Assembly (NCBI RefSeq): GCF_000169455.1
Contig: NZ_AAYC01000002.1
Coordinates: forward strand, 124,001 to 188,000
Source: Roseobacter sp. SK209-2-6
GTDB lineage: Bacteria > Pseudomonadota > Alphaproteobacteria > Rhodobacterales > Rhodobacteraceae
Reading direction: 5' to 3'
Length of the DNA: 64,000 bases
In this document: positions 1-64,000 of the stretch, piece by piece
Layout of the letters: each line of letters starts with the position of its first letter
Numbering within the stretch: the first letter of the stretch is position 1
Notes under the pieces: model-generated
Databases searched by the model: none
Told to the model about the DNA's origin: nothing
Seen by the model: the letters and a program-made list of their open reading frames with translations, nothing else
Translations under genes and position numbers: made by a program

Positions 1-544
1 CGGCAATCTCTTCGCGTACCGCCATGATCTGGCTATCTGGGTCGATCTGCACCCCAAAGAGGCGCAGGATGCCCCGCACCAGAAAACGCACCGCGCCCAC
101 AATTGGCGCCAGAATGGTGACCACCAGGCCAATGACCGGGGCCACTGCGGCGGCGGCCTTCTCGGCGTTGGAGATCGCATAGGTCTTTGGCAGAACCTCT
201 GCAAAGATCAGCACCAGAAGCGTCATGACCAATGTGGCAAAGGCCACGCCGCTTTCGCCAAAGGCGCGGGTCAGCACCGCCGTGGCCAGCGAGGTGGCGA
301 GAATATTGACCAGGTTGTTGCCCAAAAGAACCGAGCCAATCAGCCTCTCGCTATCCTCGGTCACATCCAGAGCGCGCTGCGCCCGGCGCGAACCTTTGTC
401 GGCCTGACTGCGCAGCTTGCCCCGCGAGGCCGCCGTCAATGCGGTTTCCGAGCCCGAGAAAAAGGCCGAGAGCACCAGGAGGAGCAGGATTGCCCCGGCT
501 GAAATCCAAAAGGCGCTATCCATCATGCTTTGGGCACTGTCCAT
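1..544 (-). CDS. CNNM/CorC-type membrane protein (hemolysin C family), 3' end cut off
   Basis: Inner-membrane protein of the HlyC/CorC (DUF21-CBS-CorC_HlyC) family, linked in other bacteria to magnesium or cobalt efflux. The window holds the first 181 codons; the CBS and CorC domains would lie beyond position 1. Translating from the ATG at 544 gives a first membrane segment at about residues 12-30, the family motif FFSGSETALTAASRGKL, then GSVLLGNNLVNILATS and further hydrophobic segments (VMTLLVLIFAEVLPKTYAI), typical of DUF21. It starts 84 bases after the xerD stop on the same strand and is probably the last gene of that operon. The substrate cannot be read from sequence; the family call is firm. 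Confidence 0.88.
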   Translation of the reverse strand, partial: MDSAQSMMDSAFWISAGAILLLLVLSAFFSGSETALTAASRGKLRSQADKGSRRAQRALDVTEDSERLIGSVLLGNNLVNILATSLATAVLTRAFGESGVAFATLVMTLLVLIFAEVLPKTYAISNAEKAAAAVAPVIGLVVTILAPIVGAVRFLVRGILRLFGVQIDPDSQIMAVREEIA

Positions 545-628
545 GGGAGGTCCGATTTTCCAGTTCTGTCATCAATGGTTATGGGGCGCAGGCGCGCGCC
601 AATCAAGACCTGCCAGCGGCTTGCCTTG

Positions 629-1615
629 CTAGTCTTTCTCTGAATCTGGCGGCGCTGTCCCCGCATCCGTCTTGCGACGGGTCTTGGAAAGCGGATGATG
701 ATCCATCACCAGTTCCTGCAGGCGGGCCTCCAACACATGGGTATAGATCTCTGTTGTGGCGATATCTGCATGCCCCAGGAGGGTCTGGATCGCCCGCAGA
801 TCCGCCCCATTGGCCAGAAGATGCGTCGCAAAGGCATGGCGCAGCGTATGGGGCGTGACCTTTTCGGGGTCAACGCCGCCGGTGACAGCCAGATCCTTGA
901 TCAGGAGGTAGAAAAAATGCCGCGTCAGATGACCGGCTTTGCCTCGAGAGGGGAACAGAAACCGGGAAGACGCGTGGCCCTTGGACCGGTTCGCCTCATC
1001 GGCCTTGTCTCTAACGCTCAGCCAGGCGGCCAGCGCATCACGGGCAGGTGGAGAAAGTGGCACCAGCCGTTCTTTGCCGCCTTTCCCCAGAACCAAGAGC
1101 ATCTGCGGATCACCGCGCGCAGAGGAGACGGGCAGCGAGACCAGCTCACTCACCCGCATGCCAGTGGCATAGAGCAGCTCCATCAGGCAGCAATTGCGCA
1201 ACCGGTCCTCCGGGCTGCGCCCGGTTTGGCGCGCCGCGTCCAGCAGGCGATCAACCTCAATGACTTCCAGGGTTTTGGGCAATTTCTTGTCCCGCCCCGG
1301 ACCGCTGATCTGGATCGCCGGATTGTCGCTGCGCCATCCTTCCTCAAAGGCAAAGCGATAGATCTGCTTCAGCGCCGAAAGACGTCTGGCGCGGGTCGCG
1401 CGGGACAGGCCTTCGGCGTCACAGGCTATCAGATAGGCTTCGATGTCTGCCCGCTGTGCGGTAGCAAACCCGCTCTCGCGATGAAAGAGCCAGGAAGCGG
1501 CGTCCTTCAGATCCCGTCCATAGGCCAAGAGGGTATTTCGTGCGGCGCCGGCTTCTGCGGCCTGGGCCTCCAGAAAGGTGGAGATCCATTGATGGTCATC
1601 TGCGGGCGCAGTCAT
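629..1615 (-). CDS. xerD: Tyrosine recombinase XerD
   Basis: Site-specific recombinase that with XerC resolves chromosome dimers at dif during division. 328 aa, usual family length. N-terminal SAM-like DNA-binding domain at about 10-95, catalytic domain at about 115-300. The tyrosine-recombinase residues are all visible: Arg154 (ATGMRVSEL), Lys in GKGGKER, His256 and Arg259 (HTLRH), His282 (LGHADIATT) and Tyr291 (IYTHV). The ATG at 1615 overlaps the upstream stop (TGATG), which suggests translational coupling; a GTG one codon upstream is an alternative. XerC is very similar, so the D assignment rests on overall resemblance to XerD rather than a diagnostic residue. Confidence 0.92.
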   Translation of the reverse strand: MTAPADDHQWISTFLEAQAAEAGAARNTLLAYGRDLKDAASWLFHRESGFATAQRADIEAYLIACDAEGLSRATRARRLSALKQIYRFAFEEGWRSDNPAIQISGPGRDKKLPKTLEVIEVDRLLDAARQTGRSPEDRLRNCCLMELLYATGMRVSELVSLPVSSARGDPQMLLVLGKGGKERLVPLSPPARDALAAWLSVRDKADEANRSKGHASSRFLFPSRGKAGHLTRHFFYLLIKDLAVTGGVDPEKVTPHTLRHAFATHLLANGADLRAIQTLLGHADIATTEIYTHVLEARLQELVMDHHPLSKTRRKTDAGTAPPDSEKD

Positions 1616-3207
1616 CACCCGCGCTCCAACAACATCAATTGCAGTGCTGCCCGACGCGCCGTGTCCTCCAACCCGATCGCGCGCAAGGCGGCAAGCGCCT
1701 GGGTGAGATCCCCCAGATTGCCCGCAGCCCCCCGCGAGAAAAGTGTCATGCTGCGCAGGATTGCCTCTCCCAGTTGGCCATTGTCCAAAAGGGCCTGGAT
1801 CTGCGCCGGAGGACGGGTTGCATCACTGAAACCCAGTGCGATGGAATGGGCAAGAGGGCTAGGGGCAGGTCGAGGCAGGGGCTGGGCTTCGGCCGCAGTG
1901 CCGTCTTCGGAAGCGACCAATCTCGGGGCATAGCTGCCCGCGCGTCCCTGAGCCAGAGCCGCGAGAAACAGGGTTTCAGCCTTTTGATCCGGGGACCGGT
2001 GAGAGGCGATCTCATAGCTTGGCGCCAGAAGTTCAATACGCCAGGCCAGGGCAGCGATTTCGCCCTCAAATTGAAAACGGGCCAGCGCCTCGGCAAAGAG
2101 ATCGGCAAAGCCAATCTCCAGACCGGCGCTCTGCATGGCTTGCCAGACCTCTGGCAGGGCCGTGGCGATTTCTGCGCTGTCGTTGCTTTCCAGCGCCTTT
2201 TCAAAGCTTTGAAGTGCTGCGACGCGGTCCCAGACGCCGCCCGATGCCGCCGGGCGGCGTTCGGTGTAAAGGCCCAACAGCTGATTGGGGTTCAGTGCGC
2301 CAGCACGGGTCAGCCGCTCAGCGGCCTCCAGCTGGGCTTTCCATCCTGCAACATCGCGCAGATCCGCCGCGGCAAAGACCCGTGGCAAGGGAGCGGTTGG
2401 CAGGGGCTCTCCGATGGTTTCAAACAGGCGAAAGGTTAGAGGATCGGGTTTGGAGGGCAGGGGAAGCGGTGGTGCGAGCTCAAAAACATCCGGATTCAGG
2501 AAGCGGTCCAGCAGGTTGAGCTCCTCCTTAGAGAGCAGCTCCAGCGCATGGGCGGCTTCCAGCAGTAATGCAGCCGTGGGCCAGTCGCCCCGGCGCGCCG
2601 AGCAAAAGATGCGGACCCGGTAATCGTTGGAAAGATGGGGTGCCGCCGTAAGTGACGCACAGGCGCGATCCTCATCCCCGCTCAGCAAGGTGGTGAAAAA
2701 CCAGCGCTTAAAGCGTTCTGGCGTTTGCGCCGGTCCAGCTTGCTCAACAAGGGCCTGCGCCGGATCGGTTGCGCCCTGCGCGATCAAGCGATCCAGACGC
2801 GACAGAAGGATGGCATCCCCCTCGCTCTGCAAGGGGCGGCTCTCTGAGAGCAGCAGCGTGAATAGCAGGGACTGCAAAGCCGGGTTGCCCTGAACAGGCA
2901 CCGTACGGATCAGGCGGGCAATCTCTTGCGCCTCACTGCCAGCCCAAAGATCCAGTGGCAGCCCCGTTGCCGTGGGCGAAACCAGGCCGATGGGCGGCAA
3001 AAGCGCCTGCAATGGGGTCACGGTGACCTGTGGCTGTGTCGCGCTGCCTGTAACCGGCGCCTCCAGCAAAACCGTGTCCGGCAGTTGCGGCTCTTTGTCG
3101 GGCTGTCCGAGCCAGTCGATGACTGTCAGCGGCGCCTGCGCCCCAGCAGGGAGTGGCAACCAGAGGCTAAGACAGAGGGCAAAGAGGGAGGCAGGTTTTG
3201 TGTGCAT
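1615..3207 (-). CDS. Exported protein of unknown function in the xerD operon
   Basis: 530 aa. It begins with a clear Sec signal peptide (MHTKPASLFALCLSLWLPL then PAGAQA), so the mature protein should be periplasmic or surface-attached. The rest is rich in alanine and leucine, with many short amphipathic helices and no membrane segment; it may form a helical-repeat solenoid, but I see no clear TPR consensus. The ATG overlaps the stop of the upstream 49-aa gene and its own stop overlaps the xerD start, so the three genes are tightly coupled. I do not recognise a family and assign no function; the gene structure itself is solid. Confidence 0.8.
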   Translation of the reverse strand: MHTKPASLFALCLSLWLPLPAGAQAPLTVIDWLGQPDKEPQLPDTVLLEAPVTGSATQPQVTVTPLQALLPPIGLVSPTATGLPLDLWAGSEAQEIARLIRTVPVQGNPALQSLLFTLLLSESRPLQSEGDAILLSRLDRLIAQGATDPAQALVEQAGPAQTPERFKRWFFTTLLSGDEDRACASLTAAPHLSNDYRVRIFCSARRGDWPTAALLLEAAHALELLSKEELNLLDRFLNPDVFELAPPLPLPSKPDPLTFRLFETIGEPLPTAPLPRVFAAADLRDVAGWKAQLEAAERLTRAGALNPNQLLGLYTERRPAASGGVWDRVAALQSFEKALESNDSAEIATALPEVWQAMQSAGLEIGFADLFAEALARFQFEGEIAALAWRIELLAPSYEIASHRSPDQKAETLFLAALAQGRAGSYAPRLVASEDGTAAEAQPLPRPAPSPLAHSIALGFSDATRPPAQIQALLDNGQLGEAILRSMTLFSRGAAGNLGDLTQALAALRAIGLEDTARRAALQLMLLERG

Positions 3208-3356
3208 CAATTCGCATCCAGGATCACCGGCGTGCGAACTTCCTGCGTTGGCGCGCTGAAATCAGCGCCAAACCATGGGCCCAGGTAGGCATAGGCGACC
3301 AAGCCCAGCGCTGCCACCACCACAAGATAGAAAAGATATTTGATCAATCGCCCCAT
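3207..3356 (-). CDS. Small single-pass membrane protein beside aroK
   Basis: 49 aa: one hydrophobic segment at about residues 6-24 (LFYLVVVAALGLVAYAYLG) followed by a short polar tail. It is the first gene of the minus-strand operon leading to xerD and its stop overlaps the next start as TGATG. It is divergent from aroK, whose start is about 80 bases away. Small proteins of this type beside aroK are, to my recollection, conserved in Rhodobacteraceae; the function is unknown. Support is the start and stop placement and the coupled arrangement, not a domain. Confidence 0.65.
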   Translation of the reverse strand: MGRLIKYLFYLVVVAALGLVAYAYLGPWFGADFSAPTQEVRTPVILDAN

Positions 3357-3437
3357 CAGTCACCTGTTGCCTGTTTCTTGGTGTTTTGCTCAAGTTATAT
3401 ATGGCCTTTTTGTCAATATCACGTCATTCACTCAACT

Positions 3438-4028
3438 ATGAGCGAAAAAGAGCAAATACCCGCGGATATGCCTCAGAAAGAGGTGCCTGGACGTCTCAAG
3501 AAGACACTTGTCATGGTGGGCATGATGGGGGCCGGAAAAACGGCAGTTGGCCGGGCCTTGGCCGCGCGTCTTCAGGTGCCCTTTCTGGATAGTGACCATG
3601 AGATCGAAGCGGCGGCAAATATGACCATCCCTGAAATCTTCTCTCGCGATGGAGAAGCCTTTTTCAGGTTGAAAGAACGACAGGTCATTGCGCGTTTGCT
3701 GGAAGAGGAATGCGGTATCCTGTCGACCGGCGGCGGCGCCTTTCTGGCTGAGGAAAACCGCGCGATCATCTCACAGCACGGCGCGTCGGTCTGGCTGAAC
3801 GCGGATCTGGAGGTGCTTTGGAACCGGGTGCGGCATCGCGATACCCGGCCCTTGCTGCGCACCGCAGATCCACATGCGACCCTGTCGGACCTCTACCACA
3901 AACGGGTTCCCCTATATGCCCTGGCGGATCTCGCAGTGGTCTCTGAGGGCAAGGCCTCAATCGAAGAAATGGTTGACCGGGTGATAGAAGCACTCGAGTC
4001 GCGTCCCGATGTATTGGAGAAAAACTGA
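3438..4028 (+). CDS. aroK: Shikimate kinase
   Basis: Phosphorylates shikimate with ATP in aromatic amino-acid (chorismate) synthesis; cytoplasmic. 196 aa, slightly long because of an N-terminal tail of about 20 residues. The P-loop GMMGAGKT lies at residues 28-35, the shikimate-binding DSD at 51-53, STGGG at 96-100 and an Arg-rich lid segment (RHRDTRPLL) further on. The ATG at 3438 was chosen as the first Met before the P-loop domain; no strong ribosome-binding site precedes it. The stop TGA shares a base with the aroB ATG (TGATG), so the two genes are translationally coupled. Confidence 0.95.
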   Translation: MSEKEQIPADMPQKEVPGRLKKTLVMVGMMGAGKTAVGRALAARLQVPFLDSDHEIEAAANMTIPEIFSRDGEAFFRLKERQVIARLLEEECGILSTGGGAFLAEENRAIISQHGASVWLNADLEVLWNRVRHRDTRPLLRTADPHATLSDLYHKRVPLYALADLAVVSEGKASIEEMVDRVIEALESRPDVLEKN

Positions 4029-5140
4029 TGGAACGCTGCGTGCATGTGCCACTTGAGGGGCGGGCCTATGATGTGGTGATCGGCCCCGGGCTGCTGGCCC
4101 AGGCCGGTGAGCGGATCATGCCACTATTGCGGCGGCCAAAGGTTGCGGTTCTGACCGATGAAACAGTGGCGGCCCTGCATCTGGAAGAGCTGCGCGCGGG
4201 CCTCGCCTATGCGGGGATCGAGATGGAAGCCCTGGCCCTGCCTCCGGGGGAATCGACCAAGGCCTGGCCGCAATTCACCCGTGCGGTGGAATGGCTGTTG
4301 GAGATGCGGGTCGAGCGCAACGATGTGGTTGTGGCCTTTGGTGGCGGTGTGATCGGGGATCTGGCCGGTTTTGCCGCCTCGGTCCTGCGTCGTGGCGTGC
4401 GCTTTGTGCAAATCCCAACCTCCCTGCTGGCGCAGGTCGACAGTTCCGTTGGGGGCAAGACCGGCATCAATGCGCCCCAGGGCAAAAACCTGATTGGCGC
4501 CTTCCACCAGCCCAGCCTGGTGCTGGCTGATACCGAAGTTTTGGGCACTTTGACGCCTCGTGATTTTCTGGCCGGCTATGGCGAAGTGGCCAAATATGGC
4601 CTTTTGGGCGATGCGGAGTTCTTTGCCTGGCTGGAAGAGAAAGGGCCTGCGCTTGCGGCGGGCGATATGGAAGCCCGTGTCGAAGCGGTCGCGCGCTCTG
4701 TCCAGATGAAAGCCGATATTGTCGTTCGGGATGAGACCGAGCAGGGGGATCGTGCCCTGTTGAACCTGGGTCATACCTTCTGTCACGCCCTGGAAGCGGC
4801 AACCGGCTATGGTGATCGTCTGCTGCATGGGGAAGGGGTCGCCATTGGTTGTGCCCTGGCCTTTGAGCTTTCCTCGCAATTGGGGCTGTGCAGTCAGGAA
4901 GATCCCAGCCGGGTGCGCGCGCATCTCAAGGCTATGGGGATGAAATGCGATCTCTCCGATATTGAAGGGGAGCTTCCCAGCGCAGAGGCGCTGCTGGATC
5001 TGATGGGACAGGACAAAAAGGTCGTGGATGGGCAGCTTCGCTTTATTCTGGCGCGCGGCATTGGTGAGGCTTTTGTCACTGCAGACGTTCCCAAACCTAT
5101 AGTTCTACAGATCCTGAAAGAGGCGCTGGACCAGCGGTGA
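4028..5140 (+). CDS. aroB: 3-dehydroquinate synthase
   Basis: Converts DAHP to 3-dehydroquinate, step two of the shikimate pathway, using NAD and a divalent metal. 370 aa, normal length. Diagnostic stretches are the glycine-rich NAD loop (FGGGVIGDLAGF), the active-site segment LLAQVDSSVGGKTGIN, the GYGEVAKYG motif and the metal-ligand region with LNLGHTFCHALE and LLHGEGVAIG. It overlaps aroK by one base, forming the aroKB pair common in proteobacteria, and a strong terminator follows about 60 bases downstream. Confidence 0.96.
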   Translation: MERCVHVPLEGRAYDVVIGPGLLAQAGERIMPLLRRPKVAVLTDETVAALHLEELRAGLAYAGIEMEALALPPGESTKAWPQFTRAVEWLLEMRVERNDVVVAFGGGVIGDLAGFAASVLRRGVRFVQIPTSLLAQVDSSVGGKTGINAPQGKNLIGAFHQPSLVLADTEVLGTLTPRDFLAGYGEVAKYGLLGDAEFFAWLEEKGPALAAGDMEARVEAVARSVQMKADIVVRDETEQGDRALLNLGHTFCHALEAATGYGDRLLHGEGVAIGCALAFELSSQLGLCSQEDPSRVRAHLKAMGMKCDLSDIEGELPSAEALLDLMGQDKKVVDGQLRFILARGIGEAFVTADVPKPIVLQILKEALDQR

Positions 5141-5197
5141 GACCTGTTATGGGATTCAGAGTGGATCCCGTCCGGCGGATCCAGGAGATAAGACAGG

Positions 5198-5232
5198 GGG
5201 TGAGCAATTCTGCTCACCCTCATTTTCGTTTT
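5198..5232 (+). terminator. Rho-independent terminator of aroKB
   Basis: A perfect 9-bp stem (GGGTGAGCA with TGCTCACCC, 5198-5206 and 5211-5219), a 4-base loop and a T-rich tail. It lies about 60 bases after the aroB stop. Confidence 0.85.
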
Positions 5233-5304
5233 AAATTCATCATCTCTTCTCCGGCTGATGCCGTGGCCCATCCCTCGTTAAGCTCCTGCTGGTCTGCCGG
5301 TTAA

Positions 5305-5333
5305 CCCCCTGAGCGTTGCTCACGAGCAGGGGG
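5305..5333. repeat. Inverted repeat downstream of the chemoreceptor gene
   Basis: CCCCCTG at 5305-5311 pairs with CAGGGGG at 5327-5333 around a 15-base loop. It sits just past the stop of the minus-strand chemoreceptor gene (5354) and could help end its transcript, but there is no T-run on either side. Confidence 0.4.
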
Positions 5334-5353
5334 TAGCCTATCCATTGGACCTT

Positions 5354-7525
5354 CTATGCGGCCTGGCTAGAAGGCGCAGCAAAGGGCATAGCAGAGGAGC
5401 CTTTGAGTGCTGCAGAACCTGATACGGAGAACTGCGCGATTAGATCATTCAGTTCCGAAGAGCGATGGCTCAGCTGTTGTGACGCCGCAGTGGTTTCTTC
5501 TGCCATAGCAACATTCTGCTGGGTGACCTGTTCGATCTCATAGACTGCGCCATTGATCGATTGCAGCTGCTCCGACTGTGCGGTGACCACCGAGGCCACT
5601 TCCTGCATCAAGGTAGAGATTTCCTGTACCTGGCGATCCACCTTTGACATGGCATCGCCCGCACGTCCCACCAGATTGGTGCCTTTGCGAACCTGTTCGG
5701 AGCTGCGCGCCGAGATCTCATCAATCTCGCGAACCGCCTGCGAGCTGCGTTCTGCCAGGGTACGGACTTCGCTGGCCACAACCATAAAGCCCTTACCGGC
5801 CTCACCCGCGCGGGCAGCTTCGACACCCGCATTCAGGGCCAAAAGGCTGGTTTGGAAAGCGATATCTTCAATGACCTGCGCGATTTTGGAGATCTCACCG
5901 GATGAGGCGGAGATCTCTCCCATGGCGGCAACCGCTTCATTCACCGTGTGATGGCAATTCTGAACATTTTCGAGGGTAGAGGCCGCGATTTTGTCCACTT
6001 CCTGCGCGTTGGAAGAGGATTGGCTGACGCTGGCGTTCAACTCGGTCATGGCAGAGGTGGTTTTCTCCAGCGCGACGGCCTGGGATTCCGTGCGATGCGA
6101 CAGATCTTCGGCATTGCGGGATATTGCCTGAACCTCGTTGTTCACTGTGGTAGACAGATCGCTGACCATAAGAAGTGCGTCCTGCAGCACTTCTGAAGCC
6201 GCATTGAAGTCGGTCTTCATCGATTCAAATTCTTCGGGAAACTCCCCCTGGATACGGTTGGTTAGAACCTTGTCACGCAGTTGCGAAAGCCCCTGACCAA
6301 TCATTCTAGTCACCGAGAGCGCCCGTTCAGCCCGCTGAGCTTCGATCTTGGCATCTTCCTGACGCTTATGCTCAAAGGCCTCTCGTAGGGCGACGACGCT
6401 GCGGGCCATCTGTCCGATTTCGTCGTGCCGATCAGCACCTGGAATGTCGATATCCAGCTCAAACCGCCCCAAACGCTTGAGAGCATGGCCAAGCACAGCG
6501 ATGCCTCGGGTGATATCGCGGGCAACCACGGTGAGCAGCGCAAAAACCGCCAGTAGAATTCCTGCGAGAACCACCAGATTGGTTGTCAGCGCATTGCTGT
6601 TGACCTGATCAAAGCGCGCCATCTCTTCCAGAAGAAGCGTGTTGAGCTGGTCTTCGATGTCCTTCATTTGCTCAAGCTTGCGCGTGGCAAGGGAGAACCA
6701 GCTCTGGGAGGTCATGTCCCCGGTCTCACCTCCGGTGAGAACAAGATGACGTATCTTGGCGACTTCTCGAGCCTGAGAGCCTTCCTCAAAGCTACGAACC
6801 AGAGCTTGAAAATCCGAACCTGCAAAGCGCTTGAACTCACTCAGGCGGCCCTCGGCACGCTCATTCATCATGGCCAGACGAATGCGCAGGGAATCACTCC
6901 ATCCTGCGGCAAAACCTGCTGCACCAACCGCCCGTTCCAACCCGGCGGCATCCTTGGCCAACAGGAAATAGGAGAGAGCGGTTCCCTGGCGAGAGATACT
7001 GAGGTCATCGATCTGTTGGACCATATTGACCCCAAGGGCCACGAGTTTTTCGTTGAGTTGGGTGTAAAAAGTGACCGCCTCTGAAAGGGATAACTCCCCA
7101 TTATCGATCCGCGCGCGAATATCGCGGATCTCATTTAGGCTGTTGCGCAGTTCAGAGAGCTGAGAACTGCTTGCATCCTCCTCATTGTTACCCTCCCCAG
7201 TATTGTCGGTGAGCGTGATCAAAGCATCAATGAAATCAGCCTGTCGTCCCATGCTGTCCTGACGTGCTTTGAGCAAGGCAGCAGGAAGATCAGCCTCACC
7301 GCTAGAAATGTAGCCGGCACTGGTGCCGCGCTCCACTTGAAGAGCATGTACCAAGTCACTGGAAGAGCTTATTAAAGTTCCCGTCGCTGCGGCATCTACG
7401 CTTGCCTTGTCGCGCAAAGCCATGAGATGTGAGATTGAAAACCACAGCATCAAGGCAAGGGGTATCGATATGAGAATCCCGATTTTTGCAGGGATGGGCA
7501 TTTTGTGGAAGAGGTTGAGGCTCAT
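5354..7525 (-). CDS. Methyl-accepting chemotaxis protein with NIT sensor domain
   Basis: Membrane chemoreceptor that would signal to CheA. 723 aa from the chosen ATG at 7525, which has an AGG about 9 bases upstream and gives a normal receptor N-terminus; an in-frame ORF runs 44 codons further upstream but looks untranslated. Order: first membrane segment at about 13-32; a periplasmic NIT (nitrate- and nitrite-sensing) domain with the typical [17 protein letters not shown] motif; second membrane segment at about 320-340 ([20 protein letters not shown]); HAMP linker; methyl-accepting domain with the conserved hairpin tip ([22 protein letters not shown], residues beyond 550). The C-terminus lacks the NWETF-type CheR-tether pentapeptide. 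The ligand is inferred from the domain name only. Confidence 0.9.
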
Positions 7526-7711
7526 GTTTGCGGACCTGTGCAAGAAGTTACACAGATGAGCTATGAGCAGCACGTTAAGAAACGCTTTCAAAGTGAGACT
7601 TGAAAGCGAAATTTGCGCTGGCTTCATGGCGAGGATAGCGCTCATTTTAGATATCAACCAAACCTAAATAATGTATTTAGAAGGTAGGTTTCCCCAGCGT
7701 AAAGAAAGCAA

Positions 7712-7746
7712 AAAAAATGGCGCTGTGTGAACCAACGCCATTTTTT
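7712..7746 (-). terminator. Terminator of ssb (works in both directions)
   Basis: An 11-bp perfect stem of AAAAAATGGCG and CGCCATTTTTT (7712-7722, 7736-7746) with a 13-base loop. Because the stem ends are A and T runs, it has a T-tail on both strands; ssb stops at 7783 on the minus strand. Confidence 0.8.
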
Positions 7747-7782
7747 GTTCCATCCCGTACCCGGGATCTATGCTGTGTTTGT

Positions 7783-8301
7783 TTAAAAGGGGATCTCATC
7801 ATCGTCGATGTTGTGTGATGGGCCGCTGCTACCACCACCAAAGCCGCCACCTTGGCTGCCGCTGTCATAGCCGCCGCCACCTTGGCCACCGCCGTAGCCG
7901 CCACCCTGGCCGCCGCCAAAGCCGCCGCCGCCGGAGCCGCCACCTTCACCACGGCCATCCAGCATCGTAAGGGTCGAGCCAAAGCCCTGCAGTACCACCT
8001 CGGTCGAATAGCGGTCCTGACCACTCTGGTCCTGCCATTTGCGGGTTTGCAGCTGCCCTTCGATATAGACCTTGGAGCCTTTGCGCAGATATTGTTCTGC
8101 GACCCGCACCAGCCCTTCGTTGAAGATTGCGACCGAATGCCATTCGGTCCGCTCGCGGCGCTCACCGGTATTGCGATCTTTCCAGGTTTCAGAAGTTGCG
8201 ATACGCAGGTTGCACACCTTGCCGCCGTTCTGAAAACTCCGCACTTCTGGGTCGCGTCCCAGATTGCCGATTAGCATTACCTTGTTGAGAGAGCCGGCCA
8301 T
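7783..8301 (-). CDS. ssb: Single-stranded DNA-binding protein
   Basis: Coats single-stranded DNA in replication, repair and recombination. 172 aa. OB-fold at about 1-110, starting [19 protein letters not shown] and including TEWHSVAIF and [12 protein letters not shown] long glycine-rich linker follows (about 118-160), and the protein ends in the acidic tip DDDEIPF, the site that recruits SSB partners. The ATG at 8301 was chosen because it opens the conserved OB-fold; a longer in-frame extension upstream does not resemble SSB. The linker's GGC/GGT repeats explain long spurious ORFs on the other strand. Confidence 0.97.
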
Positions 8302-8607
8302 AAGAGTTTCCGTCCTTGTCTGTTCGTCTGTCTGTTGTTCTGAGGCGGCGAGGGGAGTGCCAATGCGAATCTGCACCGCCGTGTTGGCTGCACAGTATAG
8401 ACCCAGCCCGGGCGAGGAAAGCACCGCTATGTGCTGGCAGAACTATTCCAAAGTTGCTCTGTGGAGCCTGGGGCATAAACCGGGACTGTGGCGGTGTCGA
8501 GCAAAGGCTTGCCTATGGAGTAGGGGAAACTTCCAATTTGCAGAAAAACCGCTATTCTCTGCGGCGGAGCCGGGAAACCGGATGTTTGGGGCAATCTACG
8601 AGCGGTC
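8302..8607. other. Intergenic region between divergent ssb and transglycosylase genes
   Basis: 306 bases without a credible gene. On the minus strand a TATACT hexamer (8394-8399) could be a -10 element for ssb, but no good -35 lies 17 bases upstream of it. I see no LexA site of the GTTC-N7-GTTC kind here. Confidence 0.3.
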
Positions 8608-9198
8608 ATGAAGGTGCTGAAAAGGTCTCTTTTTGCAGTCCTGGTTTCGGGGATGCTGCTGCCGCATCTGGCTGAGGCTGACATGTTCAGCACCAAAAGC
8701 CGCCGCGAAGTTATGGCGAGCCAGATCAAGCTGCTGAACAGCCGCGCCGCAGAGCAATACCAGGACTCGGTCCGATTGCAGCCCAAAGCGGATCCGGCGC
8801 TGCTCTCGCTGAGCCCACGTTATACCGGTAAATATCAAGGTGAGTTCCTGGATATGGCGCGTCGTGCAGCGCGCAAACATGGCGTGCCAGAGGATCTCTT
8901 CCTGCGGCTGGTGCAGCAGGAAAGCAATTGGAACCCAAATGCGGAGTCGCACAAAGGGGCCCTGGGTCTTGCGCAGCTCATGCCAGCCACCGCGCGCCGA
9001 TTGGGCGTAGATCCGACAGTCCCAAAAGAGAACCTCGAAGGCGGGGCTCGCTATCTTGCCAAGCAGTTTCGCAAGTTCGGATCCTGGCGCCTGGCGTTAG
9101 CCGCCTATAATGCAGGCCCGCAAGCGGTTAAAAAATATGGCGGCATCCCGCCCTATGAAGAGACCCTGAACTACGTAAAGAAGATCTGGGGAAGCTGA
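8608..9198 (+). CDS. Exported lytic transglycosylase (SLT domain)
   Basis: Cleaves peptidoglycan glycan strands in the periplasm, giving 1,6-anhydro-muropeptides. 196 aa. A signal peptide is at about 1-24. The SLT (goose-lysozyme-like) domain is at about 85-190, with the catalytic Glu in the [10 protein letters not shown] motif, then [18 protein letters not shown] and the substrate-groove motif [18 protein letters not shown]. This is the standard motif order for the SLT family, though the protein is small compared with Slt70. It stands alone between ssb (divergent) and a membrane-protein gene; I cannot say which cell-wall process it serves. Confidence 0.92.
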
Positions 9199-9306
9199 AT
9201 AGCCGCCTGATAGCTGCGCGCGGTCTTGGCTATTCGGTCACTTCGCAGTCACCTAAACCCTCAAATACACGAAGTCGTTTAAGCGGGCCCTTGGGCCTGC
9301 ATCTGC

Positions 9307-9391
9307 TTATCCACAGATTTTTGCATTAACCCACAGGTAACTAAGCTTAATGCCGCGTTAACAGCCTGACTTGGCCATTAATCTGCCTTAA
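9307..9391 (+). promoter_or_regulatory. CtrA-box and DnaA-box cluster before the 124-aa membrane protein
   Basis: 9307-9315 reads TTATCCACA, a perfect DnaA box. 9347-9362 reads TTAA-N7-TTAAC, the full CtrA consensus. 9378-9391 reads TTAA-N6-TTAA, one base short of it, and a further half-site TTAAC starts at 9326. All lie 41-125 bases before the GTG at 9432. The motif matches are read directly; binding is inferred from the Caulobacter consensus and from the ctrA gene in this same window. Confidence 0.6.
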
Positions 9392-9431
9392 TTCAGAGTG
9401 AAAAACCTCGCCAGTTTCAGGAGGAAATGCC

Positions 9432-9806
9432 GTGACCAGCAGAAGCTTTGATGACCGCCTTGACCGTCTCCAGTGGACACCCGGAGTTGTGCCGAGCAAC
9501 GAGGTGATCGACAGCATTTTGGGCGGAACCGCCAATGCGGGTGGGCGTAGCCTTGCGGCAACCCTTGGCGGAGCCATTGCGGGTATCCTGACAGGTTTTG
9601 GTGTCAAAGGGATGACACTTGTTGGTTCCCCTTGGGGGCCTGATACCGGGATGACGGGCCTGATCGGGGGCGGCGCTTCGCTTGCTGCACTGGCAGTTTC
9701 GATCCTCTTGGCATTCTACGTTGTTTTTCGCGGCAAACAGAAGCCACGGCTGATGCAGTTTGCCTCGATGAATCTTCTGATGATCGTTGTGTTACTGCTC
9801 GCCTAG
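9432..9806 (+). CDS. Small membrane protein of unknown function, probable CtrA target
   Basis: 124 aa. The GTG start at 9432 is supported by AGGAGG about 8 bases upstream. The first about 37 residues are polar (FDDRLDRLQWTPGVV), followed by three hydrophobic stretches: a glycine-rich one at about 40-62, one at about 78-97 (SLAALAVSILLAFYVVFRG) and a C-terminal one (MNLLMIVVLLLA). It is unlike any named family I recognise. Its promoter region holds CtrA and DnaA motifs, which points to cell-cycle-linked expression, but the role is unknown. Confidence 0.75.
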   Translation: MTSRSFDDRLDRLQWTPGVVPSNEVIDSILGGTANAGGRSLAATLGGAIAGILTGFGVKGMTLVGSPWGPDTGMTGLIGGGASLAALAVSILLAFYVVFRGKQKPRLMQFASMNLLMIVVLLLA

Positions 9807-9851
9807 ACATGACGAAAGACCGTTGACCACGTGGGAGTGGGGGGTGATTTG

Positions 9852-9874
9852 TTCCTGATTTTTTTAATCAGGAA
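9852..9874. repeat. Perfect inverted repeat before the cytochrome c peroxidase gene
   Basis: TTCCTGATT and AATCAGGAA (9852-9860, 9866-9874) around five T. It may be the end of the preceding transcript or an operator for the peroxidase gene starting about 70 bases on. It lacks the GC-rich stem of a standard terminator. Confidence 0.5.
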
Positions 9875-9941
9875 TTGAACTCTGAAGACGGTTCATTTAT
9901 GGGCTTCGGGACAAAGCTTGCTGCCAGTCCCGGAGCCCATG

Positions 9942-11120
9942 ATGTTTTTGAAATGCGCCTATCCCTTTGTTTGTACTGCGGTCTTGGCTCTAACCGGAGG
10001 CGCCGTACTCTCGCAGGGAGAGGCGAAGCCGGGTGGAAAGCCCCTAGGTGCCGCCGGGCAGGAGGCACTGGGCGAGGCGCTGTTTTTTGATACCTCCCTG
10101 TCCAACGAAGGCAGTCAATCCTGCGCCACTTGCCATGATCCGGAAAGCGGATTCGCCGACCCCAGGCGGACCGCTAAGGGGGCCTTCTCCCTTGGCGATG
10201 ATGGGGCCTCTCTTGGCAATCGTAATGCCCCCAGCGCGGCCTATGCCCGTTTCATTCCCCCATTTCACCGCCAGGAAGACGGGGATTGGGCCGGGGGAAT
10301 TTTCTGGGATGGGCGTGCTGCGGACCTGGCCGAGCAGGCGGGTGGTCCGCCCCTCAATCCTATTGAAATGGCGATGCCAGACAAGGCGACCCTTGTGGCG
10401 CGCTTGGCAGAAAATCCTGCCTATCTTACGGCCTTTGAACAGGAATTCGGAAAAGGCGTACTCTCTGATCCTGATCGGGGGTATGATGCGATGACAAAGG
10501 CTATTGCAGCCTTTGAAGAGACGCCCCTCTTTGCGCCCTTTGACAGTAAATACGACCGATACCTGGCCGGAAAGGTTGAGCTGAGCACGGAAGAAGAGCT
10601 GGGGCGGGTACTGTTTTTCTCCGAGCAGTTCACCAATTGCAATCAATGCCATCAACTGCGCCAGAGCCCGCTGGACCGGCGCGAGACCTTTAGCGATTAC
10701 AGCTATCACAACATAGGCTTGCCGCCGAACCCGGACGTCTATTCCGAGGCGGGCATGGCCGCGGATTTCATTGACGAGGGTCTCTTGGCCAATCCGGCCA
10801 TTAGTGATCCGGGCGAGCGCGGCAAGTTCCGCACGCCGAGCCTGCGCAATGTGGCGGTGACCGGCCCCTATATGCACAATGGCGTGTTTCAGGACCTGCG
10901 AACGGTTGTGGCCTTTTACAATCGCTACAACAGCAGATCTGATGCGGCCAAGATCAATCCTGAAACCGGCAAACCCTGGGGACGCACGATGGTTCCAGGC
11001 ACGCTCTCGGTCAAAGAACTGACCCATGGCCCCGCCCTGGACGCGCGCCGGATTGACGCTCTGGTGGCCTTTCTCAAGACCCTGACCGATGCGCGCTATG
11101 AAGATCAGTTGGAAGACTGA
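9942..11120 (+). CDS. Di-haem cytochrome c peroxidase (CcpA/MauG family)
   Basis: Periplasmic enzyme that reduces hydrogen peroxide with electrons from small cytochromes. 392 aa. A signal peptide is at about 1-25 (FVCTAVLALTGGAVLS). Two c-type haem sites are visible, CATCH at about residue 62 and CNQCH at about 235. Around them are family stretches such as LFFDTSLSNEGSQSCATC, SGFADP, GIFWDGRA and KFRTPSLRNVAVTGPYMHNG. Two ATGs adjoin (9939, 9942); 9942 leaves better spacing to GGAG. An inverted repeat lies upstream. The MauG branch shares these motifs, so the exact substrate is open. Confidence 0.9.
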   Translation: MFLKCAYPFVCTAVLALTGGAVLSQGEAKPGGKPLGAAGQEALGEALFFDTSLSNEGSQSCATCHDPESGFADPRRTAKGAFSLGDDGASLGNRNAPSAAYARFIPPFHRQEDGDWAGGIFWDGRAADLAEQAGGPPLNPIEMAMPDKATLVARLAENPAYLTAFEQEFGKGVLSDPDRGYDAMTKAIAAFEETPLFAPFDSKYDRYLAGKVELSTEEELGRVLFFSEQFTNCNQCHQLRQSPLDRRETFSDYSYHNIGLPPNPDVYSEAGMAADFIDEGLLANPAISDPGERGKFRTPSLRNVAVTGPYMHNGVFQDLRTVVAFYNRYNSRSDAAKINPETGKPWGRTMVPGTLSVKELTHGPALDARRIDALVAFLKTLTDARYEDQLED

Positions 11121-11214
11121 GCCTATGCTGCAGGGCAGCAGTCCCGGGCCTTGATCCGCGGCGTTGCGCAGCCTTAGGATTCAGTATCCTGCAGGACCTC
11201 AAGGAGCAGCGCCC

Positions 11215-12168
11215 ATGTCACCGGAAATCCCAGCTGAGACGCTTTCGAATTGGCAGCGCATCGTAGATCTGGTGGCCCGGCTGGCGGATGTGCCCGCAAG
11301 CCTTATCATGAAGACAGATGATCCGGACCACGCCGTTCTGGTGACCGCAGATCATCCGGAAAACCCCTATCCAAAGGGGATGGGGTTTCAGCTGCATCCC
11401 AGGCTTTACTGCCAGGGGGTGTTCGATCGCGATGGCGAGCTGGTGGTGGAAGATGCGCGCTGCGATCCGGCCTGGTGTGACAACGAAGATCTGGAACACG
11501 GTATGTCCTTTTACATCGGGCTGCCGCTGAAATGGCCCGATGGGCAGATCTTTGGCACCATCTGTGTGCTGGACCGGCAACGCAATTCCCGGGCTCTGCT
11601 TTTTCGCGAAGGGCTGGCGCAGTTCGCCCGCCTGGTCGAGGCGGATTTGGCTTTGCTGCAAGAGGTTTACCTGCGCCGGGCTCTGGAAGAGAAGCTGACC
11701 GAAACGCTGGCACATCTTGAAAAGCGCGTTCAGGAACGCACCCTGGAGCTGCAAGAGGCCAATACCGCGCTAAAGGTGCTGCTGGGGAGCGTGGAAGAGG
11801 AGCGTCGCCGCCGGGATGAGCAGATCCTGGAGCAGGTGCGCAGCCTCGTTTTGCCGCATCTCGACAGGCTCGAACCGGTATTGAAGGGGCAGGCCCCCCA
11901 CATCAGCAGCCTTGATCTGGCGCGGGAGAACCTCTGCCAGATCACCGAGACCCTGACGGACAAACTCTCGGCGGCCTTTGCCCGGATGACCCCGGCAGAA
12001 ATCGAAGTGGCACAGCTGGTGATGTCGGGCCGGACGACCAAAGATATTGCCGCAGCCCTGTCGCGGGAGACCTCGACCATTGATTTTCACCGCAACAACA
12101 TTCGCCGCAAACTGGAGCTCGACGGGCGGGCTCAGAACCTGCGCAGCCACCTGCTCGCGATTTCGTGA
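11215..12168 (+). CDS. GAF-domain regulator with LuxR-type DNA-binding domain
   Basis: 317 aa; cytoplasmic transcription factor that probably senses a small molecule. The ATG at 11215 follows AAGGAG. A GAF domain spans about 10-150 (motifs FQLHPRLYCQGVFDRDGELVVEDA, split here as LYCQGVF and VVEDARCDP, then YIGLPLKWPDGQIFGTICVLD). A coiled coil follows at about 160-215, rich in Glu and Arg. The C-terminal helix-turn-helix (about 255-317) contains MTPAEIEVAQLVMSGRTTKDIAAAL and TIDFHRNNIRRKL, typical of LuxR/FixJ. It lies 132 bases before a Tat-exported MBL-fold gene on the same strand, its likeliest target; the ligand is unknown. Confidence 0.85.
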   Translation: MSPEIPAETLSNWQRIVDLVARLADVPASLIMKTDDPDHAVLVTADHPENPYPKGMGFQLHPRLYCQGVFDRDGELVVEDARCDPAWCDNEDLEHGMSFYIGLPLKWPDGQIFGTICVLDRQRNSRALLFREGLAQFARLVEADLALLQEVYLRRALEEKLTETLAHLEKRVQERTLELQEANTALKVLLGSVEEERRRRDEQILEQVRSLVLPHLDRLEPVLKGQAPHISSLDLARENLCQITETLTDKLSAAFARMTPAEIEVAQLVMSGRTTKDIAAALSRETSTIDFHRNNIRRKLELDGRAQNLRSHLLAIS

Positions 12169-12300
12169 ACAGGAAATAGGGGGAACTCCCCCATATTCCC
12201 CCGTGATTTTTCCGGTCTGAGCCAGCTGTCCCTGCCTTGTTAGCCTGTCTCCATGCGGTTCCAAACCAAGAGGGCCGCCACTGAAACAGGGAAAACAAAG

Positions 12301-13299
12301 ATGAAAAAGCAATTGGACCGTAAGGATCTGAAACCCACTTTGCTAAAGGGAGAGCGTGACGCCTTGGCGCCCGGACTATCGCGGCGCTCTTTCTTTATGG
12401 CGGCAGGCGCGGCTGGCGTGGCGGCAGGCAGCACCGTTCTGGCAAGCAAACCGGCCGAAGCCCAGTCCCAGGCCTGGCTGCAGCCGGGCAACAACAACCA
12501 TGTGATCGATCTGCAGGGCGGCACAGGGCGCGCCAGCACCGGCGCGGTTGGTATCGACTATTACGGCCATTGCGCCCTAAAGATAACCTCGCCCAATGGC
12601 GCGACGGTGCTCTTTGACCCTTGGCGGGATGACCCATCGGGGGCCTGGGGCCTTTGGTTCAAGAACGAATTCCCGCAAATCGCCGTTGATATCACGCTCT
12701 CGACCCATGCGCATTTTGACCATGATGCGATCGAGCGGCCGAACTCTACCATGGTGCTGGACCGGATGGTGGGGAACTTTGAATTCGCGGACCTGAAGAT
12801 CACCGGATTTGCCGACAAACACGCCTGTGTCGCGCCCGGCTGGTACAATTGGACAAATGCCCTGGCCGAATTTGGCGTTGAGGCCTGTCCGCCCAACAAT
12901 GTGGGCCATATGGATATGGTGGTCTATCTGGTGGAAACCGGCGGCATCCGCACCCTGATCTGGGGCGACAACCGCCACAATCCGCCGCAAGAGTTCTATG
13001 ACGCCATTGGTGAAGTGGATGTGCTGACCCTGCCGGTGGACGGCTCGCAGCATATCCTCAGCTACGTCCAGGGGAACGATATCGTCTCCAGGCTGAAGCC
13101 CAAGGTGATCATCCCGACCCATTATCTGAACGAGACCACATCCTATACGCTGACCACGCTGCAGGATGCGGATGAATGGGTGAAATCACAGCAGAGCTAT
13201 CAATTGTTGGACAGTGCTTCGCTGAAACTCGAGGCAGGTGAGATTGCCGGAATGAGTTCAGAGTTCCTGTATTTCGGGAATCACGCTTTGCAGGGGTAG
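12301..13299 (+). CDS. Tat-exported metallo-beta-lactamase-fold hydrolase
   Basis: 332 aa. The N-terminus carries a twin-arginine signal (SRRSFFMAAGAAGVAAG at about 26-42, cleavage near AEA), so it should be exported folded, with its metals bound. The MBL metal motif HAHFDHD is at about residues 137-143; further ligands are likely the His in NVGHMDMV, the Asp in WGDNRH and the His in IIPTHYLN. This resembles the UlaG-like branch of the superfamily. The ATG at 12301 has AGGG upstream. The substrate is unknown; genetic context ties it to the GAF-LuxR regulator before it. Confidence 0.87.
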   Translation: MKKQLDRKDLKPTLLKGERDALAPGLSRRSFFMAAGAAGVAAGSTVLASKPAEAQSQAWLQPGNNNHVIDLQGGTGRASTGAVGIDYYGHCALKITSPNGATVLFDPWRDDPSGAWGLWFKNEFPQIAVDITLSTHAHFDHDAIERPNSTMVLDRMVGNFEFADLKITGFADKHACVAPGWYNWTNALAEFGVEACPPNNVGHMDMVVYLVETGGIRTLIWGDNRHNPPQEFYDAIGEVDVLTLPVDGSQHILSYVQGNDIVSRLKPKVIIPTHYLNETTSYTLTTLQDADEWVKSQQSYQLLDSASLKLEAGEIAGMSSEFLYFGNHALQG

Positions 13300-13318
13300 C
13301 ATATGAACGGCGGTCTGG

Positions 13319-13337
13319 CGGGGGAGAGCATCCCCCG
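13319..13337. terminator. Hairpin between convergent genes
   Basis: CGGGGGA and TCCCCCG (13319-13325, 13331-13337) with a 5-base loop, between the convergent MBL gene (ends 13299) and SnoaL-like gene (ends 13348). There is no T-run, so termination is only suggested by position. Confidence 0.4.
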
Positions 13338-13347
13338 TCAGGCGTTC

Positions 13348-13827
13348 TTACTTGCCGCTCAGCTGGCGCAGGGCGCCGGCCCAGTCCTCTACATGGTAAG
13401 AACGGACGATCTTACCCTCTTCCAGCTCGTGCACGTCGATTGTCATGATGTCAAAGCCGCGCCCCTCACCATCGACCCCAAAGAAAGGGCCGGCAGGGGT
13501 GCCGGTCGCGCGGCTGCGCACGGTGACAAAATCGCCGTCCTGATGCATGGCTTCAACTTTCCAGTCGAGATCCGGGATCAGTTTGGCGAAACCGCCCAGC
13601 TGGCCGACAAAAGCTTCGCGCGATTTTACTTTGCCGGAGTAATCACCATAGCTGCCCCATTCTGGCGATGAGATCTCCAGAAAGGCCTCCGCGTGAGTTG
13701 CGGAGCCTGGATTGCTGAGGAAGTCGTAGAAGACCTGGACGTTTTCCAGATCCCCGGCCGCTGCGGGGGAGGCGATTGCGGCAGCTGCGATGGCTGTGGC
13801 GGCACCAAGATTTTTAAGAGGTTTCAT
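13348..13827 (-). CDS. Exported SnoaL-like (NTF2-fold) protein
   Basis: 159 aa. A signal peptide is at about 1-23 (AAATAIAAAAIASPAAAG without the first residues). The mature part has the NTF2/SnoaL pattern: helix with VQVFYDFLSNPGS, then SYGDYSGKVKSREAFVGQL, IPDLDWKVEAMHQDGDFVTVRSRATGT and a final strand (DIMTIDVHELEEGKIVRSYHVEDW). SnoaL-like proteins include cyclases and many proteins of unknown activity; an exported one is less usual. It is divergent from the LysR gene 127 bases away, so that regulator is likely to control it. Confidence 0.8.
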   Translation of the reverse strand: MKPLKNLGAATAIAAAAIASPAAAGDLENVQVFYDFLSNPGSATHAEAFLEISSPEWGSYGDYSGKVKSREAFVGQLGGFAKLIPDLDWKVEAMHQDGDFVTVRSRATGTPAGPFFGVDGEGRGFDIMTIDVHELEEGKIVRSYHVEDWAGALRQLSGK

Positions 13828-13954
13828 GAGCAGGGGCTCCATTTTCCTGAAGGTTTGAGATCACGGCGTCTTGCGGATCACAGGAAAGATAGGCCGTTCA
13901 ACCTCGTTCGAAAATCTGGCATAGTTAGATTTAACTGATCTATAGGATGCTATA

Positions 13955-14845
13955 ATGATCGATGATTTGCGGCAGATTGCGATTTTTGCCAAGACGGCGG
14001 ATCTAGGCTCTTTCCGCAAAGCTGCGGCGGAGCTACGGCTTTCACCGTCGGTGGTCAGCCATCACATCTCCCAATTGGAAAGCAAGCTGGGGGTGGCGCT
14101 GCTTTACCGTACGACCCGGCGCCTTTCTTTGACGGGGGAGGGCGAGCGGCTGCTGCAGGCCGGCCGCACCATGCTGGAGGCGGCGGAAAGCGGGCTGAAC
14201 GCCCTGCAGCAAACAGCTGCCGAGCCGCAGGGTATGATCCGCGTCACCATTCCCTCGGTGTTGTCGCCTTCGCCGCTGGCAGAGAGGATCTCTGGCTATT
14301 GCAGGCAGTTTCCCAGGGTGGTGCTGGATCTGGAGTTCAGTGATGAGCGGCGCGATCTGATCGCGGATCACTTTGATGTCGCCATCCGCATGGGGCCTGG
14401 CCGCAAGCGTGCGGCCAACCGGCGCTCACTTTTCAGCGCCCGCAGGCTGCTGGTCGCCTCCAGCACCTATATGGCGGGCCAGGATCAAATTCTCGCCCCT
14501 AAGGATCTGGAGCGGCTGGAAGGGATCGATTTTGCCCCGGCGCGGCTGTTGAATTCACGCCTTCGCAAAGAGGGAGCAGAGGATACCTCGTTCAAGCTGA
14601 AGACGCAGATCACCGTGAATGACGCCCAGGCGCTGTATCAGCTGGCCCGGACCGGCAGCGGGGTGGCTGCGGTGCCGGAGTTTCTGGCAACAGAAGATCT
14701 GGCATCCGGGAAGATATGTCATTTGCTGCCGGATTGGGAACTCGACAGCCTGGAGGTCTTTGCAGAATGGCCGGCCAGCGCGCCCAGGGGCGGCATAGTG
14801 CGCAGCTTTGTTGACGCCTTGTCCGCGCCCTTGTCCAAGAACTGA
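13955..14845 (+). CDS. LysR-family transcriptional regulator
   Basis: 296 aa. The winged helix-turn-helix occupies about 1-60 (DLRQIAIFAKTADLGSFRKAAAEL, split as AIFAKTADLGSF and LSPSVVSHHISQLE), followed by a linker helix and a periplasmic-binding-protein-like effector domain (about 90-290, including DFDVAIRMG-type motif HFDVAIRMGPG and GSGVAAVPEFLA). It resembles the LysR branch that activates or represses a divergent neighbour, here the SnoaL-like gene. The stop codon lies inside the first copy of a 17-bp tandem repeat. Confidence 0.92.
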   Translation: MIDDLRQIAIFAKTADLGSFRKAAAELRLSPSVVSHHISQLESKLGVALLYRTTRRLSLTGEGERLLQAGRTMLEAAESGLNALQQTAAEPQGMIRVTIPSVLSPSPLAERISGYCRQFPRVVLDLEFSDERRDLIADHFDVAIRMGPGRKRAANRRSLFSARRLLVASSTYMAGQDQILAPKDLERLEGIDFAPARLLNSRLRKEGAEDTSFKLKTQITVNDAQALYQLARTGSGVAAVPEFLATEDLASGKICHLLPDWELDSLEVFAEWPASAPRGGIVRSFVDALSAPLSKN

Positions 14846-14884
14846 AAGTGTCCAAGAACTGAAAGTGTCCCAGAGCTGAAAGTG
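14834..14884 (+). repeat. Three tandem 17-bp repeats at the end of the LysR gene
   Basis: Copies at 14834-14850 and 14851-14867 are identical (TCCAAGAACTGAAAGTG); the third (14868-14884) differs at two positions. The first copy supplies the last codons and the stop of the LysR gene. Confidence 0.9.
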
Positions 14885-14894
14885 TCCTGGGCCT

Positions 14895-14925
14895 CAAAGA
14901 AACAGCCCGGCGCGGGGCCGGGCTG
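14895..14925 (-). terminator. Terminator of the peptide ABC operon
   Basis: A 9-bp perfect stem (CAGCCCGGC and GCCGGGCTG, 14903-14911 and 14917-14925) followed on the minus strand by TTTCTTTG. It lies 30 bases past the stop of the ATPase gene. Confidence 0.8.
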
Positions 14926-14954
14926 CTGCAGGGTTTGAAGCCTGTTTCGGATGC

Positions 14955-17042
14955 CTATTCGGCGGCGATCTTGATGACTGGCGTCATACGCTCCAAGGTC
15001 GCGTCGTCGAGGTGGCATTTGATCTGGTGGCCATCTGCCAAGGTGCGCACCGGCGGCACTTCCTTCTCGCAGAGGCCTCCGCCCACTTCCGATTTCCAGC
15101 GGCAGCGGGTCTGGAAGGGGCATCCGGGGGGCGGGTTCATTGCCGACGGGATGTCGCCCTCCAGAACGATATGCTCCTTCTCGACCGAGGTATCGGCGAT
15201 GGGAACCGCCGAGAGCAGCGCTTCGGTATAGGGGTGGTAGGGCGGTGAGAAGACCTGATCTGTGGTGCCCAGCTCCACCACATGGCCCAGATACATCACC
15301 ATCACACGGTCCGAGAGATAGCGCACGATCGAGAGGTCATGGCTGATGAAGAGAAGCGTTGTCTTCTCCTCCCGCTGGATCTCCATCAACAGATCCGTGA
15401 CCGCCGCCTGCACCGAAACATCCAGCGCCGAGACGGGTTCATCCGCGACCACGATGCGGGCACCGCCGGCAAAGGCGCGGGCGATGCCGACACGCTGTTT
15501 CTGCCCGCCCGAGAGCTGACGCGGCATGCGCTCAGCAAAGGCGCGGGGCAGTTTCACCAGGTCCAGCAACTCCAGCATCTTCTGCTTGCGGGCCTTGTCA
15601 TCCTCTCCAATGCCAAAGATTTCCAGCGCCCGCATGATCTGCCGCCCCACGGTCATCGAGGGGTTCAGGGTGTCAAAGGGGTTCTGGAACACCATCTGCA
15701 CATCCGAGATGGTCCTGGTGTCGCGCGCCTCGATCGGGATCTGTTCGATGTTTTGACCATCCAGCAGGATCTGGCCCTCGGTGGCGGTCTCCAGCCCCAT
15801 CAACACCTTGGCAAAGGTGGATTTGCCGCAGCCGGACTCGCCCACGATGGCCAGGGTCTCGCTCTCGCGGGCCTCAAAGCTGAGGGTCTCATTGGCCTTG
15901 ACCACCTTGGTCTCGCCGCCGCCAAAAAGCGCATTGGCCGCCACCTCATAATATTTCTTGAGGTTGTCCATTTTCAGGACCACCTTACCGGGCTCTGGCT
16001 TTTCTTTTTGCTCGCCGACCTGGATGGGGGCGTTCCAGTCGATTTCCTGGAACTTCAGACAGCGGGTGGCGTGCCGGTCGTTGCCGGGCACATCTTCCAT
16101 CAGGATATTGCCCTGATCGCAGCGCCCGGCCTCAAAATAGTCGCAGCGCGGGCCAAAGTTGCAGCCGGGCGGGCGTTCATGGGGCAGGGGGAAGTTGCCA
16201 GGGATGGCCACCAGGGGGCGCGCATTCTTGTCGGCACCGGGCAGCGGGATCGACCGGAACAGCGCCTGCGTATAGGGGTGCTGCATCTCGTCAAAGACAT
16301 CCTTGATCGAGCCGCGCTCCACCGCTTCACCGGAATACATCACGCAGAGCCGGTCACAGGTCTCCAGCACCAGGCCGAGGTTGTGACTGATAAACAGCAT
16401 CGAGGTGCCGTATTTCTTGCCCAGATCCTTGACCAGCTCGACCACAGCGGCCTCGACGGTCACATCGAGTGCGGTTGTCGGCTCATCCAGGATCAGCAGC
16501 GAAGGTTTCGACATCAGCGCCATGGCGATGACGATACGCTGCTGTTGACCGCCCGAGAGCTGGTGCGGATAGGAATTCAGCATCCGCTCCGGGTCAGGCA
16601 GGCGCACATCGGTGACCACCTCCAGGGCGCGGTCATAGGCTTCTTTCTCGCCGACACCTTCGTGGATCATCGGCACTTCCATCAGCTGCTTGCCGATCTT
16701 CATCGCCGGATTGAGGCTGGCCATGGGCTCTTGGTAGATCATCGCGATCTCATTGCCACGCACATCGCGCAGCTCCTCGCGGCTCATCTCCGAGAGGTCG
16801 CGGCCCTTGAACTTGATCGAGCCGCCGACGATGCGGCCGTTTTTTCCGAGGTCCTGCATGACGCCCAGCGCCACGGTGGATTTGCCGCAGCCGCTTTCTC
16901 CGACCAGGCCCACGGCCTCACCGGGTTGCACCGCGACGGAGAAATCCATCACCGCCGGAATTTCACGAAGGCGGGTGAAGAAGGAGATCGACAGCTTGTC
17001 GATCTCAAGGATCGGGCCGTCATACTCTGCCATTTTACTCAT
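14955..17042 (-). CDS. Fused double ATPase of a peptide ABC importer (DppD-DppF type)
   Basis: 695 aa: two ABC ATPase domains in one chain, driving uptake through the two permeases upstream. Domain 1 (about 10-330) has Walker A GESGCGKST, signature LSGGQQQR and Walker B LLILDEPTTALD. Domain 2 (about 360-680) has Walker A GESGCGKST, signature LSGGQKQR and VVADEPVSALD. Each ends in the oligopeptide-transporter C-terminal extension with the cysteines CNFGPRCDYF...C and CPFQTRCRWKS...C (oligo_HPY). The ATG at 17042 follows GGGAG. Separate dppD and dppF genes are common in enterics; fusion is frequent in Rhodobacteraceae. It is the last gene of the operon. Confidence 0.95.
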   Translation of the reverse strand: MSKMAEYDGPILEIDKLSISFFTRLREIPAVMDFSVAVQPGEAVGLVGESGCGKSTVALGVMQDLGKNGRIVGGSIKFKGRDLSEMSREELRDVRGNEIAMIYQEPMASLNPAMKIGKQLMEVPMIHEGVGEKEAYDRALEVVTDVRLPDPERMLNSYPHQLSGGQQQRIVIAMALMSKPSLLILDEPTTALDVTVEAAVVELVKDLGKKYGTSMLFISHNLGLVLETCDRLCVMYSGEAVERGSIKDVFDEMQHPYTQALFRSIPLPGADKNARPLVAIPGNFPLPHERPPGCNFGPRCDYFEAGRCDQGNILMEDVPGNDRHATRCLKFQEIDWNAPIQVGEQKEKPEPGKVVLKMDNLKKYYEVAANALFGGGETKVVKANETLSFEARESETLAIVGESGCGKSTFAKVLMGLETATEGQILLDGQNIEQIPIEARDTRTISDVQMVFQNPFDTLNPSMTVGRQIMRALEIFGIGEDDKARKQKMLELLDLVKLPRAFAERMPRQLSGGQKQRVGIARAFAGGARIVVADEPVSALDVSVQAAVTDLLMEIQREEKTTLLFISHDLSIVRYLSDRVMVMYLGHVVELGTTDQVFSPPYHPYTEALLSAVPIADTSVEKEHIVLEGDIPSAMNPPPGCPFQTRCRWKSEVGGGLCEKEVPPVRTLADGHQIKCHLDDATLERMTPVIKIAAE

Positions 17043-17157
17043 TTGCTTGTCTCCCTGTCTGGGGAAGTCCGCACATCCAGCGGGGCTGGCGGGGACCTGT
17101 ATCTTGCCGGGACGGTAGCGGGGGCGGGCGAACCAGCCCCCGGGAGGCTTTGCTGTG

Positions 17158-18603
17158 TTAGTCTTTCAGGCTCTCTTCCCGCAACCCGTCAGCCAGGAGG
17201 TTCAGTCCCAGAACCAGGCTCAGCAGAGCCATGGCAGGCGGAAGGGCCGGGTGCAGATAGATCGACAGGAGCTTGCGGCCCTCGTTGATGGTCGACCCCC
17301 AGTCAGGGCTTTCTGGTTCAAGGCCGAGGCCAAAGAAGCCCAAAGTGCCAAGCAGGATGGTGGTATAGCCGATGCGCAGGCAGAAATCGACGATCAGCGG
17401 ACCGCGTGCATTGGGCAGAACCTCCCAGAGCATGATGTACCAGGGGCGTTCGCCGCGGGTCTGGGCGGCAGCAACATAGTCACGGGTTTTGATGTCCATG
17501 GTGAGGCCGCGCACGATCCGGAAGACCGTGGGTGAGTTCACGAAGACCACCGAAACAAAGACCACCAGCAACCCTCCGGGTAGTGGGATGAAGTCCAGGG
17601 CACGCGGAGCGATGTCGATCTTTGAGCCCTCCTCGTTGATCAACGACAGATACAGCAAGGATAGCGGCAGCAGGGTGACCAAAAGCCAGGTGAAATTCTT
17701 GCTGGGCTGGGTGCGGAAGCGTGAGTTGATCAGCACCCCAAAGAAGATCAGCGGGAAGGCAAAAAGAATGGCGGCCATATATTGTGGCAGGCCTGTCGCC
17801 ACGATCTCTGGTGTCACCAAAAGGTAGAACAGCAGGATCACCGGGAAGGCCAGGATCAGGTTGGCCAGGAAGGACAAGAGTGTGTCCAAGCGTCCACCAA
17901 AGTAACCGGCAGGCAGACCTAAGGTAATACCTACCATGAAAGCAAAGATAGTCGCGACAGGGGCAATTTTCACGACTTCCCAAGCGCCCTTTACCATGCG
18001 GCTGAAGACATCGCGAGCCAGGTTGTCACCACCAAGCAGATACCACTGAAGAACGCCTTCGTCTGGATTGCGCAGCGGTGTGCCCGGAACCTTGTTTTTC
18101 ATGCCTGAGACTTGGCTCAGCGGATCATGGGTGACAATCAGGTCTAAAGAACCGAAGAAACCGGTGAACACCCAGAACATCACCAGCGCAAAGCCGATCA
18201 TGCCGATGGGGCTGTCAAAGAGTTTGCCATAAAGTCCAAGGCGGCGCTTGTAGCTGATCGAAACACCGAAAAGCACCACAAGGGCCACCCAGACCGGTAG
18301 GAATTGCCGGGCCATGGCGCCGATGATGCCAGCTTTGGTGTCCAGAACGATACCCAGGACCAAGTAGGCCAGAACAATGGCTGCTGTGCCGAGAAAGGCA
18401 AAGCGCAACACAAGGGCTGCCATATCTCTGGGACCGCTGGCCAGGGTGACACTGCCATCAGCAGAGGCATTGATGGCGCGGTTTTCTGGCATGACGGCAC
18501 CAATCAGGAGCCAGGCGAGAACCGACAGGACCAGAATGGCCAGGGCGATCATCAGGATGGGGTTCAGGAAGGCGATACTGCCGGTCCAGCTAAGAGGATC
18601 CAT
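17158..18603 (-). CDS. Peptide ABC permease, DppC type, unusually long
   Basis: 481 aa against about 300 for ordinary DppC. The BPD_transp_1 core with the EAA-type loop (DYVAAAQTRGERPWYIMLWEVLPNA) and the C-terminal LGFFGLGLEPESPDWGS are normal. Two additions are visible: an N-terminal block with three hydrophobic segments (about 12-35, 63-88, 100-116) and an insertion at about 270-343 inside the core, carrying two more hydrophobic segments plus a polar stretch. It lies between the DppB-type gene (15 bases upstream) and the ATPase gene, so it is the second channel subunit. The additions do not look like frameshifts; the frame is open throughout. Confidence 0.92.
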   Translation of the reverse strand: MDPLSWTGSIAFLNPILMIALAILVLSVLAWLLIGAVMPENRAINASADGSVTLASGPRDMAALVLRFAFLGTAAIVLAYLVLGIVLDTKAGIIGAMARQFLPVWVALVVLFGVSISYKRRLGLYGKLFDSPIGMIGFALVMFWVFTGFFGSLDLIVTHDPLSQVSGMKNKVPGTPLRNPDEGVLQWYLLGGDNLARDVFSRMVKGAWEVVKIAPVATIFAFMVGITLGLPAGYFGGRLDTLLSFLANLILAFPVILLFYLLVTPEIVATGLPQYMAAILFAFPLIFFGVLINSRFRTQPSKNFTWLLVTLLPLSLLYLSLINEEGSKIDIAPRALDFIPLPGGLLVVFVSVVFVNSPTVFRIVRGLTMDIKTRDYVAAAQTRGERPWYIMLWEVLPNARGPLIVDFCLRIGYTTILLGTLGFFGLGLEPESPDWGSTINEGRKLLSIYLHPALPPAMALLSLVLGLNLLADGLREESLKD

Positions 18604-18618
18604 GTTTCTCTCCTTCCC

Positions 18619-19671
18619 TTAAGACATGCGAATGCGTGGGTTGAGGTAGACATAGCCGATATCGGAAATCAGCTGGGTCACCAGAACCACAAAGACAGAA
18701 ACTACTGAGATGGCGAGCAGGAGTTCGATATCGTTGTTGCCCGCAGCCTCAACCAGGATCCAGCCGAAGCCTTTGTAGTTGAACAGGGTTTCAACGATCA
18801 CCACGCCATTTAGCAGCCATGGGAACTGCAGCATGATCACGGTAAAGGGCGCGATCAGTGCATTCCGCAGTGCATGTTTCAGAACGATATTGTGGAAGCT
18901 CACGCCTTTGAGGCGGGCGGTACGGATATATTGTGCGGTCATCACCTCGGTCATCGAGGCGCGGGTCATCCGGGCGATATAGCCCATGCCGTATAGGGCG
19001 ATGGTCAGTACCGGCAGGAAGAAGTTCTCGAATGTGGGGTTGTCCATGGCAGAGGTCGCGGTGCCCTTGAACCATTTCAGACCTACGGTCGAAGAGGTGA
19101 AGACCGCGATGAAGATCACGCCCGAGACATATTCCGGGGTCGCCGTGGTCAGGATCGACACGGTGGAGAGGCTGCGGTCGGTGACCGAGCCCTCGCGCAT
19201 GCCGGCCAGCACTCCGATGATCAGCGCCGATGGCACCATCAGCATCAAGACCCAGAACATCAGGTAACCTGTATTGCCAAGGCGTTCAGCAACAATGCTA
19301 GAGACCTCATCCTTGAAGCGGGTGGAATAGCCCCAGTCGCCTTGCAGAATACCACAGAAGCTGCGCGCCTCCGCCGCTTCGGCTTGGGTCAGCGTTCCCG
19401 TGATGCAGCGGCCGGTAACGCCATCCTCTGTTTCATGGGTCCAGCCTGGCAAAACACCCAGCCACTGGCCGTATTTCTGAATTGTTGGCTGTGCATATCC
19501 GTTGCTGTCCAGCCAGCTGGCGACAGCCTCGTCTGTCATCCGGAAGTTGCCCTGGGTTTTGGCGAGCTTTTCCAGGTTTGGATAGAGATTGGTCAGGAAG
19601 AAAACGATGAACGTCAGGCACAATGCCGTCAATATCATCACGCCGGTCCGGCGGAGGATGAACATTCCCAT
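18619..19671 (-). CDS. Peptide ABC permease, DppB type
   Basis: 350 aa inner-membrane channel subunit. The first membrane segment at about 9-29 is followed by a periplasmic region of about 90 residues, then the BPD_transp_1 core with the conserved loop YIRTARLKGVSFHNIVLKHALRNAL (seen as IRTARLKG and HALRNAL) and the C-terminal VVIVETLFNYKGFGWILVEA pattern. It starts 131 bases after the binding-protein gene and ends 15 bases before the DppC-type gene, all on the minus strand. The periplasmic insertion is longer than in E. coli DppB but is shared by part of the family. Confidence 0.94.
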   Translation of the reverse strand: MGMFILRRTGVMILTALCLTFIVFFLTNLYPNLEKLAKTQGNFRMTDEAVASWLDSNGYAQPTIQKYGQWLGVLPGWTHETEDGVTGRCITGTLTQAEAAEARSFCGILQGDWGYSTRFKDEVSSIVAERLGNTGYLMFWVLMLMVPSALIIGVLAGMREGSVTDRSLSTVSILTTATPEYVSGVIFIAVFTSSTVGLKWFKGTATSAMDNPTFENFFLPVLTIALYGMGYIARMTRASMTEVMTAQYIRTARLKGVSFHNIVLKHALRNALIAPFTVIMLQFPWLLNGVVIVETLFNYKGFGWILVEAAGNNDIELLLAISVVSVFVVLVTQLISDIGYVYLNPRIRMS

Positions 19672-19802
19672 GGGGGCCCCTGTCTGTCTGGCATCACGGC
19701 ATCTGCCGGTGCTGATTTGCGCCGGGCGGGATGCATGATTGGCTACCCGGAGCCCTGGGCAAGGCCAAGGCTCCGGGAAAGGCTATGTGGGTCAGGCAGA
19801 GA

Positions 19803-21467
19803 TTATGCCGACCAGCCCCATTTGTAGTGGTGATGTTCAAAGGTCACATGCATATCCGCGTTGGCAACACCCTCGCGCATGTGACGGTAGAGAGACCGCC
19901 AGTAGGGCTGGATGGTGACGCCTTCCTCTTGGATCAGCATTTCCATCTTCTTCATCACCTCGCGGCGCTTGTCCGCATCCGCAATGGCCAGCGCTTCGGT
20001 CAGAAGGGAATCGAATTCCTCATTGGCCCAGCCAAACTCGTTCCAGGCCTCACCGGAGCGGTAGGCCAGGGCGTGAACCTGAACACCCAGCGGGCGCGGG
20101 TTCCAGTTGGTGGAGGAGAAGGGATATTTCGACCAGTCGTTCCAGAAGGTAGAGCCAGGCAGAACCGTGCGCTTCACCTTGAAGCCCGCGTCGCGCAGCT
20201 GTGCGGCCACGGCGTCGGTGGTGTTTTTGCGCCAGTCGTCGTCGATCGACATGATCTCATGCTCAAAGTCCAGCATGCCGGCTTCTTCCATCAGTGCCTT
20301 TGCGGCTGCAGGGTCGTATTTCTGCGGCGGCAGTTCGGCATATTCCGGATGGATCGGGCCAACATGGTGGTTTTCAGCGGCCTGACCGCGGCTGCCATAG
20401 CCGAGTTCGAGGCAGACATTGTTGTCGACTGCCATCTGGATCGCCTGACGCACACGCTTATCCGCATAGGGACGCTTGCCGTCGACTTCTGCCAGCTGGT
20501 TAGGACGCACCACGATGGTTGCCATGGTGACAACTTCGGATTTGTTATAGCCAAGACCATCCATCACGTCGATGAATTCGCCAACAGACTCATAGAGCAT
20601 GTCTACTTCGTCGGATTCCAGCGCCGCCAGCCAGGAGGAGGGGTCGGTGCCGAAATCGATGTATTCAATGCGGTCCAGTGCAGGCGCGCCATATACCGCA
20701 TCCCCCCACCAGCTGTGGTTGGGTGCACGTTCCAGAACGGCTTTCACGCCGACTTCCAAGGTGCTCAGCACATAGGGGCCGGTGCCAACATTGGCGAGGA
20801 AATCATCGGTCTGGAAGGTGGAATGCACAATCGCCGCCGGGTAGTCGGCCATGCCAGCGATCAGCGAGATATCCGGGCCTGGCAGGTTCAATTTGACGGT
20901 ATGGCTGTCCACCACCTCGATGGCGCCGGCGGCGGCCTGGTTGGTCTCAGCATCAATCAGCGTGCCCATGCGGCCTGCCATCGAGTTGCCTTCGACGGCC
21001 TTGTCGCACCAGCGTGCGATATTTCGGGCCACGTCATCGGCGGTAAAGTCGTCGCCGTTGTTCCACTTGACGCCCTTGCGCACATTCAGCGTGTAGACGG
21101 TGGCGTCTTCATTGACTTCCCAGCCTTCCAACAGCATGCCGCGGATGGAGCCGTCGTTGTTGTATTCAACCAGATATTCCTGGGTCCCGCGGGTCTGGTT
21201 CGCCATCTGCGACCAGTCAAAGGTGCGGGGATCTTTGAGGGGGCGCACTTCCATCTGCACGCGCAGGGTGCCGCCCTGTTTCATTTCTGTGGCAGCTTCT
21301 GCTGGGGCAGCAAGGCCGATGAGCCCATAGGCCGCAGCGGCTGAAATGCCAAGGCTGGTTGCACGGGCCAGGAACTCCCGCCGGTCCAACTTGCCGTCCA
21401 GAACTTCTTGTGCGTGCATCTTTGCTGCCCAATGGGCATCAGCTCCAGTTGTGGTGATCTTGGTCAT
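19803..21467 (-). CDS. Peptide ABC transporter substrate-binding protein, Tat-exported
   Basis: 554 aa, SBP_bac_5 (DppA/OppA) family. The start at 21467 has GGGAG just upstream. The N-terminal tail of about 30 residues precedes a twin-arginine motif ([13 protein letters not shown] at about 28-40) and a hydrophobic stretch ending in APAEAAT, so it is probably exported by Tat in folded form. Family motifs include [35 protein letters not shown] (seen as [20 protein letters not shown]) and [15 protein letters not shown]. It is the first gene of the ABC operon. The ligand is inferred only as a peptide or related compound. Confidence 0.93.
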
Positions 21468-21779
21468 TCGGGTCTCCCTGTTTCGCACCTTGGGGTTCTT
21501 GCCCCATATCGCGCATAGCTTATGTTCCCTAGGCACTTGCCTTGGGTTTTGCCTTATTCGGCTTTTTGCCGTGACGCCTGATCATTCGGCCCTAGTTCCG
21601 GCCTCAGGTCAATGCACAGAATCGGCAGCAGAGTGGAAAATTGCGACATTTTTTGCGTCGTATTTAAACTTGGCCGGGGTTGCGGCGGTTGGGACTGGGC
21701 AGAAGTGCCCAGTTCTTGTGCCGCTCTGCGGTCACTTTTACCCATAACTCCCGAACAGAGAATCACCAGGATTTCAGGG
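21468..21779. other. Intergenic region between the AraC gene and the ABC operon
   Basis: 312 bases on which both flanking minus-strand genes have an end. It should hold the ABC operon promoter. It is locally AT-richer (21640-21670) but I cannot define a convincing -35/-10 pair or an operator, and no gene is credible. Confidence 0.3.
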
Positions 21780-22598
21780 CTATTTTCTGCGCGCATTGCG
21801 CGCGGATTTGCGGAGTGCGCTGGGGGTCTGCCCGGTGTGTTGCGAGATAAAGCGCGTGAAATAGGCCGGGCTCCCAAACCCCAAGGTTTCCGCGATTTCC
21901 TGCATAGAGCGTTCGCTGGAAATCAACAGCTCACGGGCCGCATGCAACTGGCGCTCGGTCAGCAGGGTGGCTGCGGTCTTCCCGGTTTCCGCCTTGCAGA
22001 CGCGGGTCAGATGCGTGGGCGTCACATTCAAAGCGGCGGCATGGTCAGCCATGGTCGCACGCGATGAGTAATGCCGGGAGATCCTCTCGCAATAGGCCAA
22101 GGACAGGCGACGGGCCGCACTAGGACGGGGCGGCGGAAGCGGGCCTGACGGGGGCAGGCGGCGCAGCTGGATGCTGATCAGTTCACTATAGGATTGCAGG
22201 GCTCGTCGCCACAAAGCGGGATGTCCGCTCTGCTCCAGAACCATGGACTCCAGCAGAGAGTTCAGGCGCGCCTGTTCTCTGGTGTCGGTGATCTTGAGGT
22301 GGAGAGGCGTATCCGGCATGGCCACAGGGGAGGTGATCGGGACCGTCATGACTTGCCCCAGACATTGACGCCCCAGCTCTATCGACCACAGTTTGCACGC
22401 GGGAAACAGCATCGCGCTGTGCGGGCCAAAACCTCTTGTATGGCCATTCATCAGAAACCGCCCCTGTCCGCGTGTGATCCAAATCAGAACGTGGTCGCTA
22501 CGGTCATGGGCAAGTTCAACCTGCCATGCCCCATCCGGTGCCAATCTTGAGAGAGGCAGAACTTGTATTTCCTCATTTACGGAGGGGTCAAAAGGCAT
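21780..22598 (-). CDS. AraC-family transcriptional regulator
   Basis: 272 aa. The N-terminal sensor region (about 1-150, cupin-like AraC-binding type with VLIWITRGQGRFLMNGHTR) is followed by a proline-rich linker and the double helix-turn-helix (about 175-270): ATMADHAAALNVTPTHLTRVCKAETG and SMQEIAETLGFGSPAYFTRFISQHTGQTPSALR, the latter matching the AraC signature. The ATG at 22598 is preferred to a GTG two codons upstream. It precedes the ABC operon on the same strand and could regulate it, though it sits downstream of nothing related; the effector is unknown. Confidence 0.92.
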   Translation of the reverse strand: MPFDPSVNEEIQVLPLSRLAPDGAWQVELAHDRSDHVLIWITRGQGRFLMNGHTRGFGPHSAMLFPACKLWSIELGRQCLGQVMTVPITSPVAMPDTPLHLKITDTREQARLNSLLESMVLEQSGHPALWRRALQSYSELISIQLRRLPPSGPLPPPRPSAARRLSLAYCERISRHYSSRATMADHAAALNVTPTHLTRVCKAETGKTAATLLTERQLHAARELLISSERSMQEIAETLGFGSPAYFTRFISQHTGQTPSALRKSARNARRK

Positions 22599-22706
22599 AA
22601 GCACTTAATATTATGGAACACAGATCGCTAGCAGGCCACGAAATGCCGATTCTGGCAAGCTCTGCAAAAAGATGTACTGGAAATGCAATTTTAGCCTGTC
22701 TTCTTC

Positions 22707-23123
22707 TTAACCATCCCGCCCCGGTTCAGTTGGGTCAGAGGAAAACAAGGCAATCTTGTTGCCCTGGGGATCGCGCAGGTAGCAAACATAGAAATGTGCG
22801 CCGTAAGAGGCGCGAAAACCCGGTTGCCCTTCGTCCGTTCCCCCGGCTGCCAGGGCAGCAGCATAGAGGCTGCGCACCTGTTTTTGACTACGGGCCTCAA
22901 AGGCCACCATGGACCCATTCCCAGCCGTGGCTGGCTGCCCATCAAAGGTCGGCTTGATATAGAAATCCGGATGGATGGGGATCTGACCTGCTTCCAGGGG
23001 GAGGGCAAAGCTCAGCCCCTCGGGCCCTTCTGTTAAGGTATAGCCGAGAGCGGGCAAGAAAGCGGTGTAGAACTGCTTTGCTCGGGAAATGTCATCTGCA
23101 CCAAAGGTGATATAGGCAATCAT
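22707..23123 (-). CDS. VOC-fold (glyoxalase/bleomycin-resistance type) protein
   Basis: 138 aa, one vicinal-oxygen-chelate domain: MIAYITFGADDISRAKQFY at the start and YVCYLRDPQGNKIALF at the end, the standard beta-alpha-beta pattern of the superfamily. The start at 23123 was chosen because the family begins there; the frame is open 8 codons further upstream. Enzymes of this fold act on many substrates and often need a metal; nothing here identifies the substrate. It lies between the AraC gene and miaA, all on the minus strand but with gaps over 100 bases, so an operon is doubtful. Confidence 0.82.
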   Translation of the reverse strand: MIAYITFGADDISRAKQFYTAFLPALGYTLTEGPEGLSFALPLEAGQIPIHPDFYIKPTFDGQPATAGNGSMVAFEARSQKQVRSLYAAALAAGGTDEGQPGFRASYGAHFYVCYLRDPQGNKIALFSSDPTEPGRDG

Positions 23124-23295
23124 GGTGTCAGCCCCTTTCGAATACACGGCCCGTGCGCGGATAGACTGGCCCCTAGTAGGTACCTTGTCCGGAGATGATC
23201 GGTATCGGCAATATGAAAAATCTTCTTTGGGTATCCTATTCAGGTGGGCAGTTTCCTGGGTGAAGCCAGCACTTCAATACGTGCAAACGGGTGTT

Positions 23296-24156
23296 TCAGT
23301 CGCGCTCTATCCAATGCCAGTTCTGCATGCGAGAGCGGAACCAACTGCGCTGCCGTTTTGCATAGCGTCGAGTGGAGATTGCCGCACGTTCCCGCGCTTC
23401 ATCCAGAGTGGCCTGGCCTGTGGCGTAGTCCATCAGTTCCGGTACGCCGATGGCTTTGCAAGACGGAAGAGCGGGGTCATAGCGATCACGCATTGCCTCA
23501 ACCTCTTCCAGCGCGCCCTGTTCCAGCATCTGATCAAACCGCCGTCTTATGCGGGGTTCCAGCCATTCCTTGGGGCTCTGCATCACCAGGGGGGTGCAAT
23601 CCGCAAGCGACAACAGGGGCGGCGGGGTTTCCGCTTGCCATTCGATCAAGGGCCGCCCGGTCTGGTGCAGAACCTCCCAGGCCCGTTGCACCCGCGCACG
23701 ATTATTGAGGTCGATCTGGGCAGCAGTTGCCGCGTCCAAATCCTGGATCAGCGATTCCAGAGACAGCAAATCTCCTTTTGCCCTCACTTCCGGCGCGGTA
23801 AGGGGGATTTCTGCCAGACCCTCAGTAAGGGCAGAGAAGTAGAGCCCGGTGCCGCCCACAATGATCAGGCGTTCGCCCGTTGCAAGCAGCGCCTCCACCT
23901 CGCGCAGCCAATGGCCAGCGGAGTACAGCGCATCAAAATCAAGATGCCCATAAAGGTGATGCGGGCATTGCGACTCTTCCTCGGCACTGGGGCGGGCGGT
24001 GACCACACGCCAGCAGTTATAGACCTGGCTGGCATCGGCATTGACGATCACCCCGCCTTGTCTGCGGGCAATGTCCAGGGCGAGGGAGGACTTACCAGAA
24101 GCGGTTGGTCCTGCCAGCAACACATGCCGATCGTTGTCTATTTTTTGCAGATCCAT
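23296..24156 (-). CDS. miaA: tRNA dimethylallyltransferase
   Basis: Adds a dimethylallyl group from DMAPP to A37 of tRNAs reading UNN codons. 286 aa. P-loop [18 protein letters not shown] at about 13-30; then [18 protein letters not shown], the catalytic Asp/Thr region and the C-terminal [16 protein letters not shown] and [13 protein letters not shown] motifs. In most bacteria the third motif reads DS.Q.Y and here NADASQVYN keeps the pattern. The ATG at 24156 opens the family core; further upstream Met codons exist in frame. Divergent from pyrH, 153 bases apart. Confidence 0.94.
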
Positions 24157-24309
24157 CTTAGACTTACCCCAGGGCCGCATTCCGGCTGTTTCGCCCAGTA
24201 TCAAATTCCTGCCAGAAAAGCGCGGAAAACTCTCGCGCCGCATTGATACTTTCTGCGTTTTGCTCCATTTTGCCGCGCAAATTAACCTCCTCATTCCCCG
24301 GAGCGCAAC

Positions 24310-25056
24310 ATGCCCCTTGATCTCGAAACGCCGGACGCCAAGCCGGACGCTACCTATAACCGTGTCATGCTGAAAATTTCAGGTGAGGCCCTGATGGGGG
24401 ATCAAGGCTTTGGCCTGCACCCGCCCACCGTTCAGCGCATCGCCAAAGAGGTGAAGACCGTGCATGACATGGGGGTCGAGATCTGCATGGTGATTGGTGG
24501 CGGCAATATCTTCCGCGGGCTCTCCGGCTCTGCCCAGGGGATGGAGCGCACAACCGCAGACTACATGGGGATGCTGGCAACTGTCATGAACGCCCTGGCG
24601 ATGCAAAGCGCGCTGGAAGAGCTTGGCGTCTTTACCCGGGTGATCTCGGCCATTCCGATGGATCAGGTCTGTGAACCCTATATTCGCCGCCGCGCGGTGC
24701 GCCACCTGGAGAAAAAGCGGGTCTGCATTTTTGCCGCCGGCACCGGCAACCCCTATTTCACCACCGACACAGCCGCGACCCTGCGCGCCAATGAGATGAG
24801 CTGCGAAGCCATCTTTAAGGGCACCAAGGTTGATGGTGTTTATGACAAGGATCCGGTGAAATTCGACGACGCCAAACGCTATGACACCGTCAGCTTTGAC
24901 GATGTTTTGGCCAAACGCCTGGGCGTCATGGATGCATCTGCCATTGCGTTGGCGCGGGACAACAACCTGCCGATCATTGTCTTCTCTCTGGATGAACCTG
25001 GTGGTTTCCGGGGGATCCTCGCAGGTGAGGGCACCTATACCAAGGTTCAGGGCTAA
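24310..25056 (+). CDS. pyrH: UMP kinase
   Basis: Phosphorylates UMP to UDP in pyrimidine nucleotide synthesis; bacterial hexameric enzyme of the amino-acid-kinase fold. 248 aa. Visible motifs are [11 protein letters not shown] near residue 20, [10 protein letters not shown] at about 60-70, the [13 protein letters not shown] nucleotide loop, [11 protein letters not shown] and a C-terminal LSLDEPG-like segment ([16 protein letters not shown]). An N-terminal tail of about 15 residues precedes the core. It is followed by frr after a 394-base gap with a strong terminator, so it may be a separate transcript from the rest of the cluster. Confidence 0.97.
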
Positions 25057-25450
25057 ATGGCAAAGATGGGCTGAGAAAATTCTGACCGTCGCATATCTGT
25101 CATCAGGGCGCGCTATAGGACTACCAGCACGCGCTTTTGAGAGAACAGTCATTCGACTGGCGTTGGTCAATTTTAGGCCTTCAGTGCTTTGGCCATAGTT
25201 TAAGCCTTCCCCATTTCTGCGCGCGACATGCCCGGTGTCGCGCGCAATTTCGTTTTCAGACCGGTCTCACGATGCACTCCCTGTTTCACTGCTTGGGATA
25301 GCTTTTCCGCTGATCTTGTGTTTTTGATCGGTTCGCCTTGCTTTCAATGCCGCCTTTCTTTGCCCGCAAACCCTGTCATGATCGCTATACATTGGCGCGC
25401 CAATGGCTTATGAGCATTGCAAAGACCGCCTCAGACCAGGGGAGAGCAGA
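25057..25450 (+). other. Long gap between pyrH and frr
   Basis: 394 bases with no credible gene. It contains the pyrH terminator at 25219-25256 and should contain the frr promoter; a sequence resembling a promoter is not distinct enough to call. Confidence 0.4.
25219..25256 (+). terminator. Terminator between pyrH and frr
   Basis: A 10-bp perfect stem (GCGCGCGACA with TGTCGCGCGC, 25219-25228 and 25236-25245), a 7-base loop and a T-rich tail (AATTTCGTTTT). It is 163 bases past the pyrH stop. Confidence 0.8.
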
Positions 25451-26014
25451 ATGTCTGACGATTTCGAACTAGATACCGATGATCTCAAGCGCCGGATGGA
25501 AGGCGCTATGGCGAATCTGAAAACAGAATTCGCCTCTTTGCGCACCGGCCGTGCCTCGGGCTCCATGCTGGAGCCAGTTATGGTTGACGCCTATGGCTCG
25601 ATGACGCCGATCAACCAGGTTGGCACCGTCAATGTACCAGAGCCTCGCATGGTAACCATCAATGTGTGGGACAAGGGCCTGGTTGGCAAAGTGGAAAAAG
25701 CTATTCGCGAAAGTGGCCTGGGTATCAACCCGCAGCTAAATGGCACCATCATCATGCTGCCGATCCCGGAGCTGAACGAAGAGCGCCGCCGTGAGCTGGG
25801 CAAGGTTGCGGGCCAATATGCCGAACACGCCCGTGTTTCGATCCGCAACGTGCGCCGCGACGGCATGGACCAGATCAAAAAGGCCAAGGCTGATGGGATG
25901 TCGGAAGACGACCAGAAATTTTGGGAAGCCGAGGTGCAGGAGCTGACGGATGCTTCGATCAAACTGGTGGATACGGCGCTAGAGACGAAACAAGCTGAAA
26001 TCATGCAGGTCTGA
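25451..26014 (+). CDS. frr: Ribosome recycling factor
   Basis: With EF-G, splits the post-termination ribosome. 187 aa, normal length. Typical segments are [32 protein letters not shown] (seen as [16 protein letters not shown]), the hinge strand [15 protein letters not shown] and [15 protein letters not shown] near the C-terminal third. The ATG at 25451 has GGAGAG upstream. First gene of a run in which uppS follows 9 bases after the stop; the tail of the open frame extends 16 codons upstream but has no translation signals. Confidence 0.97.
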
Positions 26015-26023
26015 TACGCTCTG

Positions 26024-26773
26024 ATGTCCTGCAAGACCGACACTGTTTCTGATGCGGGCGGGGCAACGCGCTGCGGCCCGCATCATGTAGCGATTATCAT
26101 GGATGGCAATGGACGCTGGGCGCAATCGCGCGGGCGTCCCCGGCTTTTTGGCCATCATGCTGGTGCCCGCCGCGTGCGCGAAGTTGTGGAATGCTGCCCG
26201 GAACTGGGCGTGAAATACCTGACCATTTTTGCCTTCTCGACAGAGAACTGGAAGCGCACCCAGGTTGAAGTGGCAGGCCTGATGAGCCTGTTCCGACGCT
26301 ATATTTCCAAGGAAATGAAAGCGCTGGCCGCGCGCAACGTGCGTGTGCGTTTCATCGGTGACCGGGTACGGCTGGATGCCAAACTGGTCAAGCTGATGGA
26401 TCAGCTGGAAGAAGAAACGCAGGAAAATGACGGCACCCATCTGACCATTGCCTTGAACTATGGCGGTCGGGATGAGGTGGCGCGCGCGACCAAGCGTTTG
26501 GCGCAGGATGTGGCCGCAGGCAAGTTGGACCCAGAAAAAGTGGATCAGGAAACTCTTCCGCGTTATCTGGATACCCATGTTCTGCCCGATCCCGATCTGG
26601 TCATTCGCACCAGTGGAGAGGCCCGGATTTCCAATTTTCTGCTCTGGCAATCCGCCTATGCGGAATATGAGTTTATCGATACGCTCTGGCCCGATTTCAC
26701 ATCAGAGGAAATGGGGCGTCTGTGCCGGAGCTACGGAAGCCGTGATCGCCGCTTTGGAGGGGTGAAAACATGA
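26024..26773 (+). CDS. uppS: Undecaprenyl diphosphate synthase (cis-prenyltransferase)
   Basis: Elongates farnesyl diphosphate with IPP to undecaprenyl diphosphate, the lipid carrier of peptidoglycan and polysaccharide precursors. 249 aa. The signatures are complete: catalytic Asp in IIMDGNGRWAQ (about 24-34), the TENWKR motif, and RTSGEARISNFLLWQSAYAE near the end. The last Glu of that motif and AEYEF are the usual metal-region residues. Its stop overlaps the cdsA start by 4 bases (ATGA), so the two are coupled. Confidence 0.96.
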   Translation: MSCKTDTVSDAGGATRCGPHHVAIIMDGNGRWAQSRGRPRLFGHHAGARRVREVVECCPELGVKYLTIFAFSTENWKRTQVEVAGLMSLFRRYISKEMKALAARNVRVRFIGDRVRLDAKLVKLMDQLEEETQENDGTHLTIALNYGGRDEVARATKRLAQDVAAGKLDPEKVDQETLPRYLDTHVLPDPDLVIRTSGEARISNFLLWQSAYAEYEFIDTLWPDFTSEEMGRLCRSYGSRDRRFGGVKT

Positions 26774-27552
26774 TGCCAGCCAAATCAGGTCGATGGGCCG
26801 ACCTGCGCCCCAGATTGATTTCGGCACTGGTGATGATTGTCGTGGCGTTGTTAGCGATCTGGGCAGGCGGTATGGTCTTTGCACTTGTGATTGCGCTGTG
26901 TTGCGGCGGCATGTTGTGGGAGCTGACCCAGATGTTGGCCCCGCGCCGGGAAGAGACTTCACTGGCAATAGGGGCCGTAGGCGTTGGCTCGGTGCTTGTT
27001 GCCGCATTGCTCCCGGCCATTTTGGCGTTTGTTGTGCTCTTGGCGCCAGTGGCGCTGGCCTGGAAACTGATTCCAGTTGAGGCGCGCAAGCGGTTCGTGC
27101 TCTTTTCGCTTTGGATCATGCTGGCGGGATATGCCTTTGTCTGGATGCGCTGTGAGCTGGGTCCGATCTGGCTGCTTTGGCTGGCAATCGTTGTGGTTCT
27201 GACTGATGTGGCAGGCTATTTCGCGGGCAAGATCTTCGGCGGGCCAAAATTCTGGCCCCGTATCAGCCCCAAGAAAACCTGGTCCGGAACCTCTGCCGGT
27301 TGGGTTGCCGCAGCGCTTGTCGGGGCGGGTTTTGCCGCTGAGTTTCATCTGGGCTTTGGCTTTGTCCTCGCCTCGGTGCTGATCTCCATGGCCAGCCAGG
27401 CAGGAGATGTCGCTGAAAGCGCTCTGAAACGCCAGACCGGTGTGAAAGACTCCAGTGCGCTGATCCCCGGACATGGCGGCTTGCTGGATCGCTTTGACGG
27501 CATGCTGGGTGCGGCTGCGATGTTCCTCTTGCTTTTTGTCATCCTGGGATAG
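26770..27552 (+). CDS. cdsA: Phosphatidate cytidylyltransferase
   Basis: Inner-membrane enzyme making CDP-diacylglycerol, the precursor of all phospholipids. 260 aa with about seven hydrophobic segments. The family signature is intact near the C-terminus: SALKRQTGVKDSSALIPGHG followed by GLLDRFDG, i.e. the S..KR....KD......HGG..DR.D pattern. The start overlaps uppS by 4 bases and the dxr start follows 17 bases after the stop, so it sits in the middle of the operon. Confidence 0.95.
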   Translation: MMPAKSGRWADLRPRLISALVMIVVALLAIWAGGMVFALVIALCCGGMLWELTQMLAPRREETSLAIGAVGVGSVLVAALLPAILAFVVLLAPVALAWKLIPVEARKRFVLFSLWIMLAGYAFVWMRCELGPIWLLWLAIVVVLTDVAGYFAGKIFGGPKFWPRISPKKTWSGTSAGWVAAALVGAGFAAEFHLGFGFVLASVLISMASQAGDVAESALKRQTGVKDSSALIPGHGGLLDRFDGMLGAAAMFLLLFVILG

Positions 27553-27569
27553 CCTGAAAGGGCAGAACC

Positions 27570-28742
27570 ATGCGCAAAGTCACCATCTTCGGGGCCACTG
27601 GTTCCATTGGGCAAAGCACCATTGACCTGATCCGGAGATCTCCGGGCACCTATGATGTTGTTGCACTGACCGGCGGGCGCAATATTGCCCGTCTTGCGGA
27701 AGACGCCATTGCCCTAAAGGCGGATCTGGCGGTGACCGCCCATGAGGAGCTTTTGCAGCCTCTGCGCGAAGCATTGCAAGGATCTGGTGTTGAGGCTGCG
27801 GCGGGGCAGGGCGCTCTGCTGGAAGCAGCCACGCGACCTGCGGATTGGATCATGTCTGCCATTGTGGGTGCTGCAGGTCTGGCGCCTGGGCTAAAGGCAC
27901 TGGAGCAGGGCACAACTCTGGCCCTGGCCAATAAGGAATCTCTGGTCTGCGCCGGGAAACTGCTGCTTGCGACAGCGAAACAGCATGGTGCGCGGCTGCT
28001 GCCGGTCGACAGTGAGCATTCCGCTGTATTCCAAGGCCTTGTAGGCGAGGACATGGATGCGGTTGAGCGGATCATTATCACCGCCTCCGGTGGCGCCTTT
28101 CGGGATTGGCCCATTGGGGATCTGCCCAATGCCACCCTGGCACAGGCCTCTTCGCACCCCAACTGGGATATGGGGCAGCGGATCACAATCGACAGCGCTT
28201 CGATGTTCAACAAGGCGCTGGAAGTTATTGAAACTCGTGAATACTTCCAAGTCGAACCGGATCAGATAGAGGTGCTGGTGCACCCGGAATCCATGGTTCA
28301 TGCCCTGGTGGGGTTTCGCGATGGGGCCTTGATGGCGCATCTTGGCGCGCCTGATATGCGCCATGCCATCGGCTATGCCCTGCACTGGCCGGAACGTCGG
28401 GACCTTCCGGTGGCGCGATTGGATCTGACACAGGTTGGCCAGCTGAATTTCCGCACCCCAGATGCGGCGCGCTACCCTGCGCTCCATCAGGCTTATGCGG
28501 TGATGGAGCGGGGCGGCTTGATGGGTGCGGCGTTCAACGCCGCCAAGGAACGTGCGCTGGATCATTTCATCTCGGGCCATATCCGCTTTACCGATATGGC
28601 AGAGGTAACCGCCAAGGTTCTGGACAGGATCGAGGCGCAAAGCGGCCTTATTGATTCCGCAATGACCCTTGATAACGTGAGCAAGATTGACCATCTGTCG
28701 CGACAGGCTGCGGATGTGGCAGTAGCCGAAGACAAAAGGTAA
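27570..28742 (+). CDS. dxr: 1-deoxy-D-xylulose 5-phosphate reductoisomerase
   Basis: NADPH-dependent enzyme that forms MEP in the non-mevalonate isoprenoid pathway and so feeds UppS and MiaA. 390 aa, normal. NADPH motif GATGSIGQSTIDL at about 7-19; metal/substrate loops LPVDSEHSAVFQ, ASGGAFRDW and HPNWDMGQRITIDSASMFNK, all intact. A good ribosome-binding site (GGGCAGAA region) precedes the ATG. The rseP start follows 4 bases after its stop. Confidence 0.97.
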   Translation: MRKVTIFGATGSIGQSTIDLIRRSPGTYDVVALTGGRNIARLAEDAIALKADLAVTAHEELLQPLREALQGSGVEAAAGQGALLEAATRPADWIMSAIVGAAGLAPGLKALEQGTTLALANKESLVCAGKLLLATAKQHGARLLPVDSEHSAVFQGLVGEDMDAVERIIITASGGAFRDWPIGDLPNATLAQASSHPNWDMGQRITIDSASMFNKALEVIETREYFQVEPDQIEVLVHPESMVHALVGFRDGALMAHLGAPDMRHAIGYALHWPERRDLPVARLDLTQVGQLNFRTPDAARYPALHQAYAVMERGGLMGAAFNAAKERALDHFISGHIRFTDMAEVTAKVLDRIEAQSGLIDSAMTLDNVSKIDHLSRQAADVAVAEDKR

Positions 28743-28746
28743 AAAC

Positions 28747-30096
28747 GTGGACCTCTTCTCCCTTATTCCGCAGTTTGGCGGCTTTCTATATATTGTCGCC
28801 AGCTTTGTGATTGCGCTTTCGGTGATTGTCGCGGTGCATGAATATGGCCACTATATCGTCGGGCGCTGGTCCGGCATCCACGCAGAGGTCTTCTCTTTGG
28901 GATTTGGACCGGTGCTGTGGAGCCGCATTGATAAACACGGCACCCAGTGGCAAGTGGCGCTTTTGCCCTTTGGTGGCTATGTCAAATTCTTAGGCGATGC
29001 CAATGCGGCCTCTGGCAAGGATATGGATGCCATGTCCTTTGCAGAAGCCGACCCGGTCCATCTGCGCCGAACCATGCATGGGGCCCCGCTTTGGGCACGG
29101 GCTGCGACCGTCGCGGCGGGCCCTGTGTTCAACTTTGTCATGTCGGCCTTGGTCTTTGCGGCGCTGGCTTTTGCCTATGGGAAGGCGCGTGATCCGCTGA
29201 CCGTGGGGACGCTCGTTGAGTTGCCGGTGATGCAGGAAGGCCTGCAAAGCGGTGATGTTCTGCTAGAGGTCGAAGGCCAGGCTCTGCCTGCTTTTGATGA
29301 TCGGCAGGGATGGAGTGCATGGCAGGAAACACTGCCGGTGAAACCCAGCCTTGATTATCTGGTGGAACGAGACGGGCAGAGCCTTTTGGTTGCTGGCCCC
29401 TATTTCTCACCTCCGTTTGTTCAGGGGGTTGTTCCGCGCAGTGCCGCCTCTGACGCTGGTTTGCAGGGCGGGGACGTGATCACCGCTGTCGATGGTGAGG
29501 CGATCTTTGCTTTTGATCAGTTGAAAACAAAGGTTGAAGCCGCTGAAGGTGCGGTTCTGGCACTGACAGTTTGGCGGCAGGGACAAAGCCTGGAGTTGAA
29601 TCTGCAGCCGCGCCGCACCGATGAACCCCAGGCAGAGGGTGGATTTGCCACCCGTTGGCGCATTGGCGTTATTGGGGGGCGTGCCTTTGAGGCGGCGACA
29701 GAGACGGCGGGCTTGGGAGAATCGCTGCTGTCTGGAACAGGGCAGGTCTGGTCCGTCATCGAAACTTCGATTTCCGGACTTGCACATATTATCACCGGGG
29801 CAATCAGCACCTGTAACCTGTCCGGTCCCATCGGGATTGCCGAAACCTCTGGCGCCATGGCCAGCCAGGGCGCAGAGAGTTTCATCCGCTTTATCGCGGT
29901 GCTTTCCACCGCGGTTGGTCTGCTGAACCTCTTCCCTGTGCCTGCTTTGGATGGCGGTCATCTGGTCTTTTACGCCTATGAGGCGGTTGCCGGGCGCCCA
30001 CCCAGCGATGGTGTGATCAAAGTCCTGATGTCCCTGGGCATTACCATCATCTTGTCCCTGATGGTCTTTGCTCTGGCAAACGACCTGTTCTGCTAA
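28747..30096 (+). CDS. rseP: Site-2 zinc metalloprotease RseP
   Basis: Intramembrane protease that clips anti-sigma factors and signal-peptide remnants. 449 aa. The zinc motif HEYGH is at about residue 35 in the first membrane helix, and the third zinc ligand lies in FPVPALDGGHLVFY near residue 400. PDZ domains span about 125-310 (motifs GDVLLEVEGQ and GDVITAVDGE), giving two copies. The start is a GTG placed 4 bases after dxr. Order dxr-rseP-bamA is the classical proteobacterial arrangement. Confidence 0.94.
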   Translation: MDLFSLIPQFGGFLYIVASFVIALSVIVAVHEYGHYIVGRWSGIHAEVFSLGFGPVLWSRIDKHGTQWQVALLPFGGYVKFLGDANAASGKDMDAMSFAEADPVHLRRTMHGAPLWARAATVAAGPVFNFVMSALVFAALAFAYGKARDPLTVGTLVELPVMQEGLQSGDVLLEVEGQALPAFDDRQGWSAWQETLPVKPSLDYLVERDGQSLLVAGPYFSPPFVQGVVPRSAASDAGLQGGDVITAVDGEAIFAFDQLKTKVEAAEGAVLALTVWRQGQSLELNLQPRRTDEPQAEGGFATRWRIGVIGGRAFEAATETAGLGESLLSGTGQVWSVIETSISGLAHIITGAISTCNLSGPIGIAETSGAMASQGAESFIRFIAVLSTAVGLLNLFPVPALDGGHLVFYAYEAVAGRPPSDGVIKVLMSLGITIILSLMVFALANDLFC

Positions 30097-30550
30097 AGAG
30101 CAGGTCCCATCGTTGATTTGACACCTTTGCCGGTTCTTGATTGATCGCTGACAAGGGTGCGCAAGCTGAGGGGGCCGGGCGTCAAACTCTGGCCACATTC
30201 CCCAGGTAAGGATTGAGTAATCAATTCGTCCAATGCTGTACCGCCGTAAATTCTGCCTTGGTGGCGCAGTGTTCATCTGGGGATACCTCTGCCATGAATG
30301 CTTCAGCACAATCCGAGCGGGGCCTTGCGCTTCTGATGCTTCTGAACTGGGATCGCGCCCTGTCGTGCCTTGCGATCTTTCTGTCGCTGGTTGTCGGAGC
30401 CTGGATTTTGCCTGTTTAACCCGTTGTCGAATTGAAACAATTCAAAGCGGCTTTTGCGGGTTCCTGCCCGTCCGCGTCTTCTTGGTTTTGACAACGGCCC
30501 TCAAACCCGATACCCACATCTCAAAGCTGCTATAAATCGGGTAAAGAACG
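30097..30550 (+). other. 454-base gap between rseP and bamA
   Basis: No convincing long gene. It probably contains a promoter for the outer-membrane and lipid A part of the cluster. A possible 41-codon hydrophobic reading frame (30294-30419) is listed separately. An imperfect hairpin straddles the rseP stop but has no T-run. Confidence 0.4.
30294..30419 (+). CDS. Possible 41-aa membrane peptide
   Basis: ATG-started frame preceded by GGGGA about 10 bases upstream; residues 10-39 are hydrophobic with LNWDRALSCLAIFLSLVVG. No family is recognised, and it lies in the 454-base gap between rseP and bamA. It could equally be a chance frame. Confidence 0.25.
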   Translation: MNASAQSERGLALLMLLNWDRALSCLAIFLSLVVGAWILPV

Positions 30551-32953
30551 ATGTTTTGGGGGAAGAACGCGGGCATATCCTGCGGTGGGCGCTCTAAACG
30601 TGCCAATATTTTGTATCGTGGGGTGTCAATTTCGGCATTGACCTTGGCTCTTGGTTTGGCGCTTGCGCCACATCAGGCAGAGGCGCAGAGCTACCGTTTC
30701 GGCAATGTAAAGGTCGAGGGGAATCAGCGCATTCAATCCTCGACTATTGTTGCCTATACCGGCATCAAGCGTGGGACAGCCGTTAGTGCCGGGCAATTGA
30801 ATGATGCCTATCAGGCCATTCTCGCCAGCGGTGTTTTCGAAAGCGTTGAATTGGTGCCACGCGGCGGAACCTTGGTGATCAAGGTCACCGAATTCCCAAC
30901 CATCAACCGGATTAACTTCGAGGGAAATCGTCGAATCAAGGACGATGTTCTGGAAGGGATCATCGAATCCTCGCCTCGCCGGGTCTTCAACCCGGAAGTG
31001 GCAGAGCGGGACGCTGCTGCCATTGCAGAGCTTTACGGTGTGCGCGGGCGCTTGGCCTCCAGTGTGACGCCTCGTATCATCCGCCGCAGCGATAATCGCG
31101 TGGATCTGGTCTTTGAGATTGGTGAAGGCGATACCATCGAGGTGGAGCGCGTCTCTTTCCTTGGAAACCAGGTCTACTCTGACCGCAGGCTTCGCCGCGT
31201 TCTTGAAACCAAACAAGCGGGCCTCCTGCGGACCTTTATCAACAAGGATACCCTTGTTGAGGATCGGATCGAGTTCGACAAACAAGTCCTGCGCGATTTC
31301 TACCTGTCACGCGGCTATGTCGACTTCCGGGTGAACAGCTCAAACGCTGAAGTCACACGTGAGCGCGATGCGGTGTTTCTGGTGCTAGATGTGACAGAGG
31401 GTCAGCAATTCCGCTTTGGCGAGATTTCGGTCACAAGCAGCGTTTCAGCGGCGGATGCGGAAGAGTTTTTCGCGGCGCTCAAGATCAAGCCTGGTGTTGT
31501 TTACTCTCCAAGCCTGGTTGAAAGCTCAATTGAACGGCTGGAAACTCTGGCGATCCAGAAAGGGGTCGATTTTCTTCGTGTGGAGCCTCGTGTTACGCGC
31601 AACGACAGAGACCTGACACTGGATCTGGAGTTTGTGCTTAGCAAAGGTCCCCGCGTCTTTGTGGAACGCATTGATATTGAGGGGAATACCACAACCCTTG
31701 ATCGTGTGATCCGTCAGAAATTCCGCACTGTTGAAGGGGATCCCTTCAACCCCCGTGAAATTCGGCGCACAGCCGAGCGTATTCGTGCTTTGGGATTCTT
31801 TGCTGAGGCAGATGTCGATGTTCGTGAGGGGAGCAGCCCGGAGCACGTTGTGATCGATGTTGATGTCGAAGAACAGCCAACGGGTTCCCTGAACCTTGGC
31901 GGCAGCTACTCCGTCAACGATGGGTTCGGCATTGCCGTTGGCGTGACAGAGAACAACTTTCTCGGACGGGGTCAGCGTTTGGCCTTCTCGATCTCTACAG
32001 CATCAGATTCGGAAGAATATCGCTTAGGCTTTTCCGAACCCCATCTTTTAGGGCGCGATATACGCTTTGATCTGGACTTGGGCCTTTCCGAAACAGATTC
32101 AAGTTTCTCTCAGTACGACACTAGCCGCATTTTCTTTCAGCCCGCGGTGACCTTCAACACCAGTGAGAACAGTTCTTTAACTCTACGCTACGGCTGGGAG
32201 ACAGACGAGATGATCCGCCGCGCGGATGTGACGTCGGGTGGCGTTACCTATCCTGTTGCAGGTCCTGTTATCCGGAGTGAGATTGCGCAGGGAGAAGAAA
32301 GCACTAGTAAAATCGGCTTTACCTATACCTTCGACAGTCGTTTGACAGGGCTCGATCCCAACGCTGGGTTCCTGGTGGAACTCGGGGCAGATTATGCCGG
32401 CATTGGAGGGGATAACGAATACCTGCGAACGACGTCCAAGATTGTAGCCCAGAAAAGGATCTGGAACGAAGAGGTTACGCTTCGCGCAACTTTTGAAGCA
32501 GGTGCTTTGCACTGGATGGGCAATGACACCAGCCGCTCCATTGACCGTTTTGTTCTGTCCCCCGCCATCATGCGTGGTTTTGAACCCGGAGGGATCGGGC
32601 CGCGAGATCAGGCCCCGCGTGCAGATGGGGCAAATTACAACGATTTCCTGGGCGGTAACTTCTATGCGGTTGCTCGTTTTGATGCTGAGTTCCCGCTGGG
32701 TTTGCCAGAGGAACTGGGCGTCCGAGGCGGTCTTTTCTATGATGTTGGTAACCTCTGGGGACTGCAGGACTCTGACGCTTCCGCGAGCGGATCCGTAGTT
32801 GGCCGCAATGGATCCTTCCGTCATGCAGTTGGGTTTTCCGTCCTCTGGACCACTGGGTTTGGACCTTTGCGGTTCAACTTCTCCAGGGCGCTCAAGAAAG
32901 AGGACTTTGACCAGGAGCAAAACTTCGACCTGACCCTGCAGGCGCGGTTCTGA
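30551..32953 (+). CDS. bamA: Outer-membrane protein assembly factor BamA
   Basis: Central pore of the BAM complex that folds beta-barrel proteins into the outer membrane. 800 aa. A signal peptide ends near AEAQS (about residue 45), preceded by a longer than usual N-terminal region. Five POTRA domains follow (about 48-380; recurrent VEGNQRI, FEGNRRI, FLGNQVYSD, IDIEGNTTT starts), then the barrel (about 400-800) with GPRDQ, the conserved LRFNFSRAL segment and a terminal aromatic residue in TLQARF. The next gene, ompH/skp, starts 5 bases on. Upstream it has its own gap for a promoter. Confidence 0.97.
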   Translation: MFWGKNAGISCGGRSKRANILYRGVSISALTLALGLALAPHQAEAQSYRFGNVKVEGNQRIQSSTIVAYTGIKRGTAVSAGQLNDAYQAILASGVFESVELVPRGGTLVIKVTEFPTINRINFEGNRRIKDDVLEGIIESSPRRVFNPEVAERDAAAIAELYGVRGRLASSVTPRIIRRSDNRVDLVFEIGEGDTIEVERVSFLGNQVYSDRRLRRVLETKQAGLLRTFINKDTLVEDRIEFDKQVLRDFYLSRGYVDFRVNSSNAEVTRERDAVFLVLDVTEGQQFRFGEISVTSSVSAADAEEFFAALKIKPGVVYSPSLVESSIERLETLAIQKGVDFLRVEPRVTRNDRDLTLDLEFVLSKGPRVFVERIDIEGNTTTLDRVIRQKFRTVEGDPFNPREIRRTAERIRALGFFAEADVDVREGSSPEHVVIDVDVEEQPTGSLNLGGSYSVNDGFGIAVGVTENNFLGRGQRLAFSISTASDSEEYRLGFSEPHLLGRDIRFDLDLGLSETDSSFSQYDTSRIFFQPAVTFNTSENSSLTLRYGWETDEMIRRADVTSGGVTYPVAGPVIRSEIAQGEESTSKIGFTYTFDSRLTGLDPNAGFLVELGADYAGIGGDNEYLRTTSKIVAQKRIWNEEVTLRATFEAGALHWMGNDTSRSIDRFVLSPAIMRGFEPGGIGPRDQAPRADGANYNDFLGGNFYAVARFDAEFPLGLPEELGVRGGLFYDVGNLWGLQDSDASASGSVVGRNGSFRHAVGFSVLWTTGFGPLRFNFSRALKKEDFDQEQNFDLTLQARF

Positions 32954-32957
32954 TCCC

Positions 32958-33590
32958 ATGGCTCCGCGTTATCTGCGGCATAAGAAATCAAAAGCGCTGG
33001 TCTTCGGGCCTGCGCTTTTTGCCTGTTTCATGACCCTGGGCGATGTCATCCAGGCGCAGCAAACCCGTTTGCATCCAAATCTGGGCAGTGATCTCCAGTT
33101 TGGCGCACCCCAAAGCGGAGTTCTGACCATCGAGCCAGAGCGCCTCTTTGTTGAAAGCGCCTTTGGCAAGCGGGTGATCGCAGAAATCGAAGCCGAGGGG
33201 GCTGTGCTGACTGCAGAGAACCGCAGGATAGAAGCGGAGCTGCGGCAAGAGGAGCAAGACCTGACTGTGCGGCGGCCAGAAATGGAGCCTGAAGCCTTTC
33301 GTGCGCTTGCGGATGCCTTTGATGCGAAGGTTCAGGAAACACGACGGTTGCAACAGGAAAAACTTCTGGAGATCAGCCAGATCCGGGACGACGCCCGTGT
33401 CGAATTTGCCCTGGCTTCAAAACCGATCCTCGAGCAGATCATGCGTGAGGCCGGCGCGGGGGCTATTCTAGATCTGAGTGCTGTCTTCATCGCAGCAGAT
33501 TCAGTGGATGTTACGGATCTTGCGATTGATCAGATTGACCGTCTTCTAGGAGATGGCGCTGAACCGGACCAGCAAAATCCGGAAGAGTAA
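32958..33590 (+). CDS. skp: OmpH/Skp-family periplasmic chaperone
   Basis: 210 aa. The signal peptide is at about 1-35 (VFGPALFACFMTLGDVIQAQ). The mature part is a long alpha-helical, charged region rich in Glu, Gln and Arg (about 80-160, e.g. RRIEAELRQEEQDLTVRRPEM split as ELRQEEQDLTVR) consistent with the tentacle coiled coil of Skp. Skp carries unfolded outer-membrane proteins to BamA, and its position directly behind bamA fits. A short acidic C-terminus (DGAEPDQQNPEE) is extra. Sequence similarity in this family is weak, so the call leans on context. Confidence 0.85.
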   Translation: MAPRYLRHKKSKALVFGPALFACFMTLGDVIQAQQTRLHPNLGSDLQFGAPQSGVLTIEPERLFVESAFGKRVIAEIEAEGAVLTAENRRIEAELRQEEQDLTVRRPEMEPEAFRALADAFDAKVQETRRLQQEKLLEISQIRDDARVEFALASKPILEQIMREAGAGAILDLSAVFIAADSVDVTDLAIDQIDRLLGDGAEPDQQNPEE

Positions 33591-33670
33591 CGACGTGCTG
33601 CGCGCTTGCTGAACTTTGTTTCCCTTGTTAGGGACAGCGCAGACCGCAGAAAAATTATAGGAAAGCCACC

Positions 33671-34135
33671 ATGACCGCAGAGCTGCAAAGCGCCGATATT
33701 CACCTCATCCAGCGTATTCTGCCGCACCGCTATCCCTTCCTTCTGGTGGATAAGGTTGTCGATATTGATGGTTTCTCTTCTGCACGTGGCATCAAGAATG
33801 TCACCATGAACGAGCCGCATTTCCAGGGGCATTTCCCTGGTGCACCTATCATGCCTGGTGTCACCATTGTCGAAGCCATGGCGCAAACCGCAGGGGTTAT
33901 GCTGGGTGTTGCCTTGGATATGGTCGACACGGATCTGCTGATCTACTTTATGAATATCGACAAGTGTAAGTTCCGCCGCAAAGTCATCCCTGGGGATGTT
34001 CTGGAAATGAAGGTGGAAACCCTGCGCGGTAAGCCAGGTGGCAAGATCTTTAAGTTCAAGGGAACTGCGACCGTTGAAGGTGAAGTGGCTGCCGAAGCCG
34101 AATTCACCGCCATGGTCGACCTGCAAAAGGACTGA
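33671..34135 (+). CDS. fabZ: (3R)-hydroxymyristoyl-ACP dehydratase
   Basis: Dehydrates 3-hydroxyacyl-ACP in fatty-acid elongation. 154 aa, normal. The hot-dog-fold active site [22 protein letters not shown] (His at about 56 and Glu at about 70) is intact, as are [13 protein letters not shown] at the start and [12 protein letters not shown]. It starts 80 bases after skp and ends 5 bases before lpxA. In many Gram-negatives lpxD stands between skp and fabZ; here it does not. Confidence 0.96.
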
Positions 34136-34140
34136 CCAAT

Positions 34141-34926
34141 ATGAGCCAGATCCACCCCAGCGCCATCATTGAAGAGGGCGCCCAAATTGGCGAGGACTGT
34201 GTGATTGGTCCGTTCTGCCATATCGGTCCCGAAGTGGTTTTGGGGGATCGGGTTACATTGAAATCCCATGTGGTCGTTGCTGGAAACACTCAGATCGGGG
34301 AAGAGAGCACGATTTTCTCTTTCGCAGTTGTGGGCGAGATCCCGCAGGATCTGAAGTTCAAGGGCGAAAAATGCCGGACCGAAATCGGTCAACGTAATCG
34401 CATCCGCGAGCATGTGACCATCAATGCGGGCACTGAAGGCGGGGGAGGCGTCACCCGGATCGGTGATGATGGGCTCTTTATGGCGGGCTGCCATATCGCC
34501 CATGATGCGCTGATTGGTGATCGGGTTATCGTGGTCAATTCCTCCGCAGTGGCCGGTCACTGTGTCATCGAGGATGACGTGATCATCGGTGGCCTGTCCG
34601 GGCTGCACCAATTTGTCCGCATAGGCAAAGGCGCCATCATCGGGGCGCTCTCCATGGTGACCAATGATGTCATTCCCTATGGGCTGGTGCAGGCACCGCG
34701 CGGCGAGTTGGACGGGCTCAACCTGGTTGGCCTCAAACGTCGAGGGGTCGCGCGTGCGGATATTACTGCACTGCGCGCGGCCTTCCAGATGCTGGCCCAG
34801 GGTGAAGGTACCTTCTCAGAGCGCGCCAAGCGTCTGGGGGAAGAGGCGGATAGCGACTATGTCCGCGATATCGTCGATTTTGTTGCTGGCGACACTCACC
34901 GTTCCTTCTTGACGCCTGGGGGATAA
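34141..34926 (+). CDS. lpxA: UDP-N-acetylglucosamine O-acyltransferase
   Basis: First step of lipid A synthesis, moving a 3-hydroxyacyl chain from ACP to UDP-GlcNAc. 261 aa. Left-handed beta-helix made of hexapeptide repeats (IHPSAIIEEGAQIGEDCVIG, then VVLGDRVTLKSHVVV and others) up to about residue 190. The catalytic His lies in GCHIAHDALIGD, and the helical C-terminus (AFQMLAQGEGTFSERAKRL) closes the trimer. lpxI follows 3 bases later; the two are translationally adjacent. Confidence 0.96.
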   Translation: MSQIHPSAIIEEGAQIGEDCVIGPFCHIGPEVVLGDRVTLKSHVVVAGNTQIGEESTIFSFAVVGEIPQDLKFKGEKCRTEIGQRNRIREHVTINAGTEGGGGVTRIGDDGLFMAGCHIAHDALIGDRVIVVNSSAVAGHCVIEDDVIIGGLSGLHQFVRIGKGAIIGALSMVTNDVIPYGLVQAPRGELDGLNLVGLKRRGVARADITALRAAFQMLAQGEGTFSERAKRLGEEADSDYVRDIVDFVAGDTHRSFLTPGG

Positions 34927-34929
34927 AAC

Positions 34930-35718
34930 ATGCTGGCACTTATTGCGGGCCGTGGCTTGCTGCCAAAAGAAGTTGCCGCGCGTCTGCCAGAGCGGGCGCT
35001 AATCTGTGCTCTCGCAGGATCTGAGCCTGACTGTGTTGATGCGGAAATCACCTTCCGACTGGAGCATTTCGGTAGCTTTCTGGAGCGCCTGAAAGCCGCT
35101 GGCGTAACAGAGGTTTGTCTGGCGGGGGCTGTGACGCGCCCTCAGATTGATCCCACTGCCATTGATGCGGCAACCCTGCCTCTGGTCCCTGCCTTCCAAG
35201 CTGCCTTGGCAGCGGGGGACGATGGCGCTCTGCGCGCGGTCATGGCAATTCTGGAGCAGGCTGGATTTACTTTGCGTGCAGCACATGAGGCTGCGCCTGA
35301 TCTGTTGATGGGCGAGGGGGTCTTTACCCGCGTCCAACCCGGTGAGCTGGATCACGCGGATGCCGCGCGGGGCGCAGAGATCGTTGCCGCCATGAGTGCT
35401 GCCGATATCGGCCAAAGTTGCGCGGTTCGCGCCTGTCAGGCTATTGCTGTCGAAAATGCCTTTGGCACCGATTGGATGCTGCACAGTCTCAGTGCACGGC
35501 CAGATGGCGAAGGCGGGCTTATGTTCAAAGCCCCTAAGCCTGGTCAGGATCGCCGTGCGGATCTGCCGACCATTGGGCCAGAAACGGTTGCTGCTGCTGC
35601 CACAGCCGGCCTTTCCGGTATCGTGCTCGAGGCTGGCGGTGTGCTGGTCCTGAACCAGGAAGAGGTGATCGCTGCCTGTGATCGCCATGGGCTTTTCCTC
35701 TGGCTACGGCCAGCCTGA
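34930..35718 (+). CDS. lpxI: UDP-2,3-diacylglucosamine hydrolase, LpxI type
   Basis: 262 aa. Cleaves UDP-diacylglucosamine to lipid X and UMP; LpxI replaces LpxH in alphaproteobacteria (established for Caulobacter). The N-terminus MLALIAGRGLLPKEVA, GSFLERLKAAGVTEVCLAGAVTRP, the middle DGALRAVMAILEQAGF and LSGIVLEAGGVLVLNQ with a catalytic Asp region (about 210-230) match the family. Position between lpxA and lpxB, all on one strand, supports the call. No metallophosphoesterase motifs of LpxH are present. Confidence 0.93.
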   Translation: MLALIAGRGLLPKEVAARLPERALICALAGSEPDCVDAEITFRLEHFGSFLERLKAAGVTEVCLAGAVTRPQIDPTAIDAATLPLVPAFQAALAAGDDGALRAVMAILEQAGFTLRAAHEAAPDLLMGEGVFTRVQPGELDHADAARGAEIVAAMSAADIGQSCAVRACQAIAVENAFGTDWMLHSLSARPDGEGGLMFKAPKPGQDRRADLPTIGPETVAAAATAGLSGIVLEAGGVLVLNQEEVIAACDRHGLFLWLRPA

Positions 35719-35742
35719 TCGATACCACAAGAGAAACCCTGC

Positions 35743-36903
35743 ATGAGCCTCTCTGTCTTTATCCTTGCTGGTGAGCCCTCTGGTGACAGGTTGGGGCGCG
35801 CCTTGATGGCGGGGGTGAAGCAGCTGCAGCCGGATGTCTGCTTTGAAGGTATCGGCGGGACCCTGATGGCGGAAGAGGGGCTGTCCTCTCGCTTTCCTAT
35901 GGAAGAGCTGTCGGTCATGGGGCTGGCCGAGGTGTTGCCAAAGTACCGGCACCTCAAACGGCGGATCAGGGAGACTGCTGAGGCGGTGCTGGAGATGAAG
36001 CCGGATGTGTTGATCACGATCGACAGTCCGGATTTTTCTCTGCGTGTGGCGCGTCTGGTCAAGGAACGCAGCGATATTCGTTCGGTCCATTATGTTGCGC
36101 CCTCGGTTTGGGCTTGGCGTCCCAAACGTGCGGCAAAAATGGCTGAGGTCATAGACCATGTTCTGGCGCTCTTGCCTTTTGAACCTCCCTATATGGAGGC
36201 GGCGGGAATGGAGTGTGATTTCGTCGGCCATCCCGTTGTTGCTGAACCTCAGGCGACAGAGGAAGAGATTTCCACTTTCAGAACAGCCTTCGGACTTGGC
36301 GAGGCGCCCTTCGTCCTGGCACTGCCGGGCTCACGCCGCTCGGAGGTGGCCCGCCTGGCACCGGTCTTTGGTGAAGCCCTGGCAGAATTCTGTGCGCAGA
36401 ATCCGGAACATCGTGTGGTCGTACCCGCCGCCGGACCGGTTGCAGGTGCAGTCAAAGAGGCCTTGCAGGCCTGGCCTGAGGGGTCGCTCCTGATTGATCC
36501 GTCGGATTTCGACCCTAGTATTGCCAAAGCTCACAAACGCGCGGCTTTTGCAGCGGCGGATCTGGCCCTGGCGGCTTCGGGGACCGTGTCTTTGGAACTT
36601 GCGGCGGCCCGAACCCCGATGGTCATCGCCTATAGGTTCCAGTGGCTCACTTGGCAAATCATGAAGCGCATGGCGCTGATTGATACCGTGACACTGGTCA
36701 ATCTGGTGAGTGACACCCGTGTGGTGCCAGAATGCCTAGGCCCGAATTGCACGGCGGAGAATATCGCCAAAAACCTCTCGGATCTTGTCACCAGTTCCGA
36801 AGATCAGCACGAAGCCATGGACTTGACCATGGAGCGTCTGGGGCTAGGTGGCGAAGCGCCCGGGTTGCGGGCCGCGCGTGCGATCCTCCAGCGGCTGTCG
36901 TGA
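35743..36903 (+). CDS. lpxB: Lipid A disaccharide synthase
   Basis: Joins lipid X and UDP-diacylglucosamine into the lipid A disaccharide; peripheral inner-membrane glycosyltransferase (GT19). 386 aa. Signatures: FILAGEPSGDRLGRALM at the start, MGLAEVLPKYRHLKRR, ITIDSPDFSLRVAR, YVAPSVWAWRPKRA and the C-terminal ASGTVSLELAAARTPMVIAYR. It is the last gene of the envelope cluster; a hairpin with a T-rich tail follows about 170 bases on. Confidence 0.95.
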   Translation: MSLSVFILAGEPSGDRLGRALMAGVKQLQPDVCFEGIGGTLMAEEGLSSRFPMEELSVMGLAEVLPKYRHLKRRIRETAEAVLEMKPDVLITIDSPDFSLRVARLVKERSDIRSVHYVAPSVWAWRPKRAAKMAEVIDHVLALLPFEPPYMEAAGMECDFVGHPVVAEPQATEEEISTFRTAFGLGEAPFVLALPGSRRSEVARLAPVFGEALAEFCAQNPEHRVVVPAAGPVAGAVKEALQAWPEGSLLIDPSDFDPSIAKAHKRAAFAAADLALAASGTVSLELAAARTPMVIAYRFQWLTWQIMKRMALIDTVTLVNLVSDTRVVPECLGPNCTAENIAKNLSDLVTSSEDQHEAMDLTMERLGLGGEAPGLRAARAILQRLS

Positions 36904-37197
36904 CCTGTTTGTAATGTAAAAGTTCGATGCTGGATGGTGAGCGCGCCGGAGGCTTAGCCTCCCGGCCCCGGCGCTTGTCATGCGCGCAGGCCCCTATGGG
37001 TCCTGCGCGCGGCGCCTGTGGCGGGTGATAGCTACAAAATGCTAGAGGTTTCGGTCTTGCAAAGGGGGGGCTGAGAAGCGTTTGAGGGGCAGGTTTGCCC
37101 TCAAAGCGCCTTTTCAATTTTGTGTGTAATCCGCACCAAGGGCAAGCCGCGCCATGTGCGGAGGCTTCGCCTCCCTTGACCTGTAAGGTTGAGAAGA
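36904..37197. other. Gap with repeat hairpins after lpxB
   Basis: 294 bases between convergent lpxB and mnmA. It holds two hairpin repeats of the GGAGGCTTCGCCTCC type (near 36947-36967 and 37159-37174), a long GC hairpin (GCGCGCAGG at 36982-36990 with CCTGCGCGC at 37002-37010) and the terminator at 37078-37122. No gene is credible. Confidence 0.6.
37078..37122 (+). terminator. Likely terminator of lpxB
   Basis: An imperfect stem of TTTGAGGGGCA and TGCCCTCAAA (37081-37091, 37096-37105) with one bulged G, then GCGCC and a T-rich tail TTTTCAATTTTG. Confidence 0.6.
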
Positions 37198-38343
37198 TCA
37201 ATACCCGCGCCAGATCCAGCCGCCGCCAAAAATGCGAGAACCTTCGGAGGCGTAGAAAACACAGGCCTGTCCAGGAGAGATACCCTCTTCTGGTGTCAGC
37301 AGCTCGACCTCAGCCGTTGTTTCCGTTAGCGGACGGATGATGGCCTCACGCGGGGGGCGTGTAGAGCGGACCTTGACCTTGAGGTGCCATTCCTTTTGGG
37401 AAGTGAAAGGCGCATCCCCCAGCCAGTTTATCTCGCGAACCGGAATGGTGCGGGTGGCAAGTAGGTCCTTGGGCCCAACAACGACCTGTTTCTTGTCCAC
37501 ATCCAGTTTCACCACATAGAGCGGCTCTGAGAGGCCACCGATACCCAGCCCGCGTCGCTGGCCGATGGTATAGTGAATGACGCCCTCATGCGTGCCCAAT
37601 ACCCGACCATCGCTATGCACGATCTCGCCGGGTTCGGCGGCACCAGGGCGTAGTTTTTCGATCACGGAGGCATAGTTGCCATCAGGCACAAAGCAAATGT
37701 CCTGACTATCAGGCTTATCTGCCACTGCCAGACCGTATTGGGCGGCCATCTCGCGGGTGGCATCCTTGGACGGCAGATGCCCGAGCGGGAAACGCAGATA
37801 GTCCAACTGCTCCGGCGTGGTGGAGAAGAGGAAATAGCTTTGATCGCGATTGGCATCCTCGGCTGAATGCAGCTCTGGCCCCTGTTCGCCCATCATACGC
37901 TGAATGTAGTGACCGGTGGCCATGCAATCGGCCTCCAGATCCTTGGCGGTTTCCAGCAGGTCCTTGAACTTCACACGTTCGTTGCAGCGGATGCAGGGCA
38001 CCGGGGTGGCGCCGGCCAGATAGCTGTCGGCAAATTCGTCAATGACCGCATCCTTAAAGATGTTCTCATAGTCGAGAACATAATGCGGGAAGCCACGCTC
38101 TTCCGCCACACGGCGCGCGTCATGGATATCAATCCCAGCACAGCAGGCGCCTTTTTTGGCCAGGGCCGCGCCGTGGTCGTAAAGCTGCAGCGTTACGCCA
38201 ACCACATCATAGCCCTGATCCGCCAGATAGGCCGCCACAACAGAACTGTCGACGCCGCCGGACATTGCGACAACAACCCGGGTTTCGGCCGGTGGTTTTG
38301 CAAAGCCGAGAGAGTTCAGCGGGGTGTCATTGTCCAGCGCCAT
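37198..38343 (-). CDS. mnmA: tRNA-uridine 2-sulfurtransferase
   Basis: Thiolates uridine 34 of tRNA-Lys, -Glu and -Gln. 381 aa. PP-loop ATP motif [15 protein letters not shown] at about 25-39, catalytic Cys in the [10 protein letters not shown] segment (about residue 110) and the second Cys in the [12 protein letters not shown] segment (about 210), followed by [12 protein letters not shown]. The start at 38343 was chosen from an in-frame Met; the frame is open 5 codons further. Convergent with lpxB, divergent from the sciP gene; the three-domain length is normal. Confidence 0.95.
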
Positions 38344-38490
38344 GGGGCGACTCCTCAAGTCAAGGGGGAAGGCGTCGCAGAATATATGAAAATCCTAACG
38401 ACTCTCAAGAGGCAGGTTCACTGCTCATTAAGTACAATAGGCAAAAGCTCTTAAGGACCAGAAGAAAATACCGCAAGTTAGGTGAAACGC

Positions 38491-38763
38491 ATGTTTCTAA
38501 AGAAAGTTGATGGCCCGCGTGCTGTGACCCTTCCGGATGGGTCTATCATGACGCGGGCAGATCTACCGCCAGAAAGCACCCGGCGTTGGGTGGCCTCGCG
38601 CAAGGCTGCAGTTGTGCGGGGCGTGCTTTATGGCTTGATTCCCCAAACTGAGGCTCTGCGCATCTATGGGCTCAGCGAAGAAGAGTTCCGCAGCTGGATC
38701 GCTGCGGTGGCGGATCACGGAGAAGATGCGCTTAAGACAACACGCCTGAAGGACTACCGATAA
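38491..38763 (+). CDS. sciP: CtrA inhibitor SciP (DUF1153)
   Basis: In Caulobacter, SciP binds CtrA and blocks its activation of target promoters. 90 aa helix-turn-helix protein; conserved stretches are VTLPDGSIMTRADLPPESTRRWVASRKAAVVRGV (seen as RWVASRKAAVVRGVLYGLI) and DALKTTRLKDYR. The ATG at 38491 has TTAGG about 8 bases upstream; a GTG three codons upstream is in frame. It lies 130 bases before ctrA on the same strand, so inhibitor and target are neighbours here; that linkage is suggestive but not a test of function. Confidence 0.9.
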   Translation: MFLKKVDGPRAVTLPDGSIMTRADLPPESTRRWVASRKAAVVRGVLYGLIPQTEALRIYGLSEEEFRSWIAAVADHGEDALKTTRLKDYR

Positions 38764-38893
38764 CTTTAAGAAAATTTGTACTTGGCTATTGAGTAAAAGT
38801 TGAGAAAGAATGACTTTAGTAACGGGCCATTAACCTTTTTCAATCAGGGTTAACGCAACCTGAGGGAAACAGTGTACAGGCGGAGAACAAAAA
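38764..38893 (+). promoter_or_regulatory. sciP-ctrA intergenic region with CtrA half-sites
   Basis: Two TTAAC half-sites stand 20 bases apart (38830-38834 and 38850-38854), about two turns of DNA on the same face, 40-65 bases before ctrA. The full TTAA-N7-TTAAC consensus is not present, so autoregulation by CtrA is only a suggestion. Confidence 0.35.
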
Positions 38894-39613
38894 ATGCGCA
38901 TTCTTCTGGTAGAAGATGATCCAACTACAGCCAAGAGCATTGAGCTGATGTTGACCCATGCCAACCTCAACGTCTATTCGACGGATCTGGGCGAGGAAGG
39001 CATCGACCTTGCAAAACTATATGATTACGACCTGATCCTTCTGGATCTTGGGCTGCCGGATATGAATGGCCATGAGGTTCTGCGCCAGCTGCGTATGGCC
39101 CGGATCGAAACACCGATCCTCATCCTTTCTGGTGCCGATGATACTGATAACAAAATCAAAGGCTTCGGCTTTGGCGCGGATGACTATCTGACCAAACCCT
39201 TCCACCGCGAAGAGCTGGTGGCACGGATCCACGCCATCATTCGTCGCTCCAAAGGCCATTCGCAGTCGATCATCAATACGGGCAAGATTGCGGTAAACCT
39301 GGACGCGAAAACGGTTGAGGTTGAAGGCAAGACTGTTCATCTCACCGGTAAAGAATATCAGATGCTTGAGCTGCTTTCGCTGCGCAAAGGCACAACCCTG
39401 ACTAAAGAGATGTTCCTCAACCACCTCTATGGTGGCATGGACGAACCAGAACTTAAAATTATCGACGTGTTTATCTGCAAGTTGCGCAAAAAGCTGAGCA
39501 CAGCGACCGGTGGCGACAACTATATCGAAACGGTTTGGGGGCGTGGCTATGTTCTGCGGGACCCGCAGGATGATCAGATGTCAGGCGGTCACCGCATGGC
39601 TGTTGGGGCGTAA
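38894..39613 (+). CDS. ctrA: Cell-cycle response regulator CtrA
   Basis: Master regulator of alphaproteobacterial cell-cycle and, in roseobacters, flagellar and gene-transfer-agent promoters. 239 aa. Receiver domain at about 1-120 with the phospho-acceptor Asp51 in [10 protein letters not shown] and acidic pocket VEDD; OmpR-type winged helix at about 125-230 with [25 protein letters not shown] and [10 protein letters not shown] and [10 protein letters not shown]. Near-identity to known CtrA proteins throughout makes this secure. Preceded by sciP; followed by a strong terminator. Confidence 0.98.
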
Positions 39614-44246
<4,633 letters not shown>

Positions 44247-44276
44247 ATCTATTCTGTTCTACTTGCACTGTGGTTT

Positions 44277-44311
44277 GTTCTAAAAAGTTCGCAAATGTTC
44301 TCAAAAAGTTC
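44277..44311 (+). promoter_or_regulatory. LexA (SOS) box array behind recG
   Basis: Four GTTC motifs stand in line at 44277, 44287, 44297 and 44308. The last two form GTTC-N7-GTTC (44297-44311), the alphaproteobacterial LexA consensus; the others are spaced 6 apart. It lies 93 bases before the ATG of a 40-aa peptide gene. The match is read directly; LexA binding is inferred. Confidence 0.65.
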
Positions 44312-44403
44312 TTTACAGAATGAGCGTAAAATGAGAACAAAGAGGCAACAAGACCGGCACAGACCGGACGGAGCAAATCGACAGAGAGAAGAGAGGCCGA
44401 GAC

Positions 44404-44526
44404 ATGATGACCCAGCTGAAAACTGTTCTTCAAAACGCCCAGGCAACCCTGCTGCAGGATGCTATCGGTGCGGCTTCGCTAATGGTCATGCTGGTCGCCG
44501 CGCTACACCTGCCTGGACTGCTCTAG
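44404..44526 (+). CDS. 40-aa peptide gene under a LexA box
   Basis: ATG-ATG start at 44404 with GAGAGG about 8 bases upstream, 40 residues to a TAG. The N-terminal half is polar and amphipathic (MTQLKTVLQNAQATLLQDA), the C-terminal half hydrophobic (MVMLVAALHLPGLL). It is too short for routine ORF calling. No family is recognised; the size, charge and hydrophobic tail are reminiscent of small membrane-targeted SOS peptides, but that is only a comparison. Similar short peptides in this position occur in other roseobacters to my recollection. Confidence 0.6.
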   Translation: MMTQLKTVLQNAQATLLQDAIGAASLMVMLVAALHLPGLL

Positions 44527-44840
44527 GGTCGCGCTTCCCGAGATTCACCAACTGCCTGACGTCTTTGAAGCAGCGGAGCTTGCATCGCATCCCGACTTCC
44601 TGATGGGGGATGTCCCGCCTGTACACATCCCTACCGGCTGCATCATCTGCCGGAAAGCCCACTGGTCCCCGAACAAAGACGCCTCACCTGCCGCCACCAT
44701 CTGCCCGGATGTGTGGCGGCTTTTTCTTTCTTAACAGTTTCTTGCACGAAGAAGTGAAACTGAAAGTTTCACTGATATGGAAAGGGAAACGATCCCAAAT
44801 TGAAGCAAATGGGAGTATTTGGAACAGAGTAGATACCGTG
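44527..44840 (+). other. Gap with a second open frame and a terminator
   Basis: 314 bases. A frame open from 44483 to 44734, offset +1 from the 40-aa peptide, reads protein-like (LPEIHQLPDVFEAAELASHP and later GCIICRKAHWS) but has no usable start upstream. The terminator at 44690-44732 lies in it. I do not call a gene. Confidence 0.35.
44690..44732 (+). terminator. Terminator after the LexA-controlled peptide gene
   Basis: An 8-bp stem of GCCGCCAC and GTGGCGGC (44690-44697, 44713-44720), a 15-base loop and the tail TTTTTCTTTCTT. Confidence 0.85.
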
Positions 44841-45293
44841 TCAGGCGCAGCTCTCTTGCCGCAGCTCATCCATGGCCTCAAGGCAGGCTTCCAGGCACAG
44901 CAGGATAGAGGCGTGCCGGTTCTTGAATTCGCGGGCCGGCATCAGCACTTCGAGATCCTGAAACGGCGCCTCTGGCGTTGGACCTTCCGCGGTCAGCATG
45001 GCCTTCAACTGATTCCGCGCCTGTTCGACCTCGGCTTGGCTGCGCCCGACAATATTGGCGCCCACAACGGAGGCAGAGGCCTGCCCCAGGGCGCAGGCTT
45101 TGACATCCTGGCCAAAGGAAGAGATGCGGCCATCCTGCAGGCAGAGATCAACCGTCACGGTAGACCCACAAAGCGGCGCGCGTTTTTTTGCCGTTGCATC
45201 CGGGCTGTCCAGCCGGTCCAGATGTGGAATATCGGCTGCCAGTGCCAGAATGCGCTGAGAGTAAAGCTTGATGAGATCGGTTTCGCTGGACAT
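44841..45293 (-). CDS. IscU/NifU-like iron-sulfur scaffold protein
   Basis: 150 aa. The family stretch SETDLIKLYSQRILALA, then Cys in KRAPLCGSTVTVDL, Cys in VKACALGQASASVVGANIVG and Cys in LLCLEACLEAM give the three-cysteine pattern of IscU/SufU scaffolds; one further Cys is near the end. Divergent from hisI, whose start is 78 bases away. It is not in an isc or suf cluster here, so the assignment to Fe-S assembly is by sequence alone. Start chosen at the ATG at 45293, which opens the conserved N-terminus. Confidence 0.82.
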   Translation of the reverse strand: MSSETDLIKLYSQRILALAADIPHLDRLDSPDATAKKRAPLCGSTVTVDLCLQDGRISSFGQDVKACALGQASASVVGANIVGRSQAEVEQARNQLKAMLTAEGPTPEAPFQDLEVLMPAREFKNRHASILLCLEACLEAMDELRQESCA

Positions 45294-45370
45294 TGGCAGG
45301 CTCGGGCTTTCCCTTGGGTCGTGTTCCCCATACATAGGGAGCCGAACAGCAGATGCAAAAGGTTTTTGCC

Positions 45371-45730
45371 ATGAGTTTTGATCCCGCCAGCCTGAAATTT
45401 GATGACGCCGGGCTGATCCCCTGTATCGCACAGGACGAAAGCTCCGGTGAGGTGCTGATGATGGCCTGGATGAATGCCGATGCGGTGGCGCGCACGCTGG
45501 AGAGCGGTCGGGTCACCTATTGGTCGCGTTCCCGTCAATCGTTTTGGATCAAGGGGGAAACCTCAGGCCATGTGCAGGAACTGGTGGATCTGCGGCTGGA
45601 TTGCGACCGTGACTGCCTGCTGGCCCTGGTGCGACAAACCGGAGCCGCCTGCCACACCAATCGCCGAACCTGTTTCTATACCGCTGTAAGGGAGGGCGAA
45701 GAGGTCGAGTTGATGAAACCGATGAGTTGA
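45371..45730 (+). CDS. hisI: Phosphoribosyl-AMP cyclohydrolase
   Basis: Third step of histidine synthesis, opening the purine ring of PR-AMP. 119 aa. The zinc and metal residues are visible in VDLRLDCDRDCLLALV and GAACHTNRRTCFY; the LMMAWMNADAVARTLESG and YWSRSRQSFWIKGETSG stretches are diagnostic. The ATG at 45371 has AAGG about 8 bases upstream and is preferred to one 6 codons earlier. It is not fused to HisE. A double hairpin follows at 45745. Confidence 0.95.
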   Translation: MSFDPASLKFDDAGLIPCIAQDESSGEVLMMAWMNADAVARTLESGRVTYWSRSRQSFWIKGETSGHVQELVDLRLDCDRDCLLALVRQTGAACHTNRRTCFYTAVREGEEVELMKPMS

Positions 45731-45744
45731 ACGGATACGAAAGG

Positions 45745-45795
45745 GCGGCCCTGGTGGGCCGCTGCCTCCGGCGGAGGTATTTGAGGGAAAGTGAA
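45745..45795 (+). repeat. Double hairpin with the GCCTCCGGCGGAGG repeat
   Basis: Stem GCGGCCC/GGGCCGC (45745-45751, 45756-45762), directly followed by CCTCCGGCGGAGG (45765-45777), then TATTTGAGGGAAAG. Related hairpins lie near 36947 and 37159. It lies between hisI and the 3' end of the gluQ remnant and may end both transcripts. Confidence 0.7.
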
Positions 45796-45798
45796 CCC

Positions 45799-46733
45799 TT
45801 AGGCAAGGCCAACCATAGCGCGAATGTCCTGGGGGGGTGGCGCCTTCGGCGCGGTATTTGGCAATGGCGCGGGCGTCGTCACGTTTGGCAAGGCGCTTGC
45901 CCTGACCGTCGCGGATCAGCGGTGATGGTGGTAGCTGGGTTGTGACCAGTAATTTTTAATCTCATCATCAAGCAAATACCCAATGAGCGTCTGGATAATC
46001 GTGGCTTCCAGGAGGTCCTCTCCGCGTATGACATGAGTAACTTTTTGTCTTGATCGTCTCCGACAACGGCCCAAGTGATAGGCGGCTCCCATATTTTACG
46101 GGAGACAACAAAATCTCCGATTTGCTTTTTTACATAATCGGAAGTGAACTCGTAGCAGTTCACCTTGGTATTTGCGCATTGCCCGGATTCAGGAAAGGTA
46201 GAAAAGCGTGCATTTTCACCGGCGCGTGGAATGAATAGGTAACCTGTATGATGAGGCTCGAGCGCTTTTGACACATCGAAGCGCAGTGTAACATCTCTAG
46301 GACGCGGTCCGGTGGGGGGGTGACCTGCATTGGCTCGCGGTCGGCAGGTTCCTGGGTAGATTAGCCCGTCCGGTCCAAACTGAAGACCACCTTCCTGTGG
46401 CGCCGACTGGGCTTCTTTGATGTCCCGACGCGTGCAGGAGCATTCGTAGAGCAAACCCTTGCGCCAAAGGACGTCAAGGGCAGTGTCATAATCCGCTTGG
46501 CACTCGGATTGTTTGCGAACTGGTTCTGTCCATGAGATTCCAAGCCAGTGCAGGTCTTCGTAAATCTGCTCTTCCCAGATATCGCGGGATCTGGACTGGT
46601 CCAGGTCATCTATTCGCAATAGGAATGTGCCGCCCTCGGCCATGGCCCTATCATGGGCCAGCATAGCGGAATAGGCGTGGCCTAGGTGCAGGGGACCAGT
46701 TGGCGAAGGGGCAAAGCGGGTGGTGAATGTCAC
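45799..46733 (-). pseudogene. gluQ: Glutamyl-Q tRNA(Asp) synthetase, frameshifted remnant
   Basis: GluQRS puts glutamate on queuosine of tRNA-Asp. The N-terminal part is intact: FAPSPTGPLHLGHAYSAMLA, the DLDQSR segment and the Cys motif CSCTRRDI. After about residue 215 the family sequence jumps between frames, needing roughly five single-base indels: near 46094-46098, 46068-46072 (GGCCC), 46042-46046 (TTTTT), 45919-45923 and 45831-45837 (seven G). Restoring them recovers LAVVVDD, GEDLLEATIIQTLIGYLLDD, LIRDGQGKRLAKRDDARAIAKYR and the stop at 45799. As read, the frame instead ends at 45879. The alternative is sequencing error at base runs. Confidence 0.85.
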
Positions 46734-47344
46734 GCTTTCTCAATCACATAGACGGTGGATTTCAGGTTCAATCCGGGGAGGTGCTCCCCGTGTTCCTGAA
46801 ATAGCAGCCTTGCGGCCCCGCAGTCGACCCATTCAGTGATTTTTATTGTGAAGGTGGGATCCGCCAGGGCGTGATCATTATAGGAAAAGCAGAATTTTCC
46901 GCCCCTGGGCAGGGCATTCATGATCATATCAAAAACTGGCGGCGGTGCAGCACCCGTCCCCAATACACCGCAGCCGATGATCAGCCGGTAGGCTCCTCGC
47001 GGGACCGGTTTTCGATTGGAAAGCCTGATATTGACGAGTTTGCGGTAAGCGGTTTTCTCACGGGCCTGGGAGAGCATCTCTGCAGAAGGCTCCATGCCAT
47101 CCACCACCTCAAATCCCTGCCGGCGCAGGGCGAGGCCGGATAGTCCGGTGCCGCAGCCAAAATCCAGAACCGGCTCGCTCTTATTGGGGTGAAACTCCGC
47201 CAGGGCGGCGGCGATCCGGCCCGGAGTGGCATAGCCGTTCTCGGAGATTTCCGCATCATAAGAGGCGGCCCATTGATTATAGTGATCAAGGGTCGCCTCT
47301 GGGGTTTCAAGGGAATAGGCCTTGTCCAGAAATTTTTCGCGCAT
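46730..47344 (-). CDS. SAM-dependent methyltransferase
   Basis: 204 aa class-I methyltransferase. Motif I is VLDFGCGTGLSGLALRRQG at about 58-76, followed by a motif II-like GMEPSAEMLSQA and the motif IV region YRLIIGCGVLGTGA. Its stop overlaps the gluQ start by 4 bases (ATGA), so the remnant and this gene were probably co-translated. The substrate is not identifiable; small-molecule or protein methylation is equally possible. Confidence 0.85.
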   Translation of the reverse strand: MREKFLDKAYSLETPEATLDHYNQWAASYDAEISENGYATPGRIAAALAEFHPNKSEPVLDFGCGTGLSGLALRRQGFEVVDGMEPSAEMLSQAREKTAYRKLVNIRLSNRKPVPRGAYRLIIGCGVLGTGAAPPPVFDMIMNALPRGGKFCFSYNDHALADPTFTIKITEWVDCGAARLLFQEHGEHLPGLNLKSTVYVIEKA

Positions 47345-47377
47345 AGGACCAGTTTAGGCACCCGGCGGTGATCTGGT

Positions 47378-48721
47378 CTAGGAAAAGTTTTTCAGCCACT
47401 CCTGCCAATGTTCCTTGGCGCGGTCGGTATAGGCCTTGTAGCGGTCCTTGCGGCCGCGACGCCCACCCTTGAGGCCATCCACAGGGCGGAACAGCCCGAA
47501 GTTCACATTCATCGGCTGGAAGGTTTTGGCCTCGGCACCGCCGGTGATGTGGTGGATGAGGGCGCCCATGGCGCTGTCTTGCGGCACCTCTGGCAGCTCC
47601 TGGTCCAGGATCTCCGCCGCAGCCAGACGGCCCGCCAAGAGGCCCATGGCGGCACTTTCCACATAGCCCTCAACCCCGGTGATCTGGCCTGCAAAGCGGA
47701 TGTGCGGCTTCGACTTCAGCCGCATCTGGCTGTCCAGCAGGGTGGGCGAGTTCAGGAAGGTATTGCGGTGGATGCCGCCGAGACGGGCAAAGCTGGCGTT
47801 TTTCAGACCGGGGATCATCTTGAAGACCTGCGCCTGGGCGCCGTATTTCATTTTCGTTTGGAAACCGACGATGTTGAAAAGCGTCCCTAGCGCATTGTCG
47901 CGGCGCAGCTGAACCACGGCCCATGCTTTTTCCTCGGGCTTATGCGGGTTGGTGAGGCCTACGGGCTTCATCGGTCCATGACGCAGGGTCTCACGTCCAC
48001 GCTCAGCCATGACCTCAATCGGCAGGCAGCCGTCGAAATAGCCGGCGGTCTCACCTTCGTGGAATTCGGTCTTGTCGGCGGCCAGGAGCGCGTCGATGAA
48101 GGCCTCATACTGGGGTTTGTCCATCGGGCAGTTGAGGTAGGCGGTGCGCTCTTCTTCTGTTTCGCCCTTGTCATAGCGTGACTGCATCCAGGCCTGGGAC
48201 ATATCGATGCTTTCGGCATAGACAATCGGCGCGATGGCATCAAAGAAGGCCAGTGCCTCAGCGCCGGTCTCTGCCTGGATTGCCTTGCCCAACTCGGGCG
48301 AGGTCAAGGGGCCGGTGGCAAAGATCCAGTGGCCATCGCTGGGCAGTTCGGTGATTTCCTCGTAAGATACCGTGACATTCGGATGCGCCTTCAGCTTAGC
48401 CGTCACGGTTTCGGCAAAGGGCTCGCGGTCAACCGCCAGCGCGCCGCCAGCGGGCAGGCGGTGTTCATCCGCCGTTGTCATGATCAAACCACCTGCGGCG
48501 CGCATTTCCCAATGCAACAGGCCCACGGCGTTCTGCTCATCATCATCAGAGCGGAAGGAGTTGGAGCAGACCATCTCACCCAGATTGCCGGTCTGATGGG
48601 CAAAGGTTTCCACTTTGGGGCGCATTTCGTGGATCACCACCTCTACGCCCATGTTTGCCGCCTGCCAGGCAGCCTCAGAGCCGGCCATGCCGCCGCCCAC
48701 GATATGCAATGTCTTTGTCAT
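47378..48721 (-). CDS. trmFO: Folate/FAD-dependent tRNA (uracil-5-)-methyltransferase TrmFO
   Basis: Makes 5-methyluridine 54 (ribothymidine) in the T-loop of tRNA, using methylene-tetrahydrofolate and FAD. 447 aa. FAD motif [20 protein letters not shown] at about 6-25, the conserved [27 protein letters not shown] stretch (seen as [14 protein letters not shown], Cys at about 55) and the second active-site Cys in the [22 protein letters not shown] segment. It replaces the SAM-dependent TrmA of enterobacteria, which is usual in alphaproteobacteria. The start is 9 bases inside the open frame. Stands alone; 402 bases separate it from the next gene. Confidence 0.97.
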
Positions 48722-49124
48722 GAGGGGCACATAGGGCAGGCGCGGCCTTTAGGCAATATTGCAGCTGCAGGAATGCGGCGGGATTGCGGCATCCTGACTG
48801 CGGCGCGACTGATTCCAGGCTGCTTTGGGGCAGGGTGATCTACATGGAGGCTGGGTTGCCAAGTGGCGAGCAGGTCAAGATCCGAAACAGCTAGCGCCGT
48901 TTTGCGTTCTTTTTCAGAAGATTAGGGGGATTTTGGGGCCGCTGCGCGGGAATGTCGACCGGGAGAGAGATCCGGCTGGAGGGACCTTCCGCCACAGCGG
49001 CCCAAAATTGTGTCCAGGCCTCGGCCTGTGCCCAATCTTTGCCATTATCCTGCCTTGATTGAAAGGCCTGATATGGAAACAATATGTGCCGAATGTTAAA
49101 CAAAGCCTAAAATTTTAGGAAAAC
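48722..49124. other. 403-base gap between trmFO and the enoyl-CoA hydratase gene
   Basis: No firm gene. A minus-strand frame (48891-49103) with plausible composition but a TTG start is listed separately. I see no clear terminator or repeat. Confidence 0.35.
48891..49103 (-). CDS. Possible 70-aa hypothetical protein
   Basis: An open frame from a TTG, ending near the KKNAKRR tail. The middle (WAQAEAWTQFWAAVAEG) looks amphipathic, and the C-terminus is basic and proline-rich. There is an AGG about 4 bases before the TTG. No family is recognised and it could be a chance frame. Confidence 0.3.
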   Translation of the reverse strand: MFNIRHILFPYQAFQSRQDNGKDWAQAEAWTQFWAAVAEGPSSRISLPVDIPAQRPQNPPNLLKKNAKRR

Positions 49125-49913
49125 TCAGGATTTTTCCCAATTCGGGCTGCGTTTTTCGACAAAGGCAGCCATGCCTTCGATGGTATCGGCCTGCATCAGG
49201 TTCTCGACAATCACGCTGCTGGTATAGGCATAGGCTTCTTCGATGGGCATCTGCAGTTGATTGTAATAGGCCTCTTTGCCCACTTTCACCGCTGCGCCCA
49301 GTTTAGAGGCGATACGCTCTGCTATCGCGCCGGCCTCGGCCTGCAGGTCTTCTGCGGGAACCGAGCGGTTGATCAGGCCCAATTCGGCGGCGCATGGGGC
49401 CAGCATGAAGTCACCGGTAGTGAGCAACTCAAACGCATGTTTGCGCGGGATGTTGCGTGAGAGGGCCACCATGGGTGTGGAGCAAAAGAGCCCGATATTG
49501 ACGCCATTGACGCCAAAGCGGCAATCCTCGGCAGCAACGGCCAGATCGCAAGAGGCCACCAATTGGCAACCTGCAGCGGTGGCAATGCCATGCACCTGGG
49601 CAATGACCGGCTGCGGCAGTTTTTGCAGCCCCAGCATGACAGAGGTGCAGCGGCGAAACAGATCCTCGAAATAGGCGCGCCCGCCATCCGCCGCAGCACG
49701 GCCCGCCGTCATTTGGCGGATGTCGTGGCCCGCGCAAAAGGCCTTGCCCGCGCCAGAGAGGATCACAGCCTTGATGGTGCGATCCTCTTGCAGAGCGTCG
49801 ATCTGCTCTTGCAGTGCGGCCAGCATTTCATCCGAGAGGGCATTGAGCCGCTCGGGCGCGTTCATCTGTAGATGTGCCACCGCGCCTGTGTCGTTACGTT
49901 CCAGAATTGCCAT
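49125..49913 (-). CDS. Enoyl-CoA hydratase/isomerase family protein
   Basis: 262 aa, crotonase fold. The oxyanion-hole glycines are in SGAGKAFCAGHDIRQM (about 52-67) and GIATAAGCQLVASCDLAVAAEDCRFGVNGVNIGLFCSTP (seen as AAGCQLVASCDLAVA, about 105-120). The C-terminal segment VEKRSPNW is usual. The catalytic Glu pair of a true hydratase is not clear here, so an isomerase or a related activity is possible. Divergent from the PaaI-like thioesterase gene 58 bases away, suggesting a shared role in acyl-CoA turnover. Confidence 0.88.
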   Translation of the reverse strand: MAILERNDTGAVAHLQMNAPERLNALSDEMLAALQEQIDALQEDRTIKAVILSGAGKAFCAGHDIRQMTAGRAAADGGRAYFEDLFRRCTSVMLGLQKLPQPVIAQVHGIATAAGCQLVASCDLAVAAEDCRFGVNGVNIGLFCSTPMVALSRNIPRKHAFELLTTGDFMLAPCAAELGLINRSVPAEDLQAEAGAIAERIASKLGAAVKVGKEAYYNQLQMPIEEAYAYTSSVIVENLMQADTIEGMAAFVEKRSPNWEKS

Positions 49914-49971
49914 CTTGCCCTCCGCCGCAATTGCAGGTGAACACTAGTGGGCAACGAGAGGAAGGGAAAGC

Positions 49972-50394
49972 ATGGGGTTGGCGTTTGATGCAAAAGGCTT
50001 GCAGGCCTATATGGATGAGATTTTCCCGCAGGTGGCAGAGGACTTCGCCATCGATGAGCTGAGCGAGGCGGGCATCACCATGCGTCTGAAAGTGGCAGAA
50101 CGGCACCTGCGTCCCGGCGGGACGGTTTCTGGTCCATCGATGTTCTCCTTGGCTGATTGTACGGTTTATGCGCTGGTGTTGTCGCGCCTGGGGCAGGAGG
50201 CGCTGGCAGTCACAACCAATTGTTCGCTTGATTTCATGCGCAAACCAGAGGCAGGCAGAGACATCATCGCCAAGGGCACCCTGCTAAAGCTAGGGCGTAG
50301 TCTGGCGGTTGGCGATGTACATATGTTCTCTGAAGGGTCGGACAGGCTGGTGGCACGATCCACCATGACCTATTCAATCCCTCCAAAAGGTTAG
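49972..50394 (+). CDS. PaaI-like hot-dog-fold thioesterase
   Basis: 140 aa. The family motif appears as HLRPGGTVSGPSMFSLADCTVYALVLSRLG (seen as PGGTVSGPSMFSLADC), with the Asp of the active site in LADC and the acyl-CoA-binding strand SLDFMRKPEAGRDIIAKGTLLKLGRSL. Such enzymes cleave acyl-CoA, often aromatic or odd ones that block CoA. Divergent from the crotonase gene and convergent with psd. Confidence 0.85.
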   Translation: MGLAFDAKGLQAYMDEIFPQVAEDFAIDELSEAGITMRLKVAERHLRPGGTVSGPSMFSLADCTVYALVLSRLGQEALAVTTNCSLDFMRKPEAGRDIIAKGTLLKLGRSLAVGDVHMFSEGSDRLVARSTMTYSIPPKG

Positions 50395-50403
50395 CGCGTA
50401 TAG

Positions 50404-51297
50404 TTAAAGAGAAGTGGCCAGGGGTTGCCCCACCTTTACCAGGGTTTCGCGCCCCATGGCACTATTGCGGATCAGGTCATCGCTAAAGGCAATTTTCCCA
50501 GGTTCGAACACCACCACAACGGTGGAGCCACCAAATTTGAAATAGCCCTTTTCGTCCATTTTCTGCACCTCGCCAGAGGTGCGGGTATTGACGATACTAC
50601 CAACGCCAAAGGCGCCCACTTCGACAAAGCAATAGCTGCCGAGCCGCTCGTTTTCGATCAATGTCCAGCTGCGCTTGTTCTCACCAAAGACATCGGGTCC
50701 AGCGCCCAGTGCAATCGGATTGACCGAATGGAGGTCGCCCGCAAGATCCTGCGCCTGGCTGATCCGGCCCGCGGCCGGAAAATGGTAACGGTGATAATCC
50801 GCTGGGCAGAGCCGGACAATGGCAAGGGCGCCACCGACAAAACGCTCCGCGATCCCAGGCAGCATGCTGCGGACTGACATCGGATGCCCCTTAACCGGAA
50901 CAAAGACATCCTCATTCAGCACTGGGAACACCAGCACGCGGCCATCCGCAGGGGAGACCACCTCCGCCGGGTCGGTGCTGAAGGGGCGCGCTTCGGGTTT
51001 TAGCCGACGAATGAAGAAGTTATTGAAACTGTTGAAGGATCCAATCGGATCAAGGGCTTCATCCATATCGATGGAGAGTTCCTCTACCACTGTGCGGATC
51101 TTCCCCTTTGACAGGCCGGAATCAAACCAGGCCCCCATCAGGCAGCTGATGAAAGAGGAGCGAAACAGGAGTTTTTCGACAGGCTTTGCGCTGGCGTTCT
51201 GATAGGCCCAGCGGATCCATTTCTCCCCCAGAACCACCTCTTCGAAGGTCTTTCCGGTTTCGCGGTCAACAACAGTAATCGGGAGGTTGGTCATCAT
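50404..51297 (-). CDS. psd: Phosphatidylserine decarboxylase
   Basis: Makes phosphatidylethanolamine from phosphatidylserine at the inner membrane. 297 aa. The pro-enzyme self-cleaves at a Gly-Ser bond to give the pyruvoyl group; here the site is FGGSTVVVVF (about residue 265). Other family stretches are VSPADGRVLVF, FFIRRLKPEARPF and CPADYHRYHFPAAG with the conserved His. Two Met start codons adjoin (51297, 51294). It is a long, type-II-like form. Its stop is near that of the convergent thioesterase gene. Confidence 0.94.
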   Translation of the reverse strand: MMTNLPITVVDRETGKTFEEVVLGEKWIRWAYQNASAKPVEKLLFRSSFISCLMGAWFDSGLSKGKIRTVVEELSIDMDEALDPIGSFNSFNNFFIRRLKPEARPFSTDPAEVVSPADGRVLVFPVLNEDVFVPVKGHPMSVRSMLPGIAERFVGGALAIVRLCPADYHRYHFPAAGRISQAQDLAGDLHSVNPIALGAGPDVFGENKRSWTLIENERLGSYCFVEVGAFGVGSIVNTRTSGEVQKMDEKGYFKFGGSTVVVVFEPGKIAFSDDLIRNSAMGRETLVKVGQPLATSL

Positions 51298-51387
51298 GCC
51301 TGTTCCTGGTTTGCCTGCCAGTCGCCTAGCAGAGCTAGTGGACCTTGCTCAAGAGGGCATTGTTGGCTTTTTGGCGCGCGCCTGCAC

Positions 51388-52047
51388 TCAGGAGCCAGAA
51401 GAGGGAATGGCGATCCAAACGCCTGCAAACATCAAAAGCCCCCCGAGGTTCACCCAAATGTGCCAGATGGCATAGCGGAAAGGCAGCGATTTGCGGGCAT
51501 AGAATGTGGTGCCAATCACATAGCAGGCTGATCCGCCAAGGATGCACCAAAGCGTGGCAAGGGGCACATTTGTCAGATCTGGCAAAGCTCCCAATCCAAG
51601 AGCGCCAAGCCCTAGGTAAGAAGCGGTGGACCAGCGCGTTTTTACCGAGCTATGGGTGAGCTTATGCCAAATCGCGAGCAGGGTTAGGGCCCAGCAGAGG
51701 CAAAGCAGTGTGAGCGTCCAAGGGGTTCCTGCAATGATGAAAAACGGCGTGAAAGTGCCTGTAATACTAGGGTAAATCGCCGCATGATCCAGCCTGCGTA
51801 ACAGGGTGCGATGCGGATGCCAGGGTGAAAAATGGTAAAGGCAGGACGCCAGGTTAGAGGCCAGTGCACAGAGCACATAAAGAGCTACTGCTGCCGTCAA
51901 TAAGGTGGAAGCATTGCTGCCCACCTTGTTCAATAGGATGGCTCCCGCCACCAGGATCAGGGTTAGCCCAAGCAGATGAACCGCCACATCGGCCAGGCGA
52001 TGGGCGCGGATCGGACTGGGGAAATTCGGCGAAAATGCGGTGGTCAT
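51388..52047 (-). CDS. Hemolysin III/PAQR-type membrane protein
   Basis: 219 aa with about seven hydrophobic segments and the family metal residues: a SNLASCLYHFSPWHP stretch (about 63-77), HAAIYPSITGTFTPF (His at about 88), and the C-terminal FRYAIWHIWVNLGG with two His. This is the COG1272 family (YqfA, hemolysin III, eukaryotic PAQR receptors), likely zinc-containing membrane hydrolases; no haemolytic role should be assumed. The start is the ATG at 52047. Confidence 0.87.
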   Translation of the reverse strand: MTTAFSPNFPSPIRAHRLADVAVHLLGLTLILVAGAILLNKVGSNASTLLTAAVALYVLCALASNLASCLYHFSPWHPHRTLLRRLDHAAIYPSITGTFTPFFIIAGTPWTLTLLCLCWALTLLAIWHKLTHSSVKTRWSTASYLGLGALGLGALPDLTNVPLATLWCILGGSACYVIGTTFYARKSLPFRYAIWHIWVNLGGLLMFAGVWIAIPSSGS

Positions 52048-52201
52048 ATCTGGCTCTGAAAGATTGCCACATATGCCTAGGATTTGGCGGAGAGCTTGTC
52101 CATGTTTCCGGGGCGTCAGCTTCTCAGTCCGGAATGATGCATTCGGTGTCTAAAACCTGCGTAAAAGTCGTGCGTCCAGATCGTACCCCCATGTGCCGAC
52201 C

Positions 52202-52375
52202 TTAGGCTTGGGTTTCTACCTCTTCCAGCCAGCGAACCTGTTTTTGGGCTTCGGTTTTTGCGTCTGCAAAGCTCTGAAAGACTTGCTCGCCGTAGTAGCC
52301 GATGCTGAACCATCCGCGCCCGTCTTCTGGTTCCCGGCGAAAAGAAAAGAGGGAGCAAATTGCCCCCTCTTTTTG
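52202..52375 (-). CDS. Possible small coding region without a standard start
   Basis: 57 codons open to the stop at 52202. The C-terminal 45 residues read protein-like (GWFSIGYYGEQVFQSFADAK, then TEAQKQVRWLEEVETQA). There is no ATG, GTG or TTG in frame; an ATT at about 52360 lies inside the speE terminator. It may be a remnant of a longer gene or use a rare start. No family is recognised. Confidence 0.35.
   Translation of the reverse strand, partial: QKEGAICSLFSFRREPEDGRGWFSIGYYGEQVFQSFADAKTEAQKQVRWLEEVETQA
52341..52375 (-). terminator. Terminator of speE, active on both strands
   Basis: An 11-bp stem with one mismatch (52348-52358, 52360-52370), with T-runs on the minus strand (TTTCTTT) and on the plus strand (TTTTT). 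The speE stop is 21 bases away. Confidence 0.75.
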
Positions 52376-52395
52376 TCAAACCTCTGTCCTCATCC

Positions 52396-53255
<860 letters not shown>

Positions 53256-53259
<4 letters not shown>

Positions 53260-53762
53260 GCTGCCACCTCTTTGGCGATCAGCTCTTCACCGCGCAAAAG
53301 CTCGCGCACTTCGACCAGATCGGTGTTGAAGGCCTCTTTGAGGACGTCGACGGCTTTCCAAGGTTCCGCATCGCCGCACATGAAGACGTCAAAGGCGCCA
53401 TAGCCGATTTCCGGCCAAGTGTGCACAGAGATGTGGCTTTCCGCCAGAACCGCCACGCCGGAGACGCCCTGCGGGGAGAATTTATGCGTGTGAATGTGCA
53501 GCAGGGTGGCGCCGCAGACCTCGACACAATCACGAAAGGCTTTCTGAATGCGCGCTTCGCAGTCCAGGCCGGTGCCTTTCATCACTTCGATGATCAGATG
53601 CGTGCCGGCAAAAACCTTGCCATCCTTGCGGATGAAATGGTCTTCGCGGTCAGATTCAACAACAGCATCGATATTCGCAGCAGTTACACCGCGCGCGGTA
53701 TCTTCCTCATGGGCGCCTGTCTCCAGACCGATCCCCAGTTGGAAGAGGTTGGCGTCTTTCAT
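53256..53762 (-). CDS. speD: S-adenosylmethionine decarboxylase proenzyme
   Basis: Supplies the aminopropyl donor for SpeE. 168 aa, prokaryotic (class 1) short form. The auto-cleavage site is in LAESHISVHTWPE (Glu-Ser, about 115), generating the pyruvoyl group from the Ser. The start at 53762 was chosen from an in-frame Met preceded by a gap. Overlaps speE as ATGA. Confidence 0.94.
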
Positions 53763-53953
53763 GACACTCCCCTTCGTTCCAGTAGATTGCAATCCAGCCG
53801 GCCCTTAGCGCCCCCCCGAATAAGAGTTCAGGGTTGGGATCGGTACCGAAAGTGAGCTGCATCTAGGACTGGACCGGGATTCGATCAAGGAAAATTTTTG
53901 GTAAGCGGAAAATAGTCGCCAAAGCCAAGGCGGTTGAAAAGGGGGGTAGCCAG

Positions 53954-53981
53954 AAAAAAAGGGCCGGGGCGAACCCCGGCC
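53954..53981 (-). terminator. Terminator of the DUF1127 gene
   Basis: A perfect 8-bp stem GGCCGGGG/CCCCGGCC (53962-53969, 53974-53981) with a TTCG loop on the minus strand, followed by C and seven T. It lies 27 bases past the stop at 54008. Confidence 0.9.
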
Positions 53982-54007
53982 GTCAGGTTGTTCTTTTGTC
54001 CAGGGGA

Positions 54008-54241
54008 TCATGGACGCCAGAACGGAAGAGTTCCTTCATAATGGGCTTCCTCACGGGTAAGCCCAATGTCTTTTAATTGCTCTGCGCTAAGATGGCGCAG
54101 GTGCTGGCGTGTGCGTTGGCGGCCGGACCATTTAGTGACCAGCACTGCAAAAGCGACCGCTGCCTGCGCCAGCACCGGCAGAGCGGGGCGGCTGTTCAGG
54201 TAAGAAATTTGCGAGTTGCTGGATGCGATAGGTGTGGTCAT
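54008..54241 (-). CDS. DUF1127 protein
   Basis: 77 aa. A helical N-terminal region is followed by the DUF1127 core (RTRQHLRHLSAEQLKDIGLTREEA at about 43-66). Small DUF1127 proteins are abundant in alphaproteobacteria and have been tied to RNA maturation and phosphate stress in some species; the role here is not known. The gene is divergent from the MocR regulator 93 bases away, whose operator-like repeats overlap its promoter region, and it ends at a strong terminator. Confidence 0.85.
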   Translation of the reverse strand: MTTPIASSNSQISYLNSRPALPVLAQAAVAFAVLVTKWSGRQRTRQHLRHLSAEQLKDIGLTREEAHYEGTLPFWRP

Positions 54242-54260
54242 GGTTGCATTCCTTATTGTG

Positions 54261-54316
54261 TTGATACAATCCTAAATCTCTGTTACAAGCATTTGATACA
54301 ATGTCTCTGACACAAT
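54261..54316. promoter_or_regulatory. Direct-repeat operator candidate between DUF1127 and MocR genes
   Basis: TTGATACAAT occurs at 54261-54270 and 54293-54302, and the related CTGACACAAT at 54307-54316, all in one orientation, in the 93 bases between the divergent genes. MocR regulators are known to bind direct repeats in divergent promoters, so this is a fitting operator, but binding is inferred. Confidence 0.6.
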
Positions 54317-54334
54317 GTCGAAAGAAGGATTGTA

Positions 54335-55738
54335 ATGGGTACAATTTGGGCGCCGAGCCTAGCAAATAATGCTGGACCAAAGTATCAAAGGGTCGCGGAT
54401 ACGATCCGTACTGCTATTTCAGAGGGTACTTTAACGGTGGGAACAAAACTGCCGCCGGTCCGTGAACTCGCGTATCAGTTGCAGATTACGCCGGGAACAG
54501 TCGCTCGGGCCTATAGTGTTTTGACAGATGAAGGCGTTCTGCAGGCAGAAGTGGGGCGCGGCACATTTGTAGCCGAGAAGCAGAGGCAATTGCAGGATGA
54601 TGTCTGGTCGCGCGAATTGCACCGGCTAGAGGCCAAAGATCCAGGACATGCCAGTCTTTTCAGCCCCAGAATGGCCGATGTGGGTCAGGTCTCTGCCCTC
54701 CGCTCTGCCATGCAAGTGGTCGCAAAGTCAGACCCTTACGCCTTTTTGAACTACCCAACGCGTGATGCCTATCGTCCGGTGCGGCAAGCTGTTGTGGATT
54801 GGCTTTCGGACCAACCTTTGGGGGCGCTGCGAGAGGATGAGGTGATCCTGACCCACGGCGGCCAAAATGGCATTTTGACGGTGCTTCAGGCCCTGTTGAA
54901 GGGGCCGCAACCCGTGATGCTGGTGGAGGATCTCAGCTATGCCGGTTTTCGTCGGGCTGCAGAGTTGCTTCGCGCTAGGGTAGTGGGCGTGGCGATGGAT
55001 GAGAAGGGGATTGTACCCCAATCTCTGGAACTGGCGATCCGCAAGACCGGTGCCACTGTCCTTTGTACCAGTCCCGAAGTGCACAATCCCACTGGACTGT
55101 TCACCCCTTTGGCGCGTCGCAAAGAGATTCTGGAGGTGGTCCGCCGTCACGATGTGCAAATTCTGGAAGATGATTGCTATAGGATGGGAGAGGCCCAGGC
55201 ACCAAGTTATCGGGCTTTAGCACCGGAACTGGCCTGGCATGTCTGCTCCATCTCCAAAAGCCTGACACCCGCCCTGCGGGTTGGTTTTGCTCTTGCGCCT
55301 TCCGGGCGCGCGCAGGATCTGCGTCGGGTCGCGGAGTATAGCTACTTTGGTTTGGCCCAGCCGCTGGCGGAATTGACCCGTGTTTTCCTAAGCGATCCAC
55401 GAACCAAGGGTCTGGCCCAAGAGGTGCGCCGGGAAATGGCAAAATATGTCCGGGTTGCGGTCAATGCACTCGGCGGTTTTGATTTGGTCTGGAATGATCA
55501 GGTGCCCTTCCTTTGGTTGCGACTGCCCGCCGGATGGCGCTCCGCCGCCTTTACGCGTGCAGCGGAAGCCAATCGTGTGCAAATTCGTTCAGCGGATGAG
55601 TTTGCGCTGCGCGATGGGCGCGCGCCCAATGCGGTGCGGATCGCCATCAATGCCCATATCAGCCTAAAGCAGTTTGAAGAGGCCATGCTGAGGCTGCGCA
55701 CGTTATTAGACAATCCGCCCGAGCAGATAAGCGTTTGA
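54335..55738 (+). CDS. MocR-type PLP-dependent transcriptional regulator
   Basis: 467 aa. A GntR-type winged helix at about 15-80 (GTKLPPVRELAYQLQITPGTVARAY, seen as LPPVRELAYQLQITPGTV) is fused to an aminotransferase-like domain (about 110-460) with HGGQNGILTVLQALL, VEDLSYAGFRRAAELL, SPEVHNPTGL and the PLP-Lys in SISKSLTPALRVGF (about residue 307). PdxR, GabR and TauR belong here and usually control a divergent gene, here the DUF1127 gene. It is the only GntR protein in the window. The natural target and effector are unknown. Confidence 0.92.
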   Translation: MGTIWAPSLANNAGPKYQRVADTIRTAISEGTLTVGTKLPPVRELAYQLQITPGTVARAYSVLTDEGVLQAEVGRGTFVAEKQRQLQDDVWSRELHRLEAKDPGHASLFSPRMADVGQVSALRSAMQVVAKSDPYAFLNYPTRDAYRPVRQAVVDWLSDQPLGALREDEVILTHGGQNGILTVLQALLKGPQPVMLVEDLSYAGFRRAAELLRARVVGVAMDEKGIVPQSLELAIRKTGATVLCTSPEVHNPTGLFTPLARRKEILEVVRRHDVQILEDDCYRMGEAQAPSYRALAPELAWHVCSISKSLTPALRVGFALAPSGRAQDLRRVAEYSYFGLAQPLAELTRVFLSDPRTKGLAQEVRREMAKYVRVAVNALGGFDLVWNDQVPFLWLRLPAGWRSAAFTRAAEANRVQIRSADEFALRDGRAPNAVRIAINAHISLKQFEEAMLRLRTLLDNPPEQISV

Positions 55739-55780
55739 TGCACGCGCTGCCTGAGCGCGCGCAGTTGTCCATCGAGTTCG

Positions 55781-56317
55781 TTACTTTTGTTCCACTGGAA
55801 TTCTAAAGGCTATGTCCGAGGCACCATAGCTCCACTGGTCTTTGGAGGCCGCTATCCCAGCTGTAACAGCTGCGGCTACCAATCCTGCGATCGAAGCGCC
55901 GCTAACAATGACACCATCAAGAGTTGCTTGCATTTTGACATCACCTTCGAGATTTTCGCTTGCGCAATTCAGGTGGATCTTGGTCGGCTTCCCTTTGAAT
56001 TTGGGGAGACGTACGACCGCGGGTGTCACAAAGCTAGCTTTTAGCTCCGCTGAATCAAGTCGACAGGCAAGACCAGTAACTTCCTTGCTCTTGGCCGGGT
56101 AGGGCGTACCCGCTTGCGCGGCAGCAACCTGCTTTTCTTCGTCGACTACGCTAACAAATGTGCGCATCACGGGCTCTGTATAGCCGACAATCCGGTTCTG
56201 GCTGATGGCTGGATTCTTGAGGGTCGGCTCAATCGGTGGCCCTTTGGGTTCTGCACCTTGCATGCAGCCTGCGAGGAGAACAGAGGAAGTGAGCGCAATG
56301 AGTGTTTGAGGTTTCAT
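55781..56317 (-). CDS. Putative lipoprotein of unknown function
   Basis: 178 aa. A lipoprotein signal peptide with the lipobox LAGC at about residues 15-18 (MKPQTLIALTSSVLLAGC). The mature part has no recognised domain. A hydrophobic glycine-alanine stretch lies near 135-155 (VIVSGASIAGLVAAAVTAGI). It is slightly AT-rich for this window and has A/T third bases more often than its neighbours, so it may be recently acquired; the evidence for that is weak. Start chosen at the Met six codons into the frame, before the signal. Confidence 0.75.
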   Translation of the reverse strand: MKPQTLIALTSSVLLAGCMQGAEPKGPPIEPTLKNPAISQNRIVGYTEPVMRTFVSVVDEEKQVAAAQAGTPYPAKSKEVTGLACRLDSAELKASFVTPAVVRLPKFKGKPTKIHLNCASENLEGDVKMQATLDGVIVSGASIAGLVAAAVTAGIAASKDQWSYGASDIAFRIPVEQK

Positions 56318-56697
56318 TAAGTGGTCCAGTTTCAATTTCTGGGTGCTTAGCTAGTTCTGAAATTTGCTTTGGTAAATGATGTGGTGTTCAACGGCATTTT
56401 GTGGTGTTTTATTGGCGCAGTTCGAAAAGGCTTACCTTTTTCCCTGTGATGCTTTTGACGTGAAGTGCAGGTGAATAGAGTTTGCGTCCCTCTAGGTGCA
56501 GGACACTAGGCCTCCGAATGACAGCTCTGAGCAATTTTGTGGGGTAAAATAATACCCAATTTTTAAGATATTGAATTCACTGTATTTATTCTTTTCAAAC
56601 CCTGTTGACCTGCATCACAGCCCCCCGTAAATACCCAACATCGAATTCTGATGGTGACTCCCGTCGCTATCTTCACGTCAAACAGGATTGACCTGCC
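56318..56697. other. 380-base gap with the rplM promoter
   Basis: AT-rich gap between the lipoprotein gene and rplM; apart from the rplM promoter at 56605-56633 I see nothing I can name and no gene. Confidence 0.4.
56605..56633 (+). promoter_or_regulatory. Promoter of rplM-rpsI
   Basis: TTGACC (56605-56610), 17 bases, TAAATA (56628-56633): a good sigma-70-type match 65 bases before the rplM ATG. Confidence 0.6.
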
Positions 56698-57156
56698 ATG
56701 AAAACCTTCTCTGCTACCCCGGCAGATATCGAGAAGAAGTGGATCCTCATCGACGCCGAGGGCGTTGTACTGGGCCGTCTTGCCTCGATCATTGCTATGC
56801 GCCTGCGTGGCAAGCATAAAGCTTCCTTCACTCCGCATATGGACATGGGTGACAATGTCATCGTGATCAACGCGGACAAAGTCCAGATGACCGGCAAGAA
56901 GCGCGAAGAGCACTTCTACTGGCACACTGGCCACCCCGGCGGCATCAAGTCCCGCACTAAGCAGGAAATCCTGGAAGGCAAGCACCCCGAGCGTGTTGTC
57001 TATCAGGCCGTCAAGCGCATGCTGCCAGGCAACCGCCTGTCGCGTCAGCAGATGACCAACCTGCGCATCTATGCTGGCACCGAGCACGGGCACGAAGCCC
57101 AGTCTCCTGAAGTTCTGGACGTTAAGTCCATGAACAAGAAAAACACCCGGAGCTGA
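56698..57156 (+). CDS. rplM: 50S ribosomal protein L13
   Basis: 152 aa, usual length for the family. N-terminal [20 protein letters not shown], then the signature [20 protein letters not shown] and the final [14 protein letters not shown]. First gene of the conserved rplM-rpsI pair; rpsI follows after 5 bases. L13 binds 23S rRNA early in assembly of the large subunit. Confidence 0.98.
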
Positions 57157-57161
57157 TATCG

Positions 57162-57647
57162 ATGTCTGATCAGATCAACACTCTCGAAGAGCTGGCAGCT
57201 GCAACCGGTGTGGAAGCAGTCGCTGAAGAAATCATCGCGCGTGAGCCCGTCCGTGACGAGCTGGGCCGCTCCTATGCCACCGGCAAGCGTAAAGACGCTG
57301 TCGCCCGTGTTTGGATCAAGCCTGGCTCTGGCAAGGTTGAAGTGAACGGCAAAGAGATGAGCAAATATTTCGCTCGTCCCGTTCTGCAGATGATCCTGCG
57401 TCAGCCGTTCCAGGTTGCCGGCGTTGAAGACCAGTTTGACGTTTACGCAACCGTCAAAGGCGGTGGTCTGTCCGGTCAGGCCGGTGCGGTCAAGCACGGT
57501 ATCTCCAAAGCCCTGCAGCTTTATGATCCCGCCCTGCGCGGTGCTCTGAAGGCAGCTGGCTTCCTGACACGCGACAGCCGTGTTGTTGAACGTAAGAAGT
57601 TCGGTCGCCGCAAAGCGCGTCGTTCGTTCCAGTTCTCCAAGCGCTAA
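57162..57647 (+). CDS. rpsI: 30S ribosomal protein S9
   Basis: 161 aa: the S9 core preceded by about 30 extra N-terminal acidic residues, an extension common in alphaproteobacteria. Signature [19 protein letters not shown] at about 105-123, and the C-terminal [17 protein letters not shown] tail that reaches the ribosomal P-site. Follows rplM by 5 bases and ends at a strong terminator. Confidence 0.98.
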
Positions 57648-57679
57648 TTTTCGCTTTCAAATCCTTCTGGATTTTCTTG

Positions 57680-57704
57680 GGGCTCGCCATTGGCGGGCCC
57701 TTTT
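57680..57704 (+). terminator. Terminator of rplM-rpsI
   Basis: Stem GGGCTCGCC/GGCGGGCCC (57680-57688, 57692-57700) with one G-T wobble, 3-base loop and the tail TTTTCC. Confidence 0.75.
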
Positions 57705-57813
57705 CCATTGTTAATTTTCCTCTCTCACGAGCCAGTTGATTCAAAGTTTCTTCAGATGTTTCGCATAGATATCAGAGAAAGAGTGATACTGGTTTAGGAT
57801 TCAGGAGAACCGA

Positions 57814-58422
57814 ATGGCAACCGCGTCAAGTTTCAAAGAAGCCCCGCTGGGCGACGGGAAAATCGAAATTGGGCGCTTTACCCATGGGTATGAAACCGTA
57901 AATTTTCGCAACTGGGGGCAGGGTGCTAATGTCCAGCTTGGGTCCTTTTGTTATTTCTCCGAGAATATTCAGGTCATCCTGGACCCCCAAAGCCCATTTG
58001 ATCGCATTGCGGGATTTCCTTTTGGTAAAGTGTTTCAGGAAGAACTGGGCGGTGAAGACCTGCCGATCCAAAAGGATTGTGAATGGGATGTCTCTATCGG
58101 GAATGATGTTCGGATTGGGGACGGTGTGACCATCATGTCCGGGGTCACGATTGGGAATGGTGCGGTGATTGCCGCCAATTCGACCGTGTTCAATGATGTT
58201 GGTGCCTATGAAATCTGGGGCGGCAATCCTGCGACCTTCTTGCAGAAGCGGTTTGACGACGAGTTGATCTCTGCGCTGGAGGAACTGGCCTGGTGGAACC
58301 TACCTGAAGAGCTGATCAAGGAAATGGCGCCACTCCTGTCTATGGCCCCAAATCTAGAGCTTATTGCTGGGCTGAAATCCATCGTAGCGGATTTTGTCAC
58401 TTTCCAGGATGATGCAGCCTAG
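57814..58422 (+). CDS. Hexapeptide-repeat acyltransferase
   Basis: 202 aa. The left-handed beta-helix with I-G-x-x-x-x repeats is clear in the middle (VSIGNDVRIGDGVTIMSGVTIGNGAVIAANSTVFNDV, seen as IGNGAVIAANSTV) and the proteins ends in a helical region. It resembles the CatB/Vat xenobiotic acetyltransferase branch (GGNPATFLQKRF near 145-157). The usual acetyltransferase His is not clearly placed here. Substrate unknown; a drug-resistance role should not be assumed. Confidence 0.8.
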   Translation: MATASSFKEAPLGDGKIEIGRFTHGYETVNFRNWGQGANVQLGSFCYFSENIQVILDPQSPFDRIAGFPFGKVFQEELGGEDLPIQKDCEWDVSIGNDVRIGDGVTIMSGVTIGNGAVIAANSTVFNDVGAYEIWGGNPATFLQKRFDDELISALEELAWWNLPEELIKEMAPLLSMAPNLELIAGLKSIVADFVTFQDDAA

Positions 58423-58451
58423 ACGGCTGATGACGCTGCGGTAACACAAAG

Positions 58452-58485
58452 GGCCTCGGTAAATTTGCCGGGGTCTTTGCTTTTC
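58452..58485 (+). terminator. Likely terminator of the acyltransferase gene
   Basis: A 9-bp stem with three G-T pairs (58452-58460, 58467-58475), loop AAATTT and the T-rich tail TTTGCTTTTC, 30 bases after the stop. Confidence 0.5.
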
Positions 58486-58492
58486 TAGCCCG

Positions 58493-59110
58493 TTAGGTGT
58501 CTGGGTCAATCAACCCCAAACCGCGCAGATAAATGCCGATACCAGTTTCCAAGAGATCCTCTGGCGGAAAGGGTGAAGTCGCACCGGGTGTGTTTCGCGC
58601 ATAAAGCTCGACCACGCCGTGACTCATCGCAAGGATATGAGCCGAAAACATCGAGGCGGGCGGGCGCTTTTCTTCTGGAATATGCTGGCTGAGGTCCTCT
58701 GCCGCTTTTTCCAGAATCGTGCGGGCCCTATGGGCGGCATTGGCCAATTCAGGCGTCCGGTTTACCGATATGCCGCTTTCAAACATGGCGATGTAGTGGC
58801 CGGGATATTTGCGCGCAAAAGCAAGATAAGCACGTCCGGTTGCCTCAAAGGCGGCAAGGGCTGAGGGTTGGTATTTGTCATAGGCATGCTGCATCAGGTC
58901 GGCAAACATCAAGAAACCCTGACGAGCAGCTTCGGCGATGAGCTCTTCTCGCCCTTCAAAATGGCGATAGACCGCTGCCGGGGTTACGCCTGCTTGTTTC
59001 GCCGCCTCCGAAAGCGTAAAACCTGTCGGTCCCTTGGCCTCCACCAGGCGCAGAGCTGCTTCGACGAGGGCCTGGCGTAGGTTGCCGTGATGATAGCCGC
59101 GTTTAGGCAT
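58493..59110 (-). CDS. TetR-family transcriptional regulator
   Basis: 205 aa. The N-terminal helix-turn-helix (about 5-50: [28 protein letters not shown], seen as [22 protein letters not shown]) is a standard TetR domain; a ligand-binding alpha-helical domain follows. The start at 59110 was chosen because [10 protein letters not shown] opens the family; the longer open frame upstream is not translated in any convincing way. It overlaps ppk2 by 8 bases on the same strand, so it may share a transcript with it. Its target is unknown. Confidence 0.9.
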
Positions 59111-59972
59111 TCCAGAGATCCGGTCCGGAACAAATGTTTGGGTCAGCGGGTCCGATGGTAGAGATATCCTTGTTGGCATAGGGCAATGCGTGCAACACGT
59201 GACGGATTGCTTCGAGGCGCGCCCGCCGTTTGTCATCCGAGCGCACCACCTGCCAGGGCGCGGCCATATTGTGACTTCGTTCAAGGGTCTCCTGGATCGC
59301 CTGTGAGTACTCCTCCCAAAGCGAGAGCCCCTTGATGTCGATCGAGCTGAGTTTCCACTGCTTCAGCGGGTCCGACTCTCTGGAGAGGAAACGGCGCAGT
59401 TGTTCTGCACGCCCCACGTTGAGCCAGAATTTGAACAAATAAATCCCGTCCTCAACCAGAGCCCGTTCAAAACCCCCAACCTGGTTGAAGAACCGATGGC
59501 GCTCTTCACGGCTGCAAAAGCCAAAAACATGTTCGACCACGCCGCGATTGTACCAGCTTCGGTCAAAGAAGGCGATTTCCCCGGTTGAGGGCAAATGATT
59601 GACATAGCGCTGGAAATACCATTGACCGCGCTCCGTTTCTGACGGCTTGGAAAGCGCCACGACACGGGCACCTCGTGGGTTAAGGTTCTCCCGGAACCGC
59701 TTGATAGTACCACCTTTTCCAGCTGCATCCCGTCCCTCGAAAAGAACCGCGACGCGATTTCCCGTCTCTTTTACCCAGGCCTGTAGTTTGACCAGTTCGA
59801 TCTGCAGGGCAGCGATTTCCTCCTCATAAGTCTTGCGTTTCAGGCGCTTTTTATAGGGAAAACCGGGGGCAAGGATGTCATCCTTGTCTGCAGATTTGAT
59901 CGCTTGGGCGATATCCTTAGGCGCTTCAGTGTCAAAGAACTGGCTGATGGCTCCGTCAAAGGGCAGCGTCAT
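59103..59972 (-). CDS. ppk2: Polyphosphate kinase 2
   Basis: Uses polyphosphate to phosphorylate nucleoside diphosphates or the reverse. 289 aa. Walker [17 protein letters not shown] at about 77-92, the [21 protein letters not shown] stretch (seen as [13 protein letters not shown]), Walker [19 protein letters not shown] at about 135-152, and the lid and C-terminal [17 protein letters not shown], all intact. Class I PPK2 by length. It has its own ATG at 59972 and the TetR gene overlaps its end; polyphosphate handling may thus be under that regulator. Confidence 0.94.
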
Positions 59973-60092
59973 GGTCAAATTTCCTCTATCCTCAGGCATT
60001 TATAGGGGAAAATGCAGGGGTAAGTGAATCGCTTTTACAAGAGGCTGTCAATCTGTCCCAGCACCAAGAGGGGGCAAGGGCCGGGGCAGATC

Positions 60093-60145
60093 ACGCCGCA
60101 TGGTGGGTAAAGCACCGGTTTGGAGCCCTCCTGCGGCGTTTTTTT
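60093..60145 (+). ncRNA. Structured intergenic element with a U-tail, between ppk2 and metA
   Basis: ACGCCGCA (60093-60100) pairs with TGCGGCGT (60132-60139) around a 31-base loop; inside, GGTG can pair with CACC and GGA with TCC, giving a possible three-way junction. A run of seven T follows. It would work as a terminator on the plus strand, where no transcript is expected. It may be an antisense RNA, a leader of ppk2 read on the other strand, or chance. Confidence 0.35.
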
Positions 60146-60167
60146 CCGGACACAAGGTAAGCCGGTT

Positions 60168-61085
60168 CTATGTGCCGATGTCATCCATGTTGAACGGAGT
60201 CGACTGATAGATCTGGTTTATCCAATTGCCATAAAGGAGATGCGCATGGCTACGCCAGCGGTTCTGTGGCGCGCAGCTTGGATCGTCATCCGGGTAGTAG
60301 TTTCCGGGCACGTTGATTGGTGTTCCATTGCCCACATCGCGGTCATATTCCTGTTTCAGTGTGTCGCTGTCATATTCAAAATGGTTGAAGATATAGAGCG
60401 CGCGATGCGCCTGATCTTCGACCAGACAGGGGCCGACCTCATCACTGCCTAGAAGGGTTTGCAACCCGGGGGCTTCACTGATTTCATCCTGCTTCATCTC
60501 CGTCCAACGGCTGACCGGGATCACAAACTCATCAGAAAAGCCGCGCAAATAGGGGGAGGCGGGCTGAAGGTTCTGGTGCCGGAAACAGCCAAAGGCTTTG
60601 TGATCCAGCATGTGTTTCTTGACCCCATGGAAGTGATTGATCATGGCCATGCCACCCCAGCAGACGCCAAAGGTGGAATGCACATTTGTCTGTGTCCATT
60701 CAAAGACTTCGCAGATTTCGTCCCAATAGGTTACCTCGTCGAAATCGAGATGCTCAATCGGCGCACCAGTGATGATCAGCCCGTCGAACTTCTCCTCTTT
60801 CACCTCCTGAAAGGGGCGATAGAACTCAGCCATATGAGCGGCTGCGGTATTCTTGGTGCGATGCTCGCTCATCCGGATCAGCGACAGTTCAATCTGCAAG
60901 GGCGTGGCGCCAATGAGGCGTGCAAACTGATTCTCGGTCTGGATTTTCTTGGGCATCAGGTTGAGCAAACCAATGCGGATGGGTCGTATATCCTGACGTG
61001 CCGCCTGATCCGGCGACATAACCATCACGCCTTCGTTCGTCAGAACGTCATAGGCGGGTAGGTCAGAGGGGATCTTGATAGGCAT
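60168..61085 (-). CDS. metA: Homoserine O-acyltransferase (MetA family)
   Basis: First committed step of methionine synthesis, acylating homoserine. 305 aa. [38 protein letters not shown] and the active site [17 protein letters not shown] (catalytic Cys at about 142) are intact; the catalytic triad's His is in [14 protein letters not shown]. Whether it uses succinyl- or acetyl-CoA turns on one residue near the active site that I cannot settle by eye. No SAM-II riboswitch is visible in the 60 bases upstream. Confidence 0.94.
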
Positions 61086-61144
61086 GTCAGTGTCCTGATG
61101 GTTGGAATTTTGTACGATATAGCGGAAAGTGTTAGATAGGCGAG

Positions 61145-62032
61145 TTAGCCGCCTGCCTCAAGAGTGCGCGCGATCAATTCATTGAAATCCGCTTCACTCT
61201 GAACGGCAGAGATCTGATCAGCTGTCACCGTGACACCCCAATTCCGCGCCATAGACTCATAACGCGGCTGGCGATGGGCCAAGGCCTGGGCATAGGTCCA
61301 ACGAATGAAGGCATCTGGGTCTGCATCGCCCTCTGATATCGACATTTCCTTGAGATATTCTTCCCAAACCCGGCCCAGGAACTCTGGCTGATAGGACATC
61401 GGCTTGGGCGCGCGATCAAAGCGGCGCACCAGCTCCTCTGTATGGGCGTCATCGCCCTTGATCCAGACCATAAGGCAGTGCTTGGACAGCTCGCTTAGAA
61501 CCGGATCATTGGGGTCATTTGCGTCGACCCATTCGCAGATCGATCCGCCTGTATCGCAGATGAAATTGGAATAACCATAAAGCCGGTCTGCGCGGTCAAT
61601 GAAGTATTCCGTGTCAAGCAAAGCATGTATTTCCGCCAAGCGGAACTGCTCCTGCCGTCTGCGGTATTCTTCTATGGGCAAACCGCCTTTTGCGGGATCA
61701 CCAGGTTTCCCCAAATAGGAGGCGACGGGGGTTAGGTTTTCAAAAGAGATATTTGAGCCGATATAGATCGAATCCGACAGCAAGAGATCCCTTAGAAATG
61801 GGTTTTTCATCGCTTCAGCCTTGGCATTATCAGCGATATATTCGCCCATGTAACGGGTGCCGATGCGGTAGTCGATTGAATAGTGGAACCAACTGCCTGC
61901 ACCCCGCAGGATATTGCTGACATAGGTTTTCCCAAGGCCAGACATACCAAAGAACAAGACGCGTTTTTGTGGCGCATCACGCCACTCCTGTGCGGAAGAA
62001 TACAGCATGGTCCGGCCAGCCTCCTCGATCAT
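61145..62032 (-). CDS. P-loop ATPase of unknown function
   Basis: 295 aa. Walker [17 protein letters not shown] at about 29-44. The middle is charged and contains [19 protein letters not shown] (about 151-169), where Asp may serve as Walker B. The C-terminal third is helical with tryptophan and arginine. It resembles kinase-like P-loop proteins but not a family I can name. It starts upstream of metA on the same strand, 59 bases before that gene; the arrangement suggests co-transcription with metA, but I see no functional link. Confidence 0.75.
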
Positions 62033-62132
62033 TTGACCCTTTGCTAATGAGGCAGACAGGGGGCGTCAATCGTGGCTTTTGCCTGCCACCTGCGGTTTGT
62101 GGATTTCGCTGTGGTGCGGCGGCAATGGAGAC

Positions 62133-62999
62133 CTAGGCATGTTTTGCGCGGTTCTCGGCGAGAACATTGTAATAGTTGGCGCCAAAAATAATCACCGCGC
62201 CAACCAGAACCCAGATATCCAGCATTTCGCCATAGAGCGCCATGCCCAGCAGAGCCACAGCGGGAAGGCGGGCGAAATCCATTGGAATCACGACGCTTGC
62301 AGGTGCCAAGGATAGCGCGGTGGTCAGGCAGAAATGTGCAGTTAGACCGCAAATGCCAACCAAGACTAGATAGGGGAAAGTCTGCGCTGTTGGCAGGGTA
62401 ATGTCGCCGTCATAGCCAGCAGCCACCAATCCCAGAACGATCTGCATGCCGGTCAGCCAGAACAGAATGTTTGCGATTGTCTGGCTCCGGGTTAGGCGCT
62501 TGGTAAAGGTCAGTGTCAGCGCAAAGAAAATCGCGGCGCCGGCGGCCATGACGATCCCGGTGTTGATACTGTCGGGGCTGGGGCGGGCAACGATCAATAC
62601 GCCAATAAAACCCAAAAGCGCGGATGTGGCGCGGGCCCGTGTCAGGGGCTCTTGGATAATAAGCGGAGCCAGCACAATCACCCACAAAGGTGTGGTGAAC
62701 TCCAAAGCAACTACCTGCGCCAAAGGGATGACGGTTATCGCATAAAACCACAGGTTCTGCCCGGTGAAATGGGCGATATTGCGAATAACATGCTGACCAA
62801 AAAGATCTGTGCTGATCTGATGCATACGGCCCGTGAGTTTCAGGACAAAGCACACAATGCCAAATCCGACAATGCTGCGGTACAGCATGATCTCAAATGT
62901 GTCGTGGCTGACAGAGGCTTCGCGGCCCATCACCGCCATGGTCGAGAACGAGGCAATCGCTCCAATCATCCAGAAGGCGGCACGGGTCAAATCGCTCAT
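62133..62999 (-). CDS. EamA-family (DMT) transporter
   Basis: 288 aa with about ten hydrophobic segments in two EamA repeats. Typical features: SFSTMAVMGREASVSHD region at the start, TGQNLWFYAITVIPLAQVVALEFTTPLWVIVLAPL (seen as YAITVIPLAQVVALEFTTPL) ending the first repeat, and PASVVIPMDFARLPAVALLGM in the second. It starts at the ATG at 62999; a 50-codon in-frame extension before it overlaps the guaA terminator and is unlikely to be translated. Substrate (amino acid, metabolite, drug) unknown. Confidence 0.88.
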   Translation of the reverse strand: MSDLTRAAFWMIGAIASFSTMAVMGREASVSHDTFEIMLYRSIVGFGIVCFVLKLTGRMHQISTDLFGQHVIRNIAHFTGQNLWFYAITVIPLAQVVALEFTTPLWVIVLAPLIIQEPLTRARATSALLGFIGVLIVARPSPDSINTGIVMAAGAAIFFALTLTFTKRLTRSQTIANILFWLTGMQIVLGLVAAGYDGDITLPTAQTFPYLVLVGICGLTAHFCLTTALSLAPASVVIPMDFARLPAVALLGMALYGEMLDIWVLVGAVIIFGANYYNVLAENRAKHA

Positions 63000-63090
63000 G
63001 CTTTTTGCGATCCCTGTTTTGGGGAAGTTTCGAATTTCGGTGTCCTGCCGCAGGGCTAGCAACTGCGGCGGGAAAAAGCGAGGACCAAAA

Positions 63091-63122
63091 GAAAAAACGC
63101 CGCGCTCCTTTGGGAGGCGGCG
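63091..63122 (-). terminator. Terminator of guaA
   Basis: Stem CGCCGC/GCGGCG with an inner CTCC/GGAG pairing (63098-63108, 63113-63122) and, on the minus strand, TTTTTTCTTTT. It lies about 60 bases past the guaA stop. Confidence 0.75.
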
Positions 63123-63183
63123 ATTTTGATTGTAAACTAGAGCAGGCATTCAAAGCGCGTGACGCTTGTTGCCTGTGGCGCCC

Positions 63184-64000
63184 TTATTCCCACTCAATCG
63201 TGCCCGGAGGCTTGGAGGTGATGTCATAGGTGCAGCGGTTGATGCCCTGGACCTCATTGATGATCCGTGTGGCGGTCTCGCCCAGGAACTCATGGCTGAA
63301 GGGATAATAATCCGCGGTCATGCCATCGACCGAAGTCACTGCGCGCAGGGCGCAGGCATAGTCATAGGTGCGCCCGTCACCCATCACACCGACAGTACGC
63401 ACTGGCAGAATGGCCACAAAGGCCTGCCAGATCTCGTCATACAGGCCATGCTTGCGGATCTGGTCGATATAGATCGCATCCGCTTCGCGCAGGATTTCCA
63501 GCTTTTCGCGGGTGATCTCACCAGGGCAGCGGATCGCAAGACCTGGACCAGGGAAGGGGTGGCGACCGATAAAGCTCTGCGGCAGGCCCAGCTCACGCCC
63601 CAGGGCGCGGACCTCATCCTTGAACAGCTCGCGCAGCGGCTCTACCAGTTTTAGGCCCATCTTTTCAGGCAAGCCGCCCACATTGTGGTGCGATTTGATG
63701 GTGACCGAGGGGCCACCTGAAAAGCTAACCGATTCAATTACATCAGGGTACAGAGTGCCCTGTGCCAGGAACTCAGCCCCTTCGATGGTATCCGCATGTT
63801 TCTGGAATACATCAATGAACAGCTTGCCGATGATCTTGCGCTTGGTTTCCGGGTCGCTTTGACCGTCCAGCTCGCCCAGGAAAAGATCGCTCTCATCCGC
63901 GTGGATTAGCTTGATATTGTAGTTGTCGCGGAACATTGCGACCACTTCTTCGGCCTCATTCTTACGCAACAGGCCGTGGTCCACGAATACACAGGTCAGC
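63184..64000 (-). CDS. guaA: GMP synthase, C-terminal part (5' end outside the window)
   Basis: Amidates XMP to GMP. 272 codons are present; the glutaminase and the start lie beyond 64000. Visible are [14 protein letters not shown], the ATP pyrophosphatase domain, [44 protein letters not shown] (seen as [22 protein letters not shown]), the [14 protein letters not shown] segment and the dimer domain ending KPPGTIEWE. The reading frame is open from the window edge. Confidence 0.97.

Follow-up and report, generated by a model that had tools for sequence, protein, structure and literature searches.

Most genera of the Rhodobacteraceae possess a conserved locus behind recG, which to judge by comparison of genomes combines predicted SOS control sites, a short peptide ORF and a structured RNA. 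In the window, by which we mean the whole 64-kb stretch of DNA analysed here, the order is recG, GTTC repeats, a 40-amino-acid ORF, a structured 3' RNA and a terminator (Table 1). The original prediction was that of a LexA-type micro-locus with a real short gene behind recG; this is supported, with the frame kept in relatives and recG upstream in 138 of 144 of them. Its observation is confirmed, and was understated: the 3' half (44550-44720, structured RNA plus terminator) and the family-wide spread had been missed, and the operator array is richer than the description given then.

Table 1. Features of the locus and their positions in the window
Feature	Position	Strand	Basis or description
recG	42156-44246	+	RecG domains in Pfam; conserved upstream neighbour of the peptide gene
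Operator array	44277-44311	+	GTTC at 44277, 44287, 44297 and 44308; the last two form the exact box 44297-44311
Probable promoter	44312-44338	+	TTTACA 44312-44317, ATGAGAAC 44331-44338; most conserved outside the box in a 142-locus alignment
Second, degenerate operator GAAC-N7-CAAC	44335-44349	+	GAAC-N7-[GC]AAC in 127/144 relatives
40-aa single-span membrane peptide (predicted)	44404-44526, including stop codon	+	Relatives, coding signature, uncharged residues 20-40
Conserved structured 3' RNA (predicted)	44550-44689	+	Closing helix around hairpins with C-rich loops; R1/R2 matches, covariation in relatives
Intrinsic terminator	44690-44725	+	Stem 44690-44720, then T run; -23.2 kcal/mol, z -6.43

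The peptide gene and its place behind recG

The ATG at 44404 and its 40-residue ORF are present in the window as proposed, and relatives of the peptide were found in 144 of 198 genomes of the family, one per genus. The nearest named peptides in a 68-row alignment are those of Pseudophaeobacter flagellatus (79%), Leisingera (78%) and an uncultured Roseobacter (77%). A profile of 30 relatives, run on 244 genomes of the order (a sample that shares some members with the family set), gave matches in 218, and a class-wide profile search of 289 genomes gave good matches only in four genomes of the same family, with two further matches that were weak, partial and inside long open frames. No convincing homologue was found outside the family in 285 genomes of the class, and a wider profile taken to E 1 returned many weak partial matches. 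Conservation of the frame, on which the original prediction had been made to depend, is borne out by the relatives in 144/198 genera and by a pN below pS in all 28 pairs compared (at least 70% identity, among 40-residue members). Codon position 3 is the least informative (0.42 versus 0.76 and 1.19), and the ORF is, on this comparative evidence, almost certainly coding.

The protein has a length of exactly 40 residues in 114 of the 144 relatives, with start codons as chosen by us, and among these 114 members D19 and G22 are invariant, L34 and P37 occur in 98% and 92%, and residues 20-40 are uncharged in all except one (113/114). Its N-terminal half is amphipathic with a net charge of about +1 and its C-terminal span is uncharged, which makes an N-in orientation likely. 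Searches of Pfam, NCBIfam and PHROGs with 93 members produced weak scattered matches only (best E 0.0029), and a search with the peptide against PDB sequences led nowhere. Spread by mobile elements was considered and rejected, as tblastn with the window peptide gave no hit among either plasmid records (72,556) or phage records (50,697), sets that may omit records close to the window's own genome.

In 138 of the 144 peptide loci, the C-terminus of recG lies on the same strand 59-318 nt upstream. Contig ends truncate two of the other six loci; the remaining four retain 1 kb of upstream sequence without recG, so that the neighbourhood differs in these four. The original prediction had also proposed looking for the peptide beside recG in other Rhodobacterales, where it is indeed present. 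A scan of species genomes with an extended promoter pattern returned at least 118 stretches, 80 of them readable; recG is found upstream on the same strand in all 80 (within 160 nt in 77), and the peptide in 79, the remaining locus (L404) being cut by its end. These loci bear either Rhodobacterales names or the labels of Alphaproteobacteria or Pseudomonadota MAGs, and the set overlaps that of the 144 loci (11/80 identical over 250 nt). On the other side of recG, at 39910-42159 of the window, a large ORF resembling an NAD-dependent DNA ligase (read by eye) overlaps the recG start by 4 nt, and the apparent SOS gene therefore closes a repair cluster.

Genomes that lack a peptide match are mostly not empty at this locus. 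We sought recG in 31 such genomes of the family and read the region behind it in 28, the other three having no clear recG locus. A divergent short membrane ORF, recognized by eye and with a hydrophobicity filter, follows recG in 21 of the 28; 18 of these ORFs are accompanied by an exact GTTC-N7-GTTC, two by a reversed box only and one by none. The other seven recG loci show nothing behind recG, and one of them (L279) holds recG only in part. In one genus (g24), four of the six loci read (L265, L266, L270, L271) carry a 31-residue version with the membrane half only, one a longer ORF and one nothing; the 31-residue peptide together with its box appears as a minimal form of the family. In the 26 best-matching recG loci read outside the family, no membrane ORF was found after a box. 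In one of them (L325) an ORF that passes the filter starts ahead of the box, and another (L319) has a reversed box but no such ORF.

Control sites upstream of the peptide

The GTTC-N7-GTTC box of the original prediction is present and is the sole exact copy in the window, and the further GTTC motifs said to precede it are found at two positions (44277 and 44287). Taken alone, this LexA box is no better than chance: shuffled versions of the window hold 1.59 boxes on average and at least one box in 75 of 100 cases, and in the whole genome the box is no commoner than a reversed control pattern (60+57 versus 85+78). Comparison across genera makes the locus secure. An exact box lies at most 160 nt upstream of the peptide in 142 of the 144 loci (one per genus), as against two boxes in 303,457 positions elsewhere in the same loci, which excludes a chance box. 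GTTC-N6-GTTC is likewise conserved (120/144 loci), other GTTC spacings occurring in at most 6/144, and the second operator has the form GAAC-N7-GAAC in 9/144 relatives. L119 and L177, which lack a box, have a degenerate or lost promoter. L119 has the look of a decaying copy: in addition to lacking the box, it has a peptide frame that continues into the RNA for 75 residues, and the RNA is still matched by the model described below.

TTTACA and ATGAGAAC are presumably the -35 and -10 elements, a reading based on the alphaproteobacterial consensus; a simple sigma-70 scan of the window returned no promoter site at the locus. In 20 genomes of relatives, the same box (as GAAC-N7-GAAC, on the other strand) was found at recA in 19/19 and at lexA in 20/20 loci read, a split recA (G137) having been left out. 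GTTC-N7-GTTC lies in the promoter and has a form shared with recA and lexA of the same genomes, as befits in sequence a member of the LexA regulon, and control of the locus by LexA is very likely. By eye, most of the recA promoters of relatives (L206-L224) also have, some 22 nt ahead of the exact GAAC-N7-GAAC, a degenerate box resembling GTTC-N7-GATC, a two-operator layout that mirrors the arrangement at the micro-locus. GTTCN7GTTC is described as the LexA motif of Caulobacter, where about 97% of SOS promoters are reported to have a single box (PMC12700426).

The structured 3' RNA

The terminator that had been proposed at 44690 is real (z -6.43), but does not simply end the peptide gene, as had been supposed: about 160 nt lie between the two and contain a structured RNA. 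A terminator follows the peptide in 199 of 221 loci (the 144 plus 77 named ones, overlapping sets), at a median of 140 nt past the stop codon; a simple terminator scan of the window missed the 44690-44720 stem. Single folds of 15 chosen UTRs mostly follow one plan, in which a long closing helix encloses hairpins, and 44 UTRs (one in four), folded with the terminator excluded, gave an average z of -2.34. RNAalifold on a MAFFT seed returned the closing helix, with double changes in 7 of 23 predicted pairs; on 40 divergent UTRs it found the terminator only. In a model-free helix test, the 5' arm paired with its own 3' arm at -22.6 kcal/mol and with foreign 3' arms at -15.6 kcal/mol (sd 0.2 over 10 permutations), and in 168 of 178 RNAs the own arm outdid the median foreign one.

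Two covariance models were built, R1 from a 15-sequence seed and R2 from the 71 peptide loci that R1 had matched. R1 matches 71 of 100 peptide loci (including nine seed members) and 24 of the other 44, as well as 57 of the 80 named promoter-pattern loci (six seed members), one of the 28 recG loci that lack a peptide match and none of the 26 non-family recG loci. R2 matches 115 of the 144 peptide loci, namely 87/100 (71 of them used in its construction) and 28/44 held-out ones, and misses 29; it matches two of the 28 recG loci that lack a peptide match and none of 97 controls (26 non-family recG loci and 71 control loci from the same genomes). The matches of R2, counted in 114 of the 115 with the window copy excluded, are all on the peptide strand and start at a median of 4.5 nt past the stop codon, with L119, whose frame enters the RNA, and L014, at 108 nt, as outliers.

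Covariation supports the model in two alignments, both fitted to it. In the first (A4, 71 rows), 91.4% of cells pair versus 67.3% when shuffled, with 368 versus 89.8 double changes and a covariation score of 0.486 versus 0.144, versions slid out of register reaching at most 0.085. In the second (A5), whose 30 rows are absent from A4 and were not used for the model, the values are 90.4% versus 64.7%, 160 versus 41.4 and 0.524 versus 0.149, with at most 0.079 when slid. That the 3' region forms an RNA structure is, from these comparisons, hardly in doubt. The copy in the window is a divergent one, in which the closing helix is partly kept and a single fold lacks the common plan. It scores low with R1 (21.2 bits, E 0.0007, the E-values of both models being rough owing to short calibrations) and reaches 43.8 bits with R2, of which it is itself a building sequence; positions 44527-44676 taken alone, a cut that removes part of the 3' arm, fold no better than shuffles (z +0.62). 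Searches of Rfam gave no match above the gathering score of any family, only sub-threshold ones. A second coding frame after the peptide was considered and rejected; the one 67-aa frame tried has no Pfam match, and relatives conserve RNA structure there.

The first conserved word of the RNA, held by 183 of 196 UTRs, begins at a median of 8 nt past the stop codon (at most 15 nt in 135), too close for the RNA to have a separate promoter outside the ORF. Towards the ORF end, third codon positions show only slightly higher conservation than in mid-ORF. The RNA is thus most likely the 3' UTR of an apparently LexA-controlled message, a single transcript being suggested by the spacing. A coding ORF with an adjacent conserved RNA, apparently on one transcript by the same spacing, has the make-up of a dual-function transcript.

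In the stretch between stop codon and terminator, CTGTCCC occurs in 157 and CTGCCTG in 138 of 197 UTRs, and CUGUCCC or CUGCCU is found 2.83 times per RNA (183 UTRs) versus 0.14 in shuffles. The C residues of these motifs are predicted to be unpaired with a mean probability of 0.84, compared with 0.42 for other C residues, the former being higher in 174 of 176 cases. Such C-rich loops recall the sRNAs with UCCC seeds, for example RsaE and LhrC. In none of the 144 loci does the leader or the ORF contain GGGACAG, the complement of the loops. Words complementary to the loops are at chance level near lexA starts (3/20 versus 3.2 expected from shuffles) and mildly raised near recA starts (L206-L224; 12/19 versus 5.0 expected), a weak excess among related sequences. 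The 3' RNA is probably regulatory; an action in trans, for which the case lies in its loops, has in our estimate slightly less than an even chance.

Proposed function and relation to known systems

The best explanation, in our view, is a transcript repressed by LexA that would give rise to two products, the peptide and a structured RNA of about 140 nt. DNA damage would lead to LexA cleavage and induction of the transcript; the peptide would insert N-in into the inner membrane and pause division via the septal synthase group FtsW/FtsI/FtsN, in the fashion of SidA, and the RNA, as 3' UTR or as a released fragment, would have a regulatory role, either by base-pairing to G-rich ribosome-binding regions or by binding a protein via its repeated loops. 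Elsewhere, LexA-controlled single-span peptides are reported to stop division at FtsW/FtsI/FtsN (PMC4211646, PMC13396833), and by this analogy the proposal that our peptide arrests division is about evenly balanced between true and false. An even chance is also what we give to the combined reading of a dual-output transcript with a SidA-like peptide. A bolder version, in which the locus would be an SOS checkpoint in most Rhodobacteraceae, the peptide stopping division and the 3' RNA reprogramming translation or titrating a protein in trans, is tentative and rather unlikely to hold in full. Both readings are held low because the window RNA folds poorly alone and because two functional steps were inferred independently.

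The RNA might instead act purely in cis, as a structured 3' UTR that shields the message or aids termination without partners in trans, with the peptide doing the work. It starts right past the stop codon and ends in a strong terminator, and elsewhere HRC-28-1 has been put forward as a 3'-UTR structure that ends in a terminator (PMC8632094), yet repeated unpaired C-rich motifs, at 2.83 per RNA, would be superfluous for a mere protective fold; we consider this alternative a serious one, though somewhat below an even chance. Further down in probability, and on balance improbable, is a peptide that acts as a TisB/DinQ-like membrane toxin of the SOS response and slows energy metabolism and not septation, the 3' RNA serving solely to adjust the stability, folding or translation of the mRNA itself. 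The peptide is short and single-span with SOS-type control, and dinQ of E. coli, as described, encodes an SOS single-transmembrane peptide accompanied by regulatory RNAs (PMC3567139), but the near fixation of D19, G22, L34 and P37 across genera suggests a protein partner over simple membrane damage, and the RNA forms part of the same message in sense orientation, with GGGACAG missing from leader and ORF in 144/144 loci. A mere coincidence of box, ORF and terminator behind recG has a negligible probability: the box alone would be expected 1.59 times in the window, but the reading is refuted by conservation across 144 genera, by the codon signature and by covariation.

If the bolder version holds, the checkpoint message would represent a new family of dual-function RNA under SOS control. 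In the literature searched, no description was found of how division is halted after DNA damage in the Rhodobacteraceae, a large marine, photosynthetic group, and the locus offers a concrete candidate that has a fixed place and is easily deleted. It also adds a covariation-supported RNA that lacks an Rfam match and is joined to a peptide under apparent LexA control, and the two outputs are separable by simple mutants of operator, start codon and loops. No paper on this gene or RNA was found by title or start of the abstract, and an earlier mention is possible in Kuchinski 2016, Erill 2004 or two papers on CcaF1 and cuckoo RNAs; recG does not appear in the main text of a LexA study in Dinoroseobacter or of a study of other Rhodobacterales RNA motifs (PMC8632094).

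The closest known system is SidA of Caulobacter crescentus, described as a 29-aa inhibitor of division in the inner membrane that is under LexA control and interacts with FtsW; our locus shares with it the form of the LexA box, a very short single-span peptide and its occurrence in Alphaproteobacteria (PMC4211646). YneA (Bacillus), SosA (Staphylococcus) and ChiZ (Mycobacterium), SOS- or damage-induced membrane division inhibitors, are likewise presented as single-span peptides that act late in division, proposedly at FtsW, and YneA and ChiZ carry a LysM domain, in contrast to the Rhodobacteraceae peptide as compared via family libraries (PMC13396833). In its sequence the locus has the features of a LexA-controlled, very short single-span peptide gene of the SidA type. 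The Rhodobacteraceae peptide differs from SidA in its 40 residues, its fixed D19 and G22, its usually amphipathic N-terminal half and its position behind recG; it is also followed by a structured RNA, and the comparison with SidA is made at the peptide level only. For a direct comparison we used a genome (G775) that we take to be Caulobacter-like, its flagellin being 98% identical to the Caulobacter sequence, and read 92 of the 97 boxes listed. Four ORFs in three loci pass the membrane filter; one of them (L501) gives 29 residues from its second start behind a GAAC-N7-GAAC box and is the SidA candidate, picked by length, box and membrane span and not by a database name. Against the peptide family it scores 1.3 bits, with 63 of 500 shuffles scoring at least as high, and an hhalign probability of 0.2%. 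The original prediction had refrained from claiming homology to SidA, which accords with the lack of a detectable sequence relation between this candidate and the family; the peptide may work like SidA, and membership in a SidA family is not supported.

As regards the pairing of peptide and RNA, SgrS/SgrT and CcaF1-CcsR of Rhodobacter sphaeroides also combine a short ORF with a regulatory RNA on one transcript, and the CcsR RNAs have C-rich loops like those of the Rhodobacteraceae 3' RNA. Neither of these two systems is known to be SOS-controlled, and the 3' RNA described here differs from them in having no Rfam match. TisB of E. coli is an SOS-controlled single-span peptide with a regulatory RNA at its locus, the antisense RNA IstR. 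DinQ of E. coli is reported to be similar to our locus in being an SOS-controlled single-span peptide with regulatory RNAs at the locus, but its RNAs agrA and agrB are antisense (PMC3567139), whereas the Rhodobacteraceae RNA appears to be the sense 3' part of the same message.
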